The notes below the pieces were generated by a model. It saw only the letters and a program-made list of their open reading frames with translations, did not search any database and was not told the origin of the DNA. DNA of 64,000 nucleotides from Vreelandella azerica (GTDB taxonomy: Bacteria; Pseudomonadota; Gammaproteobacteria; Pseudomonadales; Halomonadaceae): NCBI RefSeq assembly GCF_013112225.1, contig NZ_JABFHI010000001.1, positions 310,001 to 374,000 of the forward strand, read 5' to 3'. Every line of letters begins with the position of its first letter. Positions within the stretch are counted from its first letter, which is position 1. Of this stretch, positions 1 through 64,000 are shown piece by piece. The position numbers were made by a program, and so were the translations under genes.

Positions 1-218
1 TTGTTTTCTGCGAGCCTTGCCAGCGCTGCAAGGTGACTACCATTGACCAGCAGACCGCGCAGGTATCCGTTCCAGCCGAACCGTTGAAAACCCTGGTGGC
101 GTTGAATACCCAGCCCGCACTCAAGGGCGCCCACTTTGGCCAGAACGCGTTACTGGCAAGTCGCGAGGGAGGGCTTATTCGTGTGGGGGACCCGAGCGCG
201 GTATTACCCGACGCCTGA
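1..218 (+). CDS. MOSC domain protein (YcbX-like), 3' end only
   Basis: The window opens inside this gene. The frame is open from base 3 and reads CEPCQRCKVTTIDQQTAQ, then a stretch ending GLIRVGDPSAVLPDA before the TGA. A Cys-rich PC-x-RC-x-V-x-T-x-D block followed by a FGQN motif and a terminal IRVGD is what the C-terminal beta-barrel of YcbX-type MOSC proteins looks like. These proteins are linked to molybdenum-cofactor-dependent detoxification, often with a ferredoxin domain. An internal GTG at 33 is not the start, because the conserved Cys block lies upstream of it. Only about 70 residues are visible, so the family is likely but the full architecture is unknown. Confidence 0.7.
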   Translation, partial: VFCEPCQRCKVTTIDQQTAQVSVPAEPLKTLVALNTQPALKGAHFGQNALLASREGGLIRVGDPSAVLPDA

Positions 219-397
219 TACCCAGACGCTCAAGGCTTAACATGCCGGTGGCAATCACGGTGCCTGACATAAGGTATCAGCGTCAGGCTCCAAGAACCTT
301 TATCTATCGCCATGAGAGCATTGACGCATGCTGTGCTTGGCTCTATGGTCAGCTTTCTGCATAATGTTTCAGTTTTTTACATTTCCCAGGAGCTACT

Positions 398-1189
398 GTG
401 GATCTTGCGACGTTAATCGGGCTACTCGGGGCAGCTGTTCTCGTCAGTATGGCCGTCATCCTAGGCACTTCTCCTGAAGTGTTCATGAACCCGACGGGGC
501 TGTTGTTAGTGGTAGGTGGCACAACCTTTGTCGTTATGGCCAAGTTTACCCTGACCCAGTTCAAATTTGCCCTTAAAGCAGCTGCACGTGCGTTCAAGTT
601 CAAGCTGCCCAGCACCCAGGAAAGCATTGATGAGCTGGTAGAGCTTTCCAAGCTGTCGCGCAAGCAGGGGCTTCTGGTTCTTGAAAGCCAAGAGGTTAGC
701 TCACCGTTTCTGGCTCAGGGGTTACAGATGCTGGCGGATGGTTTCAGTGCAGAAATGATCCAGGACATGCTTGGCAAGGAGCGGCTTCTGACCCTGGAAC
801 GCAATGAAGCTGGCGGGCAGGTGTTTTCTGCCTTTGCAGAAGTGGCGCCGTCGATGGGGATGATCGGTACTCTGGTGGGGTTGGTGCAGATGCTGGCCAA
901 TATGGATGACCCCGCGATGATCGGCCCGGCCATGGCCGTAGCGCTACTGACAACGCTTTATGGCGCCATGATTGCCAGCATGATCGCCAGCCCGATTGCT
1001 GACAAACTCTGGCTGCGGATGAACCAGGAAGCCAAGATGCAGCAGCTGTGGATAGATGCGGTGCTGGCGATTAAAGGCGATAAGAATCCGCGGGTGCTGG
1101 AGCAGATGTTGACGATCTATCTGCCGCCTGAGCACCGTCAGCGCGATGAGGGTGGCGGCACTGGTAATGAAGCGGGCGATTCAGCGTGA
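398..1189 (+). CDS. pomA: Flagellar stator protein PomA/MotA
   Basis: This 263-residue membrane protein is the A subunit of the flagellar motor stator, which conducts ions through the inner membrane to drive rotation. It starts at a GTG just after an AGGAG ribosome-binding site. The N-terminus (MDLATLIGLLGAAVLVSMAV) is the first membrane helix, a second hydrophobic segment follows around residues 30-50, and the conserved FSAFAEVAPSMGMIGTLVGL block near residues 145-170 is the third helix. The fourth is ALLTTLYGAMIAS. The protein resembles PomA, the sodium-type stator, more than proton-type MotA; that fits a halophile but ion choice is inferred. The motB gene follows after 3 bases, so the two are co-transcribed. 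Confidence 0.88.
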   Translation: MDLATLIGLLGAAVLVSMAVILGTSPEVFMNPTGLLLVVGGTTFVVMAKFTLTQFKFALKAAARAFKFKLPSTQESIDELVELSKLSRKQGLLVLESQEVSSPFLAQGLQMLADGFSAEMIQDMLGKERLLTLERNEAGGQVFSAFAEVAPSMGMIGTLVGLVQMLANMDDPAMIGPAMAVALLTTLYGAMIASMIASPIADKLWLRMNQEAKMQQLWIDAVLAIKGDKNPRVLEQMLTIYLPPEHRQRDEGGGTGNEAGDSA

Positions 1190-1192
1190 TCC

Positions 1193-2138
1193 ATGAGTAA
1201 AAAAAGACATCCAATATCCCGCAGTGGATGGTCACTTACGCTGACCTGATGAGCCTGCTGCTATGTTTTTCGTGCTGCTGCTGTCGTTTGCTGAAATTGA
1301 CGCCGATAAGTTTCGGCGTATTGCCGGTGAGCTTTCAAAGGCGTTTGGCGTTCAGCGGGATATTGAAGCCATGCAGATTCCGAAAGGCACCAGTGCCGCA
1401 CTGGATAAGTTTTCGCCTGCCGTGCCTGACCGCACCCTCCTTGATGAGATTCGCCAGCGCACCATGGAAGAGCAATCCCAGCTGGAGTCGATGCGACAGA
1501 TACTCGAACAGCAGCGCCGTCAGCAAACCCGTGAGCTGGCCGAAGAAATTCGTGCTCTACTTGATGAAACGGGCAATAGCGAAGTGACTCAGGTAGAAGT
1601 GGATGGCTTTCGCGTGGTGATCCGGATTGAGGAGCGCGGCAGCTTTATGTCGGGCTCCTCCAACGTGACCATGTCTTTTGCCACACTGCTAGCAGATATG
1701 GCCGCTATCTTCGCTGGTCTGCCGGGTACGGTGGCGATTGAAGGTCATACCGATAATGTACCTATTCGCACGGCTCGGTTTGAAAGCAACTGGGATCTAT
1801 CGGCAATGCGCGCAGCGTCAGTGGCCAATGTGCTGTTGACCGATGATGAGCTGAGCCCAGAACGCATTCTGGTGCAGGGCTTTGCGGATACTGAGCCGCG
1901 CGCATCAAACGATACGCCAGAAGGGCGTGCGCAGAATCGCCGGGTGGAAATCAATATCGATCTGAGTGAAGCGATTGAACAGCGTGGGCAGCGCGAACTA
2001 GATGCCTTGCGTCAGGCGGAGGAACCACAAACGGGTGTTAGCAATAATCAGGAAGAAACATTTGAAATATTGGATGATGCCGCGATACGAAACGGCGAAG
2101 AGGTTATCGAGCCACGTAGTCCGCTGTTTCCCCAATGA
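1193..2138 (+). CDS. motB: Flagellar stator protein MotB/PomB, two apparent frameshifts
   Basis: MotB anchors the stator to peptidoglycan and carries the ion-binding aspartate. The protein is spread over three frames: MSKK from the ATG at 1193, then IPQWMVTYADLMSLLLCF, then VLLLSFAEIDADKF onward. Adding one A to the 7-A run near 1200 and one T to the 5-T run at about 1265-1269 gives one reading frame of 315 residues, the normal family length. The membrane helix contains the TYADLM aspartate. The C-terminal half is an OmpA-like peptidoglycan-binding domain (GHTDNVPI, then NRRVEINI). It directly follows pomA. I consider it a working gene with two sequencing undercalls. Confidence 0.85.
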
Positions 2139-2232
2139 CCCTGCATTTTTATCTGACACAAGCAACTAACGTTAAATGTTTTTGTCGATGCTTTGTTAAG
2201 ATGCTCTCAGATGATTTATTGAAGGAACGGCT

Positions 2233-3257
2233 ATGCCCCCATTGGTAAATACTTTTTGCAGTCTGTGCTACCGCTAGTTAATGTGCTGATCCGTGTGCTG
2301 AAAAAGAGCGGGTGCTGTGTCTGTTCCAGCAGAGTTGGCAAGGCGGGGGCGGCGACGCTGGCCTCCTGGTGTTTTGCGCTGGCTGCTCAGGCGGAAGAGT
2401 CTGAATGGCCCAAAGGTCACTATCCGCTGCCAGAAGTCGGCAATATGGTGGGTGAGACTTACCGCGTGAACGCTGAATATGAAGATACGTTGATTGATAT
2501 CGCCCGTGACCATAACGTGGGTTATGAAGAAATTATCCGTGCCAACCCTGAGGTAAGTATCTGGGTGCCTGGCGAGGACACTGAAGTGGTGATACCGGGG
2601 CGCCATATTCTGCCCGACGCTGAGCGTAAAGGGATTGTGATCAATCTGGCCGAGCTGCGCCTTTATTACTACCCTGAGCCGGCTGAAGGCGAAACGGCAA
2701 GAGTGGAAACCTACCCCATCGGGGTTGGCCGCGATGGCTACAATACCCCACTGGGAATGACGGAAACGACCATGCGCCTGAAAGACCCGGCCTGGTATCC
2801 ACCGGAATCCATGCGTGAAGAAGCCGCTGCCCAGGGTGAGCCGCCGCCGAGTGTGGTGCCACCCGGCCCGGATAACCCGCTGGGCGAATACGCCATTCTG
2901 CTCGATATTCCAGGTTACCTGATTCACGGCACCAACCAGCCGGATGGCATTGGCATGCGTGCCAGCCGTGGCTGTATCCGCATGTTCCCGGAAGATATCG
3001 AATCAATTTTCGGGCGTGTGCCAGAGGGTACACCAGTCAACATCATTGATGCGCCGATTAAGCTGGGTTTTGATAATCAGGGGGTGCCTCATCTACAAGC
3101 CTTTGCAGCGCTGGGCGAGCAGGAAAACGGTATGAATACCCTGCTGGGGATGTTGAGTGCACTCAATCAGCAGCAGGCTAACGAGCAAGTCGTTGATTTT
3201 GAGCGTTTCAGTCAAACGCTGGAACGTTCCAACGGAGATATTGTGCCTTTAATCTGA
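2233..3257 (+). CDS. L,D-transpeptidase with LysM-like N-terminus (ErfK/YbiS family)
   Basis: This periplasmic enzyme family makes 3-3 peptidoglycan cross-links or attaches lipoproteins to the wall. After a signal-like segment ending ALAAQA, a LysM-like region (about residues 55-110, YRVNAEYEDTLIDIARDHNV) precedes the YkuD catalytic domain. The active-site signature IHGTN is followed by GMRASRGCIRM, which supplies the catalytic Cys and His. The best start is the ATG at 2233, which has a GAAGGA ribosome-binding site. That frame stops after 14 codons unless one T is added to the 5-T run at 2253-2257, and with it the product is 341 residues. Without the correction only a TTG at 2256 is available. 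The preceding gene is motB, and no operon is implied. Confidence 0.86.
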
Positions 3258-3272
3258 GCCTTGTTGGATGGC

Positions 3273-3932
3273 TCAAGCTTCGGGTAGAGCAGAGACCAGC
3301 CCCAAGGCAACGGCTTGCCTGACAAGCTCAGCCAGATTGTTAGCGCCAAGGGCTTTCATGGCTCGCTGTCGATAGACTTCCACTGTTTTGGCGCTGATGG
3401 CCATTTTTTCGGCAATCTCACGGCTGGTCATCCCTTGAGCGACAAGGGTGATGATCTGCTGCTCCTTGGGGCGCAATGCGGCAAATCGCTGATTCAGTTC
3501 ATGGTGCTGCAGATTGCTTTGATGGCGCTGGTTCGTCTGGGCCAAGGCTTCCTGAAGGCTATCGATCAACTGCTGATGATTGAAAGGTTTTTCGATAAAA
3601 TCAAAGGCGCCATTCTTGAGTGCTTGCGTGGCCATGGGAACATCCCCGTGGCCTGTCATCATGATCACTGCAGCACTCGCTTCCCTGTCAGCCAGTTGCT
3701 GTTGTACCTGCAGGCCGCTGAGGCCGGGCATGCGCACATCGAGCAGCACCACCTTCCAGTTGTGCGGGCTGGCCAGAAAGCTGTCGCCATCAACAAAGGC
3801 AGCGGCTTCCAGTCCTACTGAATCCAATAGCCAGACGAGCGATTCGCGCAGCGCTTGATCGTCATCAACAATGGCAATGTCATGAGTAGTGCTATTACGC
3901 TTGCCTGTATTTTCCTGACATGAGGTATCCAT
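3273..3932 (-). CDS. FixJ/NarL-type response regulator
   Basis: A two-domain DNA-binding response regulator of about 219 residues. The receiver domain has the acidic pocket IVDDDQ, the phosphoacceptor Asp in VVLLDVRMPG, the MMTGHGD switch region and the lysine in FIEKPF. The C-terminal LuxR-type helix-turn-helix reads TLVAQGMTSREIAEKM followed by SAKTVEVYRQRAM. The FIEKPF and GHGD motifs place it in the FixJ group. The start is the ATG at 3932; a TTG one codon upstream is less likely. It is the last gene of a reverse-strand run behind a PAS kinase (34-base gap) and a 2OG oxygenase, so it is the cognate regulator. Target genes cannot be read from the sequence. Confidence 0.88.
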   Translation of the reverse strand: MDTSCQENTGKRNSTTHDIAIVDDDQALRESLVWLLDSVGLEAAAFVDGDSFLASPHNWKVVLLDVRMPGLSGLQVQQQLADREASAAVIMMTGHGDVPMATQALKNGAFDFIEKPFNHQQLIDSLQEALAQTNQRHQSNLQHHELNQRFAALRPKEQQIITLVAQGMTSREIAEKMAISAKTVEVYRQRAMKALGANNLAELVRQAVALGLVSALPEA

Positions 3933-3969
3933 CAAGGTCTTTTCCCGTCACGTATTTTTCTATATGGAC

Positions 3970-5496
3970 TCAAGCGCAGCGTAGTCTAGCGCTAAAGCGC
4001 GCGCCGCTAAATAGCGGGCTATGGCTTACGCTGAGTGCGCCGCCCATGGCTTCCATCAGGGAGCGGCTGATGGCCAGCCCTAACCCCAAGCCTTCGGCAC
4101 GAGTAGAGTGAAAGGCGTTAAACACCTCGGCCTGTTGCTCATCAGGCACGCCGGGGCCCTGGTCATCCACATGTACGATCAGAGTGTTTCGAGTATTTTC
4201 TTCAACACTGAGGTGGACATGGCGTGCGTTGGGCTGTTGGCGGCTGGCTTCCAGTGCGTTTAATAAAAGATTGACGAATACCTGCTCGAGCGCCACCGGG
4301 TCGGCCATAACGTATATATTAGTAGCAGAATGTGACTGTCTGATATCCAGGTTGGCTTGCTGGTAGCGCCATTGACAAAGCTGCCAGGCGGCTTCAATCA
4401 CGCCAAAAAGCTCCACTCGGCGAGATTGGGTGCCACCGGTGCGAATAAAGCGCCGGATATGGCGCAAACGTTCAGCGAGGCGCTGAACTTGATGATCAAT
4501 CTGGGTAAGTGGATGCGCCAGTTTTTGAGCAGGCAGCTCAGGGTTAGCCTGTAGGGTGAGCAGGGCGCCGTTGGCGTAATTGGCGATGGCGCCGAGTGGC
4601 TGATTGAGCTCGTGGGCAATATTAGAGGTCAGCTCGCCCAGGGTTGCCAGCCGGTTGGCATGGGCAATCTGTTCCTGATGGCGGCGCGCCTGGGCTTCAG
4701 CGTGCTTGCGAAGACGGATATCGTGATTCAGCAACGAATGATGACCGGGTTCAGCCCCTCTGCCACGATGGGCCTGAACGACGCTGATGACCGGGATCAG
4801 CCCATCATGGCCGCGCATCTCCAGCTCGCCGCTCCAGGAGCCGTAGCGGGCCACAGCGGGAAACACCACTTTGTTGAGCAGACTGAGCGAGGCATCGCTG
4901 TAAACCTGGCTCAGCGGAACAGCTTGGGTGGAGCGAGGCAGGTTAAAGCGTCGCCGTGCGGCTTCGTTGGCGCTGAAAATGGAACCATCTTCAGCCACAA
5001 AGAGCACGTAGTCAGAGGTGGATTCCACCACCTGAGCCAGGCGCTCGCGATGGGCTTCTACTTGGATACGCCGCCCCACATCCCGGGAAACACAGAGTAT
5101 ATCGATCAACTCGCCAGTGGCAGGGTCGCGGCGGGTGCGGCTGGTGGTTTCAAACCAGACATAATGGCCGCTTTTGGCACGAAAGCGATAAGTCTGCTGA
5201 TAAAATCCGGCATGGTAGTACACCCGTGGTGACTTGTTCAGCAGGTCGCTCAAATCCGCAGGGTGAAACAGTTGATAGGCGGAAACGCCAATGAGCTCAT
5301 CTGGCTCATAGCCCAATAGATCCCGAGCGGCATTGGACGCATACAGGAAGGTACCGTCCCGGGCATGCCGGGAGATCAGGTCGGTGGTGCTTTCTGCCAG
5401 CCACTGGTAATGCTGCTTATCTTCGTGCAACTGTTGATTGTGTATTTCAAGCTCAGCAATGCGTGCTCTGAGCTGTTGTTCGGTGGTCTGCTGCAT
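3970..5496 (-). CDS. PAS-domain sensor histidine kinase (FixL-like)
   Basis: A soluble-looking 508-residue kinase with no obvious membrane helices. An N-terminal coiled segment is followed by two PAS domains (roughly residues 28-145 and 150-265; the first has a PAC-like YRFRAKSGHYVWFE). The dimerisation/phosphoacceptor helix holds the H-box IAHELNQPLGAIANYANG near residue 293, of the ELNQPL type seen in FixL and DctB. The ATPase domain has the N-box VFVNLLLNALEAS, the G1 box DDQGPGVP and the G2 box GLGLGLAISRS. It starts 4 bases after the oxygenase gene stops. I see no heme-ligand signature I can trust in either PAS, so the signal is unknown. Confidence 0.88.
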   Translation of the reverse strand: MQQTTEQQLRARIAELEIHNQQLHEDKQHYQWLAESTTDLISRHARDGTFLYASNAARDLLGYEPDELIGVSAYQLFHPADLSDLLNKSPRVYYHAGFYQQTYRFRAKSGHYVWFETTSRTRRDPATGELIDILCVSRDVGRRIQVEAHRERLAQVVESTSDYVLFVAEDGSIFSANEAARRRFNLPRSTQAVPLSQVYSDASLSLLNKVVFPAVARYGSWSGELEMRGHDGLIPVISVVQAHRGRGAEPGHHSLLNHDIRLRKHAEAQARRHQEQIAHANRLATLGELTSNIAHELNQPLGAIANYANGALLTLQANPELPAQKLAHPLTQIDHQVQRLAERLRHIRRFIRTGGTQSRRVELFGVIEAAWQLCQWRYQQANLDIRQSHSATNIYVMADPVALEQVFVNLLLNALEASRQQPNARHVHLSVEENTRNTLIVHVDDQGPGVPDEQQAEVFNAFHSTRAEGLGLGLAISRSLMEAMGGALSVSHSPLFSGARFSARLRCA

Positions 5497-5500
5497 CGCG

Positions 5501-6169
5501 TCAACTCGCAGGGTCGAGCACTCTGCCCAGAGATGCGTTACGCCGGAACCAGCCGGCGATACTGGTTCTGGGTAGGCGGGTGGGCAACACCTCGTGGGGT
5601 ACGGTCTCTGACAGAAAGCAGGTAAAGGTGCCGGCTTCTGGCACCACGCGAGCCATTTCCTGATCAGAGGCGTCAGGATGGTAGATCACCATCTCACCGC
5701 CTCCGTCTGCGGGCCACTCAGGGTTCAGATAACCAACGGTGGAAACGACCCGGTTGGCGCGCCCGCGAAAGCTGTCCAGGTGGCGCTGATAAAACGCGCC
5801 TGGCGGATAGTGGGCAAAATGCGCCTCATATTCGAACAGCCCCAGGAACAGCGCCTGATTAAGCGACTGCTGTAGCTCGGCCATACCGGCTAGATAGGTG
5901 CGTTGGGCCTGGCTTTCCCGGTTCAGCCAGTGAATGGCGTCACCGCGAATATCCTTGCGCAGGTGATGCTCTGTGCCACGCCCGATACCCGCTTGACTTA
6001 GGCCATCATGCTCGGCCAGACGGCAAATTTCAGCATACAGTTGCTGGCACAGAGCGGGGTCCAACACCTTGCTGTCTGCAAACCAGCCCTGCTCGACAAG
6101 AGCATCCACAATGCGATTGATGGTGGCCTGGCCAAGCAGGGAAGCGGCCGATAAAGGGGGAGACATCAT
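5501..6169 (-). CDS. 2OG-Fe(II) oxygenase (prolyl-hydroxylase-like)
   Basis: About 222 residues. The double-stranded beta-helix signature is visible: HYPPGAFYQRHLDSF gives the first iron ligands (H and D, HxD), GYLNPEWPADGGGEMVIY the next strands, and VPHEVLPT followed by RTSIAGWFRR gives the distal His and the Arg that grips 2-oxoglutarate. This matches the P4H/SM-20-like group of dioxygenases. Members hydroxylate protein side chains or small molecules; the substrate here is unknown. ATG at 6169 is preferred over an upstream TTG. It is the first gene of a tight operon with the histidine kinase (4 bp) and the FixJ-like regulator, an unusual pairing. Confidence 0.85.
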   Translation of the reverse strand: MMSPPLSAASLLGQATINRIVDALVEQGWFADSKVLDPALCQQLYAEICRLAEHDGLSQAGIGRGTEHHLRKDIRGDAIHWLNRESQAQRTYLAGMAELQQSLNQALFLGLFEYEAHFAHYPPGAFYQRHLDSFRGRANRVVSTVGYLNPEWPADGGGEMVIYHPDASDQEMARVVPEAGTFTCFLSETVPHEVLPTRLPRTSIAGWFRRNASLGRVLDPAS

Positions 6170-6232
6170 GGTCAATGGTCAGTTATCCGTCAGAAAAGTG
6201 CGTTATAGCATGAAAATTCAGCGCCGTAGGGT

Positions 6233-6877
6233 TTATTTGTCAGCCATGGGTTTTGAGCGCTCGGAGACCCCGCGCACAGGGTGGCGGCGCAGCAAGCCGC
6301 CAGGTTTCTCATACAGGCTGATAGGCATGCCGAAACCCTTTGCCAGCAGTTCCACCAGCATCATCGCTGAAAGCCCCCATATCACAAAACCATCGACGTG
6401 GTAGCTTGGCACGTAGTGGGCAACGCCATCAACGATGATGACGTCGGTGTGGGTGCGCCGGTCGTCGAGAAAATGTTGAATAGGGACTTCGAAAATGGCG
6501 TCGAGCTCGCTGGGGTCTGCCTTGAGGGGCAAGTCAGGAGGAATCAACCCCACCCAAGGAGTGACCTGAATACCGTGCAGGGAAATCACATCAGAAAGCT
6601 GCCCCAGCGCCTTGACCTGATCAGACGGAAGGGCAATTTCTTCCTCGGCCTCGCGCAGGGCGGTGGCATAAAGATCCGGGTCCTGCGGCTCCTGCTTGCC
6701 ACCGGGAAACGCCACCTGGCCGCTGTGGGTGGCCATATGGCTGGCACGCCGTGTCAGCAGCAGGGTTGGCTGCGGACGATCGACGATGGGCATCAGTACC
6801 GCCGCCCTGGGGAGGTTCATTTCCTTCAAGCGTTGAGGGCGGTGCTGTTGCAGCCGTTGGCTGAGTTTCTCTAACAT
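6233..6877 (-). CDS. Nudix hydrolase, CoA pyrophosphatase type (NudL/YeaB-like)
   Basis: A 214-residue Nudix protein. The Nudix box GX5EX7REUXEEXGU is present as GGKQEPQDPD, then ATALREAEEEIAL, with the catalytic REAEEE glutamates. The preceding VAFPGGK and the overall length match the CoA pyrophosphatase subgroup (E. coli YeaB/NudL), which cleaves coenzyme A to phosphopantetheine and ADP. A UPF0035-like upstream motif (LLLTRRASHMATHSGQVAFP) is visible around residues 40-60 and supports CoA specificity. It diverges from the next Nudix gene, with the two starts about 90 bases apart. Confidence 0.85.
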   Translation of the reverse strand: MLEKLSQRLQQHRPQRLKEMNLPRAAVLMPIVDRPQPTLLLTRRASHMATHSGQVAFPGGKQEPQDPDLYATALREAEEEIALPSDQVKALGQLSDVISLHGIQVTPWVGLIPPDLPLKADPSELDAIFEVPIQHFLDDRRTHTDVIIVDGVAHYVPSYHVDGFVIWGLSAMMLVELLAKGFGMPISLYEKPGGLLRRHPVRGVSERSKPMADK

Positions 6878-6965
6878 GAGGTTTCCTGAGTCTGTGTTTT
6901 CTTTTACCCAGCAGCGAGCGTTGGCGTCAAGTGGCGCTATGCGTTGCCTTCAAGCGAGAGTGCTG

Positions 6966-7523
6966 ATGAACTTTTGTAGTCAATGTGGTGAGAAAGTCCG
7001 TTTTGCCATTCCGGAAAGTGATGATCGCCCGCGCTACCTGTGTGATGCCTGCGGCACCATTCATTACCAAAATCCTCGTATTGTAGCAGGCACCTTGCCG
7101 GTCAGCGGCTCTCAGGTGCTGTTGTGCAAACGCGCCATTGCGCCACGCAAAGGCTATTGGACACTGCCCGCCGGGTATATGGAAAACGCCGAAAGTACTT
7201 CCCAGGCCGCCGCCCGCGAAACCTGGGAAGAGGCCTGTGCCGAAGTGGCATTAGCCAATCTGTATACGCTGATTGACCTTCCTCATATCAATCAGGTGTA
7301 TATGATTTTTAAGGCTGACCTGGTAGGTGGCTTTGCGGCAGGGCCGGAGAGTGAGGAAGTGGCGCTGTTTGAAGAAGATGAAATCCCCTGGGATTCGCTG
7401 GCTTTCCCGACCATCGAGCACACCCTGCGCCACTTCTACGCTGACCGCCATAAAGGTCTATACCCCTTGCATACCGGCGTGATTACCCCGGAAGACCGCG
7501 AACGCTACTTCGGTAGCGCCTGA
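6966..7523 (+). CDS. Zinc-ribbon Nudix hydrolase (NADH pyrophosphatase-like)
   Basis: A 185-residue protein beginning MNFCSQCG at the ATG at 6966. The frame stays open upstream to 6876, but the zinc ribbon starts here. Two Cys pairs (CSQCG and CDACG) form the N-terminal ribbon. The Nudix box is GYMENAESTSQAAARETWEE plus ACAEV, with ARETWEE as the metal-binding core, preceded by GYWTLPAGY. This composition is typical of the NudC-like/COG1051 group acting on nucleoside diphosphate derivatives. The substrate is not settled; this form lacks the full NudC N-terminal domain. Confidence 0.82.
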   Translation: MNFCSQCGEKVRFAIPESDDRPRYLCDACGTIHYQNPRIVAGTLPVSGSQVLLCKRAIAPRKGYWTLPAGYMENAESTSQAAARETWEEACAEVALANLYTLIDLPHINQVYMIFKADLVGGFAAGPESEEVALFEEDEIPWDSLAFPTIEHTLRHFYADRHKGLYPLHTGVITPEDRERYFGSA

Positions 7524-7544
7524 TGGCATAGTCGATAATGGAGT

Positions 7545-7856
7545 TTAAAGGTCGGCCAGCCGCCAGACATCGTAAGCAGGTGTTTCATACGGGTGGGCCA
7601 GCTTCAGGGCAGCAATGGCCGATTCGATCAGCTCATCATGACATACCAGCTCAATCTTGAGTTCTTCCACTTGAGTGAGCTGGTTGACATTGCCGATATG
7701 CGGCTGGGCACCCGTCAGTGGACGAAACTGCCCGGTGCCCGCGGTTGCAAAGCAGCAGGCTTCATAGTCGCCAATGCGGCCAGCGCCGGTAGAGAATACT
7801 GCTTCCTTGACGCTTTCAGCGTCTTCAATGGGAACGAAAAAGGCCAGTTTATACAT
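7545..7856 (-). CDS. NIF3-related small protein (YqfO C-terminal-like)
   Basis: A 103-residue single-domain protein. MYKLAFFVP at the start, then VFSTGAGRIGDYEACCFA and TGQFRPLTGAQPHIG, and a final LAHPYETPAYDVW, are the hallmarks of the small PII-like domain that is inserted in YqfO/NIF3 proteins and also exists alone in gammaproteobacteria. Its biochemical role is not established. It ends close to the neighbouring Nudix gene (convergent) and lies 11 bases downstream of the alpha/beta hydrolase gene, with which it could be transcribed. Confidence 0.8.
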   Translation of the reverse strand: MYKLAFFVPIEDAESVKEAVFSTGAGRIGDYEACCFATAGTGQFRPLTGAQPHIGNVNQLTQVEELKIELVCHDELIESAIAALKLAHPYETPAYDVWRLADL

Positions 7857-7867
7857 GGTCAGCTCTC

Positions 7868-8764
7868 TTAATCAGAGGGGTTCAAGCGTTTCAGCAGCGC
7901 CTGCCACCAGGGTTGCCTGGCGTCCGGCACGGATTTTTCCAGAAACTGCCGGATAGGCTCGACCTGAGCAGGCACGTTGAGCATGGGGGCGTGGCCACAG
8001 CCTGGGGCTTCAAGAAAGTCCATCTGTGGTTGTCGCTTACGCATTTCAGCCACTGTGTCCTGGCTGAGCAAGGGTGAATGCTCGCCTCTTATCAGCATCA
8101 GCGGGCAGCGGATCTTTGCCCAATCGGCCCAGGTATCCCGCGGGGTGTCGTGAATAAACTGCTCGCCGATACGTGGGTCGTAGTGAAAACTCCAGGCACC
8201 GTCGGGCAGGCGGCGGGCGCTTGAGTGTGCCATGCTTAACCACTCCTGTTCCCGAGTGATGCCAAACCCTTGATAATTTTTCTGGAGTGCCTCACGCAGC
8301 TCAGCAAAGGTGGTAAAACGCTTTAGGGTACTGAAGTAGGTGGCCATCTGGGTCAGCGCCTCGGGCTCAAGGGCAGGGCCGACATCATTGAGCACCAGGC
8401 AGCGAACGCGTGACGCCGTGTCGTCATCGGCGGCCAGTAGCATGCCCAGAAGTCCGCCCATGGAGGTGCCGATCCAGGGGACATTTTCCAGCTCAAAGGC
8501 ATCCATCACTTGGGTGGCAACTGTCATGTAATGACTGTAAAGATACTCTTTTGCAGGATAAAACGACCAGCCAGAAAGCCCTCTGCCAGGGGTGTCCGGT
8601 GCGAGCACTCTCCACTGTGGCCCCAATTGACGGGCCAGTTGCTCAAAATCACCGCCGTGGCGTGCCAGTCCGTGCCAGGCAATAACGCTGTGAGGCGCAT
8701 CCGGATTCCAGATGCGCACGACGATATCAAGCTGGCCGACTTTCAGGCATTTTATAGCATCCAT
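7868..8764 (-). CDS. Alpha/beta hydrolase
   Basis: An alpha/beta-fold hydrolase of about 298 residues from the ATG at 8764 (MDAIKCLKVG). The oxyanion segment is WHGLARHGGD, the nucleophile elbow is IGTSMGGLLG (Ser), an acidic residue lies in LIRGEHSPLL, and the catalytic His is in GCGHAPML. The substrate is unknown; cofactor-free esterases and MhpC-like hydrolases share this pattern. The frame is open up to 8863, but that longer form would run over the candidate AcrR-type operator at 8855-8878 and adds no recognisable domain, so I favour an internal start. ATG 8779 is a possible alternative. Confidence 0.75.
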   Translation of the reverse strand: MDAIKCLKVGQLDIVVRIWNPDAPHSVIAWHGLARHGGDFEQLARQLGPQWRVLAPDTPGRGLSGWSFYPAKEYLYSHYMTVATQVMDAFELENVPWIGTSMGGLLGMLLAADDDTASRVRCLVLNDVGPALEPEALTQMATYFSTLKRFTTFAELREALQKNYQGFGITREQEWLSMAHSSARRLPDGAWSFHYDPRIGEQFIHDTPRDTWADWAKIRCPLMLIRGEHSPLLSQDTVAEMRKRQPQMDFLEAPGCGHAPMLNVPAQVEPIRQFLEKSVPDARQPWWQALLKRLNPSD

Positions 8765-8854
8765 AGCGCTTTCTCGCATCAGGTGGTCAACATCAGGCTC
8801 TGGTAAGGATATGTCAAAATTCGTGGAAAACCACTCGGCGCCAAGATCCGTGGT

Positions 8855-8878
8855 TATGAACATGCGACAATGTATGTA
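8855..8878. promoter_or_regulatory. Candidate AcrR-type operator upstream of tolC
   Basis: The right ten bases (AATGTATGTA) match the half-site of the 24-bp AcrR palindrome of E. coli exactly, and I count 17 of 24 matches overall; the left half is degenerate. It lies about 90 bases upstream of the TolC-like gene that begins the efflux operon. An AcrR-like repressor gene sits at the other end of that operon. The match is by eye against a remembered consensus, so binding is inference. Confidence 0.45.
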
Positions 8879-8967
8879 TATTATTCACCAATACCGGCTC
8901 GCCTGCACTGGCAAGCCCAGCTGCGCAACCGCCACTTCTTATGACGGATTATACCGAGGACGTTAAC

Positions 8968-10416
8968 ATGCCAAGATCTTCTGCCCACACCCAGCCAATG
9001 CCACGCTGTCGTTGGCTGAAACGTGCGTTGTTACCCACATTGGTAGCTGCTGCCTGGGGAGCGCCCGCATGGTCAGCTGACCTTTTGACCATTACTCAGG
9101 ATGCCATTAATAACAATGCGGCATTGTCATCGGCGCGCCTGGTAACACGCAGTACTGAAGCAGCCCGCGATGCTGCCGAGGGCGCATTGAAGCCTCAGGT
9201 GAGCGTCAGCGGAAGCCTTTCGCACAGCCGTCAGTATGAGAGCCAGACCAGCTTGCCAACAGCGGGCGTGGGTGGCGATGACAACGTCAACAGTGTCGGG
9301 CTATCCCTTGAAGCGACCCAAGCGCTGTTTGATGCCCTGAAGCGTCGTCAGGTTGAACAGGCTGAACGTCAGATTGATCAGCAGCTTTTTCAGCTGGCTG
9401 CCACCGAACAGCAGCTGCTGATTGATGTGGCGTCGGCGTATTTTGAAATTCTGCGCGCCTACGAGCTGCTCGATGCCCGACGTGCCCAGGAGCGCGCTAT
9501 CGGCCGCCAGCTGGAGCAGGCCAGGGAGCAGTTTGAAGTAGGCTTGATTGCGATTACTGAGGTGGAAGAAGCCAAGGCGGCGTTTGACCAGTCTCGCGCT
9601 GTACGGATTGCCGCCGATAGTGACCTCCAGGTTCGCTTTGAGGCGCTGGAGCGCTTGACCGGCCAGCGTTACGAAAGCATTGATGTGCTGAGTGAGGAAA
9701 TGCCGGTGGCCCTGCCGACTCCGGAAGATCGCAATTATTGGGTTGAACTGGCAATGGAAAATAATCCGCTGGTGCTGGCCAGCGAAGCCGGCGTTGCCCT
9801 CAGGCGTAGTAGCCTGGAAATCGCCAAGGCGCAGGAATCCCCCACTCTGAATGCGTTTGCCAACTACAACTATTCCGATAATGACCGCAGTGGAGCATCA
9901 GGCTACAACTCAGCCAGTGAAGTCGGGCTGCGGGTCAGTATGCCGCTTTACACCGGCGGCACCACAGAAGCGACCATTCAGGAAAATACCTTCCTGCTCG
10001 AATCCAGCCAGTATGATTTTGAAGACCAGCGCCGCGAAACCGTTCAGCAGATACGTTCGCGTTACACCCAGCTGAGCAATAATGTCTCAACGATTGAGGC
10101 GCGTCAGCAGGCGATCATATCCAATCAGAGTGCCCTGGATGCCACCCGTGCAGGCTATGAAGTGGGCACACGTAATATCGTTGACGTGCTGAATGCTGAG
10201 CAAAGTCTTTACAACGCGATTGCTGATTATGCCAGTGCCCGTTACGACTATGTAATCAACCTGCTGATTCTGCGACAGCAGGCCGGCACCCTCGACGTGG
10301 CGGCGCTTGAAGACGTCAACGAATGGTTGGGAGAAGAGCGGGTCGAGTTTACCTTGCCTGAAGATAACCTTGATAGTGTCACCAATATTGGAGAGCGTCC
10401 TCGGCGCAACGGCTGA
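8968..10416 (+). CDS. TolC-family outer membrane efflux protein
   Basis: An outer membrane channel of about 482 residues that provides the exit duct for the RND pump encoded downstream. The ATG at 8968 (MPRSSAHTQ) has a GAGGA site 8 bases upstream and is preferred to the ATG at 8941. A signal peptide ends near AWGAPAWSA. The rest is the repeated TolC coiled-coil/beta pattern, with LDARRAQERAIGRQLEQARE and QFEVGLIAITEVEEAKAAFD in repeat one, and the matching GYEVGTRNIVDVLNAEQSLY in repeat two. These GxRxxxDVLxAxxxLY signatures define TolC. An 83-base gap precedes the adaptor gene; TolC, adaptor and pump form one operon. Confidence 0.9.
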   Translation: MPRSSAHTQPMPRCRWLKRALLPTLVAAAWGAPAWSADLLTITQDAINNNAALSSARLVTRSTEAARDAAEGALKPQVSVSGSLSHSRQYESQTSLPTAGVGGDDNVNSVGLSLEATQALFDALKRRQVEQAERQIDQQLFQLAATEQQLLIDVASAYFEILRAYELLDARRAQERAIGRQLEQAREQFEVGLIAITEVEEAKAAFDQSRAVRIAADSDLQVRFEALERLTGQRYESIDVLSEEMPVALPTPEDRNYWVELAMENNPLVLASEAGVALRRSSLEIAKAQESPTLNAFANYNYSDNDRSGASGYNSASEVGLRVSMPLYTGGTTEATIQENTFLLESSQYDFEDQRRETVQQIRSRYTQLSNNVSTIEARQQAIISNQSALDATRAGYEVGTRNIVDVLNAEQSLYNAIADYASARYDYVINLLILRQQAGTLDVAALEDVNEWLGEERVEFTLPEDNLDSVTNIGERPRRNG

Positions 10417-10499
10417 TTCATGTCTACGGCATTTACATTCATGCGTGTATGATTATGGCCTGCATGTACCTATCCAGCGGATAAACGGAAATACTGTCC

Positions 10500-11732
10500 A
10501 TGAAGTTATTATCGAAGCAAGGCATGTTGGCAGCCCTGGTGATCGGGGCAGGCATCACGCTGAATGGCTTTCAACCCCAACCGGTGTTGGCGCAGTCAGG
10601 CGGAGGCCAGCAAGAGCGGCCGCCGCATGAAGTGGAAGTCACTGAGGTGCAGCGTCAGGACATTGATCTTGAGCGTTCCTACTCGTCATTGCTGCGCAGT
10701 GACAATGAAGTTGCCCTGGTAGCAAGGATCACTGGGGTTCTGCAGCAACGCCATTTCGAGCCTGGCCAGATGGTGGAAGAAGGCCAACGTCTTTATTCTA
10801 TTGAGCCGGATGTCTATCAGGCAACGGTCAATCAGCGTGAAGCAGATCTGCAGAGTGCCCGTGCCGAGCTTTCCCGAGCCCAGCGCGATGCTGAGCGCTT
10901 TGAACGGCTGCTGAGCCAGAATTCGGTCAGCCGTCAGCAGTATGATCAGGCGTTGGCTGAAATGCAGGTGGCAAGAGCCAGCGTGGCTCAGGCGGATGCC
11001 GCTCTGGCGCGTGCGCGGATTGACCTGGCTTATTCTGAGGTAAAGGCGCCCGTCGCTGGGATGATCAGCCTGAGCGAGGTTAACGTAGGTAATCTGGTCA
11101 CGCCGGGCACGGCGTTGACCACCATCACCCCGCTTGACCCGCTGGAAGTGCGTTTCCAGCTGCCTCAGCGAGATGCGTTTGAATTGCGTCGGCAGTTGAA
11201 TGATGGCACTCAGCTGGCCGATATCATGGTATTGCTGGATGTGCCCGGTAGTACAGAGCCTCTGGAAGGTCATATGGATTACCTTGGCTCTCGGGTGAGC
11301 CAGGGCACCAGCACGGTTCAGGCCAATGCCAATGTCGACAACCCGAATGGCCAAGTATTGCCTGGGCAATTTGTGCGGGTACGTATTGCTGGGCTGAAGC
11401 GTTATGGCGTTATCGCCGTGCCGGAAATTGCCATTACCCAGGGGCTGATGGGGCCACAAGTATTTGTTCTTGATGAGAATGATACGGCCCGTGCGCGCAC
11501 CATCGAGCTGGGCGAACTGGCAGGCCCATGGCAGGTAGTTGACGGTGGCCTGGCGTTAGGCGAGCGGGTTATTGTAGGTGACCCTGCTGGGATAGAACCG
11601 GGTCGCAAGATAGCCCCGCAGCCTTTTGACGGTAATGCTGCCAACCTGATGGACTCCAGTGAAGAACAGCAGGAAGGCCAGGGCGAAACTCAGCAAGGCG
11701 CGGCAGACGCGAGCGGAGATGACGCCTCATGA
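10500..11732 (+). CDS. RND efflux periplasmic adaptor (AcrA-like)
   Basis: A 410-residue membrane-fusion protein that links the pump to TolC. A signal peptide covers roughly residues 1-32 (ending VLAQSG; no lipobox Cys, so it is not an AcrA-type lipoprotein). Barrel/lipoyl halves flank an alpha-helical hairpin (about residues 105-170, QREADLQSARAELSRAQRDA). The conserved LAYSEVKAPVAGMIS follows, then a beta-barrel (LDPLEVRFQLPQ). The tail after residue 385 is low-complexity, acidic and Gln-rich. It overlaps the pump gene by 4 bases (ATGA), so translation is coupled. Confidence 0.9.
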   Translation: MKLLSKQGMLAALVIGAGITLNGFQPQPVLAQSGGGQQERPPHEVEVTEVQRQDIDLERSYSSLLRSDNEVALVARITGVLQQRHFEPGQMVEEGQRLYSIEPDVYQATVNQREADLQSARAELSRAQRDAERFERLLSQNSVSRQQYDQALAEMQVARASVAQADAALARARIDLAYSEVKAPVAGMISLSEVNVGNLVTPGTALTTITPLDPLEVRFQLPQRDAFELRRQLNDGTQLADIMVLLDVPGSTEPLEGHMDYLGSRVSQGTSTVQANANVDNPNGQVLPGQFVRVRIAGLKRYGVIAVPEIAITQGLMGPQVFVLDENDTARARTIELGELAGPWQVVDGGLALGERVIVGDPAGIEPGRKIAPQPFDGNAANLMDSSEEQQEGQGETQQGAADASGDDAS

Positions 11733-14700
11733 GTTTCTCCAACTTCTTTATTGCCCGGCCTATCTTTGCCACCGTGCTGGCGATCATCCTGACGCTGGTC
11801 GGTGTGGTCAGCATGCGGGTACTCCCTGTTGAGCAATATCCCAACGTTGTACCGCCTACCGTCTCAGTGAGCGCCCAGTTCCCTGGGGCGGATGCTGAAA
11901 CGGTGGCGCAAACCGTGGCGGCTCCGCTGGCAGAAGCGATCAACGGCGTTGAGGACATGCTCTATATGACGTCAACCAGCGCCGATAACGGTTCAATGTC
12001 ACTGAACGTTGCGTTTGATATCGGTACTTCTGGTGATATTAATACGATCAACGTCAATAATCGGGTTCAGGGGGCACTTTCCCGGCTTCCCGAGGCCGTG
12101 CAGTCTCAAGGGGTTAAGGTAGAGTTACGCTCCAGCTCGATTCTGATGCTGGTAGCGCTGATATCGCCAGATAACGACTACAGCCGCATTTTCATGCAGA
12201 ACTACGCGACCTTGAACATTCTGGATGAGCTGCGTCAGGTGTCTGGTGTGGGGAAGCCGAAGTGCTGGGTGGCGGTGAGTTTGCCATGCGCATCTGGATG
12301 GACCCCAATAAGCTGGCGCAATACGATCTGACACCGACAGAAGTGGCCAGTGCCATTCGCGCCCAGAACACAGAAGTCCCGGCTGGTAGTCTGGCGGCAA
12401 CGCCGCAAAGCGAGCCGCGCGCCTTTACCTATACGATTACTGCCGGTGGGCGTCTTAATAATGTGGATGACTTCCGCAATATTTTCTTGCGTACCAACCC
12501 AGACGGTTCAGCATTACGCCTTGATGATGTGGCGCGCATTGAGCTGGGGGCTTCCTTCTACGGGGTCAATGCCAAGTTGAATGGCGCGGGTATGACGCCG
12601 ATCATCATCAACCAGCAGCCGGGTGCTAATGCGCTGGAAACCGCTGAGGCAGTACGTAATACCATGGTGGAACTAAAAGAGCGCTTTCCGCCGGGGCTTG
12701 ATTATGTAGTGCCCTACGATACCACCCTGTTTATCGACGCCTCTGTCAATACGGTTGTTAAGGTCTTTATTGAAGCCTTCCTGATTGTTGGCGTTATCCT
12801 GTTTATCTTCCTGCAGAACTGGCGTTTTACTGTAATTGCCATGTCGGTGGTGCCGGTGGCGGTATTGGCGACCTTTGCTGGTTTCTACCTATTCGGTTTC
12901 TCGATCAACTTGTTGACGCTGTTTGCTCTTGTGCTATCCATCGGTATCGTGGTGGACGATGCGATTCTCGTGGTGGAAAACGTTGAGCGGGTACTGAGCG
13001 AAGATGAAGATATCACCGTTATGCAGGCGACAATCCGCGCCATGAAAGAGGTCGGGGGCCTGTCATCGCGACCTCCCTGATCATGGCGGCGGTTTTTGTG
13101 CCGGTGGCGTTTTTGGGCGGTTTTACCGGGCAGATCTACCAACAGTTCGCCCTGACAGTGGCTATTTCGGTTGCGTTCTCTGCGCTAATGGCGCTGACAT
13201 TTACGCCAGCACTTTCGGCAATTTTCATCAAGCACAAGCCCAAGAGTGAATCAAAGGTCATGCATTCGCTGGGCTTGCCGCTGCGCTTGTTTGACCGCCT
13301 GTTCGCAGCGCTTACTGCAGGCTATATGGCCATTGTTAAGGTGTTGGTGCGCTTTTGGGGGCTGGCGCTGTTGTTGACCGGGCTGGTGGTAGGCGGCTCC
13401 TGGTGGCTTTACCAGACCACGCCAACGTCATTGGTGCCAGAAACTGATCAGGGGTTGTGCTGGCGGCAGTGCAGCTGCCGGATTCAGCATCCCTTGAGCG
13501 TACGCAATCCTATATGGATGAGCTGAGTAGCCAGATCGAAGCCATTGACGGCGTGCGTTATTCCTCTGCGGTGGCGGGCTATGACATCCTTTCCAGTGCG
13601 GTGAACACCGCTCGCGGTATCATGTTTATCAATCTTGACCCATGGGAGGAGCGTTCGTTAACCGCGGAGGGGCTCGTAGGCAGGATCATGCAGCTAGGTG
13701 CCCAGATTCCTGGCGGCTCGGCGATGGCCTTCAATGTGCCACCCATCATGGGGCTTTCTACCACAGGAGGTTTTACGGGATATCTGCAGTCCTTCGGTGG
13801 CGCAAATTCCCAGGAGCTATTTAACGCCTCCATGAAAGTTATGCAGGCCGCTAACCAGCATCCAGCGCTTAACCGTGTGTTTACGACCTTCAACGTTAAT
13901 GTGCCGGGCTACCGGGCTGAAATTGATCAGCAGAAGGCGCTGAGTTACGGCGTTTCATTGCGGGATCTTAACGCCACCCTGTCGAATACCTTTGGCAATG
14001 GTTTTGTCAACTTTTTCAGCTATCAGAACCGCAACTTCCAGGTGTATCTGCAAAACGAAGATGAATACCGTAAAACGCCAGATGACCTGAGCCATGTCTA
14101 TGTGCGTGGAGGTAGTGGTGAGCGGATTCCGCTGTCGGAGTTTGTCACCCTGGAGCGCCAGGCCAAGCCCTCGGTGGTGTCGCGCTTTGGTGTTTATCTG
14201 GGTGCTCAGTTTCAGGGCGGCCCAGCGGAAGGGTATAGCTCTACCCAGGCTATTGAGGCCATGGAAGAAGTGGTTCGCGAGACTCTAGGCAACGAGTGGG
14301 GCATGGGTTGGACAGGTACCGCCTATCAGGAAAGTGAGCTGGGCAACACTGCCGCTATGGCAATCATCTTTGGCCTGATTATGGTGTTCCTGATCCTTGC
14401 CGCCCAGTACGAAAGCTGGTCGCTGCCCTTGGCAGTATTAACGGCCACTCCTTTTGCCTTCCTGGGTAGTGTGGGCGGTATTGTGTTGCGGGGTCTGGAT
14501 ATCAGTGTTTACGTGGAAATCGGTATATTGGTGGTCGTTGGGCTGGCAGCCAAAAATGCCATCCTGATTGTTGAATTTGCCGAGCTGCAGCGTAAAGAGC
14601 TGGGTAAGACCATTCGCGAAGCAGCGGTGAGTGCAGCAGAACTGCGTTTCCGCCCGATTGTCATGACGTCTCTGGCGTTCATCTTCGGCACCTTGCCGCT

Positions 14701-14884
14701 GGCGCTTGCTACCGGCGCCAGTGATGTCAGCAGTCACCATATCGGTACCACGGTGGCGGTGGGCATGGGGACAGTGGCGATTCTGGGCAGTATGTTCATT
14801 CCCAGTTTCTACGCCATGATTGCAAGCGTTGCGCAGTGGTTCAACGACAAGCGCCAGGGAAGTGGAAAAGCATCTCAGGCGTAA
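11729..14884 (+). CDS. RND multidrug efflux pump (AcrB/HAE1 family), three apparent frameshifts
   Basis: This inner-membrane proton/drug antiporter of about 1052 residues is read in four pieces. It breaks at about 12250 (GTGGGGAAG), 13053 (GTCGGGGGCC) and 13450 (CAGGGGTTG). In each case one extra G in the run restores the conserved protein: GVGEAEVLGGGEFAMRIWMD, then KEVGGPVIATSLIMAAVF, then ETDQGVVLAAVQLPDSASL. Landmarks are the N-terminus MSFSNFFIARPIFATVLA, the TM4 proton-relay aspartates in LVLSIGIVVDDAILVVENVE, and the C-terminal repeat GLAAKNAILIVEFA. It completes the tripartite system with the two genes upstream. Three independent breaks at G runs in an otherwise conserved gene point to sequence error, not decay. 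Confidence 0.9.
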
Positions 14885-14923
14885 GTGATATGCCGGTCTC
14901 TCCCTAAGAGACCTGAAGAACGC

Positions 14924-14949
14924 AAACACCGGCCTTTGAGCCGGTGTTT
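14924..14949 (+). terminator. Intrinsic terminator after the efflux operon
   Basis: A 10-bp perfect stem (AAACACCGGC with GCCGGTGTTT) around a 6-base loop, ending in a short T run. It lies between the convergent pump and TetR genes and could serve both. Confidence 0.8.
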
Positions 14950-14967
14950 TGCTATCTGATGGGGGTT

Positions 14968-15588
14968 TTATGTTTCGGCAGGCTGCATGAGCTTAAGCTG
15001 GGTTTCCATCAGGCGTGAGCCTTGCTGATAAATCGAGAAGGATTCATGGTTACGCAGCCAATGATGGAAGAGGCCGCTAAGCATGGCGTTCATGATATCG
15101 GCGGCGATCTCCGGGGCAAGGCCCTCGCGCAACTGCTGGTAGTTGGCGGCGCAGCGGAAATAGTCGACCAGAGCGCCACAGGCCTCTTCAGCCATTTCGT
15201 TCTGCATACTGATAGGATCAATATCGCCAAAGGTTTCGCAGTGATGAATGAGGATGGTATGTACGCGCCGATAGCGCGGCTGCTCCAGACGCTTAAAGCC
15301 GTTAAGACACGCCAGACGAATGGCTTCCAAAGGCTTTTTGGCCAGTTCAGGATCATCAAGTTCTTCTACCAGCCCCTGAAAGGGCAGGCGTACACGTTCT
15401 AGCATGGCGTTGAACAGGTCGGCCTTGTTCTTGAAGTGCCAGTAGACAGCTCCTCGAGTCATGCCTGCGTGGCGAGCGATCTGCTCCAGAGACGTACGGG
15501 CCACTCCGTGCTCAATGAACATGTCTTCGGCAGCATCCAGCAACATCTCACGTGTTGCGGCAGCCTCCTCTTTTGTTTTGCGTACCAT
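14968..15588 (-). CDS. acrR: TetR-family repressor, AcrR-like
   Basis: A 206-residue regulator from the ATG at 15588 (MVRKTKEEAAATREMLLDAA), closely matching the AcrR N-terminus. The helix-turn-helix is SLEQIARHAGMTRGAVYWHF followed by KNKADLF. The C-terminal ligand domain is variable, as usual. It lies convergent to and directly downstream of the pump gene, and a candidate operator with an AcrR half-site precedes the operon's tolC. I infer that it represses the efflux operon and is released by pump substrates. The frame is open 10 codons further upstream, but those residues are not conserved in the family. Confidence 0.85.
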   Translation of the reverse strand: MVRKTKEEAAATREMLLDAAEDMFIEHGVARTSLEQIARHAGMTRGAVYWHFKNKADLFNAMLERVRLPFQGLVEELDDPELAKKPLEAIRLACLNGFKRLEQPRYRRVHTILIHHCETFGDIDPISMQNEMAEEACGALVDYFRCAANYQQLREGLAPEIAADIMNAMLSGLFHHWLRNHESFSIYQQGSRLMETQLKLMQPAET

Positions 15589-15736
15589 AAAGCCAATATC
15601 CATGATGAGATCGGTCACTATTTTAACTGACTCATCAGGGTTTTACCCGCTGGGGGAACGTTCATTTTCTTCGCCAGGCAGCTCTTCAGGTGTAGTATAA
15701 ATAAAACACTGTTTTCATCGTCAAGGCAGATCTGAT

Positions 15737-16766
15737 ATGGCAAGAGCAGCTTTTACATTAGCCGGTAAGTCGGTGCAGCCTGGGCAGCGGTTGGAAATCG
15801 ACCTTCCCCTTGCCCGGCTGTATACCCACACTCAACTGCATATGCCGGTTGAAGTGGTTCATGGCCGCAAGGACGGCCCAGTATTGCTGGTGTGCGGGGG
15901 CATTCATGGCGATGAAATCAATGGCGTGGAAATTGTGCGTCGTTTGCTGCGTTCCAAGGCCATCAACAGCCTGCGGGGCACCCTGATTGCGGTTCCCGTG
16001 GTCAACGTCTTCGGCTTTTTACAGCAAACCCGTTACCTGCCTGACCGTCGTGATCTTAACCGCTGTTTTCCAGGCAGCGAGTCTGGCTCTCTAGGTGGGC
16101 GAATTGCCGCCTTGCTCAGGGAAGAGATTGTCGATTGCGCTCCACATCATTGATTTGCACACCGGTGCCATTCACCGCACCAACCTGCCGCAGATTCGTG
16201 CCCAGTTAAGTACCGGCAGTGAAACCCAGCAAATGGCCGATGCCTTTGGGGCGCCGGTGATTCTGAATGCGGAACTGCGCGAGGGCAGCCTGCGCCATTA
16301 CGCCCAGAATCGGGGAATTCCCGTGTTGACCTATGAAGCGGGTGAGGCGCTGCGCTTTGATGAATGGGCCATTGCCCCCGGGGTAAGAGGAGTGTTGAGA
16401 GTCATGCGCCGCCTGGGCATGCTGACAGGCGAGCAGCGCCGTCGGCGTCCTTCGCCTGCTGAGCTTGCCAATGGTTCAAGCTGGGCGCGGGCACCGATTG
16501 ACGGCATCCTGCGCCCCAAGGTGCGCCTGGGCGCCCGGGTGGCGAAAGGAGAAGTACTGGGCAAAGTAGCCGACCCCTTTGGTAACGACGAAGACGAAGT
16601 GCGCGCCGTGGCAGACGGCATTGTGATCGGCATGAGCCGCTTGCCGTTGGCCAACGAGGGTGAGGCGCTGTTTCATATTGCCCGTTTTGATGCCATCGAA
16701 GAGGCTGAAACCGCGATAGAGTCGTTCAACTCTTCGCTGGAGCCACCGCCGGATTCACTCTACTGA
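15737..16766 (+). CDS. Succinylglutamate desuccinylase/aspartoacylase family hydrolase, one apparent frameshift
   Basis: A zinc-dependent carboxypeptidase-fold deacylase of about 342 residues. The zinc site is visible as GGIHGDEINGVEIV (H and E) and IIDLHTGAIHRTN (second His). PDRRDLNRCFPG carries the substrate-binding Arg-Asn pair. The C-terminal half has a lipoyl-like barrel (ARVAKGEVLGKVADPFG). The frame breaks near 16133: removing one T from GATTGC gives EEIVDALHIIDLHTG and a single frame. This is the one clear insertion among the many deletions in this window. The substrate is unknown; the RimK-linked subgroup is a possibility. Its 3' end overlaps the convergent dusA by about 12 bases. 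Confidence 0.8.
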
Positions 16767-17808
16767 TGCAGGCTCAGCCACTTCTTCTGGCTCACGTACC
16801 AGGCTCAGGGCGTCATCAAAGATGCGTAAACCGGCGCCCTCCTGGTGGGCATGTTCAGACAGGTGGCGACGGAAGCGACGCCCGCCGGGGCAGCCCTGAA
16901 ACAGCCCCAGCAGGTGGCGGGTAATGTGATTCAGCTTGGCGCCTTCATCCAGGCGCGCCTGGATATAAGGACGAAACGCCTCAGCCGCAGCCAGACGGCT
17001 GCTGGCCGGGTCTGGTTGGCCATAAAAAGCGCTATCGACCTTGGCTAGCAGCCAGGGGTTCTGATAGGCCCTCTGCCGACCATGACGCTATCAACATGGG
17101 CAAGCTGGGCCTGACAGGCATCAAGCGTCTTGATGCCGCCATTGATGCCAATATGCAGCTCAGGGTGGCGTTGCTTCAAACGCTGGACGCGTGGGTAGTT
17201 CAGCGGCGGCACATCACGGTTCTGCTTGGGTGAAAGCCCCTGCAGCCAGGCCTTGCGGGCATGCACGATGAAGGTATCGCAACCCGCATCTGCCACCTGG
17301 TGAATAAAGTTCTCGAGGTCAGCATCCTCGTCCTGATCATCAATGCCGATACGACATTTCACCGTGATCGGAATGGACACTGCCGCCTGCATAGCCTTGA
17401 CCGCCGCCGCGACCTTTTCAGGGTGGCCCATCAGGCAGGCGCCAATTAGGTTGTTCTGCACCCGATCGCTGGGGCAACCCACATTCAGGTTAACCTCGTC
17501 ATAGCCCCAGGCTTCGGCAATCGCCGCGCATTCCGCCAGCTCACCGGCATCGCTACCCCCAACTGCAGAGCAATCGGGTGCTCAACCTCGCTGTAGCCCA
17601 GAAAACGCTCACGCGGTGAGCCATGCAAAATGGCCCCCGTCGTCACCATCTCGGTATATAGCAGTGCCTGACGGGTCAGAGTACGTGCGAATGCTCGGTA
17701 ATCTCGTGTGGTCCAATCCATCATAGGGGCCACAGAAAACGTTCTATCCAGCTCAGGGCGGGCGGTGCCAGACTTCATGCGGGTTTGCTGGGTTGCATTA
17801 TCAATCAT
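16755..17808 (-). CDS. dusA: tRNA-dihydrouridine synthase A, two apparent frameshifts
   Basis: DusA reduces uridines to dihydrouridine in the D-loop of tRNAs with FMN and NADPH. N-terminus: FSVAPMMDWTTRDYRAF, then LYTEMVTTGAI. The catalytic Cys lies in NVGCPSDRVQ, and VKCRIGIDDQ, DTFIVHARKAWLQG and GINGGI are the FMN/tRNA motifs. Two breaks, at the C5 run 17556-17560 and the CCC at 17069-17071 (plus-strand positions), each need one more C. Corrected, the product is 351 residues and ends SLVREPEEVAEPA. The 5' end lies about 100 bases from a dusA-type integrase gene, which makes this the attachment locus of the adjoining island. Confidence 0.9.
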
Positions 17809-17912
17809 AACTGTTCATATTTACAGTGATTAGGTGGCGTTTTACATGATTCGTTGGTATATATCGGGTACTTGAGCCGCTTTGGATTGGGTACATCAGA
17901 GAGGCAAGTAAG

Positions 17913-18793
17913 GCAACGATTCGCAAGCGCCGTAAAAAGGACAACAGTTTCTCATATCTGGTGCAAATTCGCATCGCGCGTACTGGTCAGGCTGACTACT
18001 CAGAGTCAAAAACATTCCCTAAAAAAGCGATGGCAGCAGAGTGGGCAAAGCGTCGCGAGCTTGAGTTATCCGCGCCTGGGGGTATTTTAGCTGCAAAATG
18101 GAAGGGCGTTACTTTACACGATGCTATTGAGCGTTACCTACATGAATTTGCAGATGGTGCAGGACGTAGCAAGCGGGCCACCATTGAGCAGTTGCAGCGC
18201 TTCCCTATCGTACGTGTCAAAATCACTGAGCTTAGCAGCGAGCAAATTATCGATCATGCGCAGGTACGCCGCCGTAGTGGTGTTAAGCCTTCAACAACAG
18301 CTCAAGATATCACTTGGCTGGGGATAATTCTGAAAACAGCGGTAGCAGCTTGGCGTATGCCGGTGGATCTCAATGAATTTGAATCGGCTAAGCTGCTTCT
18401 ACGTAGCAAAGGCCTGATTAGTCGCCCTGGTTCGCGGGACCGTCGGCCAACACTAGAAGAGATCAAGCAAGTACGCGCTTACTTCCAGCGCTCTCAGAAG
18501 ATCCGGCCGAGTGCGATCATCCCTATGGAAGACATTATGGACTTTGCGATTGCCTCAGCCCGTCGGCAAGAGGAGATAACGCGCCTTACTTGGGATGATC
18601 TGGACGAAGTAGCCATGACGTGCTGGGTACGCGATGCCAAGCACCCACGCCAGAAGATGGGCAATCACAAACGCTTTAAGCTTACCCATGAAGCGATGGT
18701 CATCATTCAAAGGCAGCCACGCAAGCAGGATGAACCTCGGATATTTCCCTATAGCGGTAAATCTACAGGTACTCGCTGGCGAGCAGCAACAGC
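17913..18793 (+). pseudogene. Tyrosine recombinase (dusA-type integrase), 3' end cut off by IS3
   Basis: The frame reads ATIRKRRKKDNSFSYLVQIR, a typical start of integrases that target dusA, followed by SKTFPKKAMAAEWAKRRE and a core-binding domain. Of the catalytic residues, the first Arg is in ASARRQEEITRLTWDDL and the beta-hairpin Lys in DAKHPRQKMGNHKRFKL. The H-x-x-R box and the nucleophilic Tyr are missing, because the IS3 copy starts at 18794. No ATG precedes the conserved N-terminus (the codon there is AAG), and the first GTG in frame is at 17961, inside the domain. The gene therefore seems dead at both ends. It lies next to the dusA 5' end, where this integrase class sits in intact islands. 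Confidence 0.8.
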
Positions 18794-20061
18794 TGATCTT
18801 ACCCAGCAAAAGTGGACACTGGTTTAAGCGATCATTCGGGCTTCAAATGCCTCTGGGCTAATCATCCCAATAGCACTGTGCCGCCGTTGCTTGTTGTAGT
18901 CCAGTTCGATGTATTCAAACACCTGGCTCCTCATCACGTCTCGTGTTTTAAACTGCTCTCCGTAAATTGCTTCCACCTTGAGACTGTGGAAGAAGCTCTC
19001 TGCACAAGCATTATCATAACAGTTGCCTTTAGCGCTCATGCTGCACTTGAGCTCATGCCGCGTCAGCAGTGATTGGTAAAGCATGGAACAGTATTGACTG
19101 CCTCGATCAGAGTGGACGATCACGCCTTTGGGCATTTTGCGTTTCCATAGCGCCATCTGCAGGGCATCACAAACGAGGTCGGCCGTCATACGTTCGCTCA
19201 TTGCCCAACCAACCACTTTACGAGAGTAAAGATCAATGAGCACGGCCAGGTAAAGCCAGCCTTCGCCCGTCGCTAAATATGTGATGTCACCCACCCACTT
19301 TTGATTGGGAGCTGATGCCATGAAGTTTTGCTCTAGTAGATTTGGCGCCACTGGCAGCGAATGCCGAGAGTTCGTGGTGGCCTTAAACTTACGGGCTGCT
19401 TTAGCGCGCAAGCCTTGGCGCTGTAAGCTGGCAGCCATCGTCTTACGATTAATTGGCATTCCATCATCTCGCAGGTCTAGCGTTAATCTCGGGGCGCCTG
19501 AGCGTCCCTTACGTTGGTGATAAGCCTTGGCCACGCGCTGATCGATAATGGCTTGCTGGCTGCGTTTTGGAGACGTGGCCCCCTCGCGCTGCCGCCAAGC
19601 GTAGTAGCCGCTTCGAGCGACCCCAATAACATGGCACATACGTTGAACGCTGAAAGCCTGACGATGACGATGGATAAAGGCGTACTTCACTTCAGGCTCT
19701 TCGCGAAGTTCGGGACCGCCATCGGGACGCGGCCTTTTTGTGATGGCCAGCTCCTCATTGGCTTCGGCTAACTGTCGCTTCAGGCGAGCGTTTTCCTCTG
19801 CCAGTGACCGCTCTCGCCCGAGGTATCTTGTTGTTGCTGAACCTTAGAACGCCACTGATAAAGCTGACTCGAATGTATGCCCAGTTCACGAGCCGCTGCG
19901 GCGACGCCTATGCGATCAGCAAGCGCTAACGCTTCTTGCCGATAGGCATCTGAATAACGGGTATAAGATTTTTTCTTCATTGATGTCGTCGATCTTGCCA
20001 TGGTTCACCTCATCGTAGCGTATAACATTTTTGAGGTGTCTACTGTTACTGGGCAAGATCA
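18794..20061 (-). mobile_element. IS3-family element, copy 1 (inverted relative to copy 2)
   Basis: This 1268-bp element is bounded by TGATCTTACCCAGCAAAAG on the left and the related complement ending GGGCAAGATCA on the right. The two ends form imperfect inverted repeats of about 24 bp (GATCTT-R-CCCAG-Y-A core). It is nearly identical to the 1269-bp copy at 22593-23861 in the opposite orientation. I find no 3-4 bp target duplication at its flanks. It truncates the integrase gene on its left. Together the two copies bracket a restriction-modification system. Confidence 0.88.
18824..20001 (-). pseudogene. IS3-family transposase OrfAB, copy 1, one-base frameshift
   Basis: The N-terminal OrfA part ([20 protein letters not shown]) has the helix-turn-helix [20 protein letters not shown]. 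The OrfB part carries the DDE catalytic core: D in WVGDITYL, D in [12 protein letters not shown] in [14 protein letters not shown]. Near 19815-19822 this copy reads CGCCCGAGG where copy 2 has one more base (and T for C). That puts OrfA out of frame after QQQQDTS and ends it at an early stop. Apart from a few substitutions the two copies agree. This may be a true inactivating mutation or another undercall. Confidence 0.8.
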
Positions 20062-20141
20062 GTTCGTGTGCTATATTAGAAGCGTCGCATTGAAGCACGC
20101 GGGACGGAATCCGACTCGCCAGAAGGAAGTGGCAACGCAAG

Positions 20142-20174
20142 AAAACCCCCCGGCCATGGATGGCTGGGGGTTTT
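20142..20174. terminator. Strong hairpin, likely intrinsic terminator
   Basis: AAAACCCCC pairs with GGGGGTTTT, and inside it GGCCAT pairs with ATGGCT, giving a long stem within the sequence between IS copy 1 and the restriction gene. It reads as a terminator on either strand. No gene ends right at it, so it is probably the remnant of a lost prophage or host transcription unit. Confidence 0.6.
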
Positions 20175-20259
20175 GCGTTTGGGCTATGGGTTGTTGATGG
20201 AGTAATGGTTAATGGGGCACATTAGTTTCAGTTGAATTTTGAATTACATAAACAGATCA

Positions 20260-21068
20260 CTAATCCATTCTTGAGTAGACTTCCAGCTCTTTAGGAGAGA
20301 TATCTGATGTAGGCACCAATTTATAGTGCTTCTCTCGAACTACTTTGATTTCATCATTATCAACTGTCAGCTCAAACATGGCTATTCGATCATCGTCCAT
20401 AAACTGGGCAGAAACAGCTCTACATATCAGGTCTGGAAACTTCTGCTCACAACAGCGGATATCCTGCTCGGTTTGAGTGATGCCGTGTTTATCATTGCCA
20501 CCTTTCGCTTGTACGGGGATTACGTATTGCTGCCCGTTGCTGTTAACCCCTACATAGATTTCATCGATTTCAATTTGGCCACGTCCTTTAACTGTCGTCC
20601 TTAGATGGTTTTGTAAGGAGTAAGCTGATATGCCCAAGAAGATATCGATCAACCTGTTGTAACGAACTTTGGCTAGTAGCGCTTGCTCATCACCCAGAGC
20701 ATTAGCCCCTATAATCTCAGGAGTAGCATCTGGAATTTTGATTGTAACAAGGTCTTGACGCGGTAGGATGCGGCTAAGTGTTACTTGTTTAAAACGATAT
20801 CTTGCCCGTCCAGCACCTTCGATAATCCACTCCAGATCAGGTTCAGCGGTAGACTTGATGCCTTCTGGTAGTTCATTTCTGTATCTAAATGAATAAATGA
20901 CGTCGCCGATATTTTTGGAAGCTTTATGTCGAGCTCTTCTGCGATTGGCTGAACCTCGTCACGTTCAAATTCAAATTCCATATCGCCGGGAACGTAATGA
21001 TCATCGAAAATGCGCTGAATAATGACTGAATAAACATTGGGTTTGCGTGGCTTTTTCTTATCCGACAT
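20260..21068 (-). CDS. Candidate type II restriction endonuclease, one apparent frameshift
   Basis: I do not recognise a named enzyme. The gene overlaps the 3' end of the cytosine methyltransferase gene by 11 bases, the usual M-then-R layout. In one frame the product breaks near 20910. Adding one T to the 5-T run there (A on the coding strand) joins LPKNIGDVIYSFRYRNELP to what follows and gives one 269-residue protein. Its C-terminal half has a PD-(D/E)xK-like core: GQIEIDEIYVGV, then YVIPVQAKGGNDKHG, the acidic residue and Q-A-K of a nuclease site, then a helix (TEQDIRCCEQKFPD). The N-terminal half (FDDHYVPGDMEFEFERDE) is unfamiliar and may read the target. Function is inferred from context and this motif. 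Confidence 0.65.
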
Positions 21069-22353
21069 TAGCTTCTTCTCTTGTCATTTTCTCAAGTTTG
21101 CTAGAGTTCTTACGCGTTCTCTGAGCAATGGTGTCGCGCGGGACTCCGAAATACTTTGCTGCATTGCCCATATCCATGTAGAGAAACTCAGTATCATTGA
21201 GGTCGAGTTTCTTGCGTGGCTTCTTCGGCTTCTCGCCAAGCGCTTGCATGATCTGGCCTGCTATTGCCCGACCCAGCAGAGGGGGAACACTGTTGCCAAT
21301 CTGACGGAAACCGTGCCACTTCGTGGAGTGGAAACGAAACCAATCTGGGTAGGAATGCAATCTTGCGGCTTCCCTGGCTGTGATTACCCTAGGAAAGCGT
21401 GGGTGGATCGGCCTGGGGGAAGTGAAAGCACCACGGGCACTATCTGTTCCAGCGCGGAGAGTATTACAAAGCCCATTAAAATCTAGCTTGCGAAAGCGGC
21501 TTACAGGTTCAGTTTTGCCCGGCACTGTCGCGGTGAACCTGCTCTGGGAAAGCTCTGTATGCTCCGTTCTGAGGCTGGATGACAATAAGTCTTGATCATA
21601 GTTGCGAGGGTAGCTGAAGTCACTTGGGTCGCGGTCTAGACCACGTAGTCGTCTAGCATACGTCGAGGTAGTTTCCCATTTAACTTTTACAGTATCAGAG
21701 GTGCGTAACTCCTCGAAAGAGTTGGCATCAGGTAGGTCACCGATGGCATCCCACACGGTCGCACCAACTTTTATAGGTTCGGGATAGGTTGGTTTAGTTA
21801 GCCCTGTCCTGGCACCCATCAGAAAGAGACGCTGGCGAGATTGAGGCACACCATAGTTAGCTGCGTTGAGTACTTGGTAGGGCATAACCACGTCGTAACC
21901 TGCCACACCAAGCGCTGCAATCATCTCATCAAGAAACTTACGGTGTTTGCCCAGCGTCAAGCCTTTTACGTTTTCAAATACACAGTACTTAGGCTGCAAC
22001 TCTTCAACCAGACGAACATAATGGGACGCCAGCTCATTGCGTGGATCGTCCAACACACGTTTACCGATCATCGAAAATCCTTGGCATGGTGCCCCGCCAA
22101 AAACGACATCGATATCTCTGGTGCCGATTCCAGAACGTTGCCTAATGTCATAACCTGTTAAGTCGGTGACGCTCGCGCAGATCGCTTTGGAATAAGGAAA
22201 ATTGTACTCGTGAGTAGCAGAATGAATAGGATCGATTTCAACGGCGGCAGCGATGTTGAAACCGGCCTGCTCAAAACCTAGAGACATGCCGCCTGCGCCT
22301 GCGAATAGATCAACCCCTATGGGCCTCTCAGGAATGGATATTTTATCTGCCAT
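21058..22353 (-). CDS. DNA (cytosine-5) methyltransferase
   Basis: A 431-residue C5-cytosine methyltransferase. Motif I is VDLFAGAGGMSLGFEQAGF (AdoMet binding), motif IV GGAPCQGFSMIGKR (catalytic Cys), motif VI VFENVKGL, motif VIII QSRQRLFLMGAR, and motif X IGNSVPPLLGRAIAGQI. The variable target-recognition region lies between VIII and IX (about residues 190-310). After motif X come about 55 extra residues with an HTH-like stretch (NAAKYFGVPRDTIAQRTRKN). That tail could be autoregulatory, since no separate C protein is seen. The restriction gene follows with an 11-base overlap. Target sequence is not predictable by eye. The pair sits between two inverted IS3 copies, a mark of acquisition. Confidence 0.9.
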   Translation of the reverse strand: MADKISIPERPIGVDLFAGAGGMSLGFEQAGFNIAAAVEIDPIHSATHEYNFPYSKAICASVTDLTGYDIRQRSGIGTRDIDVVFGGAPCQGFSMIGKRVLDDPRNELASHYVRLVEELQPKYCVFENVKGLTLGKHRKFLDEMIAALGVAGYDVVMPYQVLNAANYGVPQSRQRLFLMGARTGLTKPTYPEPIKVGATVWDAIGDLPDANSFEELRTSDTVKVKWETTSTYARRLRGLDRDPSDFSYPRNYDQDLLSSSLRTEHTELSQSRFTATVPGKTEPVSRFRKLDFNGLCNTLRAGTDSARGAFTSPRPIHPRFPRVITAREAARLHSYPDWFRFHSTKWHGFRQIGNSVPPLLGRAIAGQIMQALGEKPKKPRKKLDLNDTEFLYMDMGNAAKYFGVPRDTIAQRTRKNSSKLEKMTREEANVG

Positions 22354-22453
22354 CTAAATGCCATTGATCCGGTAGATGAAGCTGTAGTAATGGTCAAATA
22401 CTATAACGCTTGTGAAAGACAATTTCTTTGCTACAAGTGTTTATTTATGTTGG

Positions 22454-22592
22454 TCACCGCGTCTGCATCCTGACTTCGCAGGTGTAGCCGCTGTCGGTGA
22501 ACTGGTGGGTGACTTCGTCGATGATCCAGGGGTGGCGTCGATCTCGGGTTTGTAGCCTTCGGTGATGACCGGGGTTTCGGGGTAGAGGTCGG
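22454..22592 (-). pseudogene. P2-like late control protein gpD, C-terminal remnant 1
   Basis: Read on the reverse strand from the IS edge, this gives ITDLYPETPVITEGYKPEID, then, after adding one C to a 4-C run, PWIIDEVTHQFTDSGYTCEV and RMQTR-stop. The GYKPEID...W-I-I-x-E-V-T-H...DSGY pattern is the C-terminal end of the P2 tail protein gpD. The gene is cut off at its 5' side by the left end of IS copy 2. It is a prophage leftover. A diverged second copy lies at 24002-24112, with the same 4-base run. Confidence 0.65.
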
Positions 22593-23861
22593 TGATCTTG
22601 CCCAGTAACAGTAGACACCTCAAAAATGTTATACGCTACGATGAGGTGAACCATGGCAAGATCGACGACATCAATGAAGAAAAAATCTTATACCCGTTAT
22701 TCAGATGCCTATCGGCAAGAAGCGTTAGCGCTTGCTGATCGCATAGGCGTCGCCGCAGCGGCTCGTGAACTGGGCATACATTCGAGTCAGCTTTATCAGT
22801 GGCGTTCTAAGGTTCAGCAACAACAAGATACCTCGGAGCGAGAGCGGTCACTGGCAGAGGAAAACGCTCGCCTGAAGCGACAGTTAGCCGAAGCCAATGA
22901 GGAGCTGGCCATCACAAAAAGGCCGCGTCCCGATGGCGGTCCCGAACTTCGCGAAGAGCCTGAAGTGAAGTACGCCTTTATCCATCGTCATCGTCAGGCT
23001 TTCAGCGTTCAACGTATGTGCCATGTTATTGGGGTCGCTCGAAGCGGCTACTACGCTTGGCGGCAGCGCGAGAGGGCCTCGTCTCCAAAACGCAGCCAGC
23101 AAGCCATTATCGATCAGCGCGTGGCCAAGGCTTATCACCAACGTAAGGGACGCTCAGGCGCCCCGAGATTAACGCTAGACCTGCGAGATGATGGAATGCC
23201 AATTAATCGTAAGACGGTGGCTGCCAGCTTACAGCGCCAAGGCTTGCGCGCTAAAGCAGCCCGTAAGTTTAAGGCCACCACGAACTCTCGGCATTCGCTG
23301 CCAGTGGCGCCAAATCTACTAGAGCAGAACTTCATGGCATCAGCTCCCAATCAAAAGTGGGTGGGTGACATCACATATTTAGCGACGGGCGAAGGCTGGC
23401 TTTACCTGGCCGTGCTCATTGATCTTTACTCTCGTAAAGTGGTTGGTTGGGCAATGAGCGAACGTATGACGGCCGACCTCGTTTGTGATGCCCTGCAGAT
23501 AGCGCTATGGAAACGCAAAATGCCCAAAGGCGTGATCGTCCACTCTGATCGAGGCAGTCAATACTGTTCCATGCTTTACCAATCACTGCTGACGCGGCAT
23601 GAGCTCAAGTGCAGCATGAGCGCTAAAGGCAACTGTTATGATAATGCTTGTGCAGAGAGCTTCTTCCACAGTCTCAAGGTGGAAGCAATTTACGGAGAGC
23701 AGTTTAAAACACGAGACGTGATGAGGAGCCAGGTGTTTGAATACATCGAACTGGACTACAACAAGCAACGGCGGCACAGTGCTATTGGGATGATTAGCCC
23801 AGAGGCATTTGAAGCCCGAATGATCGCTTAAACCAGTGTCCACTTTTGCTGGGTAAGATCA
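22593..23861 (+). mobile_element. IS3-family element, copy 2
   Basis: This 1269-bp element runs from TGATCTTGCCCAGTAACAG to GCTGGGTAAGATCA and is the inverted twin of the copy at 18794-20061. Its left end cuts into a gpD remnant. Flanking bases (CGG and GTG) show no target duplication. The enclosed transposase gene is uninterrupted, so this copy could be the active one. Confidence 0.88.
22653..23831 (+). CDS. IS3-family transposase, fused OrfAB, copy 2
   Basis: A single 392-residue frame. The N-terminus has a helix-turn-helix and a leucine-rich coiled coil ([20 protein letters not shown]), and the C-terminal integrase core has the D, D, E residues ([29 protein letters not shown]). IS3 elements normally split this into orfA and orfB joined by -1 slippage at an A6G-like site. 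Here that spot is an A5 run (22916-22920) followed by GG, and the frames are already fused. With one more A, orfA would end at a TGA about 16 codons later and the classic two-frame structure would return. Both copies have five As. Confidence 0.88.
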
Positions 23862-24001
23862 GTGTGTCGTATATCAATATAGTGTGACACTTTACGTGAA
23901 CATCGCAAGCGATATCGGACACAGGATGTGTAATAGCGTTTCTACTTTTTGCGGTGCTGAATAGGGCTGATCCGGGCTTCAGCTTGCTGTTACAGTCTTT
24001 C

Positions 24002-24112
24002 CTACCGCGTTTGCATCCTGACCTCACAGGTGTACCCGCTGTCGGTGAGCTGGTGGGTGACCTCGCCGATGATCCAGGGGTGGCGTCAATCTCGGGTTTG
24101 TAGCCTTCGGCA
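24002..24112 (-). pseudogene. P2-like gpD, C-terminal remnant 2
   Basis: On the reverse strand EGYKPEIDATP is followed (after adding one C) by WIIGEVTHQLTDSGYTCEV and RMQTR-stop. About nine in ten bases match remnant 1 at 22454-22560, so the two are related but not a fresh duplication. Upstream of the shared part the sequences are unrelated. It marks the far side of the prophage-derived part of the island. Confidence 0.6.
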
Positions 24113-24443
24113 GTGGATGGTGGCTGCCTTGCGCTTCTGCGTCGTAATTTTGTAGGTATCCCGCAGGGCATCGATGATCCCGAGCGTAATTTCGACCTTG
24201 GTTTTATAACCTTTCTCATCAACTTTTGTTGTGCCGCCTGGTCTTATATGTGTCCGCAAGTGGGTCGGGGCAGGGTGCTACACAGAGGTGAGAAGGGGTT
24301 CTTGCCAGGCGGAACAAAACTTGCCAAATTATTTTCCAATACTTGTACGTAATGTGCCTGTACGCTGGGGTATTATCGGCGTAGTGTCGTGGCATTATCT
24401 GTTTGGTGTTGCTATGGCATTGCCAAATCCTGAGGAGGCTTGA
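24113..24443. other. Unassigned island-edge sequence
   Basis: No intact gene is visible. On the reverse strand 24113-24243 has an open stretch reading KVDEKGYKTKVEITLGIIDA and then LRDTYKITTQKRKAATI, which joins the gpD remnant in another frame; I do not recognise it. The last 20 bases hold the ribosome-binding site (TGAGGAGG) of the lipoprotein gene that follows. The right end of the dusA-linked island probably lies in here, but I found no copy of the dusA 5' end to fix it. Confidence 0.4.
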
Positions 24444-25058
24444 ATGGCGGTCATCAAAATTCAGTGGCTGGTGGTAGGTGTTGTGTTTACGTTGGTGGCA
24501 GGTTGTGGTGGAACAAGCGACGAGGATAAATCGACTCTGGGTAGGGATTATACAACAACGCCACCATCTGCTGAGTCGTCTGAGCAGTCGTCCTCATCTG
24601 AACGTCAGATGTCGACGTCCAACCAGCCGCTTGAGGCCACGGTTGAGGCGTTTATGGAGTTGCGTAGTGATCGCCGGATCATTGTCACTGGCCAGACAAA
24701 CCTGCCGGTGGGTTCTAATATCAACGTTATGGTCGAGCGTGAGCTAAGCAGCGTGCGCTGGCGGGAAAGAACCCAAGTAGCGGAAGAAGGGCGCTTTCGT
24801 GTGGGGCCTTTAGGCCCAGGCAGTGGCTTGCCTGATGGCGGTTATCGCGTCAGCGTGGAGCTGATGGAGTCCAGCATTCAGCCTGAAAGTGTTCGCCAGC
24901 GGATCGGCCTTGAAGGCGAAAACCTGACCGGCGAGCTGGTTGAGCAATCTCGCCACGGCCTTGGGCAGATCATCAACTATTCGCGCCGTTTTATGATCGG
25001 AGCAGAGCCGCGGCGAACACGTGACGAAGTAGAAGTTCTCGCAGTGCCTGAGCCCTAA
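24444..25058 (+). CDS. Predicted lipoprotein of unknown function
   Basis: A 204-residue protein with a clear lipoprotein signal: a charged start (MAVIKIQW), a hydrophobic stretch and the lipobox LVAGC with the Cys near residue 21. A Ser/Thr/Glu-rich linker (residues 30-60) tethers a folded part with beta-type alternation (RSDRRIIVTGQTNLPVGSNI, then GRFRVGPLGPG), suggestive of an immunoglobulin-like fold. A strong GAGGAGG site is 7 bases upstream. Its last codons overlap the convergent XRE regulator by 4 bases. I cannot assign a family. Confidence 0.7.
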   Translation: MAVIKIQWLVVGVVFTLVAGCGGTSDEDKSTLGRDYTTTPPSAESSEQSSSSERQMSTSNQPLEATVEAFMELRSDRRIIVTGQTNLPVGSNINVMVERELSSVRWRERTQVAEEGRFRVGPLGPGSGLPDGGYRVSVELMESSIQPESVRQRIGLEGENLTGELVEQSRHGLGQIINYSRRFMIGAEPRRTRDEVEVLAVPEP

Positions 25059-25585
25059 ACGGCTCGCCAGTGGCAAAGTAGGATGGCATGCAGAGGCAAC
25101 TCGCTACTGGGTAAGGCGTCGAGATGTTTTATTTCCAGTTGAGAGCCATTAGATACAAGATAATGGCCAGCCTGTTGAAATACCTCAGTTGGCCCCAACA
25201 ACGCCAGATCACCTGCTTTTAAAGGGTCAAAATGTGTGTCAGGCCCGGGCGTGGCAATAAACGCAGGAGCGTGCCAAGGTAGCCTGATAGGAAGGACACT
25301 GTCGCTAACATCAATCGGGCTGGCGTTCATCTGCTTCCAGGGAAAAGGCCCTGTATGGCTAAGTACGGGCAGCGCCGAACGATTGTCACCTTCAAGCAGG
25401 GTGGAAAGTGAGCAGGTAAGTGCATCCGCCAGGGCGACCAGCCGCTCGTGTCCGATCTGCTTGATAGCACCCGATTCCCAATAAGAGATTGTGACGTCTG
25501 ATACGCCAATTCTACGTGCTAATTCAGCTTTGTTGAGCTCGGCTCTCAGCCTGAGCTCCTTGATACGAGCGCCTAGCGATTGCAT
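25055..25585 (-). CDS. XRE-family transcriptional regulator
   Basis: A 176-residue protein with an N-terminal Cro/C1 helix-turn-helix (IKELRLRAELNKAELARRIG, then VSDVTISYWESGAIKQIG) at residues 8-65. The C-terminal part (VLPIRLPWHAPAFIATPGPD, DLALLGP, LLCHWRAV) resembles the beta-fold of S24/LexA-type C1 repressors in a reduced form, without a convincing Ser-Lys protease dyad. This looks like a stand-alone regulator and not an intact prophage repressor. It is convergent with the lipoprotein gene; its promoter lies in the 343-base gap before gltX. Confidence 0.78.
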   Translation of the reverse strand: MQSLGARIKELRLRAELNKAELARRIGVSDVTISYWESGAIKQIGHERLVALADALTCSLSTLLEGDNRSALPVLSHTGPFPWKQMNASPIDVSDSVLPIRLPWHAPAFIATPGPDTHFDPLKAGDLALLGPTEVFQQAGHYLVSNGSQLEIKHLDALPSSELPLHAILLCHWRAV

Positions 25586-25928
25586 GAGTTTTTCCTATTG
25601 AGCACCTGAACTTTCAGGCAGATGTTGATGAAACCTGACGGCCGAGACGTCATTATACCTACAGGCTGCTCGACTAAAGCTGTCAGAGGGTCGTGTGCCA
25701 AACATGGCTATCGTTCTTCGCTACCATTTTAGCGTCTGCTTATGCAAAGTTAAATCATGATTGCATATGCACTGGCTTGTAAAACGATAAATCAACTTTT
25801 TGATTCTGTTCGAGTCGTAATGTTCCAGCCATTGCGCACGTTGGGTGCCGCTACTGCCGGTATCTGTATGAATGCGTATAATGTGTCCACGTAAATTGAT
25901 TCATTCTGCTGTTTTCAAGGAAGCCTCC
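25586..25928. other. Intergenic region between the XRE regulator and gltX
   Basis: No gene is visible. It must hold the divergent promoters. An inverted pair ATGCAA...TTGCAT around 25742-25770 could be a regulator site, possibly for the XRE protein itself, but this is only a shape. Confidence 0.35.
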
Positions 25929-27409
25929 ATGACTGTACGTACTCGTATTGCTCCTTCGCCAACGGGTGACCCCCATGTGGGCACAGCCTATATTGCATTA
26001 TTCAATCTCTGTTTTGCCCGCCAGTATGACGGTCAGTTTATATTAAGAATAGAAGATACTGACCGGACGCGCTCGACGGCTGAGTCGGAGCAGATGATTC
26101 TTGATTCGCTGCGTTGGTTAGGTCTTGAGTGGGATGAAGGCCCGGATGTGGGTGGTCCGTATGGCCCTTATCGCCAAAGTGAGCGGGGCGATATCTATGC
26201 CCAGCACGCCCAGCAGTTGATTGATGCTGGCCATGCGTTCAAGTGCTATCGCACCTCTGAAGAGTTGGATCAACTGCGTGAAGCCCGTAAGGCCGCTGGC
26301 ATGCACCTGGCACTAAAGCCTTCTGATCTTGCCCTTGACGCAGAAGAGGTTGCGCGTCGCGAGCAGGAGGGTTGGTCCTATGTTGTGCGTATGCATGTGC
26401 CGGGCGAAGGTGTCTGTGTGGTAGAGGATATGTTGCGCGGGCGCATTGAAGTGGAATGGAGTCAGGTCGATGCGCAGATCCTGCTTAAATCTGATGGTAT
26501 GCCCACTTATCATCTGGCTAATGTGGTAGATGATCATCTGATGGGCATTACCCATGTATTACGGGGCGAGGAATGGATCAACTCGGCTCCCAAGCATCAG
26601 TTGCTCTATGAGTACTTTGGTTGGGAGATGCCCGAGCTTTGTCACATGCCCTTGTTGCGTAACCCTGACAAATCGAAGCTTTCCAAGCGCAAAAACCCGA
26701 CTTCTATCAATTATTACCGGCGCATGGGGTTTCTGCCTCAGGCAGTGATCAACTATCTTGGGCGGATGGGATGGTCCATGCCGGATGAGCGTGAAAAATT
26801 CAGCCTGGAAGAAATGCTGGCATCTTTTGATATTCAGCGCGTCTCGCTGGGTGGCCCGGTGTTTGATCTGGAAAAGCTGACCTGGTTAAACGGTGTGTAT
26901 ATCCGCGAAGATCTTGACGATACGGCCTTTCTGCAGGCGCTGCGTGAATGGGCTTTTAATGAGGACTATGCACGCCAGATTATTCCTCAGGTCCGGTCGC
27001 GCGTGGAAACCCTATCTCAGGTCATGCCGTTGGCAGAGCATTTTTTTGCCGGCTTACCGGCAATTGATGAAGGATCTTTTGCCTCAATCAAGCTTGAACA
27101 GGAAACCCTGGTGAAGCTATTGCAGTTTCTGACCTGGCGCCTGGAAGTTGTCTCTGCCTGGAACAAGGAATCGCTGCAAGGTGAAGTGCAGGTTCTGGCA
27201 GAGCATTTTGAGCTCAAGATGAAGGCCTTTCTTGCACCGGTATTTATTGCCATCACAGGCAGTACCACGAGCACCTCTGTTTTGCATGGCATGGTCATTC
27301 TGGGCTCAGACATGACCCGCGCCCGCTTGCGTCATGCCATTGAGGTATTAGGGGTGTTTCGAAAAAGCAGGTCAAGCGCTTCGAGAAGGAATTTCGTGAT
27401 ATTGGCTGA
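25929..27409 (+). CDS. gltX: Glutamyl-tRNA synthetase, one apparent frameshift near the end
   Basis: GltX charges tRNA-Glu with glutamate. The start [20 protein letters not shown] contains the HIGH-type motif (HVGT), [13 protein letters not shown] follows, and KLSKRKNP is the KMSKS loop. The anticodon-binding half begins near residue 320. At about 27350 the run GGGG needs one more G. Then the C-terminus reads [18 protein letters not shown] and stops at 27407-27409, giving 493 residues, the family norm; uncorrected it runs into a foreign tail. The frame is open upstream to 25872, but conservation begins at 25929. tRNA-Ala and tRNA-Glu genes follow directly, the arrangement known from Pseudomonas and relatives. 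Confidence 0.92.
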
Positions 27410-27507
27410 GCAATCCACCACACTGGCCTGATTGCCAATTAAGTGCCTTAAATAGGTTGACGAAGACGAGGCGAATAAGTATTATACGTCTCGTCTTCAG
27501 GGCATGT

Positions 27508-27583
27508 GGGGCCTTAGCTCAGCTGGGAGAGCGCAACACTGGCAGTGTTGAGGTCAGCGGTTCGATCCCGCTAGGCTCCACCA
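27508..27583 (+). tRNA. tRNA-Ala (anticodon GGC)
   Basis: A complete 76-base cloverleaf including the encoded CCA. The acceptor GGGGCCT pairs with AGGCTCC and contains the G3-U70 wobble that identifies alanine tRNAs. D arm AGCTCAGCTGGGAGAGC, anticodon loop CTGGCAG (GGC), T arm with GGTTCGATCC. It is 98 bases after gltX and 28 before tRNA-Glu. Confidence 0.96.
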
Positions 27584-27611
27584 TTTATTGCACTCGAAGC
27601 AACGTGTCTAC

Positions 27612-27686
27612 GTCCCATTCGTCTAGTGGTCCAGGACACCGCCCTTTCACGGCGGTAACAGGGGTTCGAACCCCTATGGGACGCCA
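27612..27686 (+). tRNA. tRNA-Glu (anticodon TTC)
   Basis: A 75-base cloverleaf with encoded CCA. The acceptor GTCCCAT pairs with ATGGGAC, the anticodon loop is CTTTCAC (TTC), and the T arm holds GGTTCGAACC. It encodes the substrate of the gltX product just upstream, so enzyme and tRNA may be co-expressed. Confidence 0.96.
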
Positions 27687-28039
27687 CTCTTTTTGCACCT
27701 GTTTCCACGCAATCCAGCTGCAGTATCATCTACTCCATCAGTGAGTCTGAACACGCCTTTTGATACCCTATCAATAATGGTTATTCCATTGTTGTTTTCT
27801 GCCGTTCTTGTCTTTTTATTTCTCGCTTTATTGCCAGTTTGCGTGCAATTTAGGCTTGACTTGTCCACTTTTGCTGTTCTTCGATGCCAGGTTGTGCACA
27901 ACTACCATAACACTGCCCTGAAAACAGGCGCTTGGGTGTAATGCATTTAAAATCAATAGCTTATATTAGGTCAAAAATTGACCAATTTAAGGCAAGCCCG
28001 CATATAATGGCGATTCTGAGACGTTTTCTAGTGGTTGTG

Positions 28040-28077
28040 AACAGGGTTATCCACAGAAGGTGTGGAAAAACCCTGTT
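28040..28077. other. Two-part hairpin containing a DnaA-box sequence
   Basis: AACAGGGTT (28040-28048) pairs with AACCCTGTT (28069-28077), and inside it TCCACA pairs with TGTGGA around a GAAGG loop. TTATCCACA at 28047-28055 matches the DnaA-box consensus exactly. The hairpin is 29 bases downstream of the 3' end of the reverse-strand dehydrogenase gene and may simply be its terminator. Nothing else was found in the 420 bases between tRNA-Glu and that gene. Confidence 0.55.
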
Positions 28078-28105
28078 TCGGCCCCGAAGGTGAAAAAGTC
28101 AAGCG

Positions 28106-28987
28106 TTATTCGGGCTTGCGCAGGCGTTTTAGTAGCGATGAAGTGTCCCATCTTCCACCACCCATTGCCTGTACATCGGCGTAGAATTGATCGACCAGTG
28201 CGGTGACGGGCAGAGTAGCATCAAGACGACGTGCCTGTGTCAGGCAGATGTCCAGATCCTTGCGCATCCAGTTGACCGCGAAACCGTGTTCGTAGTGATC
28301 GTCAATCATGGTGGCGTGGCGGTTTTCCATCTGCCAGGAACCAGCGGCTCCTTTAGAAATAACTTCAACAACCTGGCGTTGGTCTAGCCCTGCCTGTTCA
28401 GCAAAATGCAGGCCTTCTGCCAGCCCTTGTACCAGGCCAGCGATGCAGATTTGGTTAACCATCTTGGTGAGCTGGCCGCTGCTGGCTTCGCCCATCAGGG
28501 TGACCGCACGAGCATAGTGGTCGAGAATCGGTCTGACCTGTTCAAAGTGAACGGGATTTCCGCCACACATAATGGTCAAGCCGCCATTTTCTGCGCCTTG
28601 TTGCCCGCCCGAAACAGGCGCGTCGAAAAAGGCAATGCCCTGTTCCTGGCAGGTGGCATCCAGTTCCAGTGCAAGGTCCGCAGAGGCAGTGGTGTGGTCG
28701 ACCAGATAGGTGCCGTCTTGCATGCTCTGTAATACGCCGTGTTCGCCGCAGATAACCTCGCGGACATCGTTGTCATTACCAACGCATACCAGTACCAGGT
28801 CAGCGCCCTCAGCGGCTTCTGCAGGCGTCGCGTGGGCACTGCCGCCATGTTCGGCGACCCAGTGCTCAGCTTTTTGAGCCGTGCGGTTGTAGACCCGTGT
28901 GGTCAGCCCCTGGCGAGCCAGATGCCCTGCCATGGGGTAACCCATCACACCCAGGCCGATAAAAGCAACGGTAGAAATTGTGCGCAT
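28106..28987 (-). CDS. 3-hydroxyisobutyrate dehydrogenase family oxidoreductase
   Basis: A 293-residue beta-hydroxyacid dehydrogenase. The NAD(P) site is VAFIGLGVMGYPMAGHL near the N-terminus with VYNRTAQKAEHW after it. The substrate-binding DAPVSGGQQGAENGGL lies near residue 120 and the catalytic Lys is in GQLTKMVNQICIAG. This family oxidises 3-hydroxyisobutyrate or reduces tartronate semialdehyde and related acids. The exact substrate cannot be told by eye. No valine-degradation or glyoxylate-carboligase gene is next to it, and the neighbour upstream is citrate synthase. Confidence 0.85.
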   Translation of the reverse strand: MRTISTVAFIGLGVMGYPMAGHLARQGLTTRVYNRTAQKAEHWVAEHGGSAHATPAEAAEGADLVLVCVGNDNDVREVICGEHGVLQSMQDGTYLVDHTTASADLALELDATCQEQGIAFFDAPVSGGQQGAENGGLTIMCGGNPVHFEQVRPILDHYARAVTLMGEASSGQLTKMVNQICIAGLVQGLAEGLHFAEQAGLDQRQVVEVISKGAAGSWQMENRHATMIDDHYEHGFAVNWMRKDLDICLTQARRLDATLPVTALVDQFYADVQAMGGGRWDTSSLLKRLRKPE

Positions 28988-29032
28988 TAAAGCGTCTCCT
29001 TAAATGTTTATGCAAAGTGTATGTGCAAACAA

Positions 29033-29054
29033 AAGGCCACCCTAAGGTGGCCTT
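29033..29054 (-). terminator. Intrinsic terminator after gltA
   Basis: AAGGCCACC pairs with GGTGGCCTT around a 4-base loop. On the reverse strand the stem is followed by a T-rich run (TTTTG). It lies in the 113-base gap after citrate synthase. Confidence 0.75.
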
Positions 29055-29100
29055 GTGAATCATGCCAGACAATACAGGCAAGGTTCGACAGTCGCGCGGA

Positions 29101-30387
29101 TCATTTCTTGGGATAATCACGCTGGTCGTGGCCAGTGTAAAGCTGGCGAGGACGACCAATCTTGTAGCTGTCGCTGTGCATTTCGTGCCAATGGGAGATC
29201 CAGCCAATTGTGCGTGATACCGCAAAGATTACGGTAAACATATTGGTGGGAATGCCCATTGCTTTCAGGATGATGCCTGAGTAGAAGTCGACATTCGGAT
29301 AGAGCTTGCGCTCGATGAAGTATTCGTCTTCCAGGGCGATCTGCTCCAGGCGCTTGGCGATCTTGAGCTGGGGGTCATCAGCTAGCCCGAGTTCAGCCAG
29401 TACTTCGTCGCAGGTTTCTTTCATTACCTTGGCGCGTGGATCAAAGTTGCGATAGACGCGGTGCCCAAAGCCCATCAGCTTGAAGGGGTCATCCTTGTCT
29501 TTGGCCTTGTCAACAAAACGCTGGATGTTCTCTTCAGACTCATCGCCAATCTCATCGAGCATGTTCAGAACGGCTTCGTTGGCGCCACCGTGTGCTGGCC
29601 CCCAAAGAGCGGCAATACCTGCGCTGATACAGGCGAACGGGTTGGCACCGGTAGAGCCTGCCAAACGCACCGTAGAGGTGGAGGCGTTCTGCTCATGATC
29701 AGCGTGTAGGGTGAAGATGCGATCCATGGCCTTGGCGCAGACCGGATTGATTTTATAATCCTCGCACGGGTTGCTGAACATCATGTAAAGGAAGTTTTCA
29801 GCGTAGCTCAGGTCATTGCGCGGGTAGTTGAACGGCTGCCCAACGTTATATTTGTGCGACATGGCAGCAATAGTGGGCATCTTAGCAATCAGGCGGATAG
29901 CGCTGATCACTCGATCTTCTTCTTTAGTGATGTCCATATGGTCGTGGTAGAAAGCCGCCAGACCGCCTACCACACCACACAGAATCGACATGGGGTGGGC
30001 GTCGCGGCGAAAGCCCTTGAAGAAGTTGTTGATCTGGTCGTGTACCATGGTGTGATTACGGATACGCGACTCAAAATCAGCATACTGCTCTTCGTTGGGA
30101 AGCTCGCCGAACAGCAGGGTATAGCAGACTTCAACAAAGTTGGATTTGCTGGCTAGTTGGTCAATCGGGTAACCGCGGTGCAGAAGAATACCTTTGCCGC
30201 CATCAATATAGGTGATGGCTGATTGGCAGGAGGACGTAGCCATAAAGCCAGGATCATAAGTGAATAGGCCTTCACTACCCAGAGCACGTACATCAATAAC
30301 GTCCGGTCCAAGCGAGCCAGAATAAATGGGTAGTTCAATTGCCTTATCCAGGCCATCTACCGTCAGTGTTGCTTTCCTGTCAGCCAT
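29101..30387 (-). CDS. gltA: Citrate synthase (hexameric type I)
   Basis: Citrate synthase condenses acetyl-CoA and oxaloacetate, the entry step of the TCA cycle. The 428-residue protein has the N-terminal beta domain typical of the NADH-sensitive gammaproteobacterial type ([20 protein letters not shown]). The catalytic residues lie in [18 protein letters not shown] (His), [16 protein letters not shown] (His) and [15 protein letters not shown] (Asp). It is divergent from sdhC across 550 bases, the classic gltA/sdh arrangement, and probably shares regulation with the SDH-OGDH genes. Confidence 0.95.
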
Positions 30388-30937
30388 GCAGGCCTCCTTT
30401 CGAATTCGGTTTGGGGACGTGATGTCATTGTTTAGATACCGCGCCGGCGAAAAGGCTTGCCCACTATAGAAGTGTGCGACAGATTGTCAATTAGCCTAAA
30501 TGCTAGCTACAATAGTACAGGGTTGTTACCTTGAACAATATTTGTATATGATTATGACACCTGACGTTCATTGCTCTTTCACTCAAGTCAGTCGATTCTT
30601 CGGGATGTCAGAGCGATATCTTTGTGTGGGTGACAGGCAATGCATTCGGGAGAAATGCCAGTCAGTGTTCCAAGTTGTGGTTTACCTGACTACTATAGAC
30701 ATGCTGCAGTGCAAAATCGACCGCTTGGATGTGATTTTTGTTGCACCATGGTCGAGTAACGCTTTTGTTCAGTTTGTCAGCGGGGCATTAGGTTCTTATA
30801 ATCTGAGTCGCGCGACACCCATGCAGGTAGGTGTTCGTGCCCGACTTGGCAACGGCCGAGCCCCTTCCAGCAACCACTGCCCGCTCGGGCCATGCCCGAC
30901 CTGTCGCAAAGCGGGCCAAGAGAGTGTGTAAAAAGCC
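30388..30937. promoter_or_regulatory. Divergent gltA/sdhC control region
   Basis: The 550 bases between the divergent starts contain no convincing gene; a 143-codon open frame here has no coding character and is discounted. The size suggests room for two promoters and several regulator sites, but I could not pin down a specific operator. Confidence 0.5.
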
Positions 30938-31315
30938 GTGAATAGCAAACGACCCGTAAATTTAGACCTAACTACGATACATTTCCCACTTCCGGCATTG
31001 ACGTCGATCACACACCGCATTACCGGTGTCATCCTGTTCGTTGGTCTGATCTTTGCCTTTTGGGCGTTGAGTGCATCGCTTTCGTCTCCTGCTGGTTTCG
31101 ATGCGGTCAGCAGTGCGCTAGCCAATAACTTCCTGGCCAAGCTGATTGCCTGGGGATTATTGTCTGCATTTGCCTTCCATTTTGTTGCCGGCATTAAACA
31201 CCTGGTAATGGACGCTGATATCGGTGTAACCCTTGAAGGCGGCGAGAAGAAAGCACAGATCACAATTGTGGTCAGCGCTGTATTGATCATTTTGGCAGGA
31301 GTCTGGGTATGGTAA
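30938..31315 (+). CDS. sdhC: Succinate dehydrogenase cytochrome b556 subunit
   Basis: A 125-residue membrane anchor with three helices. It starts at a GTG (MNSKRPVNLDLTTIHFP). The conserved quinone-site motif HRITGVILF begins helix 1 and the heme-ligand His lies in FAFHFVAGIKHLVMD. SdhC and SdhD hold heme b and bind ubiquinone, passing electrons from the SdhAB head. It overlaps sdhD by 7 bases. Confidence 0.92.
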   Translation: MNSKRPVNLDLTTIHFPLPALTSITHRITGVILFVGLIFAFWALSASLSSPAGFDAVSSALANNFLAKLIAWGLLSAFAFHFVAGIKHLVMDADIGVTLEGGEKKAQITIVVSAVLIILAGVWVW

Positions 31316-31656
31316 CCAACATCACAAGTTTTAGCCGCAGTGGTCTTTCTGATTGGCTGATGCAGCGTGTTTCAGCCGTGGTGATGGCGCTTTATGCCGT
31401 TTTCCTCGTTGCTTATCTGTTGTTCAATCCAGGGCTTGATTACTACGCCTGGAGCGGTCTATTCGCTCAGACCTGGATGCGTATTTTCTCATTGTTGGCG
31501 TTCATTTCCTTGTCGGCGCACGCCTGGGTTGGTCTTTGGACAGTCACAACCGACTACATCAAACCGACCAATGTACGTATTGGTGTCCAGCTGTTCATCA
31601 TTCTGGCCATCTTCGCCTTTCTGGTGTGGAGCATTCAAATTCTGTGGGGAGCCTGA
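31309..31656 (+). CDS. sdhD: Succinate dehydrogenase membrane anchor subunit
   Basis: A 115-residue hydrophobic subunit. SGLSDWLMQRVSAVVMALYA opens helix 1, and SLSAHAWVGLWTVTTDYIKP carries the heme His and the conserved Asp-Tyr of the quinone site. It overlaps sdhC by 7 bases and is 3 bases ahead of sdhA. Confidence 0.92.
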   Translation: MVTNITSFSRSGLSDWLMQRVSAVVMALYAVFLVAYLLFNPGLDYYAWSGLFAQTWMRIFSLLAFISLSAHAWVGLWTVTTDYIKPTNVRIGVQLFIILAIFAFLVWSIQILWGA

Positions 31657-31659
31657 TAC

Positions 31660-33432
31660 ATGTCTAACCTTCGTAGCTTGACATACGACGCTATTATTAT
31701 TGGTGGTGGTGGCTCTGGTCTGCGTGCCGCTCTGGAATTGGCGAAATCGGGCAAAAAGACAGCGGTATTGTCGAAAGTTTTCCCGACCCGTTCTCATACG
31801 GTTTCTGCTCAGGGCGGGATTACCTGTGCAATCGCATCCTCAGACCCGGATGATGATTGGCGCTGGCACATGTACGACACCGTCAAGGGCGGCGACTACA
31901 TCGCTGACCAGGACGCTGCCGAGTACATGTGCTCCGAAGGCCCGAAAGCCGTATTCGAGCTTGAGCATATGGGGCTGCCGTTTTCACGCTTTGATAACGG
32001 CCGTATCTATCAGCGCCCGTTTGGCGGCCAATCGAAAAACTTTGGCGAGGGTGGCCAGGCCGCACGTACCTGCGCAGCTGCTGACCGCACGGGCCATGCC
32101 TTGTTGCACACGCTTTACCAGAACAACCTCAAGAACAACACGACGTTTTTGAACGAGTGGTATGCGGTAGATCTGGTAAAGAACAGTGATGGCGATGTGG
32201 TGGGTTGTATTGCCATGTGCATCGAAACCGGTGAAGTGGTGCAGGTCAAGTCCAAGGCGACCGTGTTGGCAACCGGTGGTGCGGGCCGTATCTATGCATC
32301 TACTACTAATGCGCTGATCAACACCGGCGACGGTATCGGTATGGCGCTGCGCGCCGGTTTCCCGATGCAGGATATGGAAATGTGGCAGTTCCACCCGACC
32401 GGTATCTATGGTGCGGGCACACTGGTCACCGAGGGTTGCCGTGGTGAAGGTGGTTACCTGATCAACAAGGATGGTGAGCGCTTCATGGAGCGTTATGCTC
32501 CAAACGCCAAGGATCTTGCCGGTCGTGACGTGGTTGCCCGTTCCATGGTCATGGAGATCATTGAAGGCCGTGGCTGTGGCGAGAAAGGCGATCACGTCTT
32601 CCTGAAGCTTGATCACCTGGGTGAAGATGTACTGGGTAAGCGCTTGCCGGGTATCGTTGAGCTTTCCAAGACGTTTGCTCACGTTGATCCTGCCAAGGAT
32701 CCGATTCCGGTCGTGCCGACCTGCCACTACATGATGGGCGGTATTCCGACCAATGTGCATGGTCAGGCGATCATGCAGGACGAAAGCGGCAATGACCAGA
32801 TCGTCAACGGTCTTTACGCCTGTGGCGAAGCAGCCTGTGTATCGGTTCACGGTGCTAACCGTCTGGGCGGTAACTCACTGCTGGATCTGGTGGTATTTGG
32901 CCGTGCAGCGGGCATGTTCATTGAAAGCGCGCTGAACGAAGGCATTGAGTATCTGGATGCCAGCGAGTCTGATATCGAGTTCGCGATGAAGCGCATGAGC
33001 CGCTGGAATGAGTCTGAAGGTGGCGAGACCGTACCTGCACTGAAGGCTGAACTTCAGGAAATCATGCAGAACTCTTTCGGTGTTTTCCGTGAAGAGAAAA
33101 ACATGCAGGAAGGGGTTCAGAAGCTAGCTGACCTGCGTAGCCGCATTGATAACGCCTACCTGCCGGACAAGTCGAATGCTTTCAACACCGCTCGTGTCGA
33201 AGCGCTTGAGCTTGATAATCTGATGGAAGTAGCAGAAGCAACCGCGATTGCTGCACTGGAGCGTAAGGAAAGCCGTGGCGCCCACTCGCGTTACGATTTC
33301 CCTGATCGTGACGACGTCAACTGGCTGAAGCACTCAATGTATTACCCGGCCACTAAAGAACTGAAGAAGCGTGACGTCAACTTCAAGCCAAAGACCGTTG
33401 ATACGTTCGAACCCAAGGTTCGTACCTACTAA
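31660..33432 (+). CDS. sdhA: Succinate dehydrogenase flavoprotein subunit
   Basis: A 590-residue subunit that oxidises succinate to fumarate. The FAD Rossmann motif is [18 protein letters not shown]. The covalent flavin His is in [10 protein letters not shown], and the active-site block [20 protein letters not shown] is followed by a catalytic Arg segment ([28 protein letters not shown]). Full length and uninterrupted, it belongs to the sdhCDAB operon on the cytoplasmic face of the membrane. Confidence 0.96.
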
Positions 33433-33459
33433 TCTCCGCACTGACGAGAGGGAGTCAAT

Positions 33460-34170
33460 ATGTCCAATCTACAGGTATCCATATACCGCTATAACCCGGA
33501 AACGGACTCCGCACCTTACATGCAGGAATTTCAGGTCGACACCAAGGGGCGGGATCTCATGGTGCTGGACGTCCTGCATATGATGAAAGAGCAGGACAAT
33601 GGCCTGGCTTTCCGTCGTAGCTGCCGTGAAGGTGTCTGCGGCTCCGATGGCATGAACATGAACGGCAAGAATGGCTTGGCCTGTATTACGCCGCTGTCGG
33701 ATGTCATCAAGGGCAACAAGCTGACGCTGCGTCCGCTGCCGGGCCTGCCGGTCATCCGTGATATGGTCGTGGACATGGGTCTGTTCTACAAGCAATACGA
33801 GCGTATCCAGCCGTATTTGCAGAACGATGAGCCAGCGCCTGCGATCGAGCGTCTGCAGTCACCGGAAGACCGTGACAAACTGGATGGCTTGTACGAGTGT
33901 ATCCTGTGCGCCTGCTGTTCTACGTCTTGCCCGTCTTTCTGGTGGAACCCGGATAAGTTCGTTGGCCCCGCCGGTCTGCTGCAGTCCTATCGCTTCCTGG
34001 CGGACTCGCGCGATAACGCCACGGAGCAGCGTCTGAGCGAATTGGAAGATCCGTTCTCCGTGTTCCGCTGCCGCGGTATCATGAACTGTGTTGCGGTCTG
34101 TCCGAAAGGCCTCAACCCTACCCGTGCGATCGGCAAGATCCGCGACATGCTGTTGGCGGATGCCACCTGA
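33460..34170 (+). CDS. sdhB: Succinate dehydrogenase iron-sulfur subunit
   Basis: A 236-residue subunit carrying three clusters: [2Fe-2S] (CREGVCGSDGMNMNGKNGLA plus C), [4Fe-4S] (CILCACCSTSCP) and [3Fe-4S] (CRGIMNCVAVCPKGLNP). It relays electrons from FAD in SdhA to quinone at SdhCD. It starts 27 bases after sdhA with a GAGAGGGAG site. A hairpin lies further on, before sucA. Confidence 0.96.
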   Translation: MSNLQVSIYRYNPETDSAPYMQEFQVDTKGRDLMVLDVLHMMKEQDNGLAFRRSCREGVCGSDGMNMNGKNGLACITPLSDVIKGNKLTLRPLPGLPVIRDMVVDMGLFYKQYERIQPYLQNDEPAPAIERLQSPEDRDKLDGLYECILCACCSTSCPSFWWNPDKFVGPAGLLQSYRFLADSRDNATEQRLSELEDPFSVFRCRGIMNCVAVCPKGLNPTRAIGKIRDMLLADAT

Positions 34171-34297
34171 GTGTCATAAAAAAGCCTATGCCACTTAAGT
34201 TGCGCATCAAAGCCACTTAAATAGTGGCGCTTCAGTTGTTATCATAGGGCAAGTCAGCTGGTGCGGCGGTGAGTCGCACCACTGGCCAGCCAGGTTT

Positions 34298-34326
34298 AAA
34301 AGCCGGTGCTAAAGGTACCGGCTTTT
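34298..34326 (+). terminator. Hairpin terminator or attenuator between sdhB and sucA
   Basis: AAAAGCCGGT pairs with ACCGGCTTTT around GCTAAAGGT, ending in four Ts. It lies in the 321-base sdhB-sucA gap. It probably trims transcription between the SDH and OGDH parts. Nothing else is visible in the gap. Confidence 0.75.
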
Positions 34327-34491
34327 GAGCATGGACTGATCAGAAATTGAAATACGAGTAACAGTAACAGGGTTTCCGGCCATACGCCGGTGCCGCCGGC
34401 AAATGTTCCGCCCCGCCGGCAGGGCTATAGCGTTGTCGTCGCATGGTGTGGCGGCACCGATACCACCCCATCAGTGCAGGGTGACCGAGAG

Positions 34492-37324
34492 ATGCAACAA
34501 GGCATAATGGAGTTGATGTGGCGTTCTTCGCACGTAAGTGGCGGCAATGTTCACTACGTGGAAGCGCTTTATGAGCAGTACCTCGACGATCCCAATGCTG
34601 TCCCTGACGAGTGGCGCGATTACTTTGATTCGCTTCCTCGCCCCGAGGGCAGTGCCTCCCACGATGTACCCTTAAGCCCGATACGTGATCAGTTCTACCA
34701 GCTAGGCCGCGAATCGCGTCCAGGCCGTGTCGCTGCGGCGACCGACAATGGTGAGAACAAAAAGCAGGTTAAAGTCCTGCAGTTGATCAACGCCTATCGT
34801 TTCCGGGGCCATCAGAAGGCCAATATTGACCCGCTAGGACTGCGAAATCCCACCCCCGTCCCCGATCTTGATCTTTCCTTCCATCAGCTTTCCAAGGCTG
34901 ATCTGGACGTCGAGTTTCAGACAGGTTCCTTTTTTCTGGGTATCGACAAAGCCCGCTGCGCGACATCGTGGACGCTCTTGAGCGAACCTACTGTCGCTCA
35001 ATTGGCTGCGAGATCATGCACATTGTCGATACCGAAGAAAAACGCTGGTTGCAGCGTCGCTTTGAGTCGGTGCGCAGTGCCCCCGCTTTCAGTGATGAAA
35101 CGCGCAAGCATGTATTGGAGCGTCTGACAGCCGCTGAAGGACTGGAAAGTTATCTGGCGTCGAAATACCCGGGTACCAAACGTTTTGGTCTTGAAGGCGG
35201 TGAATCTTTCATCCCCATGGTGGATGAGCTGATTCAGCGAGCAGGGGGATACGGCACGAAAGAAGTCGTTATCGGTATGGCCCACCGTGGTCGCCTTAAC
35301 CTGCTGGTCAATATTCTGGGTAAGAACCCTGCCGACCTGATTGATGAGTTCGACGGCAAGAAGGTTATCGAGCGTGGCTCGGGTGATGTCAAATATCACC
35401 AGGGGTTCAGTTCCAATGTGATGTCGCCGGGCGGCGAAGTTCACTTGGCGCTATCATTCAATCCGTCGCACCTTGAAATTGTTTCGCCTGTCGTAGAAGG
35501 CTCAGTGCGCGCCCGTCAGGATCGCCGCAACGACTCGACCGGTGAGAAAGTCCTGCCGATCAGCGTGCATGGCGACGCCGCTTTTGCTGGTCAAGGGGTG
35601 GTGATGGAGACATTCCAGATGTCCCAGACCCGGGCCTACAAGACGGGCGGCACTGTCCACATCGTCATCAATAACCAGGTGGGCTTCACCACCTCTCATC
35701 CGCTGGATGCGCGTTCGACAGAATACTGCACCGATATTGCCAAGATGGTGCAATCGCCGATTTTCCACGTTAACGGCGATGATCCGGATGCTGTCCTGCA
35801 TGCTACCCAGGTGGCGCTGGATTACCGTCACCAGTTTAAGAAAGACGTGGTGATCGATCTGGTCTGCTACCGTCGCCGCGGGCATAACGAAGCGGATGAA
35901 CCTTCCGGCACCCAGCCGATGATGTATTCCAAGATCAAGGACCATCCGTCCTCGCGCAGCGTCTATGTCGAACGTCTGATCAAGGAGGGTGTGGTCACCG
36001 AGGACGACACCAAGGCGATGATGGAAAAGTATCGTGAAGACCTGATGGCAGGTAATCACGTTGCCAATGCCCTGGTGCAGGAGCCTAATACATCGCTGTT
36101 TGTTGACTGGGCGCCCTATATTGGCCATGAGTGGAGTGGCAACGCAGATACGTCTTTCGATATGAAGCGTCTGCAGCGGCTTGCCGCCAAGATGTGCGAT
36201 ATCCCGGATGGTATCGATGTCCAGCGTCAGGTGGCCAAGATCTATCAGGATCGCCGCAAGATGCAGGCCGGTGGTCTGGCTCTTAACTGGGGCTTTGCTG
36301 AAACGCTGGCCTACGCCACCCTGCTGGATCAGGGGCATCCGGTGCGTATCACCGGTCAGGACGTGGGGCGGGGTACTTTCTCGCACCGTCATGCGGTGAT
36401 TCACAACCAGAAAGATGGCAGCACCTACGTGCCGTTGCAGAAAATGGCAGAAGGTCAGCCAGCGTTTACCATTCATGACTCTTACCTGTCTGAAGAAGCC
36501 GTACTAGCCTTTGAATATGGCTATGCCACCACAGCGCCCAATGATCTGGTGATTTGGGAAGCGCAGTTTGGTGATTTCTTCAACGGTGCTCAGGTGGTGG
36601 TTGATCAGTTCATCTCATCGGGTGAGACCAAGTGGGGGCGTCTGTGTGGCTTGACCATGCTGCTGCCTCATGGCTACGAAGGGCAGGGGCCGGAGCACTC
36701 TTCGGCACGTCTTGAGCGCTTCCTGCAAATGTGTGCCGAGCACAACATGCAGGTGTGTGTGCCCACCACGCCGGCACAGATCTTCCATCTTTTGCGCCGT
36801 CAGGTGATCCGCCCGCTGCGTAAGCCACTGGTGGTCATGTCGCCAAAATCGCTGCTACGCCATAAGGAAGCCACCTCCAGTCTTGAAGATCTGGCGAATG
36901 GCAAGTTCCAGATGGTGTTACCGGATCAGGCGGGTCTGGACACTGAGAAGGTCAAGCGCGTTATCCTGTGTTCTGGCAAGGTCTATTACGATCTGGCTGC
37001 CTGGCGCAGTGAAAATGAACGCCAGGATACGGCTATTGTGCGTCTTGAGCAGCTGTATCCGTTCCCGAAAGAAGAGCTGCTGGAAGCGCTTCAGGTGTAT
37101 GCGGGGATTGAAGATATTGTCTGGTGCCAAGAAGAGCCACTCAACCAGGGGGCTTGGTATTCCAGCCAGCACCATATGCGTGCCGTTGCTGAGATGCTTA
37201 AGGAAGGTCTGGGGGCAAGTTGAAGTTTGCTGGACGTCCCGCATCTGCTGCACCTGCGGCAGGCTATATGTCCGTTCACACTGAACAGCAACGCCAGCTG
37301 GTGGAAGACGCTTTCAACGAATAA
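34492..37324 (+). CDS. sucA: 2-oxoglutarate dehydrogenase E1, two apparent frameshifts
   Basis: E1 decarboxylates 2-oxoglutarate with thiamine diphosphate and passes the succinyl group to the lipoyl arm of E2. The start MQQGIMELMWRSSHVSGGNV is the usual one. Landmarks are VVIGMAHRGRLNLLVNILG, HGDAAFAGQGVVMETFQMS (ThDP/Mg), VGFTTSHPLDARST and AQFGDFFNGAQVVVDQF. Two breaks exist. Near 34953 the CCC needs one more C (giving IDKAPLRDIVDALERTY). Near 37216 the five Gs need one more, replacing a premature end by KLKFAGRPASAAPAAGYMSV and ending QQRQLVEDAFNE at 37324. Corrected length is 944 residues, as in Pseudomonas. Confidence 0.94.
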
Positions 37325-37362
37325 GCGCCCACTGGGTTCAAAGCAATTAAAAGGGAAACGAA

Positions 37363-38910
37363 ATGGCTACTGAGATCAAAGCGCCAACCTTTCCAGAGTC
37401 TGTTGCCGAAGGTACGGTGGCAGCATGGCATAAGAAGCCGGGCGATAGCGTCGAACGTGACGAACTGATTGTTGAAATTGAAACCGACAAAGTCGTTCTG
37501 GAAGTGGTGGCACCGGAAGCCGGCACCTTGAGTGATGTAATGGTTGAAGAGGGTGATACCGTTGCCTCCGAACAGGTGCTGGGCACGCTGGGTGAGGGGA
37601 GTGCCAAGCAGGCATCTGGCGCTGCAAGTGCTGAGAAAGGTTCTGAGAAAAAGCAGGATGCATCAAGCGCGCCTGCCAAGTCTGAAGCCTCAGGTGGAAA
37701 GGCTCATGACGTCAAAGCCCCTACATTCCCTGAGTCCATTCAGGAAGGTACGGTTGCCAGCTGGACTAAGAAAGTAGGTGAAGCAGTTAAGCGTGATGAG
37801 GTTTTGGCTGAAATCGAAACCGACAAGGTTGTGCTGGAAGTGGTAGCACCGGCCGATGGCGCTCTGAGCGAAATCAAAGCTGAAGAAGGCAGCCAGGTAG
37901 AATCAGAAGCTGTACTGGCTGTTTTCGTGGAAGGTGCTGGTGGTGACGATGGCGAGCAAGCGGCTGCACCGGCAAGCACTGGCAGCAATGACGAAAGCGC
38001 TGATGAAACAGTCGGCGACAAGATTCTCGCTCCTGCAGCGCGTAAGATGGTTGCCGAGCACGACCTGGATGTCAGTAAGATTACAGGCACTGGCAAAGGT
38101 GGTCGTATCCTGAAGGAAGACGTTCAAAAAGCCGTCAAGGATGGCTCCGCCAAGAAAGCGGCCAAGCCAGCGCCGTCCAAGGCCGCAGCGCCTGCGGTGG
38201 AAGAAGGCGAGCGTCCCGAGAAGCGCGTTCCCATGAGTCGTTTGCGCCAGACCATCGCCAAGCGTCTGGTTCAGGCACAGCAAACCGCGGCCATGCTGAC
38301 GACGTATAACGAAGTGGACATGACCGAAATCATGGCCCTGCGTGCCCAATACAAGGAAACCTTCCAGAAGACCCATGATATCAAGCTGGGCTTTATGGGC
38401 TTCTTCGTGAAAGCTGCGTCTGAAGCGCTCAAGCGTTTCCCGGACGTCAATGCCTCTATTGACGGCACCGACATTGTCTACCACGGTTACCAGGATATCG
38501 GCGTGGCGGTGTCCACCGACCGTGGTTTGGTTGTGCCGGTTCTGCGCGATACCGACAGCATGAAAATTGCCGATGTTGAGCGTAACATTGCTGATTTCGG
38601 TAAGCGTGGCCGCGATGGCAAGTTGGGCATGGACGATATGATCGGGGGTACGTTTACCATCACTAACGGCGGTACCTTTGGTTCACTGATGTCGACGCCG
38701 ATCATCAATCCGCCGCAGACCGCGATTCTGGGTATGCACAAGATCCAGGATCGCCCGATGGCGGTGAACGGCAAAGTGGAAATTCGCCCGATGATGTATC
38801 TGGCCGTTTCCTACGATCACCGCATGATCGACGGTAAGGATGCAGTCCAGTTTCTGGTGACCATCAAAGAGCTGCTGGAAGACCCTGCACGCTTGTTGCT
38901 GGACGTGTAA
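37363..38910 (+). CDS. sucB: Dihydrolipoamide succinyltransferase E2 with two lipoyl domains
   Basis: E2 is the core of the 2-oxoglutarate dehydrogenase complex. This 515-residue form has two lipoyl domains, at about residues 2-77 and 110-186; each carries the lipoylated Lys in [14 protein letters not shown]. They are joined by an Ala/Ser/Lys linker. Next come the peripheral subunit-binding domain ([20 protein letters not shown], about 225-260) and the catalytic domain with [17 protein letters not shown] (His and Asp). Most SucB proteins have one lipoyl domain and about 400 residues, so this one is extended. It sits 38 bases after sucA. Confidence 0.94.
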
Positions 38911-40440
<1,530 letters not shown>

Positions 40441-40460
40441 GCTGGGTAATCTATAAAAAA

Positions 40461-40480
40461 GCGCCACCGCAAGGTGGCGC
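40461..40480. terminator. Stem-loop after lpd
   Basis: GCGCCACC pairs perfectly with GGTGGCGC around a GCAA tetraloop, preceded by six As. On the plus strand it lacks a proper T run, so it may act as an RNA-stabilising or partial terminator hairpin between lpd and sucC. Confidence 0.6.
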
Positions 40481-40594
40481 AACGCTTTCGGCCATGCCGA
40501 CTTGTTATAAAGACGGCAGGAACCGCAAGCACGGGGATGGTAATCACTGACGTTTGCCATCGTTCGAGTCACATGCAACCAATGGCATGAATCG

Positions 40595-41761
40595 ATGAAT
40601 CTTCACGAGTATCAAGGCAAGCAGCTGTTTGCCGATTATGGTTTACCTGTATCCAAGGGCTTTGCCGTGGATACGCCAGAAGAAGCCGAAGAAGCGTGTA
40701 AAAAGATCGGCGGCGATATGTGGGTTGTTAAGGCCCAGGTTCACGCAGGCGGCCGTGGTAAGGCTGGCGGCGTTAAGCTGATCAAGGATCCCGCTGAAGC
40801 CAAGACCTTCGCCGAGCATTGGCTTGGTAAGAACCTGGTGACCTACCAGACAGACGAAAACGGTCAGCCGGTTGCCAAGATTCTGGTTGAGACTTGCACG
40901 GATATCGCCGATGAGCTTTATCTGGGTGCGGTAGTTGACCGTACTACCCGCCGCGTTGTCTTTATGGCATCGACCGAAGGCGGTGTTGAAATCGAGACCG
41001 TCGCTGAAGAAACGCCGGAGAAGATTCTCAAGGCCGAGATTGATCCGCTGGTCGGCGCCCAGCCGTACCAGGCGCGTGAGCTGGCCTTTGCGCTGGGTCT
41101 GAACGGTGACCAGGTCAAGCAGTTCACCAAGATTTTCCTGGGGCTTTCCAAGCTGTTCCATGACAAGGATCTGGCGCTTCTGGAAATCAACCCGCTGGTC
41201 ATCACCGATGAAGGCAACCTGCACTGCCTCGACGCCAAACTTGGCCTTGATAGCAATGCGCTTTACCGTCATCCGGACCTGCAGGCTATGCGTGACCCGT
41301 CTCAGGAAGACGAGCGTGAAGCGGATGCCGCCAAGTGGGAGCTGAACTACGTAGCACTCGACGGTAACATCGGTTGCATGGTCAATGGCGCTGGCTTGGC
41401 CATGGGCACCATGGATATTGTCAACCTTAACGGTGGCAAACCAGCCAACTTCCTCGATGTGGGCGGTGGCGCTACCAAGGAACGCGTTGCAGAAGCGTTC
41501 AAGATTATCCTGTCTGACGACAACGTCAATGCCGTGCTGGTTAACATCTTCGGCGGTATCGTACGTTGCGACATGATTGCTGAAGGCATTATCGGTGCCG
41601 TTGAGCAAGTCGGTGTTAACGTACCGGTGGTCGTACGTCTGGAAGGTAACAACGCCGAACTGGGTGCGGAAAAACTCGCCTCCAGTGGTCTCAACATCAT
41701 CGCGGCTACCAGTCTGACCGACGCGGCTCAGCAGGTCGTTAAAGCGGCGGAGGGCAAGTAA
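40595..41761 (+). CDS. sucC: Succinyl-CoA synthetase beta subunit
   Basis: A 388-residue ATP-grasp subunit starting [20 protein letters not shown]. The nucleotide site includes [18 protein letters not shown], and the C-terminal part has [18 protein letters not shown] and [16 protein letters not shown]. With SucD it converts succinyl-CoA to succinate and makes ATP or GTP. Its stop overlaps the sucD start by one base (TAATG), so translation is coupled. Confidence 0.96.
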
Positions 41762-42633
41762 TGAGCATCCTGATCGATAAGAACACCAAGGTCATCTGCC
41801 AGGGTTTCACCGGTGGCCAGGGCACGTTCCACTCCGAACAGGCGATTGCCTACGGTACGCAGATGGTCGGCGGTGTTACGCCGGGCAAAGGCGGCCAGGA
41901 GCACCTCGGCCTGCCCGTTTTCAACACCGTGAAAGAAGCGGTCGAGAAAACCGGCGCGGAAGCTAGCGTTATCTATGTACCGGCACCTTTCTGCAAGGAT
42001 TCCATCCTTGAAGCGGCCAATGCGGGTATCAAGCTGATCGTCTGTATCACTGAAGGCATTGCCACGCTGGATATGCTGGAAGCCAAAGTGAAGTGTGACG
42101 AGCTGGGCGTACGCCTGATTGGCCCGAACTGCCCGGGTGTTATCACCCCGGGTGAATGCAAGATCGGCATCATGCCGGGTCACATTCACCAGCCAGGCAA
42201 GGTGGGTATCGTGTCGCGTTCAGGCACTTTGACCTACGAAGCCGTCAAGCAGACGACTGACCACGGTTTCGGCCAGTCTACCTGCGTCGGTATCGGTGGT
42301 GACCCGATCCCGGGCTCCAACTTCATTGATATTCTCGAAATGTTCGAGAATGATCCGAAGACTGAAGCAATTGTAATGATCGGCGAAATCGGCGGCACCG
42401 CCGAAGAAGAAGCCGCGGCCTACATCAAGGCCAACGTTTCCAAACCAGTGGTTTCCTACATTGCCGGTGTAACAGCCCCTCCCGGTAAGCGTATGGGTCA
42501 CGCAGGCGCTATCATCTCTGGCGGTAAAGGTACCGCTGATGAGAAGTTTGCTGCCCTGGAAGATGCTGGTGTCAAAACCGTGCGTTCTCTGGCTGAAATC
42601 GGCGACGCGCTGAAAGAAGTCACCGGTTGGTAA
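41761..42633 (+). CDS. sucD: Succinyl-CoA synthetase alpha subunit
   Basis: A 290-residue CoA-binding subunit. [20 protein letters not shown] opens the Rossmann domain, [20 protein letters not shown] is the CoA loop, and the phosphorylated His lies in [20 protein letters not shown] near residue 247. Last gene of the SDH-OGDH-SCS run; a strong terminator follows. Confidence 0.96.
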
Positions 42634-42664
42634 GACGCTGCAGTGCAGTGGCTTGTAAAAGCAC

Positions 42665-42693
42665 AAAAAGAGCACCTTCGGGTGCTCTTTTTT
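42665..42693 (+). terminator. Intrinsic terminator of the TCA gene run
   Basis: AAAAAGAGCACC pairs with GGTGCTCTTTTTT around a TTCG tetraloop, ending in six Ts. A textbook rho-independent terminator 31 bases after sucD. Confidence 0.92.
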
Positions 42694-42706
42694 ATTGCGC
42701 AATAAA

Positions 42707-42732
42707 AAACGGCGCTTAAAAAAGCGCCGTTT
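42707..42732 (-). terminator. Intrinsic terminator of rnb
   Basis: AAACGGCGCTT pairs with AAGCGCCGTTT around an AAAA loop. Read on the reverse strand it ends in a T run, 35 bases after the RNase II stop. It sits back to back with the sucD terminator. Confidence 0.85.
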
Positions 42733-42766
42733 GCGGAGTGCCTACCGTTGTCTCTAGGCGTTGATG

Positions 42767-44707
42767 CTAGACAACTGGCCGGGCGACCAGTGAACGGGTT
42801 TCCTCACGGGCTTCGGTCAGCGCCACGCGCAGGCTATCGCCCAGTTTGTAGCGTTCTTCGCCTTCAATCTGAATGCGACCTTCCTTGTCATCAATCACTA
42901 CCTTGTTGCGATCGCTGTGCATCAAGGGCGCTGGAACAAAAGCAGTGGCGCCATTTTCCAGCAGGCGTACCCGCATGCCACCGCGGTTGATAGCCATTAC
43001 TTCGGCATCAAAGGCGTCTTGGTTCTCGGCGGCAGGCGTCAGGTAGCGTACATACAGCCAATCCTTGACGTCACGCTCAGCCATACGATTCAGGCGACGG
43101 CGCTCGGTGAGCTGCTCGGTAAGCTGCTGGCTAGCTTCCGCCGGGGCCTGTTCCCCCTTGAGAATGCGTTTGATCAGGCGGTGGTTGACCATATCACCGT
43201 ATTTGCGAATCGGTGACGTCCAAGTGGCATAGGCATTCAGGCCCAGGCCAAAGTGTGGGCCAGGCTGGGCTGACATGCTGGTAAAGCCCTGAAAGCGACG
43301 CAGGCGCGCGTCCAGCCAGGCATCGTCACGGCTTTCTAGTGCCCGCTTGAGGTCCTTGTAGTGGGCCAGTTCAAGCAGCGCTTCGCGAGCGACTTCAATA
43401 TCCTGCCCGGCCAGAAACTCTTGAGCCGCCTCGGCCTTGTCTGGTTCAAAGGCACGGTGGACGTTAAAGATGCCATGGCCGATATGCTTGGCCAGATAAT
43501 CAGCGCAGCAGGCGTTGGCCACGATCATCGATTCCTCGATCATGCGGTTGGCGATGCGGCGCTCTTCGGTACGAATTCCCAGCACATTACCTGCATCGTC
43601 CAGGTCGAAGACATAATCCGGACGATCCTTGAATACCAAGGCATGCTCGTTACGCCAGGCGGTGCGCGCTTCAGTCAGCGCCTGCAGCGCCTTGAGCTGT
43701 TCGGCAATGTTGTCGGCTGGTGCCCAGTCGCCCTGACCTTCAATCCAGTCTGAGACACGGTCATAGGCCAGCTTGGCGTGCGACATGACGTTGGCGGCAA
43801 AGAAGCGGTATTCGCCCAGGCTGCCATCGGCGTTAATGTCCAGGGTGCAGGCCAGGGCAGAGCGCTCCTGACCTTCCCATAGCGAGCAGAGATCATCCGC
43901 CAGCTGCTCAGGCAGCATGGTGACGTTCTGACCCGGCAGGTAGACAGTAAAGGCGCGCGTGCGCGCTTCGAGATCAGCGGCATGGCCTTCTTCGACGTAA
44001 GCGGTTGGGTCGGCAATGGCCACGCTCAGGCGCCAGCCGCCGCTTTCCAGGGTTTCGACATGCAGGGCGTCATCCATATCCCGGGTCTTTTCACCGTCAA
44101 TGGTGAAAAACGGCCAGGCGGTCAGGTCCTCGCGGGTCAAGCCCTCATCCAGCAACGGCCAGTCGGTGCCAGCATCCGGGCATTCCTGTTCCAGCGCATG
44201 GCGGGCCAGGGTGACTCGCCATGGCACGGCCGGGTCATCTGACTTGGCCACCAGTTCGTCAACCTGGGCAAAAAAGCCTCGGTCGTTCTCTTTCAGCGGG
44301 TGGCGCACCAGGCGAGCAACCACCCAGTCGCCGTCTGCGATGCTGGCTTCATCCAGGCTGTTCTTGATCCGCGCCTTGAGCACATTGCGGATGGACGGGT
44401 GATCAGGAACCACCGCCAATCGCCCCTCACGCTTTTGCACGCGGGCAATAAAACGGTCGAGTCCGGCTTCAAGCAGTTTTTCCGGTTCGACAGATTTCTT
44501 GTCACCATTTTCATGGATAACGGCTTCAACGCGGTCGCCATGCAGGACCTGCTTCATGGCGGGCGGCGGGACGAAATAGGATTCACCCGCGTCGGTTTCC
44601 AGAAAGCCAAAGCCTTTTTCAGTGGCCTTGATAACGCCTTCCGCGCGCGGGGTGGTGTCACGAATCTGTTGCTTGAGTTGGGCAAGTACCGAATTATTTT
44701 GCAGCAT
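42767..44707 (-). CDS. rnb: Exoribonuclease II
   Basis: A 646-residue 3'-to-5' processive RNase of the RNB family. N-terminal cold-shock/OB domains (GVIKATEKGFGFLETD, near residue 25) precede the RNB catalytic domain with the metal-binding aspartates in FTIDGEKTRDMDDALHVE. The signature ATWTSPIRKYGDMVNHRLIK follows, and a C-terminal S1 domain ends the protein (INRGGMRVRLLENGATAFVP). The length is that of RNase II rather than the larger RNase R. Single gene, convergent with sucD. Confidence 0.92.
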   Translation of the reverse strand: MLQNNSVLAQLKQQIRDTTPRAEGVIKATEKGFGFLETDAGESYFVPPPAMKQVLHGDRVEAVIHENGDKKSVEPEKLLEAGLDRFIARVQKREGRLAVVPDHPSIRNVLKARIKNSLDEASIADGDWVVARLVRHPLKENDRGFFAQVDELVAKSDDPAVPWRVTLARHALEQECPDAGTDWPLLDEGLTREDLTAWPFFTIDGEKTRDMDDALHVETLESGGWRLSVAIADPTAYVEEGHAADLEARTRAFTVYLPGQNVTMLPEQLADDLCSLWEGQERSALACTLDINADGSLGEYRFFAANVMSHAKLAYDRVSDWIEGQGDWAPADNIAEQLKALQALTEARTAWRNEHALVFKDRPDYVFDLDDAGNVLGIRTEERRIANRMIEESMIVANACCADYLAKHIGHGIFNVHRAFEPDKAEAAQEFLAGQDIEVAREALLELAHYKDLKRALESRDDAWLDARLRRFQGFTSMSAQPGPHFGLGLNAYATWTSPIRKYGDMVNHRLIKRILKGEQAPAEASQQLTEQLTERRRLNRMAERDVKDWLYVRYLTPAAENQDAFDAEVMAINRGGMRVRLLENGATAFVPAPLMHSDRNKVVIDDKEGRIQIEGEERYKLGDSLRVALTEAREETRSLVARPVV

Positions 44708-44889
44708 GAGGTCAATCAGTTGGCAAGAGTAGGGGTGCCACTATACGGATTCCCACCCGCTACGCCAATCACCACGCTGACAGAAGGCGCGCGTTTGCTT
44801 AACATCAATGCTTTAGCGTCGCCTCAGTGAATCGGTTAAACTACCGAAGGCGCAGGCTAGCCTATTGGCTTTCAAACGAGGAGGGTGTG

Positions 44890-45687
44890 ATGACCGCGCG
44901 GCTGATTGTTTCTGACCTGGACGGGACGTTGTTAGGCAGCGACCATCGCTTGCACGCAAGCACTGTCAAGGTGTTCCGTTTGCTGGCTGAACAAGGGCAC
45001 CATATTGCCTTGGCATCCGGGCGCCACTACCACGATATGCGGGTGTTTCGCGATCAACTGGATATCCCCGTTCACCTTATCAGCACCAATGGCGCCTATA
45101 CCCATAACCCTGAAGGCCAATTGCTGAATGCCAGCTATCTTGAGCCTGACCATGCGCAAACGTTGATCCAGCTGCCTCGCCCACCTGAGGTGCGGCTGAG
45201 CCTGTACCGTGAAAGTGGCTGGCATGTGGATGCACCCGCACCGCACCTGTTATCGATTCACGCCACCACCGGCTTTACCTATCAGGTAGTGCCGCCGGAA
45301 CAGATGGATGCCAATGGGGTAGGCAAGGTGCTGTATCTGGGCGACCCGGCAGCACTGGCGGAACTGGAAACCCAGGCTCATCAAGCCCATGGGCAGGGGC
45401 TACACATTACCTACTCCACCACCGATGCTCTGGAAATCATGGCCGGTGGCGTCAATAAAGGGGTGGCGTTAACGGCCCTGCTGGAAAAGCTGGGCCTGAC
45501 AGCGCCAGATTGCCTGGCGTTTGGCGACAACCTTAATGATATCGAGATGCTCAACCTGGCCGGTGAAGCCCAGGTAATGGCCAATGCCCACCCGGCGCTG
45601 TTTGAGCGGGTTGCGGGCGCGCGACGTATCGGTCATCACAACGATGCGGGTGTTGCCCAGTGGCTAACAAAACGCTTTGCCCTGTAA
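44890..45687 (+). CDS. HAD-family phosphatase (Cof type)
   Basis: A 265-residue HAD hydrolase from the ATG at 44890 with a GAGGAGG site. The nucleophile motif is LIVSDLDGTLLGSDH, motif II is ALASGRHYHD, the lysine lies in GGVNKGVAL, and motif IV is AFGDNLNDIEML. The type IIB cap sits between motifs II and III. This Cof/YidA-like group dephosphorylates sugar phosphates and cofactors such as PLP or flavin nucleotides. The substrate is not readable from sequence. Confidence 0.88.
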   Translation: MTARLIVSDLDGTLLGSDHRLHASTVKVFRLLAEQGHHIALASGRHYHDMRVFRDQLDIPVHLISTNGAYTHNPEGQLLNASYLEPDHAQTLIQLPRPPEVRLSLYRESGWHVDAPAPHLLSIHATTGFTYQVVPPEQMDANGVGKVLYLGDPAALAELETQAHQAHGQGLHITYSTTDALEIMAGGVNKGVALTALLEKLGLTAPDCLAFGDNLNDIEMLNLAGEAQVMANAHPALFERVAGARRIGHHNDAGVAQWLTKRFAL

Positions 45688-45711
45688 GCCGTAAGCGCAA
45701 ACGCTTGATAC

Positions 45712-45796
45712 AATATTGTGATGTTGCGCATTCATGATGCAGGGCCAGGCATCCCGAAAGACCAGCTTTCCCGAGTGTTTTCACCCTTTGTCCGCC
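45712..45796 (+). pseudogene. Histidine kinase ATPase-domain fragment
   Basis: A short in-frame stretch reads NIVMLRIHDAGPGIP then KDQLSRVFSPFVRLG. This is the G1/F box of a HisKA-type sensor kinase ATPase domain (D-x-G-P-G-I-P, F-x-P-F-x-R). Nothing upstream or downstream continues the kinase: the upstream side ends in the HAD gene and the downstream side runs into the 3' end of ycjF. It is a relic of a lost two-component gene. Confidence 0.6.
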
Positions 45797-46871
45797 TAGG
45801 TACTGCGCTGGGTATCGAGGCGGCGGATCTGGCGCCATAGATCCTGGCGGAGGTCTGCCATGCGCGGTTGCTGCTCAGGGGTAAAGACCAGCGGGCGGCA
45901 CAGCCGCTGGGCTCTCAGCCCCAGCCGAGCGCTCAGCAAGCCGGTGGCCAAGCCCTGGCTGGCGCGCGCGGAAATGCGCCCGGCCACATCCAGAGACAGC
46001 ATATCCATACCGGCATCGGTGGCAAGTTCGCTGGCACCGGCAAAGGCCATCTGATAAAGCACGCTGCGAAATAGCCTCAGGCGGCTGATAAAACTCAGCT
46101 CCAGGCCGTAAAGGCGGCAGAGGCGGTTGATCATCGCCAAGCTGCGCCAGGCGACCAGCGCCATATCCACCAAGGTTAACGGGCTGACAGCCACCATGAT
46201 GGCGGTTTCCCCGGACATACGCGAAATCAGCCGCTGGGCTTCCCGGTCACGGGGGCCAGCAGATGGTAATCGAGCAGGGTCATGATGTCTGCGCTGCTGT
46301 GATGCGGCTGGCTGGCATGTTGAAAGGCTTGCCAGTGCGGGTCGTCGTCACTGAGCTTCAGCTGACGGCGCAGGGCGTCGGCTTGCTGTATGGCCTGCTT
46401 GGGGGAGCGCAGGGGAAGTTCCGCCAGTGCTTCACGTAGCTTGTCGTGGTGCTTCAGGCGCTTGAGGCGCGCTACTTCACGCAGAAGCGCAGCGGCGCCG
46501 ATACCCATCAAACCCAGCCCGAAGAGCTGCCAAGCGGCATCCAGCCAGCGGGTTTGCTCAAAAGCGGCGGGGATGCCCGTCACTAGCTCTGCAGACCCTA
46601 AACCGACCACGCCAGCCAGTGAAAATATCAAGCCCCAGCGGCGTTTGCGCGGCGGATACAGGGTTCCTTCGGGCAAGGCCTTGTGGTCTGCCGGTGCGGG
46701 TTCCAGCGGCTGGTGGGCGGTCTGGGTATCAAAGCGTCGGGTGCCGCGCAGGGCATCTTCGGTTTCATTGTCTTGGGGCTTCGCGCTGCCGGCTAGGGTG
46801 TCATCGAGTGAAAAGTGACGTCGCGGGCGAGGCTTGGCTTCGGTGCTGTTGTCAGTCGGGCGGTCGGTCAT
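45796..46871 (-). CDS. ycjF: YcjF-like membrane protein (DUF697), one apparent frameshift
   Basis: A membrane protein of about 358 residues whose E. coli homologue is linked to the phage-shock regulon with YcjX. The N-terminal part is polar (MTDRPTDNSTEAKPRPRRHF); two membrane helices follow (WGLIFSLAGVVGLGSAELVT, then LDAAWQLFGLGLMGIGAAAL). The C-terminal DUF697 domain holds TAIMVAVSPLTLVDMALVAW. The frame breaks near 46240: the run of five Gs on the plus strand needs one more, giving LLAPRDREAQRLISRMSGET. It overlaps ycjX by 4 bases. The 3' end abuts a kinase relic. Confidence 0.85.
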
Positions 46872-48271
46872 GCGAGCTTGTCTCCCAGTAACCAGTCAAT
46901 GGCGGCATCCATGCGGATGTGGGCCAGTGCTTCATGGGATGAGCCCATGGGACGAAAATGCGGAAAGTCAAAACCCTGTTGCTGCCAGAAGTGCTCATCC
47001 GGCAGGCGAGCCGGTACATCGCCGGGGTAAATAAGCACTTCTTCGCCCTCCAGCGTGGTGCCGTAAAGGGCGGCCAGGCGCTGGCCCTGTTGATTGACCT
47101 CGCGGGCCTGGGTGGCACGAATCGCCGCAAGCGACAGCGCCTTGACCGGAATATCGGCAAAGCGCAGGTCTTTGAGCGGCTCGGCCAGCAGCCCTTCCAG
47201 CAGGCGTACCAGATTACCGTGCTGATCCGGTGTGACATGGTCTGCTTTGGTGGCGGCAATGGCGAGCCGGTCAATGCGCGGCGAAAACAGCCGGGTCAGC
47301 AGGCTGCGCTGGCCGTAGTCAAAGCTATGCATCAGCTGTTGCAGCGCCCGTGACAGGTCTTCAAACCGCTCAGGGCCGGCATTCAGCGCGCCGAGCACGT
47401 CGACCAGCACGATCTGGCGGTCAAAGCGGCGGAAATGGTCGCGGTAAAAGGGTTTGACGATATGTTGCTGATAATAGCGGAACCGCTTGGCCAGGGTGGC
47501 ATAAACGCTGTTTTCAGGCAGTGCCTGGCGCTGTTCGGTCGATAGTTCAATATCCGGCAAGGGAAAGAACTGCAGTACCGGCGCTCCGTCAAGTTCCCCG
47601 GGTAACAGGAAGCGCCCTGGTTGAAGGTCAGAAAAGCCGGCCTGTTTGGCCTGTTTCAGGCCATCAGCGTAGGCCGCTGCCAAGTCAGCGAGCTGTGCTT
47701 CATCCGCCTCAGCGGCGGGGTCAAGCTGTTCGACGCCGGTTTGCCAAGCGCTGAACAGCGCCTGGCGATGCACGCCGTTGTGCTGGGTCTGCGCCTGGCA
47801 CCAGCTGTCGAAATCATGGGCCAGCATGGGCAGGTCGAGCAGCCATTCACCCGGGTAGTCAAATAGATCCAGGGTCAGATGGCTGAATTCCGGCGTTAAC
47901 CAGCCGCGCTGGGCAGGGCGATAGCGCAACTGCAGACGCAGCTCGCTGATGCCGCGCGTCGGCTCCGGCCAGCGCGGCGGTTTGGCGTTGAGCGCACTCA
48001 GGGCCGCATCGTAAGGAAAGCGCGGGACGCCCAGATCCGGCTGGGTCAAGCGTTGAGCGCCGAGCAGACGACCCTCACGTGCTGCTGGCAAGAGGTCGAG
48101 TTGCGCTTCAAGCCCGGCATGGCGCAGCTGATTGACCAAAGAGGTCAGAAAAGCGGTTTTCCCTGCCTGGGAAAGCCCGGTGACGGCCAGCCTGAGCTGC
48201 CGGTCACGGGTGCGTTCCATCAGGTTGGTGAGTTCCCGGCTCAGGCGTTCAGTGTTGAACGGTGATTGCAT
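46868..48271 (-). CDS. ycjX: YcjX-like P-loop ATPase/GTPase
   Basis: A 467-residue cytoplasmic protein with an N-terminal Walker A motif (AVTGLSQAGKTAFLTSLVNQ) and a Walker B-like LTLDLFDYPGEWLLDLPML. Later landmarks are RQIVLVDVLGALNAGPERF and IAATKADHV, a G4-like TKAD. The DUF463/YcjX family is stress-associated and has been structurally described as a distinct GTPase-like NTPase. The ycjF gene follows with a 4-base overlap, the normal pair. Confidence 0.9.
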   Translation of the reverse strand: MQSPFNTERLSRELTNLMERTRDRQLRLAVTGLSQAGKTAFLTSLVNQLRHAGLEAQLDLLPAAREGRLLGAQRLTQPDLGVPRFPYDAALSALNAKPPRWPEPTRGISELRLQLRYRPAQRGWLTPEFSHLTLDLFDYPGEWLLDLPMLAHDFDSWCQAQTQHNGVHRQALFSAWQTGVEQLDPAAEADEAQLADLAAAYADGLKQAKQAGFSDLQPGRFLLPGELDGAPVLQFFPLPDIELSTEQRQALPENSVYATLAKRFRYYQQHIVKPFYRDHFRRFDRQIVLVDVLGALNAGPERFEDLSRALQQLMHSFDYGQRSLLTRLFSPRIDRLAIAATKADHVTPDQHGNLVRLLEGLLAEPLKDLRFADIPVKALSLAAIRATQAREVNQQGQRLAALYGTTLEGEEVLIYPGDVPARLPDEHFWQQQGFDFPHFRPMGSSHEALAHIRMDAAIDWLLGDKLA

Positions 48272-48298
48272 CTGGCGTGGCTCCTCTGGAAGACGCCG

Positions 48299-48499
48299 CT
48301 ATGCGCCACTTTGGCGCAGCATCTGCACCAACTGGTAAAACATCGGCAGGGTCGCTATCTGAAAACCAATCACGGCAATCACATAGCCGGGCCAGCGGCG
48401 GGTCATCTTCTGCGCCAGGGTCAGCCCGACCAGGCAAACCACCATGCCGAGCAGATTGAAAACCAGCGTCGCGGCTTCAAGCCAGTACTGAGGGTTCAT
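48299..48499 (-). CDS. Small membrane protein of unknown function
   Basis: A 66-residue protein from MNPQYWLEAA with two predicted membrane helices (ATLVFNLLGMVVCLVGLTLA and WPGYVIAVIGFQIATLPMFY) separated by a basic turn (QKMTRR). It lies 27 bases upstream of ycjX on the same strand and may belong to that transcription unit. I know no function. Confidence 0.6.
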   Translation of the reverse strand: MNPQYWLEAATLVFNLLGMVVCLVGLTLAQKMTRRWPGYVIAVIGFQIATLPMFYQLVQMLRQSGA

Positions 48500-48585
48500 G
48501 GATAAGCGTTCCTTGTTGGCCAAAAGTGATCAAAGATCAAGGTGATGTTAAGCCTGCTTGAGTGAACAGCAGGTGAACGGCGGCG

Positions 48586-49457
48586 CTAGGCACGACTGAT
48601 AGTGGTACCCAGGATGTGCTGGGCGTCCGGTACCAGCCAGACCGGGTCGAGCCGGGTATTGGCGGCTTCCACGCATAAAAAGTGCTCGGCGGCCTCTGCC
48701 GGAGTATCACCGGGTAATTCGCTGCCAGGGTGCCATACCACGGTCGAATCGCTGTCGTGTTTGGCAATCCGCAGTTGGCGGTTGCCGTCATCCAGAATGA
48801 CCGCCGCGTTGCTATGGTAGATGCGGTCGATAGGGCCGCGAATCGCCAGGGTGCCTTGCTGCTCGTCTTCGGCGAAGCCGCGGCGCTTATCGAGATAGCG
48901 CGCACCGGCCAACCCTTCAAGACGGCATTGCTGAATCTGATCAACCGCCAGATAGCTGTGCAGGGCGGCACTGATCTTTACCGGAGCGGTGCCGCAGTTC
49001 TCACTGATCAGTTCGACGTGCAGGCGCTGGGCGTTGGCCTGAATGACGACGCGGACGTTTAGCTGGCTATGCAGGCGATCTTGTGGCGAAAGATGAGCTT
49101 CAATACCTTCTTCGTGCTCGTCAACTGCCTCCAGATGCCACAACGCATGGCGGGCCAGGCCGTGGAAGGGGCCGCTGCGGTCATCGCTTTCATCGGCATA
49201 GCGCTCGTCGCCAAACCACGGCCAGCACAAGGGGATGCCGCCGCGCAGTGCACCGGGCAGTGCTTGGGGGTAGGCGTCATCCATAGCCAGGGCGCGGCAT
49301 CATCGGCCGGTTGAAAGTGCACCACCTGGGCACCCTGCAGGGCAATGGCAAGCTCACCCCAGGGCTGGTTGAAGAGCACCAGTTCACGCTCCTGCCAGAT
49401 AACCGTCTGCTGGCCTTGGGTAGCCTTTATCAAATGGCGAAGCGAATCGGGAATCAT
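48586..49457 (-). CDS. D-hexose-6-phosphate mutarotase (YeaD-like), one apparent frameshift
   Basis: An aldose-1-epimerase-like enzyme of about 290 residues that interconverts anomers of hexose 6-phosphates. The N-terminal piece reads WGELAIALQGAQVVHFQP and PWLWMTP. The second begins ALRGGIPLCWPWFGDERY, carries GPFHGLARHALWHLE with the catalytic His, and later ISAALHSYLAVDQIQQC and WHPGSELPGDTPAEA (acidic residues). The frames join when the five-G run on the plus strand near 49267-49271 gets one more base, giving TPTPQALPGALRGGIP. It probably stands alone. Confidence 0.85.
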
Positions 49458-49569
49458 CAGTTATCTTGCTCCTGTGTGCTCGGGCGACAGTGTCGAGGGA
49501 TATGCTATGGTAGAACATGCGGGTGATACAGGTAAAATTCCACACAAATGATAAGGCTAGGAGTCTGAT

Positions 49570-49815
49570 ATGGGCTTGATTGCATGGTTGATAATTGGCG
49601 GGCTGGCAGGCTGGATTGCCGGTAATATTATGCGCGGCGGCGGCTTCGGTATCCTGGGCAATATCGGGGTGGGCATTGTCGGGGGCGTATTGGGTGGTTT
49701 TCTGTTTGGTTTGCTGGGGCTGAAAGCGGGTGGTTTTATTGGTTCCCTGGTCACCGCGATTGTCGGTGCTGTGGTGTTACTCTGGATAATCAGCAAGGTC
49801 AAGGAATCGGGCTGA
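49570..49815 (+). CDS. GlsB/YeaQ/YmgE family membrane protein
   Basis: An 81-residue, very hydrophobic, glycine-rich protein (MGLIAWLIIGGLAGWIAGNI, then GNIGVGIVGGVLGGFLFGLL) with about three membrane segments. This matches the small stress-linked transglycosylase-associated family. Its actual function is not known. It has a good ribosome-binding site (TAGGAG) and its own terminator. Confidence 0.85.
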   Translation: MGLIAWLIIGGLAGWIAGNIMRGGGFGILGNIGVGIVGGVLGGFLFGLLGLKAGGFIGSLVTAIVGAVVLLWIISKVKESG

Positions 49816-49848
49816 GCAGGCGTATCCTTCCAGCGCAACGCGTTAATT

Positions 49849-49879
49849 CCGCCCGGCCATGCCGGGCGGAGGTGTTTTT
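49849..49879 (+). terminator. Intrinsic terminator after the YmgE-like gene
   Basis: CCGCCCGGC pairs with GCCGGGCGG around a CAT loop, followed by AGGTGTTTTT. Confidence 0.8.
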
Positions 49880-50026
49880 GCCCTTGGCGTGGGCTGGCCG
49901 CTGCCACCTGGGTTACACTATGTGCCCCTTATGAGCTGGCACTGTCAAAAAAATGGTGCCAGGCCACTCCTGAAGCAAGACGAGGTGAATCTTGGTCGAT
50001 GCGATAACCCCTAGGCGTGATTGCTG

Positions 50027-52032
50027 ATGTCCCGGAAGAGTAATCAAGCATTTCAACACGGGCCACAGGCTGCACAGGCTCGCTGCTGGCGCGTCTGTGC
50101 GCTACTCAGGCCGGTTACCGAGTATCCGGGTGGCCGCAACGCTTGGCCGGACGCAGCACAGTGGCTGCATTCGGCCTGGGAGGTCAACGACCGTGACACC
50201 CTGATGACGGCGCTACTGTGGCTGAGTGCCCAGGGTGAGCGTCAGCGCTGGGACGTTGAAGCGCGCTTGCTGAAAACCCTGGATGACGCCGAGCATAACG
50301 CCTGGCTGGATGAACATCAGGAAGCGCCGCACGCCCGCCTTCTATCTACGTTTATTGCCCAGCAAGAGCCGCTTGACTGGGCCGCCTGGGATTGGCTGCG
50401 CATGGCTGAGCTGGCCTGGGCGGGTGCGTGTTGTGGCTATCTTACCCAGCAGGATGCCGACCATTTTGCGGCCCATGCAGTAGATCTCTTGAGCCAGCGC
50501 TATAAGGATTGGACGGAGTTGGTTGACGCTTTTGCGCGTGGCTTGAGCCTGTTCGAAGGCGAAGATCGCCGCAGCGTTGGCTGTTCGGCTAATGAACAGC
50601 AGTTGTTGACGTCTGCCCACAGCCCTTGGGCCGAGCCACTGCAGAGCCTTTTGGACAGCGAGGTACGCGATGCCTCTCGCAAGGCAATACGGCGTTGGCG
50701 CGAGAGCCCTTACCATTGGTTGCTGGCCCTGGCCGGCGTGCGTGAGCCTGAACTGATGCTGCGCCAGGGTGGGGTTGCTCTGGTGCTGCCGGAGGCCAGG
50801 CGCATGGAAGTGGCACATTTTCTGCAGGACACCTTGGGGCTGCATGCGGATGAAGGGGCAGCAGCGCTGGCGCGTTACTGGTTGCCCGCTCAGGCGCACC
50901 ATCTTAACCAGCTGGCGGCGGATGCCGCTCATGGTATCTGGCCACCGCTTAACAGTATATTTGGTGAACCTGACCCTCAATGGCAGGAGCAGCGTGGTGC
51001 GCTGAAAGCGATCAGTCGCCATTCGGCGACGATTCATATGGCCGAAAAGTTCGCCTTTTATCTGCATATGGCGCTGGATAGCCAGCTGTTTGATCAGGCC
51101 GAACTGCTGGATTATGTTGATGCGCTGAAAAGCAGCCTGTGCCGTTTTTATCCTGATGCACATACCTTGCTCAAGGCTTGGCTGGCTTGGGAGCAGTGCC
51201 TGCCGGAAGCTGACAGCCAGTCGCTGGTGCATGAAATTGCCTGGCATCTTGATGACCCTGGTAGCCTGTTCAACTGGCTCGACTGGCAGCCCGGTGCCTG
51301 GCGTGAACCCGGTGTGCGGCCAGCCTTGAGCCACTTTACCGCCATGGCACTTGCCGGGCCGCTGAATAGCGCTGCCTGGGGAGAGCCCTATCCGGAAAGT
51401 GAGCGTGAACAGCACGAGATTCTGGCCTGGGTCGATAGTCATTATCAGTTAGAGAACGCTGATGAGTTCAAGGAATTTATCCGCTTCATGCTGGAGTCCG
51501 GTGATCGTCAGGATTATCAGATCAACTATGCGCCCTATACGCTGAACCCTCAGCGTCTGGATGCCGAGATTGCCATTCTGGAATCAGGGCAGTGTGGCCC
51601 GGAAGAACATCAGCACCTGCTGCGCCTGCAACGCGTGCGCGACGACGAAGATGGCTGCAACCAGCTGGATATGACCGCCTGGGACATTGCCCAGGTGGTT
51701 GACCTGGCGATTGCCGGACGGCAACTGGGCTGGCTGACGCTGGCTCAGTTTAATCGCCTGCTGGATCAGGCTTATGCACTGGCAAGCAAGCATTACAGCA
51801 GCTGGCAGACATATGCCGAGGGGCTGTACGCCGGTTTTTCATTTTTTATGGGTGACACTCCTGAGCGCGACAGTTTCCTGGCCGGTCTACGCCAGGCTCT
51901 GACTGCTTGGCTATGTGCTGCCCCCTCTTGGCCGGCCCCTGGGCAAGCCTGGATTTTCCGGGCAATAAACCGCGCCATTTTGCGCCACTGCATATTGATA
52001 CCTTACCGGGTGATCAACGCACGCTTCATTAA
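50027..52032 (+). CDS. DUF1266-like protein with two related repeats, one apparent frameshift
   Basis: A large soluble protein (about 668 residues) rich in Trp, Leu and His. Two parts share a pattern: WDWLRMAELAWAGACCGYLT...YKDWTELVDAFARGLSLF (about residues 125-180) and AWDIAQVVDLAIAGRQLGWL...YSSWQTYAEGLYAGFSFF (about 550-610). That AWD...R...GW-x-T...SW-x-x-Y-x-x-G pattern is the DUF1266 signature, so the gene may carry two copies. Near 51922 a five-C run needs one more C, replacing a foreign end by PLLAGPWASLDFPGNKPRHF and stopping at 52030-52032. No enzyme motif is visible and the function is unknown. ATG 50027 is chosen over a TTG at 50021. Confidence 0.7.
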
Positions 52033-52157
52033 CAAGGGCTAATTAAAGGTCTGTTTCATTCGCCAATACGGGGTGTTTTCGCTTATAGTCCTGTTTATAC
52101 AAAATCAGGGATTTACAGCCAGTGTTAAAACACGGCTGGATGAGAGGAAAAAGTGGC

Positions 52158-52841
52158 ATGGTTGCGTTTATGAATTTTACCAATGGGGAAAGCCGTTCCT
52201 TAAATGGGATCTTGCCAGTTGCGGGCAACAAGGTCTTACAGAGTGTGTGTCTGGCGAGCACTATACTCGTTATTACTGGCTGCGCCAGTTCCACCAAGCA
52301 GGCCAATACTGCTGCACCGGACAACTACTTTGCCATGTCACTACCGGATATGCCGGGCGGCCATGATCTGATGATGTCGCCTGCGGATCATTCAACCACG
52401 TTACTGGATTATGGCTCTTCCTCTACATCTGCCGCAGTGCGTCAGGCCTTGTTGGCCCAGCATCAGCGTTGGGTAGGTACGCCTTACCGCTTGGGTGGAA
52501 CCAATGAGCGGGGCATCGACTGTTCGGCTCTCATCCAGAATGTGTATCGTGATACGTTCAATGTGCAATTGCCGCGTACGACTCGCCAACAGGTCAAGCA
52601 AGGGCGTCAGGTTGACCGTAGTGAACTACAGCCCGGAGACCTGGTGTTTTTCAACCCACCTGGGGTTGGTCGGCATGCCGGTATATACATTGGCAGCGGA
52701 CGCTTCATGCATGCTTCTTCATCGAAAGGGGTGATGATCTCGCGCCTGGATAACAGCTATTGGCAGCGTTATTACTGGCAGTCTCGACGCACCTTGGAAC
52801 CTACCCATCTGGCTGGGTTGGCTGATTCACTACAGCGTTAA
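52158..52841 (+). CDS. NlpC/P60 family lipoprotein (peptidoglycan endopeptidase)
   Basis: A lipoprotein of about 227 residues with a cell-wall cysteine peptidase domain. The lipobox is TILVITGC; the catalytic Cys is in GTNERGIDCSALIQNVY, the His in GRHAGIYIGSGRFMHASS, and the third polar residue lies in that same FMHASS segment. The organisation (WVGTPYRLGG before the Cys) matches Spr/MepS-type hydrolases that cut peptide cross-links in the periplasm. The ATG at 52158 with a GAGAGG site fits a normal signal peptide; a longer start would add polar residues. Confidence 0.87.
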   Translation: MVAFMNFTNGESRSLNGILPVAGNKVLQSVCLASTILVITGCASSTKQANTAAPDNYFAMSLPDMPGGHDLMMSPADHSTTLLDYGSSSTSAAVRQALLAQHQRWVGTPYRLGGTNERGIDCSALIQNVYRDTFNVQLPRTTRQQVKQGRQVDRSELQPGDLVFFNPPGVGRHAGIYIGSGRFMHASSSKGVMISRLDNSYWQRYYWQSRRTLEPTHLAGLADSLQR

Positions 52842-52858
52842 AGCTTTAAGGGGAGGGT

Positions 52859-54123
52859 ATGATTGAAGCCAGAACAGCCGCTTGGTGGCGGGCAACCGCT
52901 GCACTTTGCCTTGGCTCGTTTGTTGTCTTTATCAATCTATACGTTCCCCAGCCGCTACTTCCAGAATTACGTGAAGCCTACGGCATCTCAACCCTGGGTG
53001 TCAGCCTGGTGATGTCGATCGCCACCTTGTCACTGGCGCTATCGCTTCTGGTATTTGGCCCGTTATCGGATGCCATTGGCCGAGAGCGTATCATGCGCTA
53101 CACCCTGTTTATCGCAGGCCTGTGTTCTTTGCTGCTGGCCTTTGCCCCTAATATTGAAACCCTTCTGGCGCTGCGCTTTGTGCAGGGCTTTTTTCTTGGC
53201 GGCTTGCCCGCCGTCGCGATTGCCTGGATGGGTGATGAGTTTGACCGGCCGGCGCTACTCAGCGCCGTCGGACTATATATTGGCGCCAATTCGCTAGGGG
53301 GCATCAGCGGGCGTGTCATTGGGGGCAGTGTGGCCCAGTGGGGCGGTGCCAGTGCGGCATTTATGACGGTGGGGCTGATGACGCTTGTGGGCGGTATGCT
53401 GTTCTGGCGTCTGCTGCCTCGCAGTCGTGCTTTTCGCCCTCAGCCTTTCCATCTGCCCAAAGCACTGCAAGGGCTCTTGGATCACCTGCGTTCCCCTGTG
53501 CTGATTGCTGCCTATGCCTTGGGCGGTATTAACTTTCTGATTTTTATCAATCAGTACAGCTATGTAACCTTCCGTCTCTCTGAAGCGCCTTATCAACTGG
53601 CAGCCACCAGCCTGGGGCTGATTTTTCTGACTTACTTGGGGGCACTCTGGGGTCGGCGCTATCTGGGCGGTTGGCCAGCCGTTTTTCCCCTGCACGCTGC
53701 ATCGTCCTTGGCGTTGTGATTCTGATGACCGGCACCGCTGTGACCTTGTTTGAATCATTGGCGCTGATCATTGTGGGCTTGACGATCAATGCCTTTGGCT
53801 TTTTTCTTGCTCATTCGCTGGCATCGGGCTGGGTGGGGCGCTATGCCAAAGGCGCACGGGGCAGTGCGTCTGCGCTGTATCTGGTGTTTTATTATGTAGG
53901 TGCCAGCCTGGGTGGGTTCTGGCTGGAGCCCTTTTGGCGCTGGGCAGGCTGGCCGGGCGTTGCCATAGGCTCTTGGCTGCTGTTGACGATCACGCTGCTG
54001 ATCGCGATGCGCATGTGGCAAATGGAGCGCTCTCAGGGTAAGGCGCCAACAAAAAAGCGGCCTCTTAAGGCCGCTTTCTGTTCGCTTGGCAATGCATGCC
54101 AAGCGGTATTTCGACAACAGTAG
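52859..54123 (+). CDS. MFS transporter (YnfM-like), apparent frameshift
   Basis: A 12-helix major facilitator of up to 421 residues. MFS motif A is visible (LLVFGPLSDAIGRERIMRYT), and the second half has its counterpart. The frame breaks near 53640: five Gs need one more, giving LTYLGGTLGSALSGRLASRF and joining both halves. The end is uncertain. As written it reads through a terminator hairpin (KKRPLKAAF), but one more A in the 6-A run near 54051-54056 would stop it at a TAA inside the stem (APTKKAAS). YnfM-like exporters handle arabinose-like or drug substrates; the substrate here is unknown. It lies 17 bases after the NlpC/P60 gene. Confidence 0.82.
54054..54077. terminator. Intrinsic terminator between MFS gene and slyD
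   Basis: AAAGCGGCCT pairs with AGGCCGCTTT around CTTA, flanked by A and T runs, so it can act in both directions for these convergent genes. The MFS reading frame runs through it as written. Confidence 0.75.
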
Positions 54124-54125
54124 AA

Positions 54126-54608
54126 TCAGTGTTCTACGCCGCCTTCTCCATGTACATGGCCGTGCTCGACTTCTTCTTCACTGGCTTCACGAACGGTGGC
54201 AATTTCGACATCAAAGTTAAGATGCTGACCTGCCAGCGGGTGATTGCCATCAACAACGACAGTATCGCCTTCAACCTGCTTGACGGTAACCATCAGCGGG
54301 CCGCCTTGAGTCTGGGCCTGGAACTGCATGCCGGGTTCTACGCTTTCTACGCCCTGGAAGGCATCACGCGGCACTTCCTGCATCAGCTGTTCCTGAACTT
54401 CACCATAGCCTTCTTCAGGGGCTACCTTGACGACCAGTTTTTCACCTGCGCCACGACCTTCGAGTTCTTTTTCCAGGCCAGGGATGATGTTACCTGCGCC
54501 GTGCAGATAAGTCAGCGGTTCGCGGCCTTCGGAACTGTCAAGCACCTCACCTGCGTCGTTGGTCAGGGTATAGTGGAAAGCGACAACCGAGTTTTGCGCA
54601 ATTTGCAT
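54126..54608 (-). CDS. slyD: FKBP-type peptidyl-prolyl isomerase SlyD
   Basis: A 160-residue isomerase/chaperone. The FKBP half contains VVAFHYTLTNDAGEVLDSS, LTYLHGAGNIIPGLEKELEG and the IF chaperone insert (EEGYGEVQEQLMQEVPRDAF). The second part is VDGNHPLAGQHLNFDVEI, and the C-terminal tail is short and His-rich (EHGHVHGEGGVEH), as in metal-binding SlyD proteins. It catalyses proline isomerisation and may help nickel delivery. Single gene with a start at 54608. Confidence 0.92.
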   Translation of the reverse strand: MQIAQNSVVAFHYTLTNDAGEVLDSSEGREPLTYLHGAGNIIPGLEKELEGRGAGEKLVVKVAPEEGYGEVQEQLMQEVPRDAFQGVESVEPGMQFQAQTQGGPLMVTVKQVEGDTVVVDGNHPLAGQHLNFDVEIATVREASEEEVEHGHVHGEGGVEH

Positions 54609-54790
54609 TTAATAACCTTTCGGTGAGTGCATGTCCTTATATGGTAACGCGGTAAAGGGGGTTTGTCAGGGGGTAGAGGTGATTTTCGCTTGCCTTTTAA
54701 ACGTTGGCGGTATTGCGTGATGCTATGCGCAAGGCTACTCTAGCGGGATCAGTTTTAACTCTTTCCCCCTACTACCTTATGGAGCTTGTA

Positions 54791-55072
54791 ATGACGGTTT
54801 TTCTGATTTGGGTGATTGCATTCGTGTTGATTGGTTATTTCACCAATAAGCGTTGGGAAAACGGTTTCAGTGACAGCCTGGATAAAATGTTGCCTGAGGT
54901 GCTCAAGACCCACGGTGAAAACCGCCTTGTTTGGGTAGGCTCGCTGGCGGTGTTAGGGGCGACGACGTTGGTGCGTCCGGTTGATGTCCTGCTGGTAAGT
55001 ATCCTGATCGGTATTATTGCGCTGGTGGTTGCCAAACTGGCTGGCTGGGCTGCCGGAAAAGCGGCTCATTAA
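54791..55072 (+). CDS. Small membrane protein of unknown function
   Basis: A 93-residue protein from the ATG at 54791, with a TATGGAG site 6 bases upstream. The first helix is MTVFLIWVIAFVLIGYF, a polar loop of about 30 residues follows (NKRWENGFSDSLDKMLPEVL), and two more hydrophobic segments end the chain (VWVGSLAVLGATTLV and VLLVSILIGIIALVVAKLAG). I recognise no family. A terminator follows at 55125. Confidence 0.65.
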   Translation: MTVFLIWVIAFVLIGYFTNKRWENGFSDSLDKMLPEVLKTHGENRLVWVGSLAVLGATTLVRPVDVLLVSILIGIIALVVAKLAGWAAGKAAH

Positions 55073-55124
55073 GACGTCATAAGCATGTGTTGGCAGTATT
55101 GAGCAGTATTAAAAAACAGTATGA

Positions 55125-55156
55125 AAAAACCGGTATGGCTTGCCATACCGGTTTTT
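55125..55156. terminator. Perfect intrinsic terminator
   Basis: AAAAACCGGTATGGC pairs over 15 bases with GCCATACCGGTTTTT around a TT loop. It can act for both the small membrane gene and the convergent lipoprotein gene. Confidence 0.88.
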
Positions 55157-55203
55157 GCTTTTCAGCCACATAGCAGTGGTTGTTGAAGCCGTCGGTCTGA
55201 AGC

Positions 55204-55671
55204 CTAGTAGGGCGCGACACTAATATTGCGACCACTGCCAATCAGACGCACACGCTGGCCAGGTTCAAACTGACGATCAGCGCGCTGCACAACCACCAAG
55301 TCTTCACCTGAGTCAGTGCGAATTTCCATTTCCCAGGCGTTAATCCGGTTGGCAGCATCTTCAGCGGCGGTACCCGCAAGGGCACCACCGATGGCACCTA
55401 CTGCTGTAGCAATACGCTGGCCGCTGCCGCCGCCAACCTGGTTACCCAAAAGCCCGCCAATGACAGCGCCACCGCCACCGCCAAGCAGGTTGCCCGTGCG
55501 GCTGTCTGCCTGGATCTGCACCTGGCGAATCGCCACGACAGTACCGTATCTTACGCTTTGGGCCGTTTTGGCGTCCTGGCCGCGATAGACGTCACCTGAG
55601 TATTGAGAGGTGTTGGCACAGCCCGCCAAGGTCAACAGGCTGAGTGCTGCAATAGGAAGAATACGTTTCAT
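55204..55671 (-). CDS. Glycine-zipper outer membrane lipoprotein (SlyB/Pcp-like)
   Basis: A 155-residue lipoprotein. The signal and lipobox read LSLLTLAGC (Cys near residue 18). A glycine-zipper segment (GGGGGAVIGGLLGNQVGGGS, then ATAVGAIGGALAGTAAEDAA) spans about residues 62-110, and the C-terminal part is a small beta domain. The SlyB-like family is a peptidoglycan/outer-membrane stress lipoprotein. Regulation is not visible here. Confidence 0.85.
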   Translation of the reverse strand: MKRILPIAALSLLTLAGCANTSQYSGDVYRGQDAKTAQSVRYGTVVAIRQVQIQADSRTGNLLGGGGGAVIGGLLGNQVGGGSGQRIATAVGAIGGALAGTAAEDAANRINAWEMEIRTDSGEDLVVVQRADRQFEPGQRVRLIGSGRNISVAPY

Positions 55672-55905
55672 TAAAGCCTCCGATGGCTAATTCCGTTTAA
55701 TCGTTTATTAATGTCAACGAGACCGCCTGACATATGCCTATGACCACAATCCTGAGGATAGGTGCTACTTCAGACCGTGATTATAGAACGGTGTTCGAAA
55801 ATTTTCTCGGAAAATGATCTCCCGCTCTGGATTCAGAGTATTATCTCCAGTGTAATCGTTAATAGCGTTAGCACAACCATTCCAGGGTTTTGTGTTGCCA
55901 TTCGC

Positions 55906-56214
55906 TCAAAGCTGTCTGAACAGGGCAGCGACCAGGATACCGGCAGCAATGGCGGGAAGGGGCTTTTTAAGCACCAGTACCGTCACAGCCGTAGTCAGCA
56001 GGGCAAGGCGTGCGCCGTTATCGCCATTGACGGCCATAGGGGCGAGTATGGCCACAAGAACAGACCCAGACATGGCATGGATAAACTGTTTGACCCGATA
56101 GCCAATCGGGATGAACGACATTATATAGACACCGCCCCAGCGGGTTACCAAAGTAACGACGGCCATTATCAAAATGATCAGCAACGTGCCGATGCCAGTG
56201 GTTTCAACGAGCAT
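55906..56214 (-). CDS. azlD: AzlD-family branched-chain amino acid export subunit
   Basis: A 102-residue, highly hydrophobic protein with four predicted helices (IGTLLIILIMAVVTLVTRWG, FIHAMSGSVLVAILAPMAVN, LALLTTAVTVLVLKKPLPAI). AzlD-like proteins are the small partner of AzlC in azaleucine and branched-chain amino acid export. Its start overlaps the AzlC gene by 11 bases. Confidence 0.85.
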   Translation of the reverse strand: MLVETTGIGTLLIILIMAVVTLVTRWGGVYIMSFIPIGYRVKQFIHAMSGSVLVAILAPMAVNGDNGARLALLTTAVTVLVLKKPLPAIAAGILVAALFRQL

Positions 56215-56937
56215 GACCTTGATACCCCCATGCTAGCCCTGCAAGGCCGCCCGCGATGGCGCCTACTATAATGTGGCTGTTTTCAGGCAGAAAGCGATAC
56301 GCCAGGAGTGACGAAATGGCGGCAACTGACCAGATAAACAGCATACGCAGATTCTTTTCACCATTGACCACCATGGTCAGCAGAAAGCAGCCCATCACCA
56401 TATCCAGCCCAAAGCGTTTGGGGTCGCTGACAACATTGCCAAAATAGATCCCCAGCCAGGTGCCGATCACCCAGAAAAGCCACAGGGCAAGGCCACCCCC
56501 AACAGAATGCCAAAGCCAGGCTTCTCTCGGCTGAAGGCCTGCATTGACATGGCCCAGTTGGCATCCGATGCCACCAGCATGACGCCATAGCGTTTCCCTC
56601 TGGGGAGATGATGCAGCCATGGGTAAAGGGTTGCTCCCATCAGTAGGTGGCGGGCATTAATGGCAAACACGGTGATCACCAGCGTAAACAGCGGAATTTC
56701 AGCGGCCCACAGATCCAGTGCTGCAAACTGTGAGGTGCCTGCAAACACCAGAGTGCTCATGGCAATCGCCATATTGCCATCGACGCCTGCCTGAGCCGCA
56801 GCCAGCCCAAAGGCAGCACCAAAGGCGATCACAAAGAGGGACAGAGGAACCAGCTGTTTGAAGCCGTCCCAGACCAGTGCTCTGTCGAACTGATGCAGTA
56901 TGACGTCATCGCCTGAGGTGTCTTGCTGTTTGTGCAT
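56204..56937 (-). CDS. azlC: AzlC-family branched-chain amino acid exporter, one apparent frameshift
   Basis: The large subunit of an AzlCD exporter, about 244 residues with six or seven helices. LVPLSLFVIAFGAAFGLAAA, then STLVFAGTSQFAALDLWAAE and FAINARHLLMGATLYPWL, are the conserved core. The frame breaks near 56498, where the five-C run on the plus strand needs one more base, joining FGILLG to VGLALWLFWVIGTWLG. It overlaps azlD by 11 bases, so the two are translated together. Confidence 0.87.
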
Positions 56938-57117
56938 GGGGCAGCTGCTTTCGAAGAAGGTTAGAAAGAGAGTTTTTGCGGCTGGTGTTAGTGCATGTCA
57001 CTGTATTTTTATGCTAAAAAGCACTAAGCGCCACATATAACCAGTAATATAGTGCAATTGTATATGATTAGCCTGATTTTTCGACAACAAGACCTATAAA
57101 TAAAAGCTAAACAAAAA

Positions 57118-57139
57118 AGGAGGCTCCTGGGAGCCTCCT
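57118..57139 (-). terminator. Intrinsic terminator after aceA
   Basis: AGGAGGCTC pairs with GAGCCTCCT around CTGG. On the reverse strand it is followed by a run of Ts (six), 46 bases past the aceA stop. Confidence 0.85.
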
Positions 57140-57184
57140 CGACGTTCATGAATACCGTTGGCGCGATGAGCGCCGAATCAGCGA

Positions 57185-58782
57185 TTAGCCGAACTGGTTC
57201 ATGGTGTTATCTTTACCGCCTGCTTTCAGTGCTGCATCACCGTGGAAGAATTCCTTGTGATCATCGCCGATATTGGAGCCGGCCATATCCTGGTGACGAA
57301 CCGTGGCGATGCCCTGACGGATCTCCTGACGCTGAACGCCTGCCACGTAGGCCAGCATGCCTTCGTCGCCAAAGTAGCCCTTGGCCAGGTTGTCGGTAGA
57401 CAGCGCCGCCGTGTGGTAGGTCGGCAGGGTAATCAGGTGGTGGAAGATACCCGCTTCGCGAGCGCCATCACGCTGGAAGTTACGCGTCCACTCGTCGGCC
57501 AGCTGGCCAAGCTCAGTGTTGTCGTACTCTTCGCTCATCAGCTTGTCGCGCTCGTAGGCAGACACATCCTTGCCTTCTTCCTGCCAGGCATCAAACACCT
57601 GCTGGCGGAAGTTGAGCGTCCAGTTGAACGACGGAGAGTTGTTGTAGACCAGCTTGGCATCCGGGCAAACTTCACGAATGCGGTTAACCATGCCGGCGAT
57701 CTGGCCAACGTGAGGCTTCTCGGTCTCGATCCACAAAAGGTCGGCACCGTTTTGCAGGCTGGTGATGCAGTCGAGCACCACACGATCTTCGCCGGTGCCC
57801 GGCTTGAACTGGTAAAGGCCGGATGCCAGACGCTTGACCTTTTTCAGCTTGCCTTCTGACTTGATGACCACGTCGCCGTTGTTGATCTCTTCAGGAGAAT
57901 CAATGAAGTCACCGTCGAGGTAGCTGTTGTACTGGTCGCCCAGGTCACCTGGCTCATTGGTCACAGCAATCTTCTGGGTCAGGCCAGCGCCGAGAGAGTC
58001 AGTACGCGCGACGATAACGCCATCTTCAACGCCCAGCTCAAGGAAGGCGTAACGTACGGCATTGATCTTGGCGATGAAGTCCTCGTGAGGAACTGTGACC
58101 TTGCCGTCCTGGTGGCCGCACTGCTTCTCATCAGATACCTGGTTTTCAGCTGGATACAGCAGGCACCGGCTTCAATGAACTTCTTGGCCAGCAGGTAGGT
58201 GGCTTCAGCGTTACCGAAACCGGCATCAATATCGGCAATGATCGGCACAACATGGGTTTCGTGGCTATCGATCTGCTTGATCAGTTCACGCTGCTTGACC
58301 TCGTCACCGGCTTGCTGGGCTTCATCCAGCGCACGGAACAGGTGGTTAAGTTCCCAGGCATCCGCCTGTTTGAGGAAGGTGTAAAGCTCTTCGATCAGGT
58401 CAGCGACGGAGGTTTTCTCGTGCATGGACTGATCAGGCAGCGGGCCGAACTCAGAACGCAGAGCGGCAACCATCCAGCCAGAGAGGTAGAGGTAGCTGCG
58501 CTTGGTGGTGCCGAAGTGCTTCTTGATCGAGATCAGCTTTTGCTGACCGATAAAGCCATGCCAGCAGCCAAGTGACTGGGTGTACTTTGAGGTGTCAGCA
58601 TCGTAAGCCGCCATATCTTCACGCATGATCTTGGCAGTGTAACGAGCGATATCCAGGCCGGTATGAAAACGGTTCTGAACGCGCATGCGGGCGGCGTGTT
58701 CTGCCGTGATGTTGTCCCACTTGCTGCCTTGCTCATCACGCAGCTGCTTAAGTGCTTTGATTTCGTCGAGTAGACCGGTCAT
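57185..58782 (-). CDS. aceA: Isocitrate lyase, one apparent frameshift
   Basis: Isocitrate lyase cleaves isocitrate to succinate and glyoxylate, the first step of the glyoxylate bypass. Corrected length is 532 residues, the long form found in Pseudomonas. Landmarks are MTGLLDEIKALKQLRDEQGS, ADIDAGFGNAEATYLLAKKF, the catalytic EKQCGHQDGKVTVPHEDF, and TYHTAALSTDNLAKGYFGDE. The frame breaks near 58150: CAGCTGAAAAC needs one more base (probably CTGG) to read IQLENQVSDEKQCG. No malate synthase is in the window. Confidence 0.9.
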
Positions 58783-59089
58783 TTGCTATCCCTCAGTGTC
58801 ATGATTATCGTTCGCAGATACGTAATGGCTAATGCTGCACCTGCGAGATTGCGTCTAGCATCAGTGATTTGGTGGCCTGTGTCTTTTAGTCAAACGTCGC
58901 TTATTCAAAGGTCTTAATTTGCGTCGTTTGATCTAATGCCTTTCAGTGATGCGGCGTTGTAGACACTATCGCCCAATCAATGCACTGCAACAATTGCTCC
59001 TTGGGGGCAGACAGGGTTGTAGCTTGACTACACGGCTGTCATTAAAGGTGCTGCTATGTAGTGATATTTCCAGAGGGAGGCAAGAATAC
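58783..59089. other. Region upstream of aceA
   Basis: 307 bases with no gene. It must contain the aceA promoter. Inside it I see no repeat or RNA; the right edge is the MITE at 59090. Confidence 0.35.
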
Positions 59090-59358
59090 TAGGGCCTGTT
59101 GACGTTTCATCACGGCCGCGACAGAGGCTCTTTTGGTGCAGAACAAGGCGTGAGGAGCGTGGTTGGGTGGCTCCCAATCAGCGACAAACAACGCAGGGCT
59201 GTGCCAAAAGGGCCCTGTCCCTTCGGGTTGCACGCCAAAGAACGCCATGCGGCGTTGCGCCACTCGGTAAGGGCACCACCATTGCCGTCGTGTCGCGCCT
59301 TGCCTGACGCTCTTTGGCGCAGCAACGCGGTTCGCGATGAAACATCAACAGGCCCTAA
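59090..59358. mobile_element. MITE-like element with 22-bp inverted ends
   Basis: A 269-bp stretch has matching inverted ends: AGGGCCTGTTGACGTTTCATC at the left and GATGAAACATCAACAGGCCCT at the right, 20 of 21 or 22 positions paired. The flanks read TACTAGGG and CCCTAAATA, so TA or CTA may be the target. Ends of the GGGCCTGTTGA type are characteristic of the IS5 family (IS427-like group), so it is probably a non-autonomous derivative. No coding frame is convincing inside. It opens the accessory patch downstream of aceA's promoter. Confidence 0.75.
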
Positions 59359-59480
59359 ATAGCACTGTGTGTTTCGATGCAGATACGTTAGATAACCTTT
59401 AACCTGTTTATAGCATACTTGTGGGTCTAAGCTTCAAAGAGGGGCAGCCCTGCGAGGTTGAGCTGGTAGAGAAAACACGA

Positions 59481-59774
59481 TCACGGCGCAGGCCGGCTGT
59501 AACCGCCAGGGAAGAGGCTGAAGACCAGCATCCTCTTGCGGTAGCGTGCCCGAATTCCACGATTTCCCTTATCCCAGAGGGCTGCGCAAGAACCTGATGA
59601 TAAAGGAAGACGATAGCATTCAGTGCCTGGTTCTGGGTGGCGCAAACGATGGAAGCGAATGAAGTAGCGTAACCAATAACAGTAAGTTTTTTCGGTATGC
59701 GGGCTACAGCGCTTCACCCACATGGTAGCTTTGACACGGTCCATCAACTTTGGCGGCTTGGTCTGCGTATCCAT
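59481..59774 (-). pseudogene. intI: Integron integrase, N-terminal relic
   Basis: The reverse strand encodes PKLMDRVKATMWVKRCSPHT then EKTYCYWLRYFIRFHRLRHP, the N-terminal SAM-like domain of IntI tyrosine recombinases (Y-S-x-x-T-E-x-x-Y-x-x-W-I-R-x-F-I-x-F-H-x-x-R-H-P). After that the frame jumps, and the +1 frame reads TQNQALNAIVFLYHQVLAQP, the next conserved IntI block; about 35 residues between the two are missing. The catalytic domain with R-H-R-Y is absent. The gene is a remnant with a deletion and frame change. A near-perfect LexA box lies just upstream, as in functional intI promoters. Confidence 0.72.
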
Positions 59775-59789
59775 ACGATGGCTCTCTTT

Positions 59790-59805
59790 TTGTATATTTA
59801 TACAG
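59790..59805 (-). promoter_or_regulatory. LexA (SOS) box upstream of the intI relic
   Basis: Read on the reverse strand the site is CTGTATAAATATACAA, against the consensus CTG-TATATATATA-CAG. The CTG half is perfect, the TA-rich spacer is intact, and only the last base (A for G) and one spacer base differ. It ends 16 bases before the intI start codon, where LexA controls integron integrases. It supports identification of the relic. Confidence 0.65.
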
Positions 59806-60037
59806 TGTTATTGACTCCGGCAAAACGCGCAAGCGCGCGAATTCTGGATAGGTGGCCTAGCTATATTTAGGTGTTAGAAAAATCAATGGGTTGGAAGAAA
59901 TGGAGCGCGTCGGATAATATTATTGAACGCGCAAGATTGTTCACCCAATATCAGGATGTGCAGTCCAATCACTGTTAGCAGTTTCACTACTCCTCCCACA
60001 TCTTGCGAGATGAGTAAAAAAGGAATAATTTGTACTC

Positions 60038-60301
60038 ATGGATGAGTTTGAATTCGACGAAGCCAAAAGCCAGGCCAACTTGGACAAGCACGGTATAGAT
60101 TTCGTTGCTGCCCAAGGGCTGTGGAAAGATCCATACCTGCTGGAGATCCGCGCAAAATCAGAGGATGAGCAGCGGTTTTTGCTGATAGGCAAGCTTGGTG
60201 AAAAGCATTGGTCGGCTGTCGTCACATACAGGGATGCTCGTATTCGTCTGATTTCAGTCAGACGTTCTCGCAAGAAGGAGGTTGAGCTCTATGAAAGCTA
60301 A
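60038..60301 (+). CDS. brnT: BrnT-family ribonuclease toxin
   Basis: An 87-residue RelE-fold RNase toxin. The N-terminal FEFDEAKSQANLDKHGIDF is the BrnT signature (F-x-W/F-D-x-x-K-x-x-x-N-x-x-K-H-G-I-x-F). The catalytic Arg-rich end reads RLISVRRSRKKEVELYES. It starts at an ATG at 60038 and overlaps the antitoxin gene by 11 bases, toxin first, which is the brn gene order. It sits downstream of a relic intI on the opposite strand, the position of a cassette gene. Confidence 0.87.
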   Translation: MDEFEFDEAKSQANLDKHGIDFVAAQGLWKDPYLLEIRAKSEDEQRFLLIGKLGEKHWSAVVTYRDARIRLISVRRSRKKEVELYES

Positions 60302-60560
60302 AGACTTCGATAAAAAGTTTGAGGAAGGTCAGGACGACATTGTTGATGACCTTGACCTGTCCTCGGCTCGCCGCGTTAATCAGGATCAAAAGAGAATCAA
60401 CGTCGATTTTCCCGCTTGGGTTGTCGAGTCGTTGGACCGTGAGGCTGCGCGCATAGGCGTTACCCGCCAATCGATCATCAAGGTGTGGCTGGTGGAGCGT
60501 CTTCAGGCAGAATCTGCTAACAAGACGCTCAATGGTGACGCCGCAGACGGCGCACATTAG
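60291..60560 (+). CDS. brnA: BrnA-family antitoxin
   Basis: An 89-residue antitoxin beginning MKAKDFDKKFEEGQDDI. The N-terminal half is acidic and binds the toxin. The C-terminal half is a ribbon-helix-helix DNA-binding fold (QKRINVDFPAWVVESLDREA, then RIGVTRQSIIKVWLVERL), which represses the pair. The ATG at 60291 is preferred to a TTG at 60282. The group II intron begins about 22 bases after its stop. Confidence 0.87.
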   Translation: MKAKDFDKKFEEGQDDIVDDLDLSSARRVNQDQKRINVDFPAWVVESLDREAARIGVTRQSIIKVWLVERLQAESANKTLNGDAADGAH

Positions 60561-61141
60561 CGGAGCGTTGAGGCTGTAGAAAGTGTGCCGCAGGCACACG
60601 GAAGAGCTGTTGATTCTTGGCATTTTCTTCGGTGTAGAAGCTGCATGAAAGATGAAGGTGGGCCCTTCGAAGTCGGCTTTCAGGAGCGGGCTTCAAACCA
60701 CCCCAAGCTGCGTTGGTAAAGAGCCAAGGTAGTGAGCGTTGGGGTCAAAACCGCGAGAGAACATCTCGGGTAGGTGTGGATTAGAGAGACGAACGCAAGT
60801 GAACCCCCGTTGACGCGTCGTTATTCAGAGACCCGCTGTCAAAACCAGAGGCGTTTCTACCTTCTGGGACAAGCTTGTCGGACACCTGATTACTGGACAA
60901 GCGGCAGCCGGCGTATAGGGGGCGTGAATCTGATTCAGGCTTTTGTGCGGAACTGCGGGAACCAGTCGTTCCGATGTTAAGGGAGAAGCACAAGTGGCTA
61001 AAACCACAAGGCGAGAGTACCGATGCGGAGCACTGGGACGGACCGAGTTGTAGTAGTGATGAAGGCCGGTAATGCGGCTGGAGCGAAGGACTCGGATCAA
61101 GTGGTTGTACTTGGCGTCCAACTGGACACAGGAGGAGACGG

Positions 61142-62392
61142 ATGAGTGCAACAAAGTCATACACCATTGATAAGTGGTCAGTGTACAACGCCTATAAGGC
61201 AGTGAAGGCCAATGCGGGCGCTGCGGGTGTGGATCGGCAGTCACTTGCGGAGTTCGAGGCAGATCTGAGGAGTAATCTGTACAAGATCTGGAATCGGATG
61301 TCGTCAGGGACATACTTCCCACCGGCTGTGAAAGCTGTGGCCATCCCTAAAAAGAGCGGTGGGGAGCGCATCTTGGGTATTCCCACCGTAGCTGATCGCG
61401 TGGCTCAAATGGTAGTCAAACGGGAGATTGAACCTGTTATCGAAGCCTGTTTCTTTCCAGACTCCTACGGCTACCGGCCCGGAAAATCGGCGCTGGATGC
61501 TGTAGGTATCACGCGTGAGCGATGTTGGCGATACGATTGGGTTCTTGAGTTCGACATCAAAGGCCTGTTTGACAACATAGACCATGAGTTGCTGCGCAAG
61601 GCGCTTCGAAAGCATGTGCACTGTGAATGGGCGAGCCTATACATAGACCGGTGGCTAACGGCCCCCATGCAGTTGGTGGATGGAACCCAGGAGATCCGTT
61701 CTCGGGGAACTCCCCAAGGGGGCGTGGTCAGTCCGCTGTTGGCTAACCTATTCATGCATTATGCCTTTGATCTCTGGATGGGGAGAACATTTCCGGGGGC
61801 ACCTTGGTGCCGGTATGCGGATGATGGACTGGTGCATTGTCGAACCGAACATGAGGCCCTGGCTGTCAGGGCTGAGTTGGAACAGCGGCTACGGGAATGC
61901 GGCCTGGAAATGCATCCGGTGAAGACCAAGATTGCTTACTGCAAGGACGGGAAACGCAGAAGGCAGTACCCAAACACGCAGTTTGATTTTCTTGGGTATA
62001 CCTTCAGGCCACGACTGGTGAAGAACCGCAAACGAAACAGCATGTTTGTGAATTTTACGCCAGCGGTCAGCCAAGCGGCTATGAAGTCCATGCGGCAAAC
62101 AACCCGGAGATTGAACTATCGCAATCGTTCCAACCTGAGTCTGGCTGATATATCGCGACTACATAACCCGATTCTTCGGGGGTGGCTGGCGTACTATGGG
62201 AGGTTCTATCCTTCCGCCATGTACCCGGTGCTGCGACATTTCAACCGGACGTTGGTGGCCTGGGCGATGAAGAAGTTCAAGCGCTTAAAAGGCCGGAAAA
62301 TGCGGGCAAGTCAGCTTTTGAGAACACTGGCCAAGACCCGACCTTCCCTGTTTGTACATTGGCAGCGAGGTATGGTGGGTGACTTTGCTTGA
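61142..62392 (+). CDS. Group II intron reverse transcriptase/maturase
   Basis: A 416-residue intron-encoded protein. Reverse transcriptase blocks are clear: AVAIPKKSGGERILGIPTVA, DSYGYRPGKSALDAV, WVLEFDIKGLFDNIDHELL, the RGTPQGGVVSPLLANLFMHY block and the catalytic WCRYADDGLVHCR. The maturase (X) domain follows (FDFLGYTFRPR, then LSLADISRLHNPILRGWLAY). No HNH endonuclease domain follows, so it probably relies on reverse splicing with host primers. It is intact and in frame, which suggests the intron may still be mobile. A GGAGGAG site precedes the ATG. Confidence 0.92.
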   Translation: MSATKSYTIDKWSVYNAYKAVKANAGAAGVDRQSLAEFEADLRSNLYKIWNRMSSGTYFPPAVKAVAIPKKSGGERILGIPTVADRVAQMVVKREIEPVIEACFFPDSYGYRPGKSALDAVGITRERCWRYDWVLEFDIKGLFDNIDHELLRKALRKHVHCEWASLYIDRWLTAPMQLVDGTQEIRSRGTPQGGVVSPLLANLFMHYAFDLWMGRTFPGAPWCRYADDGLVHCRTEHEALAVRAELEQRLRECGLEMHPVKTKIAYCKDGKRRRQYPNTQFDFLGYTFRPRLVKNRKRNSMFVNFTPAVSQAAMKSMRQTTRRLNYRNRSNLSLADISRLHNPILRGWLAYYGRFYPSAMYPVLRHFNRTLVAWAMKKFKRLKGRKMRASQLLRTLAKTRPSLFVHWQRGMVGDFA

Positions 62393-62395
62393 TGG

Positions 62396-62429
62396 GAGCG
62401 GTGTGAGTCGAGAGGCTCACGCACCGTTC
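62396..62429 (+). ncRNA. Group II intron domain V
   Basis: The 34-base hairpin GAGCGGTGTGAGTCGAGAGG then CTCACGCACCGTTC has the conserved GAG start (the AGC-type catalytic triad), a TGAG/CTCA inner stem and the GAGA-type tetraloop, and it ends in GTTC. Domain VI follows at about 62433-62465 with a GAGGGTGCAATTCCC fold. Domain V is the catalytic core of the ribozyme. Confidence 0.85.
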
Positions 62430-62527
62430 TGAGAGAGGCCGAGGGTGCAATTCCCTTGGTCTACTCACCAACGCCATTGATACCTGGTTTTTGGTAGGAT
62501 CAAGCAAACAGACACGGAGTCATCACC

Positions 62528-62886
62528 ATGCTGTGCTTCAAGGCTTATAACGACGACCAGAACGCCATTGTAGTGATCAACTAACAAGATCAACTCCAGC
62601 CAGGCACCTTTGAGCACGCCGTGCATTATCTGATCGAGCACAAGATCGACTTGTTGGTTCTAAGTATCGCAACGACGCGATCGGGTGGTTGGCTTATGAT
62701 CCGGCTATTTTGTTGAAGATCATCCTGTTTGCCTACTCTAAAGGCATCACCTCCAGCCGTGAGATGCCGTGGTGCTGCGAGACCAATATTATTTTTAAAG
62801 CACTCTCCTGCGATACCGCCAACCGGACAACTATCCTGCCAGAGGGGGTGGTGAAAGTTCTCAGGCTCTGGAGCCACTACGAATAA
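62528..62886 (+). pseudogene. IS1182-like transposase relic
   Basis: Starting MLCFKAYNDDQNAIVVIN, then a stop (TAA), QDQLQPGTFEHAVHYLIEHK, then a frame change, and a stretch reading WLAYDPAILLKIILFAYSKG and ITSSREMPWCCETNIIFKAL. These are the opening blocks of IS1182-family transposases. The gene has at least one stop and one frameshift and is cut off after about 120 codons, with no catalytic domain. A dead fragment. Confidence 0.7.
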
Positions 62887-62940
62887 TGCATAACCAACTG
62901 CTGTTGCCAGACAATTTCTCTACCGCTTCGCGGCCCCAAA

Positions 62941-63210
62941 ATTGCCGCACTTCGTTGGTCGGCTCAAGATAAAGGCAAAAGCGGTCGGATAGAAAAAGTG
63001 ATCGTTCATGAATTCGGGCCAGTAGAGGTCAAGAAGATTCGCTCCCAGTTGGGCATGTCTCAGAATGAATTTGCCTCGGCCTTTGGAACCAGCGTCAGTA
63101 CACTGCGCCATTGGGAGCGTGGTGACCGAGCGCCCCGTGGTCCGGCTCTAGTGTTGCTGAATGTGGTCTGTAAAGAGCTCAAAGCCGTATTAAAGGCGCT
63201 TAGTGCATAA
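62941..63210 (+). pseudogene. XRE-family antitoxin (HigA/NadS-like), 5'-truncated
   Basis: The open frame reads IAALRWSAQDKGKSGRIEKV then IVHEFGPVEVKKIRSQLGMS, QNEFASAFGTSVSTLRHWER and GDRAPRGPALVLL to the stop. It is a HigA/NadS-type antitoxin with its helix-turn-helix intact. The usual N-terminus and the toxin gene that should precede it are missing; the frame upstream has no start codon. A GTG at 62998 could start a shortened 70-residue protein with the whole DNA-binding part, so a working repressor cannot be excluded. Confidence 0.6.
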
Positions 63211-63244
63211 GAGAAAAATGCTAATAATCGAAGGCAGTGGAGCA

Positions 63245-63688
63245 TTATGCCGTCGATAAGAAAAGCACCATCTCGCGGTGAGGAATACCGGCATCCATGA
63301 AGGTGTCGCCGTAGGCGACAAAGCCTAGATGTTCATAGAACGCCAAGGCATGCAGCTGGGCGCTGAGCACTACCTTGGCGTGGCCCTGCTGGCGAGCAGC
63401 GTCAATGGCGGCTTGCATCAAGGCAACGCCGACCCCCTTGCCGCGTTGCTCAGTCAGCACAGCTACCCGGCCGATATGGCCATCCGGTAGCAGGCGCGCC
63501 GTGCCGATGGGGCTGGTTTGATCGCCATCCGCGTTCTGCCAGGCAATAAAATGGGTGCATTGGTCGTCCATGCCATCCCATTCTTCCTCTTCTGGCACCT
63601 GCTGCTCGATAACAAAGACAAGGCGCCGGATGGGTGCCGCATATGACCCGAGCGCTTCCCAGCGCCCGGTTTCAATAGTCAGGGTCAC
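63245..63688 (-). CDS. GNAT-family N-acetyltransferase
   Basis: A 147-residue acetyltransferase. The acetyl-CoA site is VAVLTEQRGKGVGVALMQAA (R/Q-x-x-G-x-G/A), with VVLSAQLHALAFYEHLGFVA after it. The N-terminal half has LVFVIEQQVPEEEEWDGMDD, the ElaA-like pattern. The substrate is unknown. Its start overlaps the end of the following reverse-strand gene by 4 bases, so the two are co-transcribed. Confidence 0.85.
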   Translation of the reverse strand: MTLTIETGRWEALGSYAAPIRRLVFVIEQQVPEEEEWDGMDDQCTHFIAWQNADGDQTSPIGTARLLPDGHIGRVAVLTEQRGKGVGVALMQAAIDAARQQGHAKVVLSAQLHALAFYEHLGFVAYGDTFMDAGIPHREMVLFLSTA

Positions 63689-64000
63689 TCGTCGTCATCC
63701 TCCTCCTGGGGCCAGTAGAGGCTGCCGACATTCACCAGTTGGGTCAGCAAGGCATCGGCGCCAGCCAGACTCAGGACATCTTCATGAATCGGTGCCGGGT
63801 CGGCCAGGCGCTGAGCCAGCTCGCGGCTGCAGGGGTAGCCATCGCCATCGGCAAACAGGGTGACGGTATCACCATCGGCGCGCCAGGCCAGACGTGAGCC
63901 TGGGGCATGATAGAGCGGTGAGCCAGCTTGTAGCGCAGCAACAAGCTCAGGCACGCTCAAGGGCGGATCATGCGGCACCAGTTGGTCAACGTATTTGGGC
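63685..64000 (-). CDS. Cupin-type ribosomal oxygenase (RoxA/YcfD-like), C-terminal part
   Basis: The gene enters the window from its right edge and only the last 104 codons are seen. The visible part reads PKYVDQLVPHDPPLSVPELV, then SPLYHAPGSRLAWRADGDTV and a final NVGSLYWPQEEDDDE. This is the C-terminal winged-helix half of YcfD-like JmjC/cupin enzymes that hydroxylate Arg81 of ribosomal protein L16. The iron-binding cupin core lies outside the window. It overlaps the acetyltransferase gene by 4 bases. Confidence 0.7.
   Translation of the reverse strand, partial: PKYVDQLVPHDPPLSVPELVAALQAGSPLYHAPGSRLAWRADGDTVTLFADGDGYPCSRELAQRLADPAPIHEDVLSLAGADALLTQLVNVGSLYWPQEEDDDE

Follow-up and report, generated by a model that had tools for sequence, protein, structure and literature searches.

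Does a 2OG-Fe(II) oxygenase encoded immediately ahead of a PAS histidine kinase and a FixJ-like regulator act on that two-component system, answer to it, or share its transcript for other reasons? The row lies in a window of 64,000 nucleotides from Vreelandella azerica (the whole stretch of DNA analysed here). It is operon-like and conserved within a tractable group of bacteria, and it contains a bacterial cousin of the oxygen sensors of animals for which the kind of substrate is known. An earlier note on this DNA had suggested that the kinase or the regulator might be a substrate of the hydroxylase, or that the system controls how the enzyme uses oxygen, and had seen in this a bacterial parallel to oxygen-sensing prolyl hydroxylases. 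We think it probable, rather, that a PPHD-type EF-Tu hydroxylase shares a transcription unit with a separately evolving two-component system of a carbon-metabolism type.

The gene row and its distribution

Four genes follow one another on the minus strand in the order NUDIX hydrolase, oxygenase, kinase and regulator (Table 1).

Table 1. Features at the oxygenase locus, in window coordinates.
Feature	Position	Strand	Basis
NudL-type NUDIX CoA pyrophosphatase, upstream of oxygenase	6233..6877	-	176 bits against a 134-bit cut-off
2OG-Fe(II) oxygenase, PPHD-type prolyl 4-hydroxylase, predicted EF-Tu switch I hydroxylase	5501..6169	-	sequence, Pfam, predicted fold
Soluble sensor histidine kinase, two PAS-like regions and FixL-like core with HELNQPL phosphoacceptor motif	3970..5496	-	
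FixJ/StyR-like response regulator, receiver and LuxR-type DNA-binding domain	3273..3932	-	Pfam, PDB matches
L,D-transpeptidase, convergent; bounds the far side of the kinase-regulator pair	2256..3257	+	profile matches

The three-gene row that the earlier note described is confirmed in place, strand and spacing, with only four bases (5500-5497) between oxygenase and kinase. The oxygenase has an ATG at 6169, with an in-frame TTG at 6175 that is listed as the start of the open reading frame, and its stop codon ends at 5501; the regulator has an ATG at 3932, with an in-frame TTG at 3935, and starts 37 bases past the kinase. The common strand and short spacing suggest that oxygenase, kinase and regulator are transcribed as one unit, and a scan of the locus for promoter-like sites (1 against 1.3 expected) and terminator-like sites (4 against 3.2 expected) was uninformative.

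Among 201 Halomonadaceae genomes (cut-offs of E<=0.001 for the oxygenase, E<=1e-80 for the kinase and E<=1e-60 for the regulator), the oxygenase occurs in 183, and the kinase and the regulator in 56 each, the two sets of 56 not being identical. Since 46 of the 56 kinase-positive genomes share the arrangement, with the kinase directly downstream of the oxygenase on the same strand and gaps of 7 to 116 nt including the stop codon, the row is more than an accident of one genome, and the conservation of gene order that the earlier note had proposed to check is borne out. The figure of 46 is a lower bound, as two further genomes (G156, G189) hold a more diverged kinase at that place. The remaining ten kinases comprise those of six oxygenase-less genomes, that of G172, and three distant kinases (G084, G099, G132). 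The NUDIX gene lies beside the oxygenase in all 48 Halomonadaceae loci (L001-L048).

The same survey establishes that the oxygenase and the kinase-regulator pair are separable modules, because each is found without the other, both in the Halomonadaceae and at class level. Six genomes (G150, G174, G176, G204, G219, G228) keep the row of NUDIX, kinase and regulator with no oxygenase match anywhere in the genome. Conversely, a kinase match at E<=1e-80 is missing from 134 of the 183 oxygenase-positive genomes, a few of which hold diverged or remnant kinases; the oxygenase is thus found mostly without the kinase, a pattern that the earlier note had itself named as speaking against its proposal. The kinase is absent from the 1.5-kb flanks of 26 of the 48 oxygenase loci, and in 11 of these 26 the transpeptidase gene comes directly after the oxygenase, without kinase and regulator. 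In one genome (G191) a kinase remnant of about 110 residues adjoins the oxygenase, and in another (G231) the kinase has an internal deletion. The locus-type kinase occurs in 46 of 183 oxygenase carriers and in 6 of 18 non-carriers, which is no association (Fisher p 0.41); hydroxylase and kinase are not kept or lost together, unlike what would be expected of HIF-like hydroxylase-controlled signaling.

Outside the family (366 genomes of a class-level sample of 369), the oxygenase was found in 60 at E<=1e-20 and the kinase in two at E<=1e-60. None of these 366 genomes holds both, and the flanks of 27 oxygenase loci from outside the Halomonadaceae contain no window-type kinase. In one of the 27 (L203) there is a kinase core of 29% identity that looks unrelated. 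Within the clade to which the locus belongs, 46 of 52 genomes, from two genera, keep the kinase beside the oxygenase; either a functional tie or simple vertical inheritance could account for this.

The oxygenase and EF-Tu

The oxygenase is nearer to the Pseudomonas putida enzyme PPHD than to other prolyl hydroxylases by a wide margin, in sequence and in predicted fold. It matches the Pfam family 2OG-FeII_Oxy_3 (PF13640; E 3.8e-20, above cut-off), and its best PDB matches by sequence are the PPHD entries 4iw3/4j25 (E 1.7e-46; 88 of 191 aligned residues, or 46%, identical to 4iw3), followed by Dictyostelium PhyA (E 8e-11) and human EGLN1 (E 8.4e-10). When an AlphaFold model (pLDDT 90.0, built from 25 sequences) was used in a fold search, nine 4IW3/4J25 chains ranked first, with an E of 3.9e-25, a TM by target of 0.95 and an rmsd of 1.7 for 4IW3_A. 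The HxD...H core and the 2OG-binding arginine are present, and the iron residues H130, D132 and H192, together with R201 for 2OG (numbering from the ATG at 6169), are invariant across 25 aligned relatives. The gene is single-copy in each of 63 matching class-level genomes. As judged from sequence and modeled structure, the enzyme is a Halomonas-type version of Pseudomonas PPHD, and the evidence supports genuine homology with the oxygen-sensing prolyl hydroxylases of animals; the parallel drawn earlier thus holds as homology, although not as a hydroxylase acting on a two-component system.

The host genome contains one EF-Tu match over the family cut-off, which carries NAPEERERGITI, with a proline as residue 54 when the initiator methionine is included. 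We take this to be the target proline, on the residue number that we presume for Pseudomonas EF-Tu; as a switch I proline is, to our knowledge, near-universal in EF-Tu, its presence in the host says little. The original account of PPHD and EF-Tu dates from 2014, in PNAS. According to excerpts of three papers, PPHD hydroxylates EF-Tu in the switch I loop (PMC5701443, PMC4682802, PMC7864055), and in an excerpt of one of these the modification left GTP hydrolysis and global translation in Pseudomonas unchanged (PMC4682802). The reported substrate of the closest characterized relative of the oxygenase is thus EF-Tu, which largely tells against the earlier proposal, a known unrelated substrate being the other finding that the note had named as refuting it. 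Given the likeness to PPHD, the invariant Fe and 2OG residues, the reported EF-Tu activity of PPHD and the proline of the host EF-Tu, no other function is nearly as good a guess for this enzyme as hydroxylation of EF-Tu, which would most likely take place at Pro54 with O2, 2-oxoglutarate and Fe(II).

The kinase-regulator pair and its relations with the oxygenase

The kinase matches the Pfam families PAS, HATPase_c and HisKA (the last at 25.3 bits, slightly below the cut-off of 26.9), and the regulator matches Response_reg and GerE. PAS-like regions span residues of about 29-140 and about 150-260 of the kinase, the second having no Pfam match and being called from predicted structure (AlphaFold model with a pTM of 0.45) and alignment. 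Among PDB structures, the first region, PAS1, is nearest to PAS-B domains, those of HIF-2alpha and ARNT (E about 1e-14); this is PAS-family likeness, and the hydroxylated part of HIF lies elsewhere.

In a kinase tree of 54 rows, the 36 oxygenase-linked kinases group with the six oxygenase-less ones in a single clade (42 rows, 99/99), nested within its subfamily such that the kinase of G172 stands next outside, and then that of G434. Two changes or more are required on this tree to account for the oxygenase-less kinases, and there have been independent losses. The tree was midpoint-rooted, with a program warning of long branches (L095, L096 and the outgroups), and the labels OXY, NOOX and ACYL were assigned by us from locus contents. 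It leaves out L090 (internal deletion), L124 (broken match), L085, L093 and L094 (the same genes as L097, L095 and L096, respectively), and kinase-positive genomes without a fetched locus. A kinase-core motif scan of contigs kept 80 loci, of which eight (L106-L112, L124) were assigned to this subfamily; the others served only as FixL controls or outgroups.

The relatives outside the clade lie in a different setting. In G172, whose kinase is 60% identical, the pair is on another contig with genes for an acyl-CoA dehydrogenase and a PRK08162-type acyl-CoA synthetase, and the oxygenase is located elsewhere. In G434 (48% identical), its neighbors encode a 3-hydroxybutyryl-CoA dehydrogenase, an acyl-CoA ligase and a BktB-type thiolase. 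Loci from Marinobacter, Neptuniibacter, Pontibacterium, Neptunomonas and G084 contain MaoC, acetoacetyl-CoA reductase-type and malonyl-CoA decarboxylase genes, most of them with an acyl-CoA synthetase gene as well, and such a synthetase gene also lies beside the kinases of G099, G132 and G534. This acyl-CoA context amounts to nine labeled rows, the kinases of some being only 38-40% identical. We consider the acyl-CoA setting likely to be older than the setting at the oxygenase locus; likely rather than proven, because branches are long, the root is a midpoint root, and the direction of change hangs on the rooting. In two genomes (G206, G231) the kinase gene is separated from that of the regulator by a gene for a PhaC-type synthase; its products score above the Pfam cut-off for PhaC_N and reach 517 and 514 bits, below the 622.65-bit cut-off for class I.

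Together these relatives suggest that the pair comes from a small subfamily with distant members among acyl-CoA, hydroxyacyl-CoA and PHB-type genes, and that in a halomonad ancestor it came between the oxygenase and the L,D-transpeptidase gene. The soluble PAS kinase and its FixJ/StyR-like regulator would most likely sense a cytoplasmic metabolic or redox cue, and most likely regulate carbon-storage or acyl-CoA genes.

The most interesting reading that remains beside this one is that the regulator controls transcription of its own operon, whereby the amount of EF-Tu hydroxylase would be tuned to oxygen or carbon state. Two-component operons commonly regulate themselves, and the shared strand, the short gaps and the position kept across two genera are all consistent with it; we nevertheless regard it as unlikely, as the oxygenase mostly occurs without this two-component system, the promoter of the operon may lie at the NUDIX gene upstream, and no regulator site was identified at the locus. 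A bolder version, which we offer as an unlikely speculation, is that a metabolic two-component system from the acyl-CoA/PHB setting captured the hydroxylase gene, and that in many halomonads the extent of EF-Tu hydroxylation depends on carbon-storage or redox state. If true, it would place a translation-factor modification, that of EF-Tu, under dedicated two-component control. Halomonas is a PHB producer, and the locus offers a way to learn whether the hydroxylation of EF-Tu is under regulation and what governs it.

It is very doubtful that the kinase senses oxygen through haem as FixL does, and that the locus groups two oxygen-using devices. The best PDB match of the kinase core is the FixL core of YF1 (E 3.1e-35) and that of the regulator is FixJ (E 5.2e-42), and to this extent the FixL/FixJ-type label given earlier is apt; the rest of the kinase does not bear it out. 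At 157.4 bits against an NCBIfam FixL equivalog cut-off of 850, which two Bradyrhizobium FixL controls (L123, L173) pass with 945.2 and 941.5 bits, the kinase is ruled out as a FixL orthologue, and the regulator, at 193.6 bits, falls below the FixJ cut-off of 255. At the column of the histidine that we take to bind haem in FixL, PAS1 of the window kinase has a tyrosine, with His96 one residue off, and PAS2 has no histidine in the full-length alignment; haem in this kinase is therefore unlikely. Histidine does occupy the PAS1 column in the kinases of G172 and G434, whereas the Marinobacter-type relatives have none there. The regulator was also set apart from EupR, a NarL/FixJ-family protein of Chromohalobacter salexigens, by the description of the kinase of the latter, which an excerpt of the report gives as a hybrid with a sodium/solute symporter domain (PMC2964678).

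There remains the proposal that kinase or regulator is a substrate of the hydroxylase, such that the activity of the two-component system would follow O2 and 2-oxoglutarate. In thirteen alignment columns, 90% or more of the 36 linked kinases have proline, and most of these columns are also proline in the six oxygenase-less kinases, 12 of the 13 being kept in at least three of the six. One of these columns, P250, is proline in 34 of 36 linked kinases against three of six oxygenase-less ones (a raw count, uncorrected for relatedness and for the number of columns), a pattern that a substrate proline might give and a weak point in favor of kinase hydroxylation. No LxxLAP, AP or [ND]xP[ED] motif, which we take to be the motifs of HIF- or EF-Tu-like target prolines, occurs in the window kinase or regulator. 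Because either part occurs without the other in related bacteria, the kinase is probably not the target of the hydroxylase. Despite the adjacency in 46 genomes and the homology of the oxygenase to PHDs that act on signaling proteins, we therefore judge the proposal highly improbable, and a hydroxylase-kinase substrate pair is rejected on the separability of the modules (six apparently intact pairs without the oxygenase, and most oxygenase carriers without the kinase), the missing motifs, the persistence of most conserved prolines, and the reported action of PPHD on EF-Tu.

Comparison with known systems

The locus does not stand as a case in which a hydroxylase targets a two-component system; the reading that we prefer makes it a known enzyme in a new genomic setting, beside a two-component system with its own history, and it points to an uncharacterized kinase-regulator subfamily with relatives among acyl-CoA and PHB-type genes. 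Titles and abstract openings in the literature on FixJ-type, acyl-CoA or PHA regulation, or on a halomonad prolyl hydroxylase, contained no described system that we recognized as of this kind, and the words histidine kinase and FixL are absent from the excerpt of a review of PHA regulation (PMC9049629).

With FixL/FixJ the window pair has in common a soluble-type PAS kinase core and a LuxR-type regulator. The kinase is about 28-29% identical to FixL overall, and the pair differs in lying far under the NCBIfam cut-offs, in the absence of the haem histidine at the aligned column and, in contrast to FixL/FixJ, in that nitrogen-fixation genes were not seen around the loci examined. The regulator is also like StyR (PDB 1YIO; E 3.5e-38) and reaches 182 bits against TtrR, under the 290-bit cut-off, although the kinases of the StyR and TtrR systems differ from that of the window, which matches TtrS in its core only (residues 264-491). 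From HIF-like hydroxylase-controlled signaling the locus departs in that its kinase and regulator carry no HIF-like substrate motif. The EGLN/PHD prolyl hydroxylases that act on HIF belong to the same superfamily as the window oxygenase and share its fold (TM about 0.77 for PHD2), but are much more distant from it (E 8e-10 or weaker). PPHD itself (P. putida, PDB 4IW3 and 4J25; PA0310 in P. aeruginosa) shares sequence, fold and catalytic residues with the window oxygenase, and its target proline is likewise present in the EF-Tu of the host; the window gene differs in being followed by those of a kinase and a regulator, and for the halomonad enzyme the activity is a predicted one.

Gene order around the kinase and oxygenase in relatives

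In two Halomonadaceae genomes (G231 and G206), the kinase and regulator genes are separated by a gene for a PhaC-type polyhydroxyalkanoate synthase, and in a further compared genome, G202, the gap between them (locus L214) is of about the same size as this PhaC-filled interval. One oxygenase locus outside Halomonadaceae, L203, has a histidine kinase core nearby, which is generic and does not belong to the subfamily of the window kinase.

At five loci (L109, L110, L111, L124, and L097), a FixL-like kinase and a FixJ-like regulator are clustered with malonyl-CoA decarboxylase, MaoC and acetoacetyl-CoA reductase-type genes. This cluster is conserved in Marinobacter and Oceanospirillaceae-type genomes, and looks like an undescribed regulatory unit.

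Coordinates of features in the window and at loci of relatives
Feature	Position	Strand	Remark
NUDIX-type gene 1	window 6233-6877	-	
NUDIX-type gene 2 (putative)	window 6876-7523	+	different from gene 1
Kinase first PAS domain	window 5077-5412	-	residues about 29-140
Generic histidine kinase core	L203:2883-3509	same as oxygenase	about 0.8 kb upstream of oxygenase
PhaC-type gene, G231	L090:1089-3068	opposite to kinase and regulator	
PhaC-type gene, G206	L215:4822-6633	opposite to kinase and regulator	

Paired NUDIX-type genes

The two NUDIX-type genes of the window start head to head with hardly any spacer, and these same two start regions recur together in several relatives.

First PAS domain of the kinase

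The closest solved relatives of this domain are the PAS-B domains of HIF-2alpha, HIF-1alpha, and ARNT (E about 1e-14). The domain is encoded beside a gene of the HIF-hydroxylase family, a juxtaposition that we read as a coincidence of PAS families.
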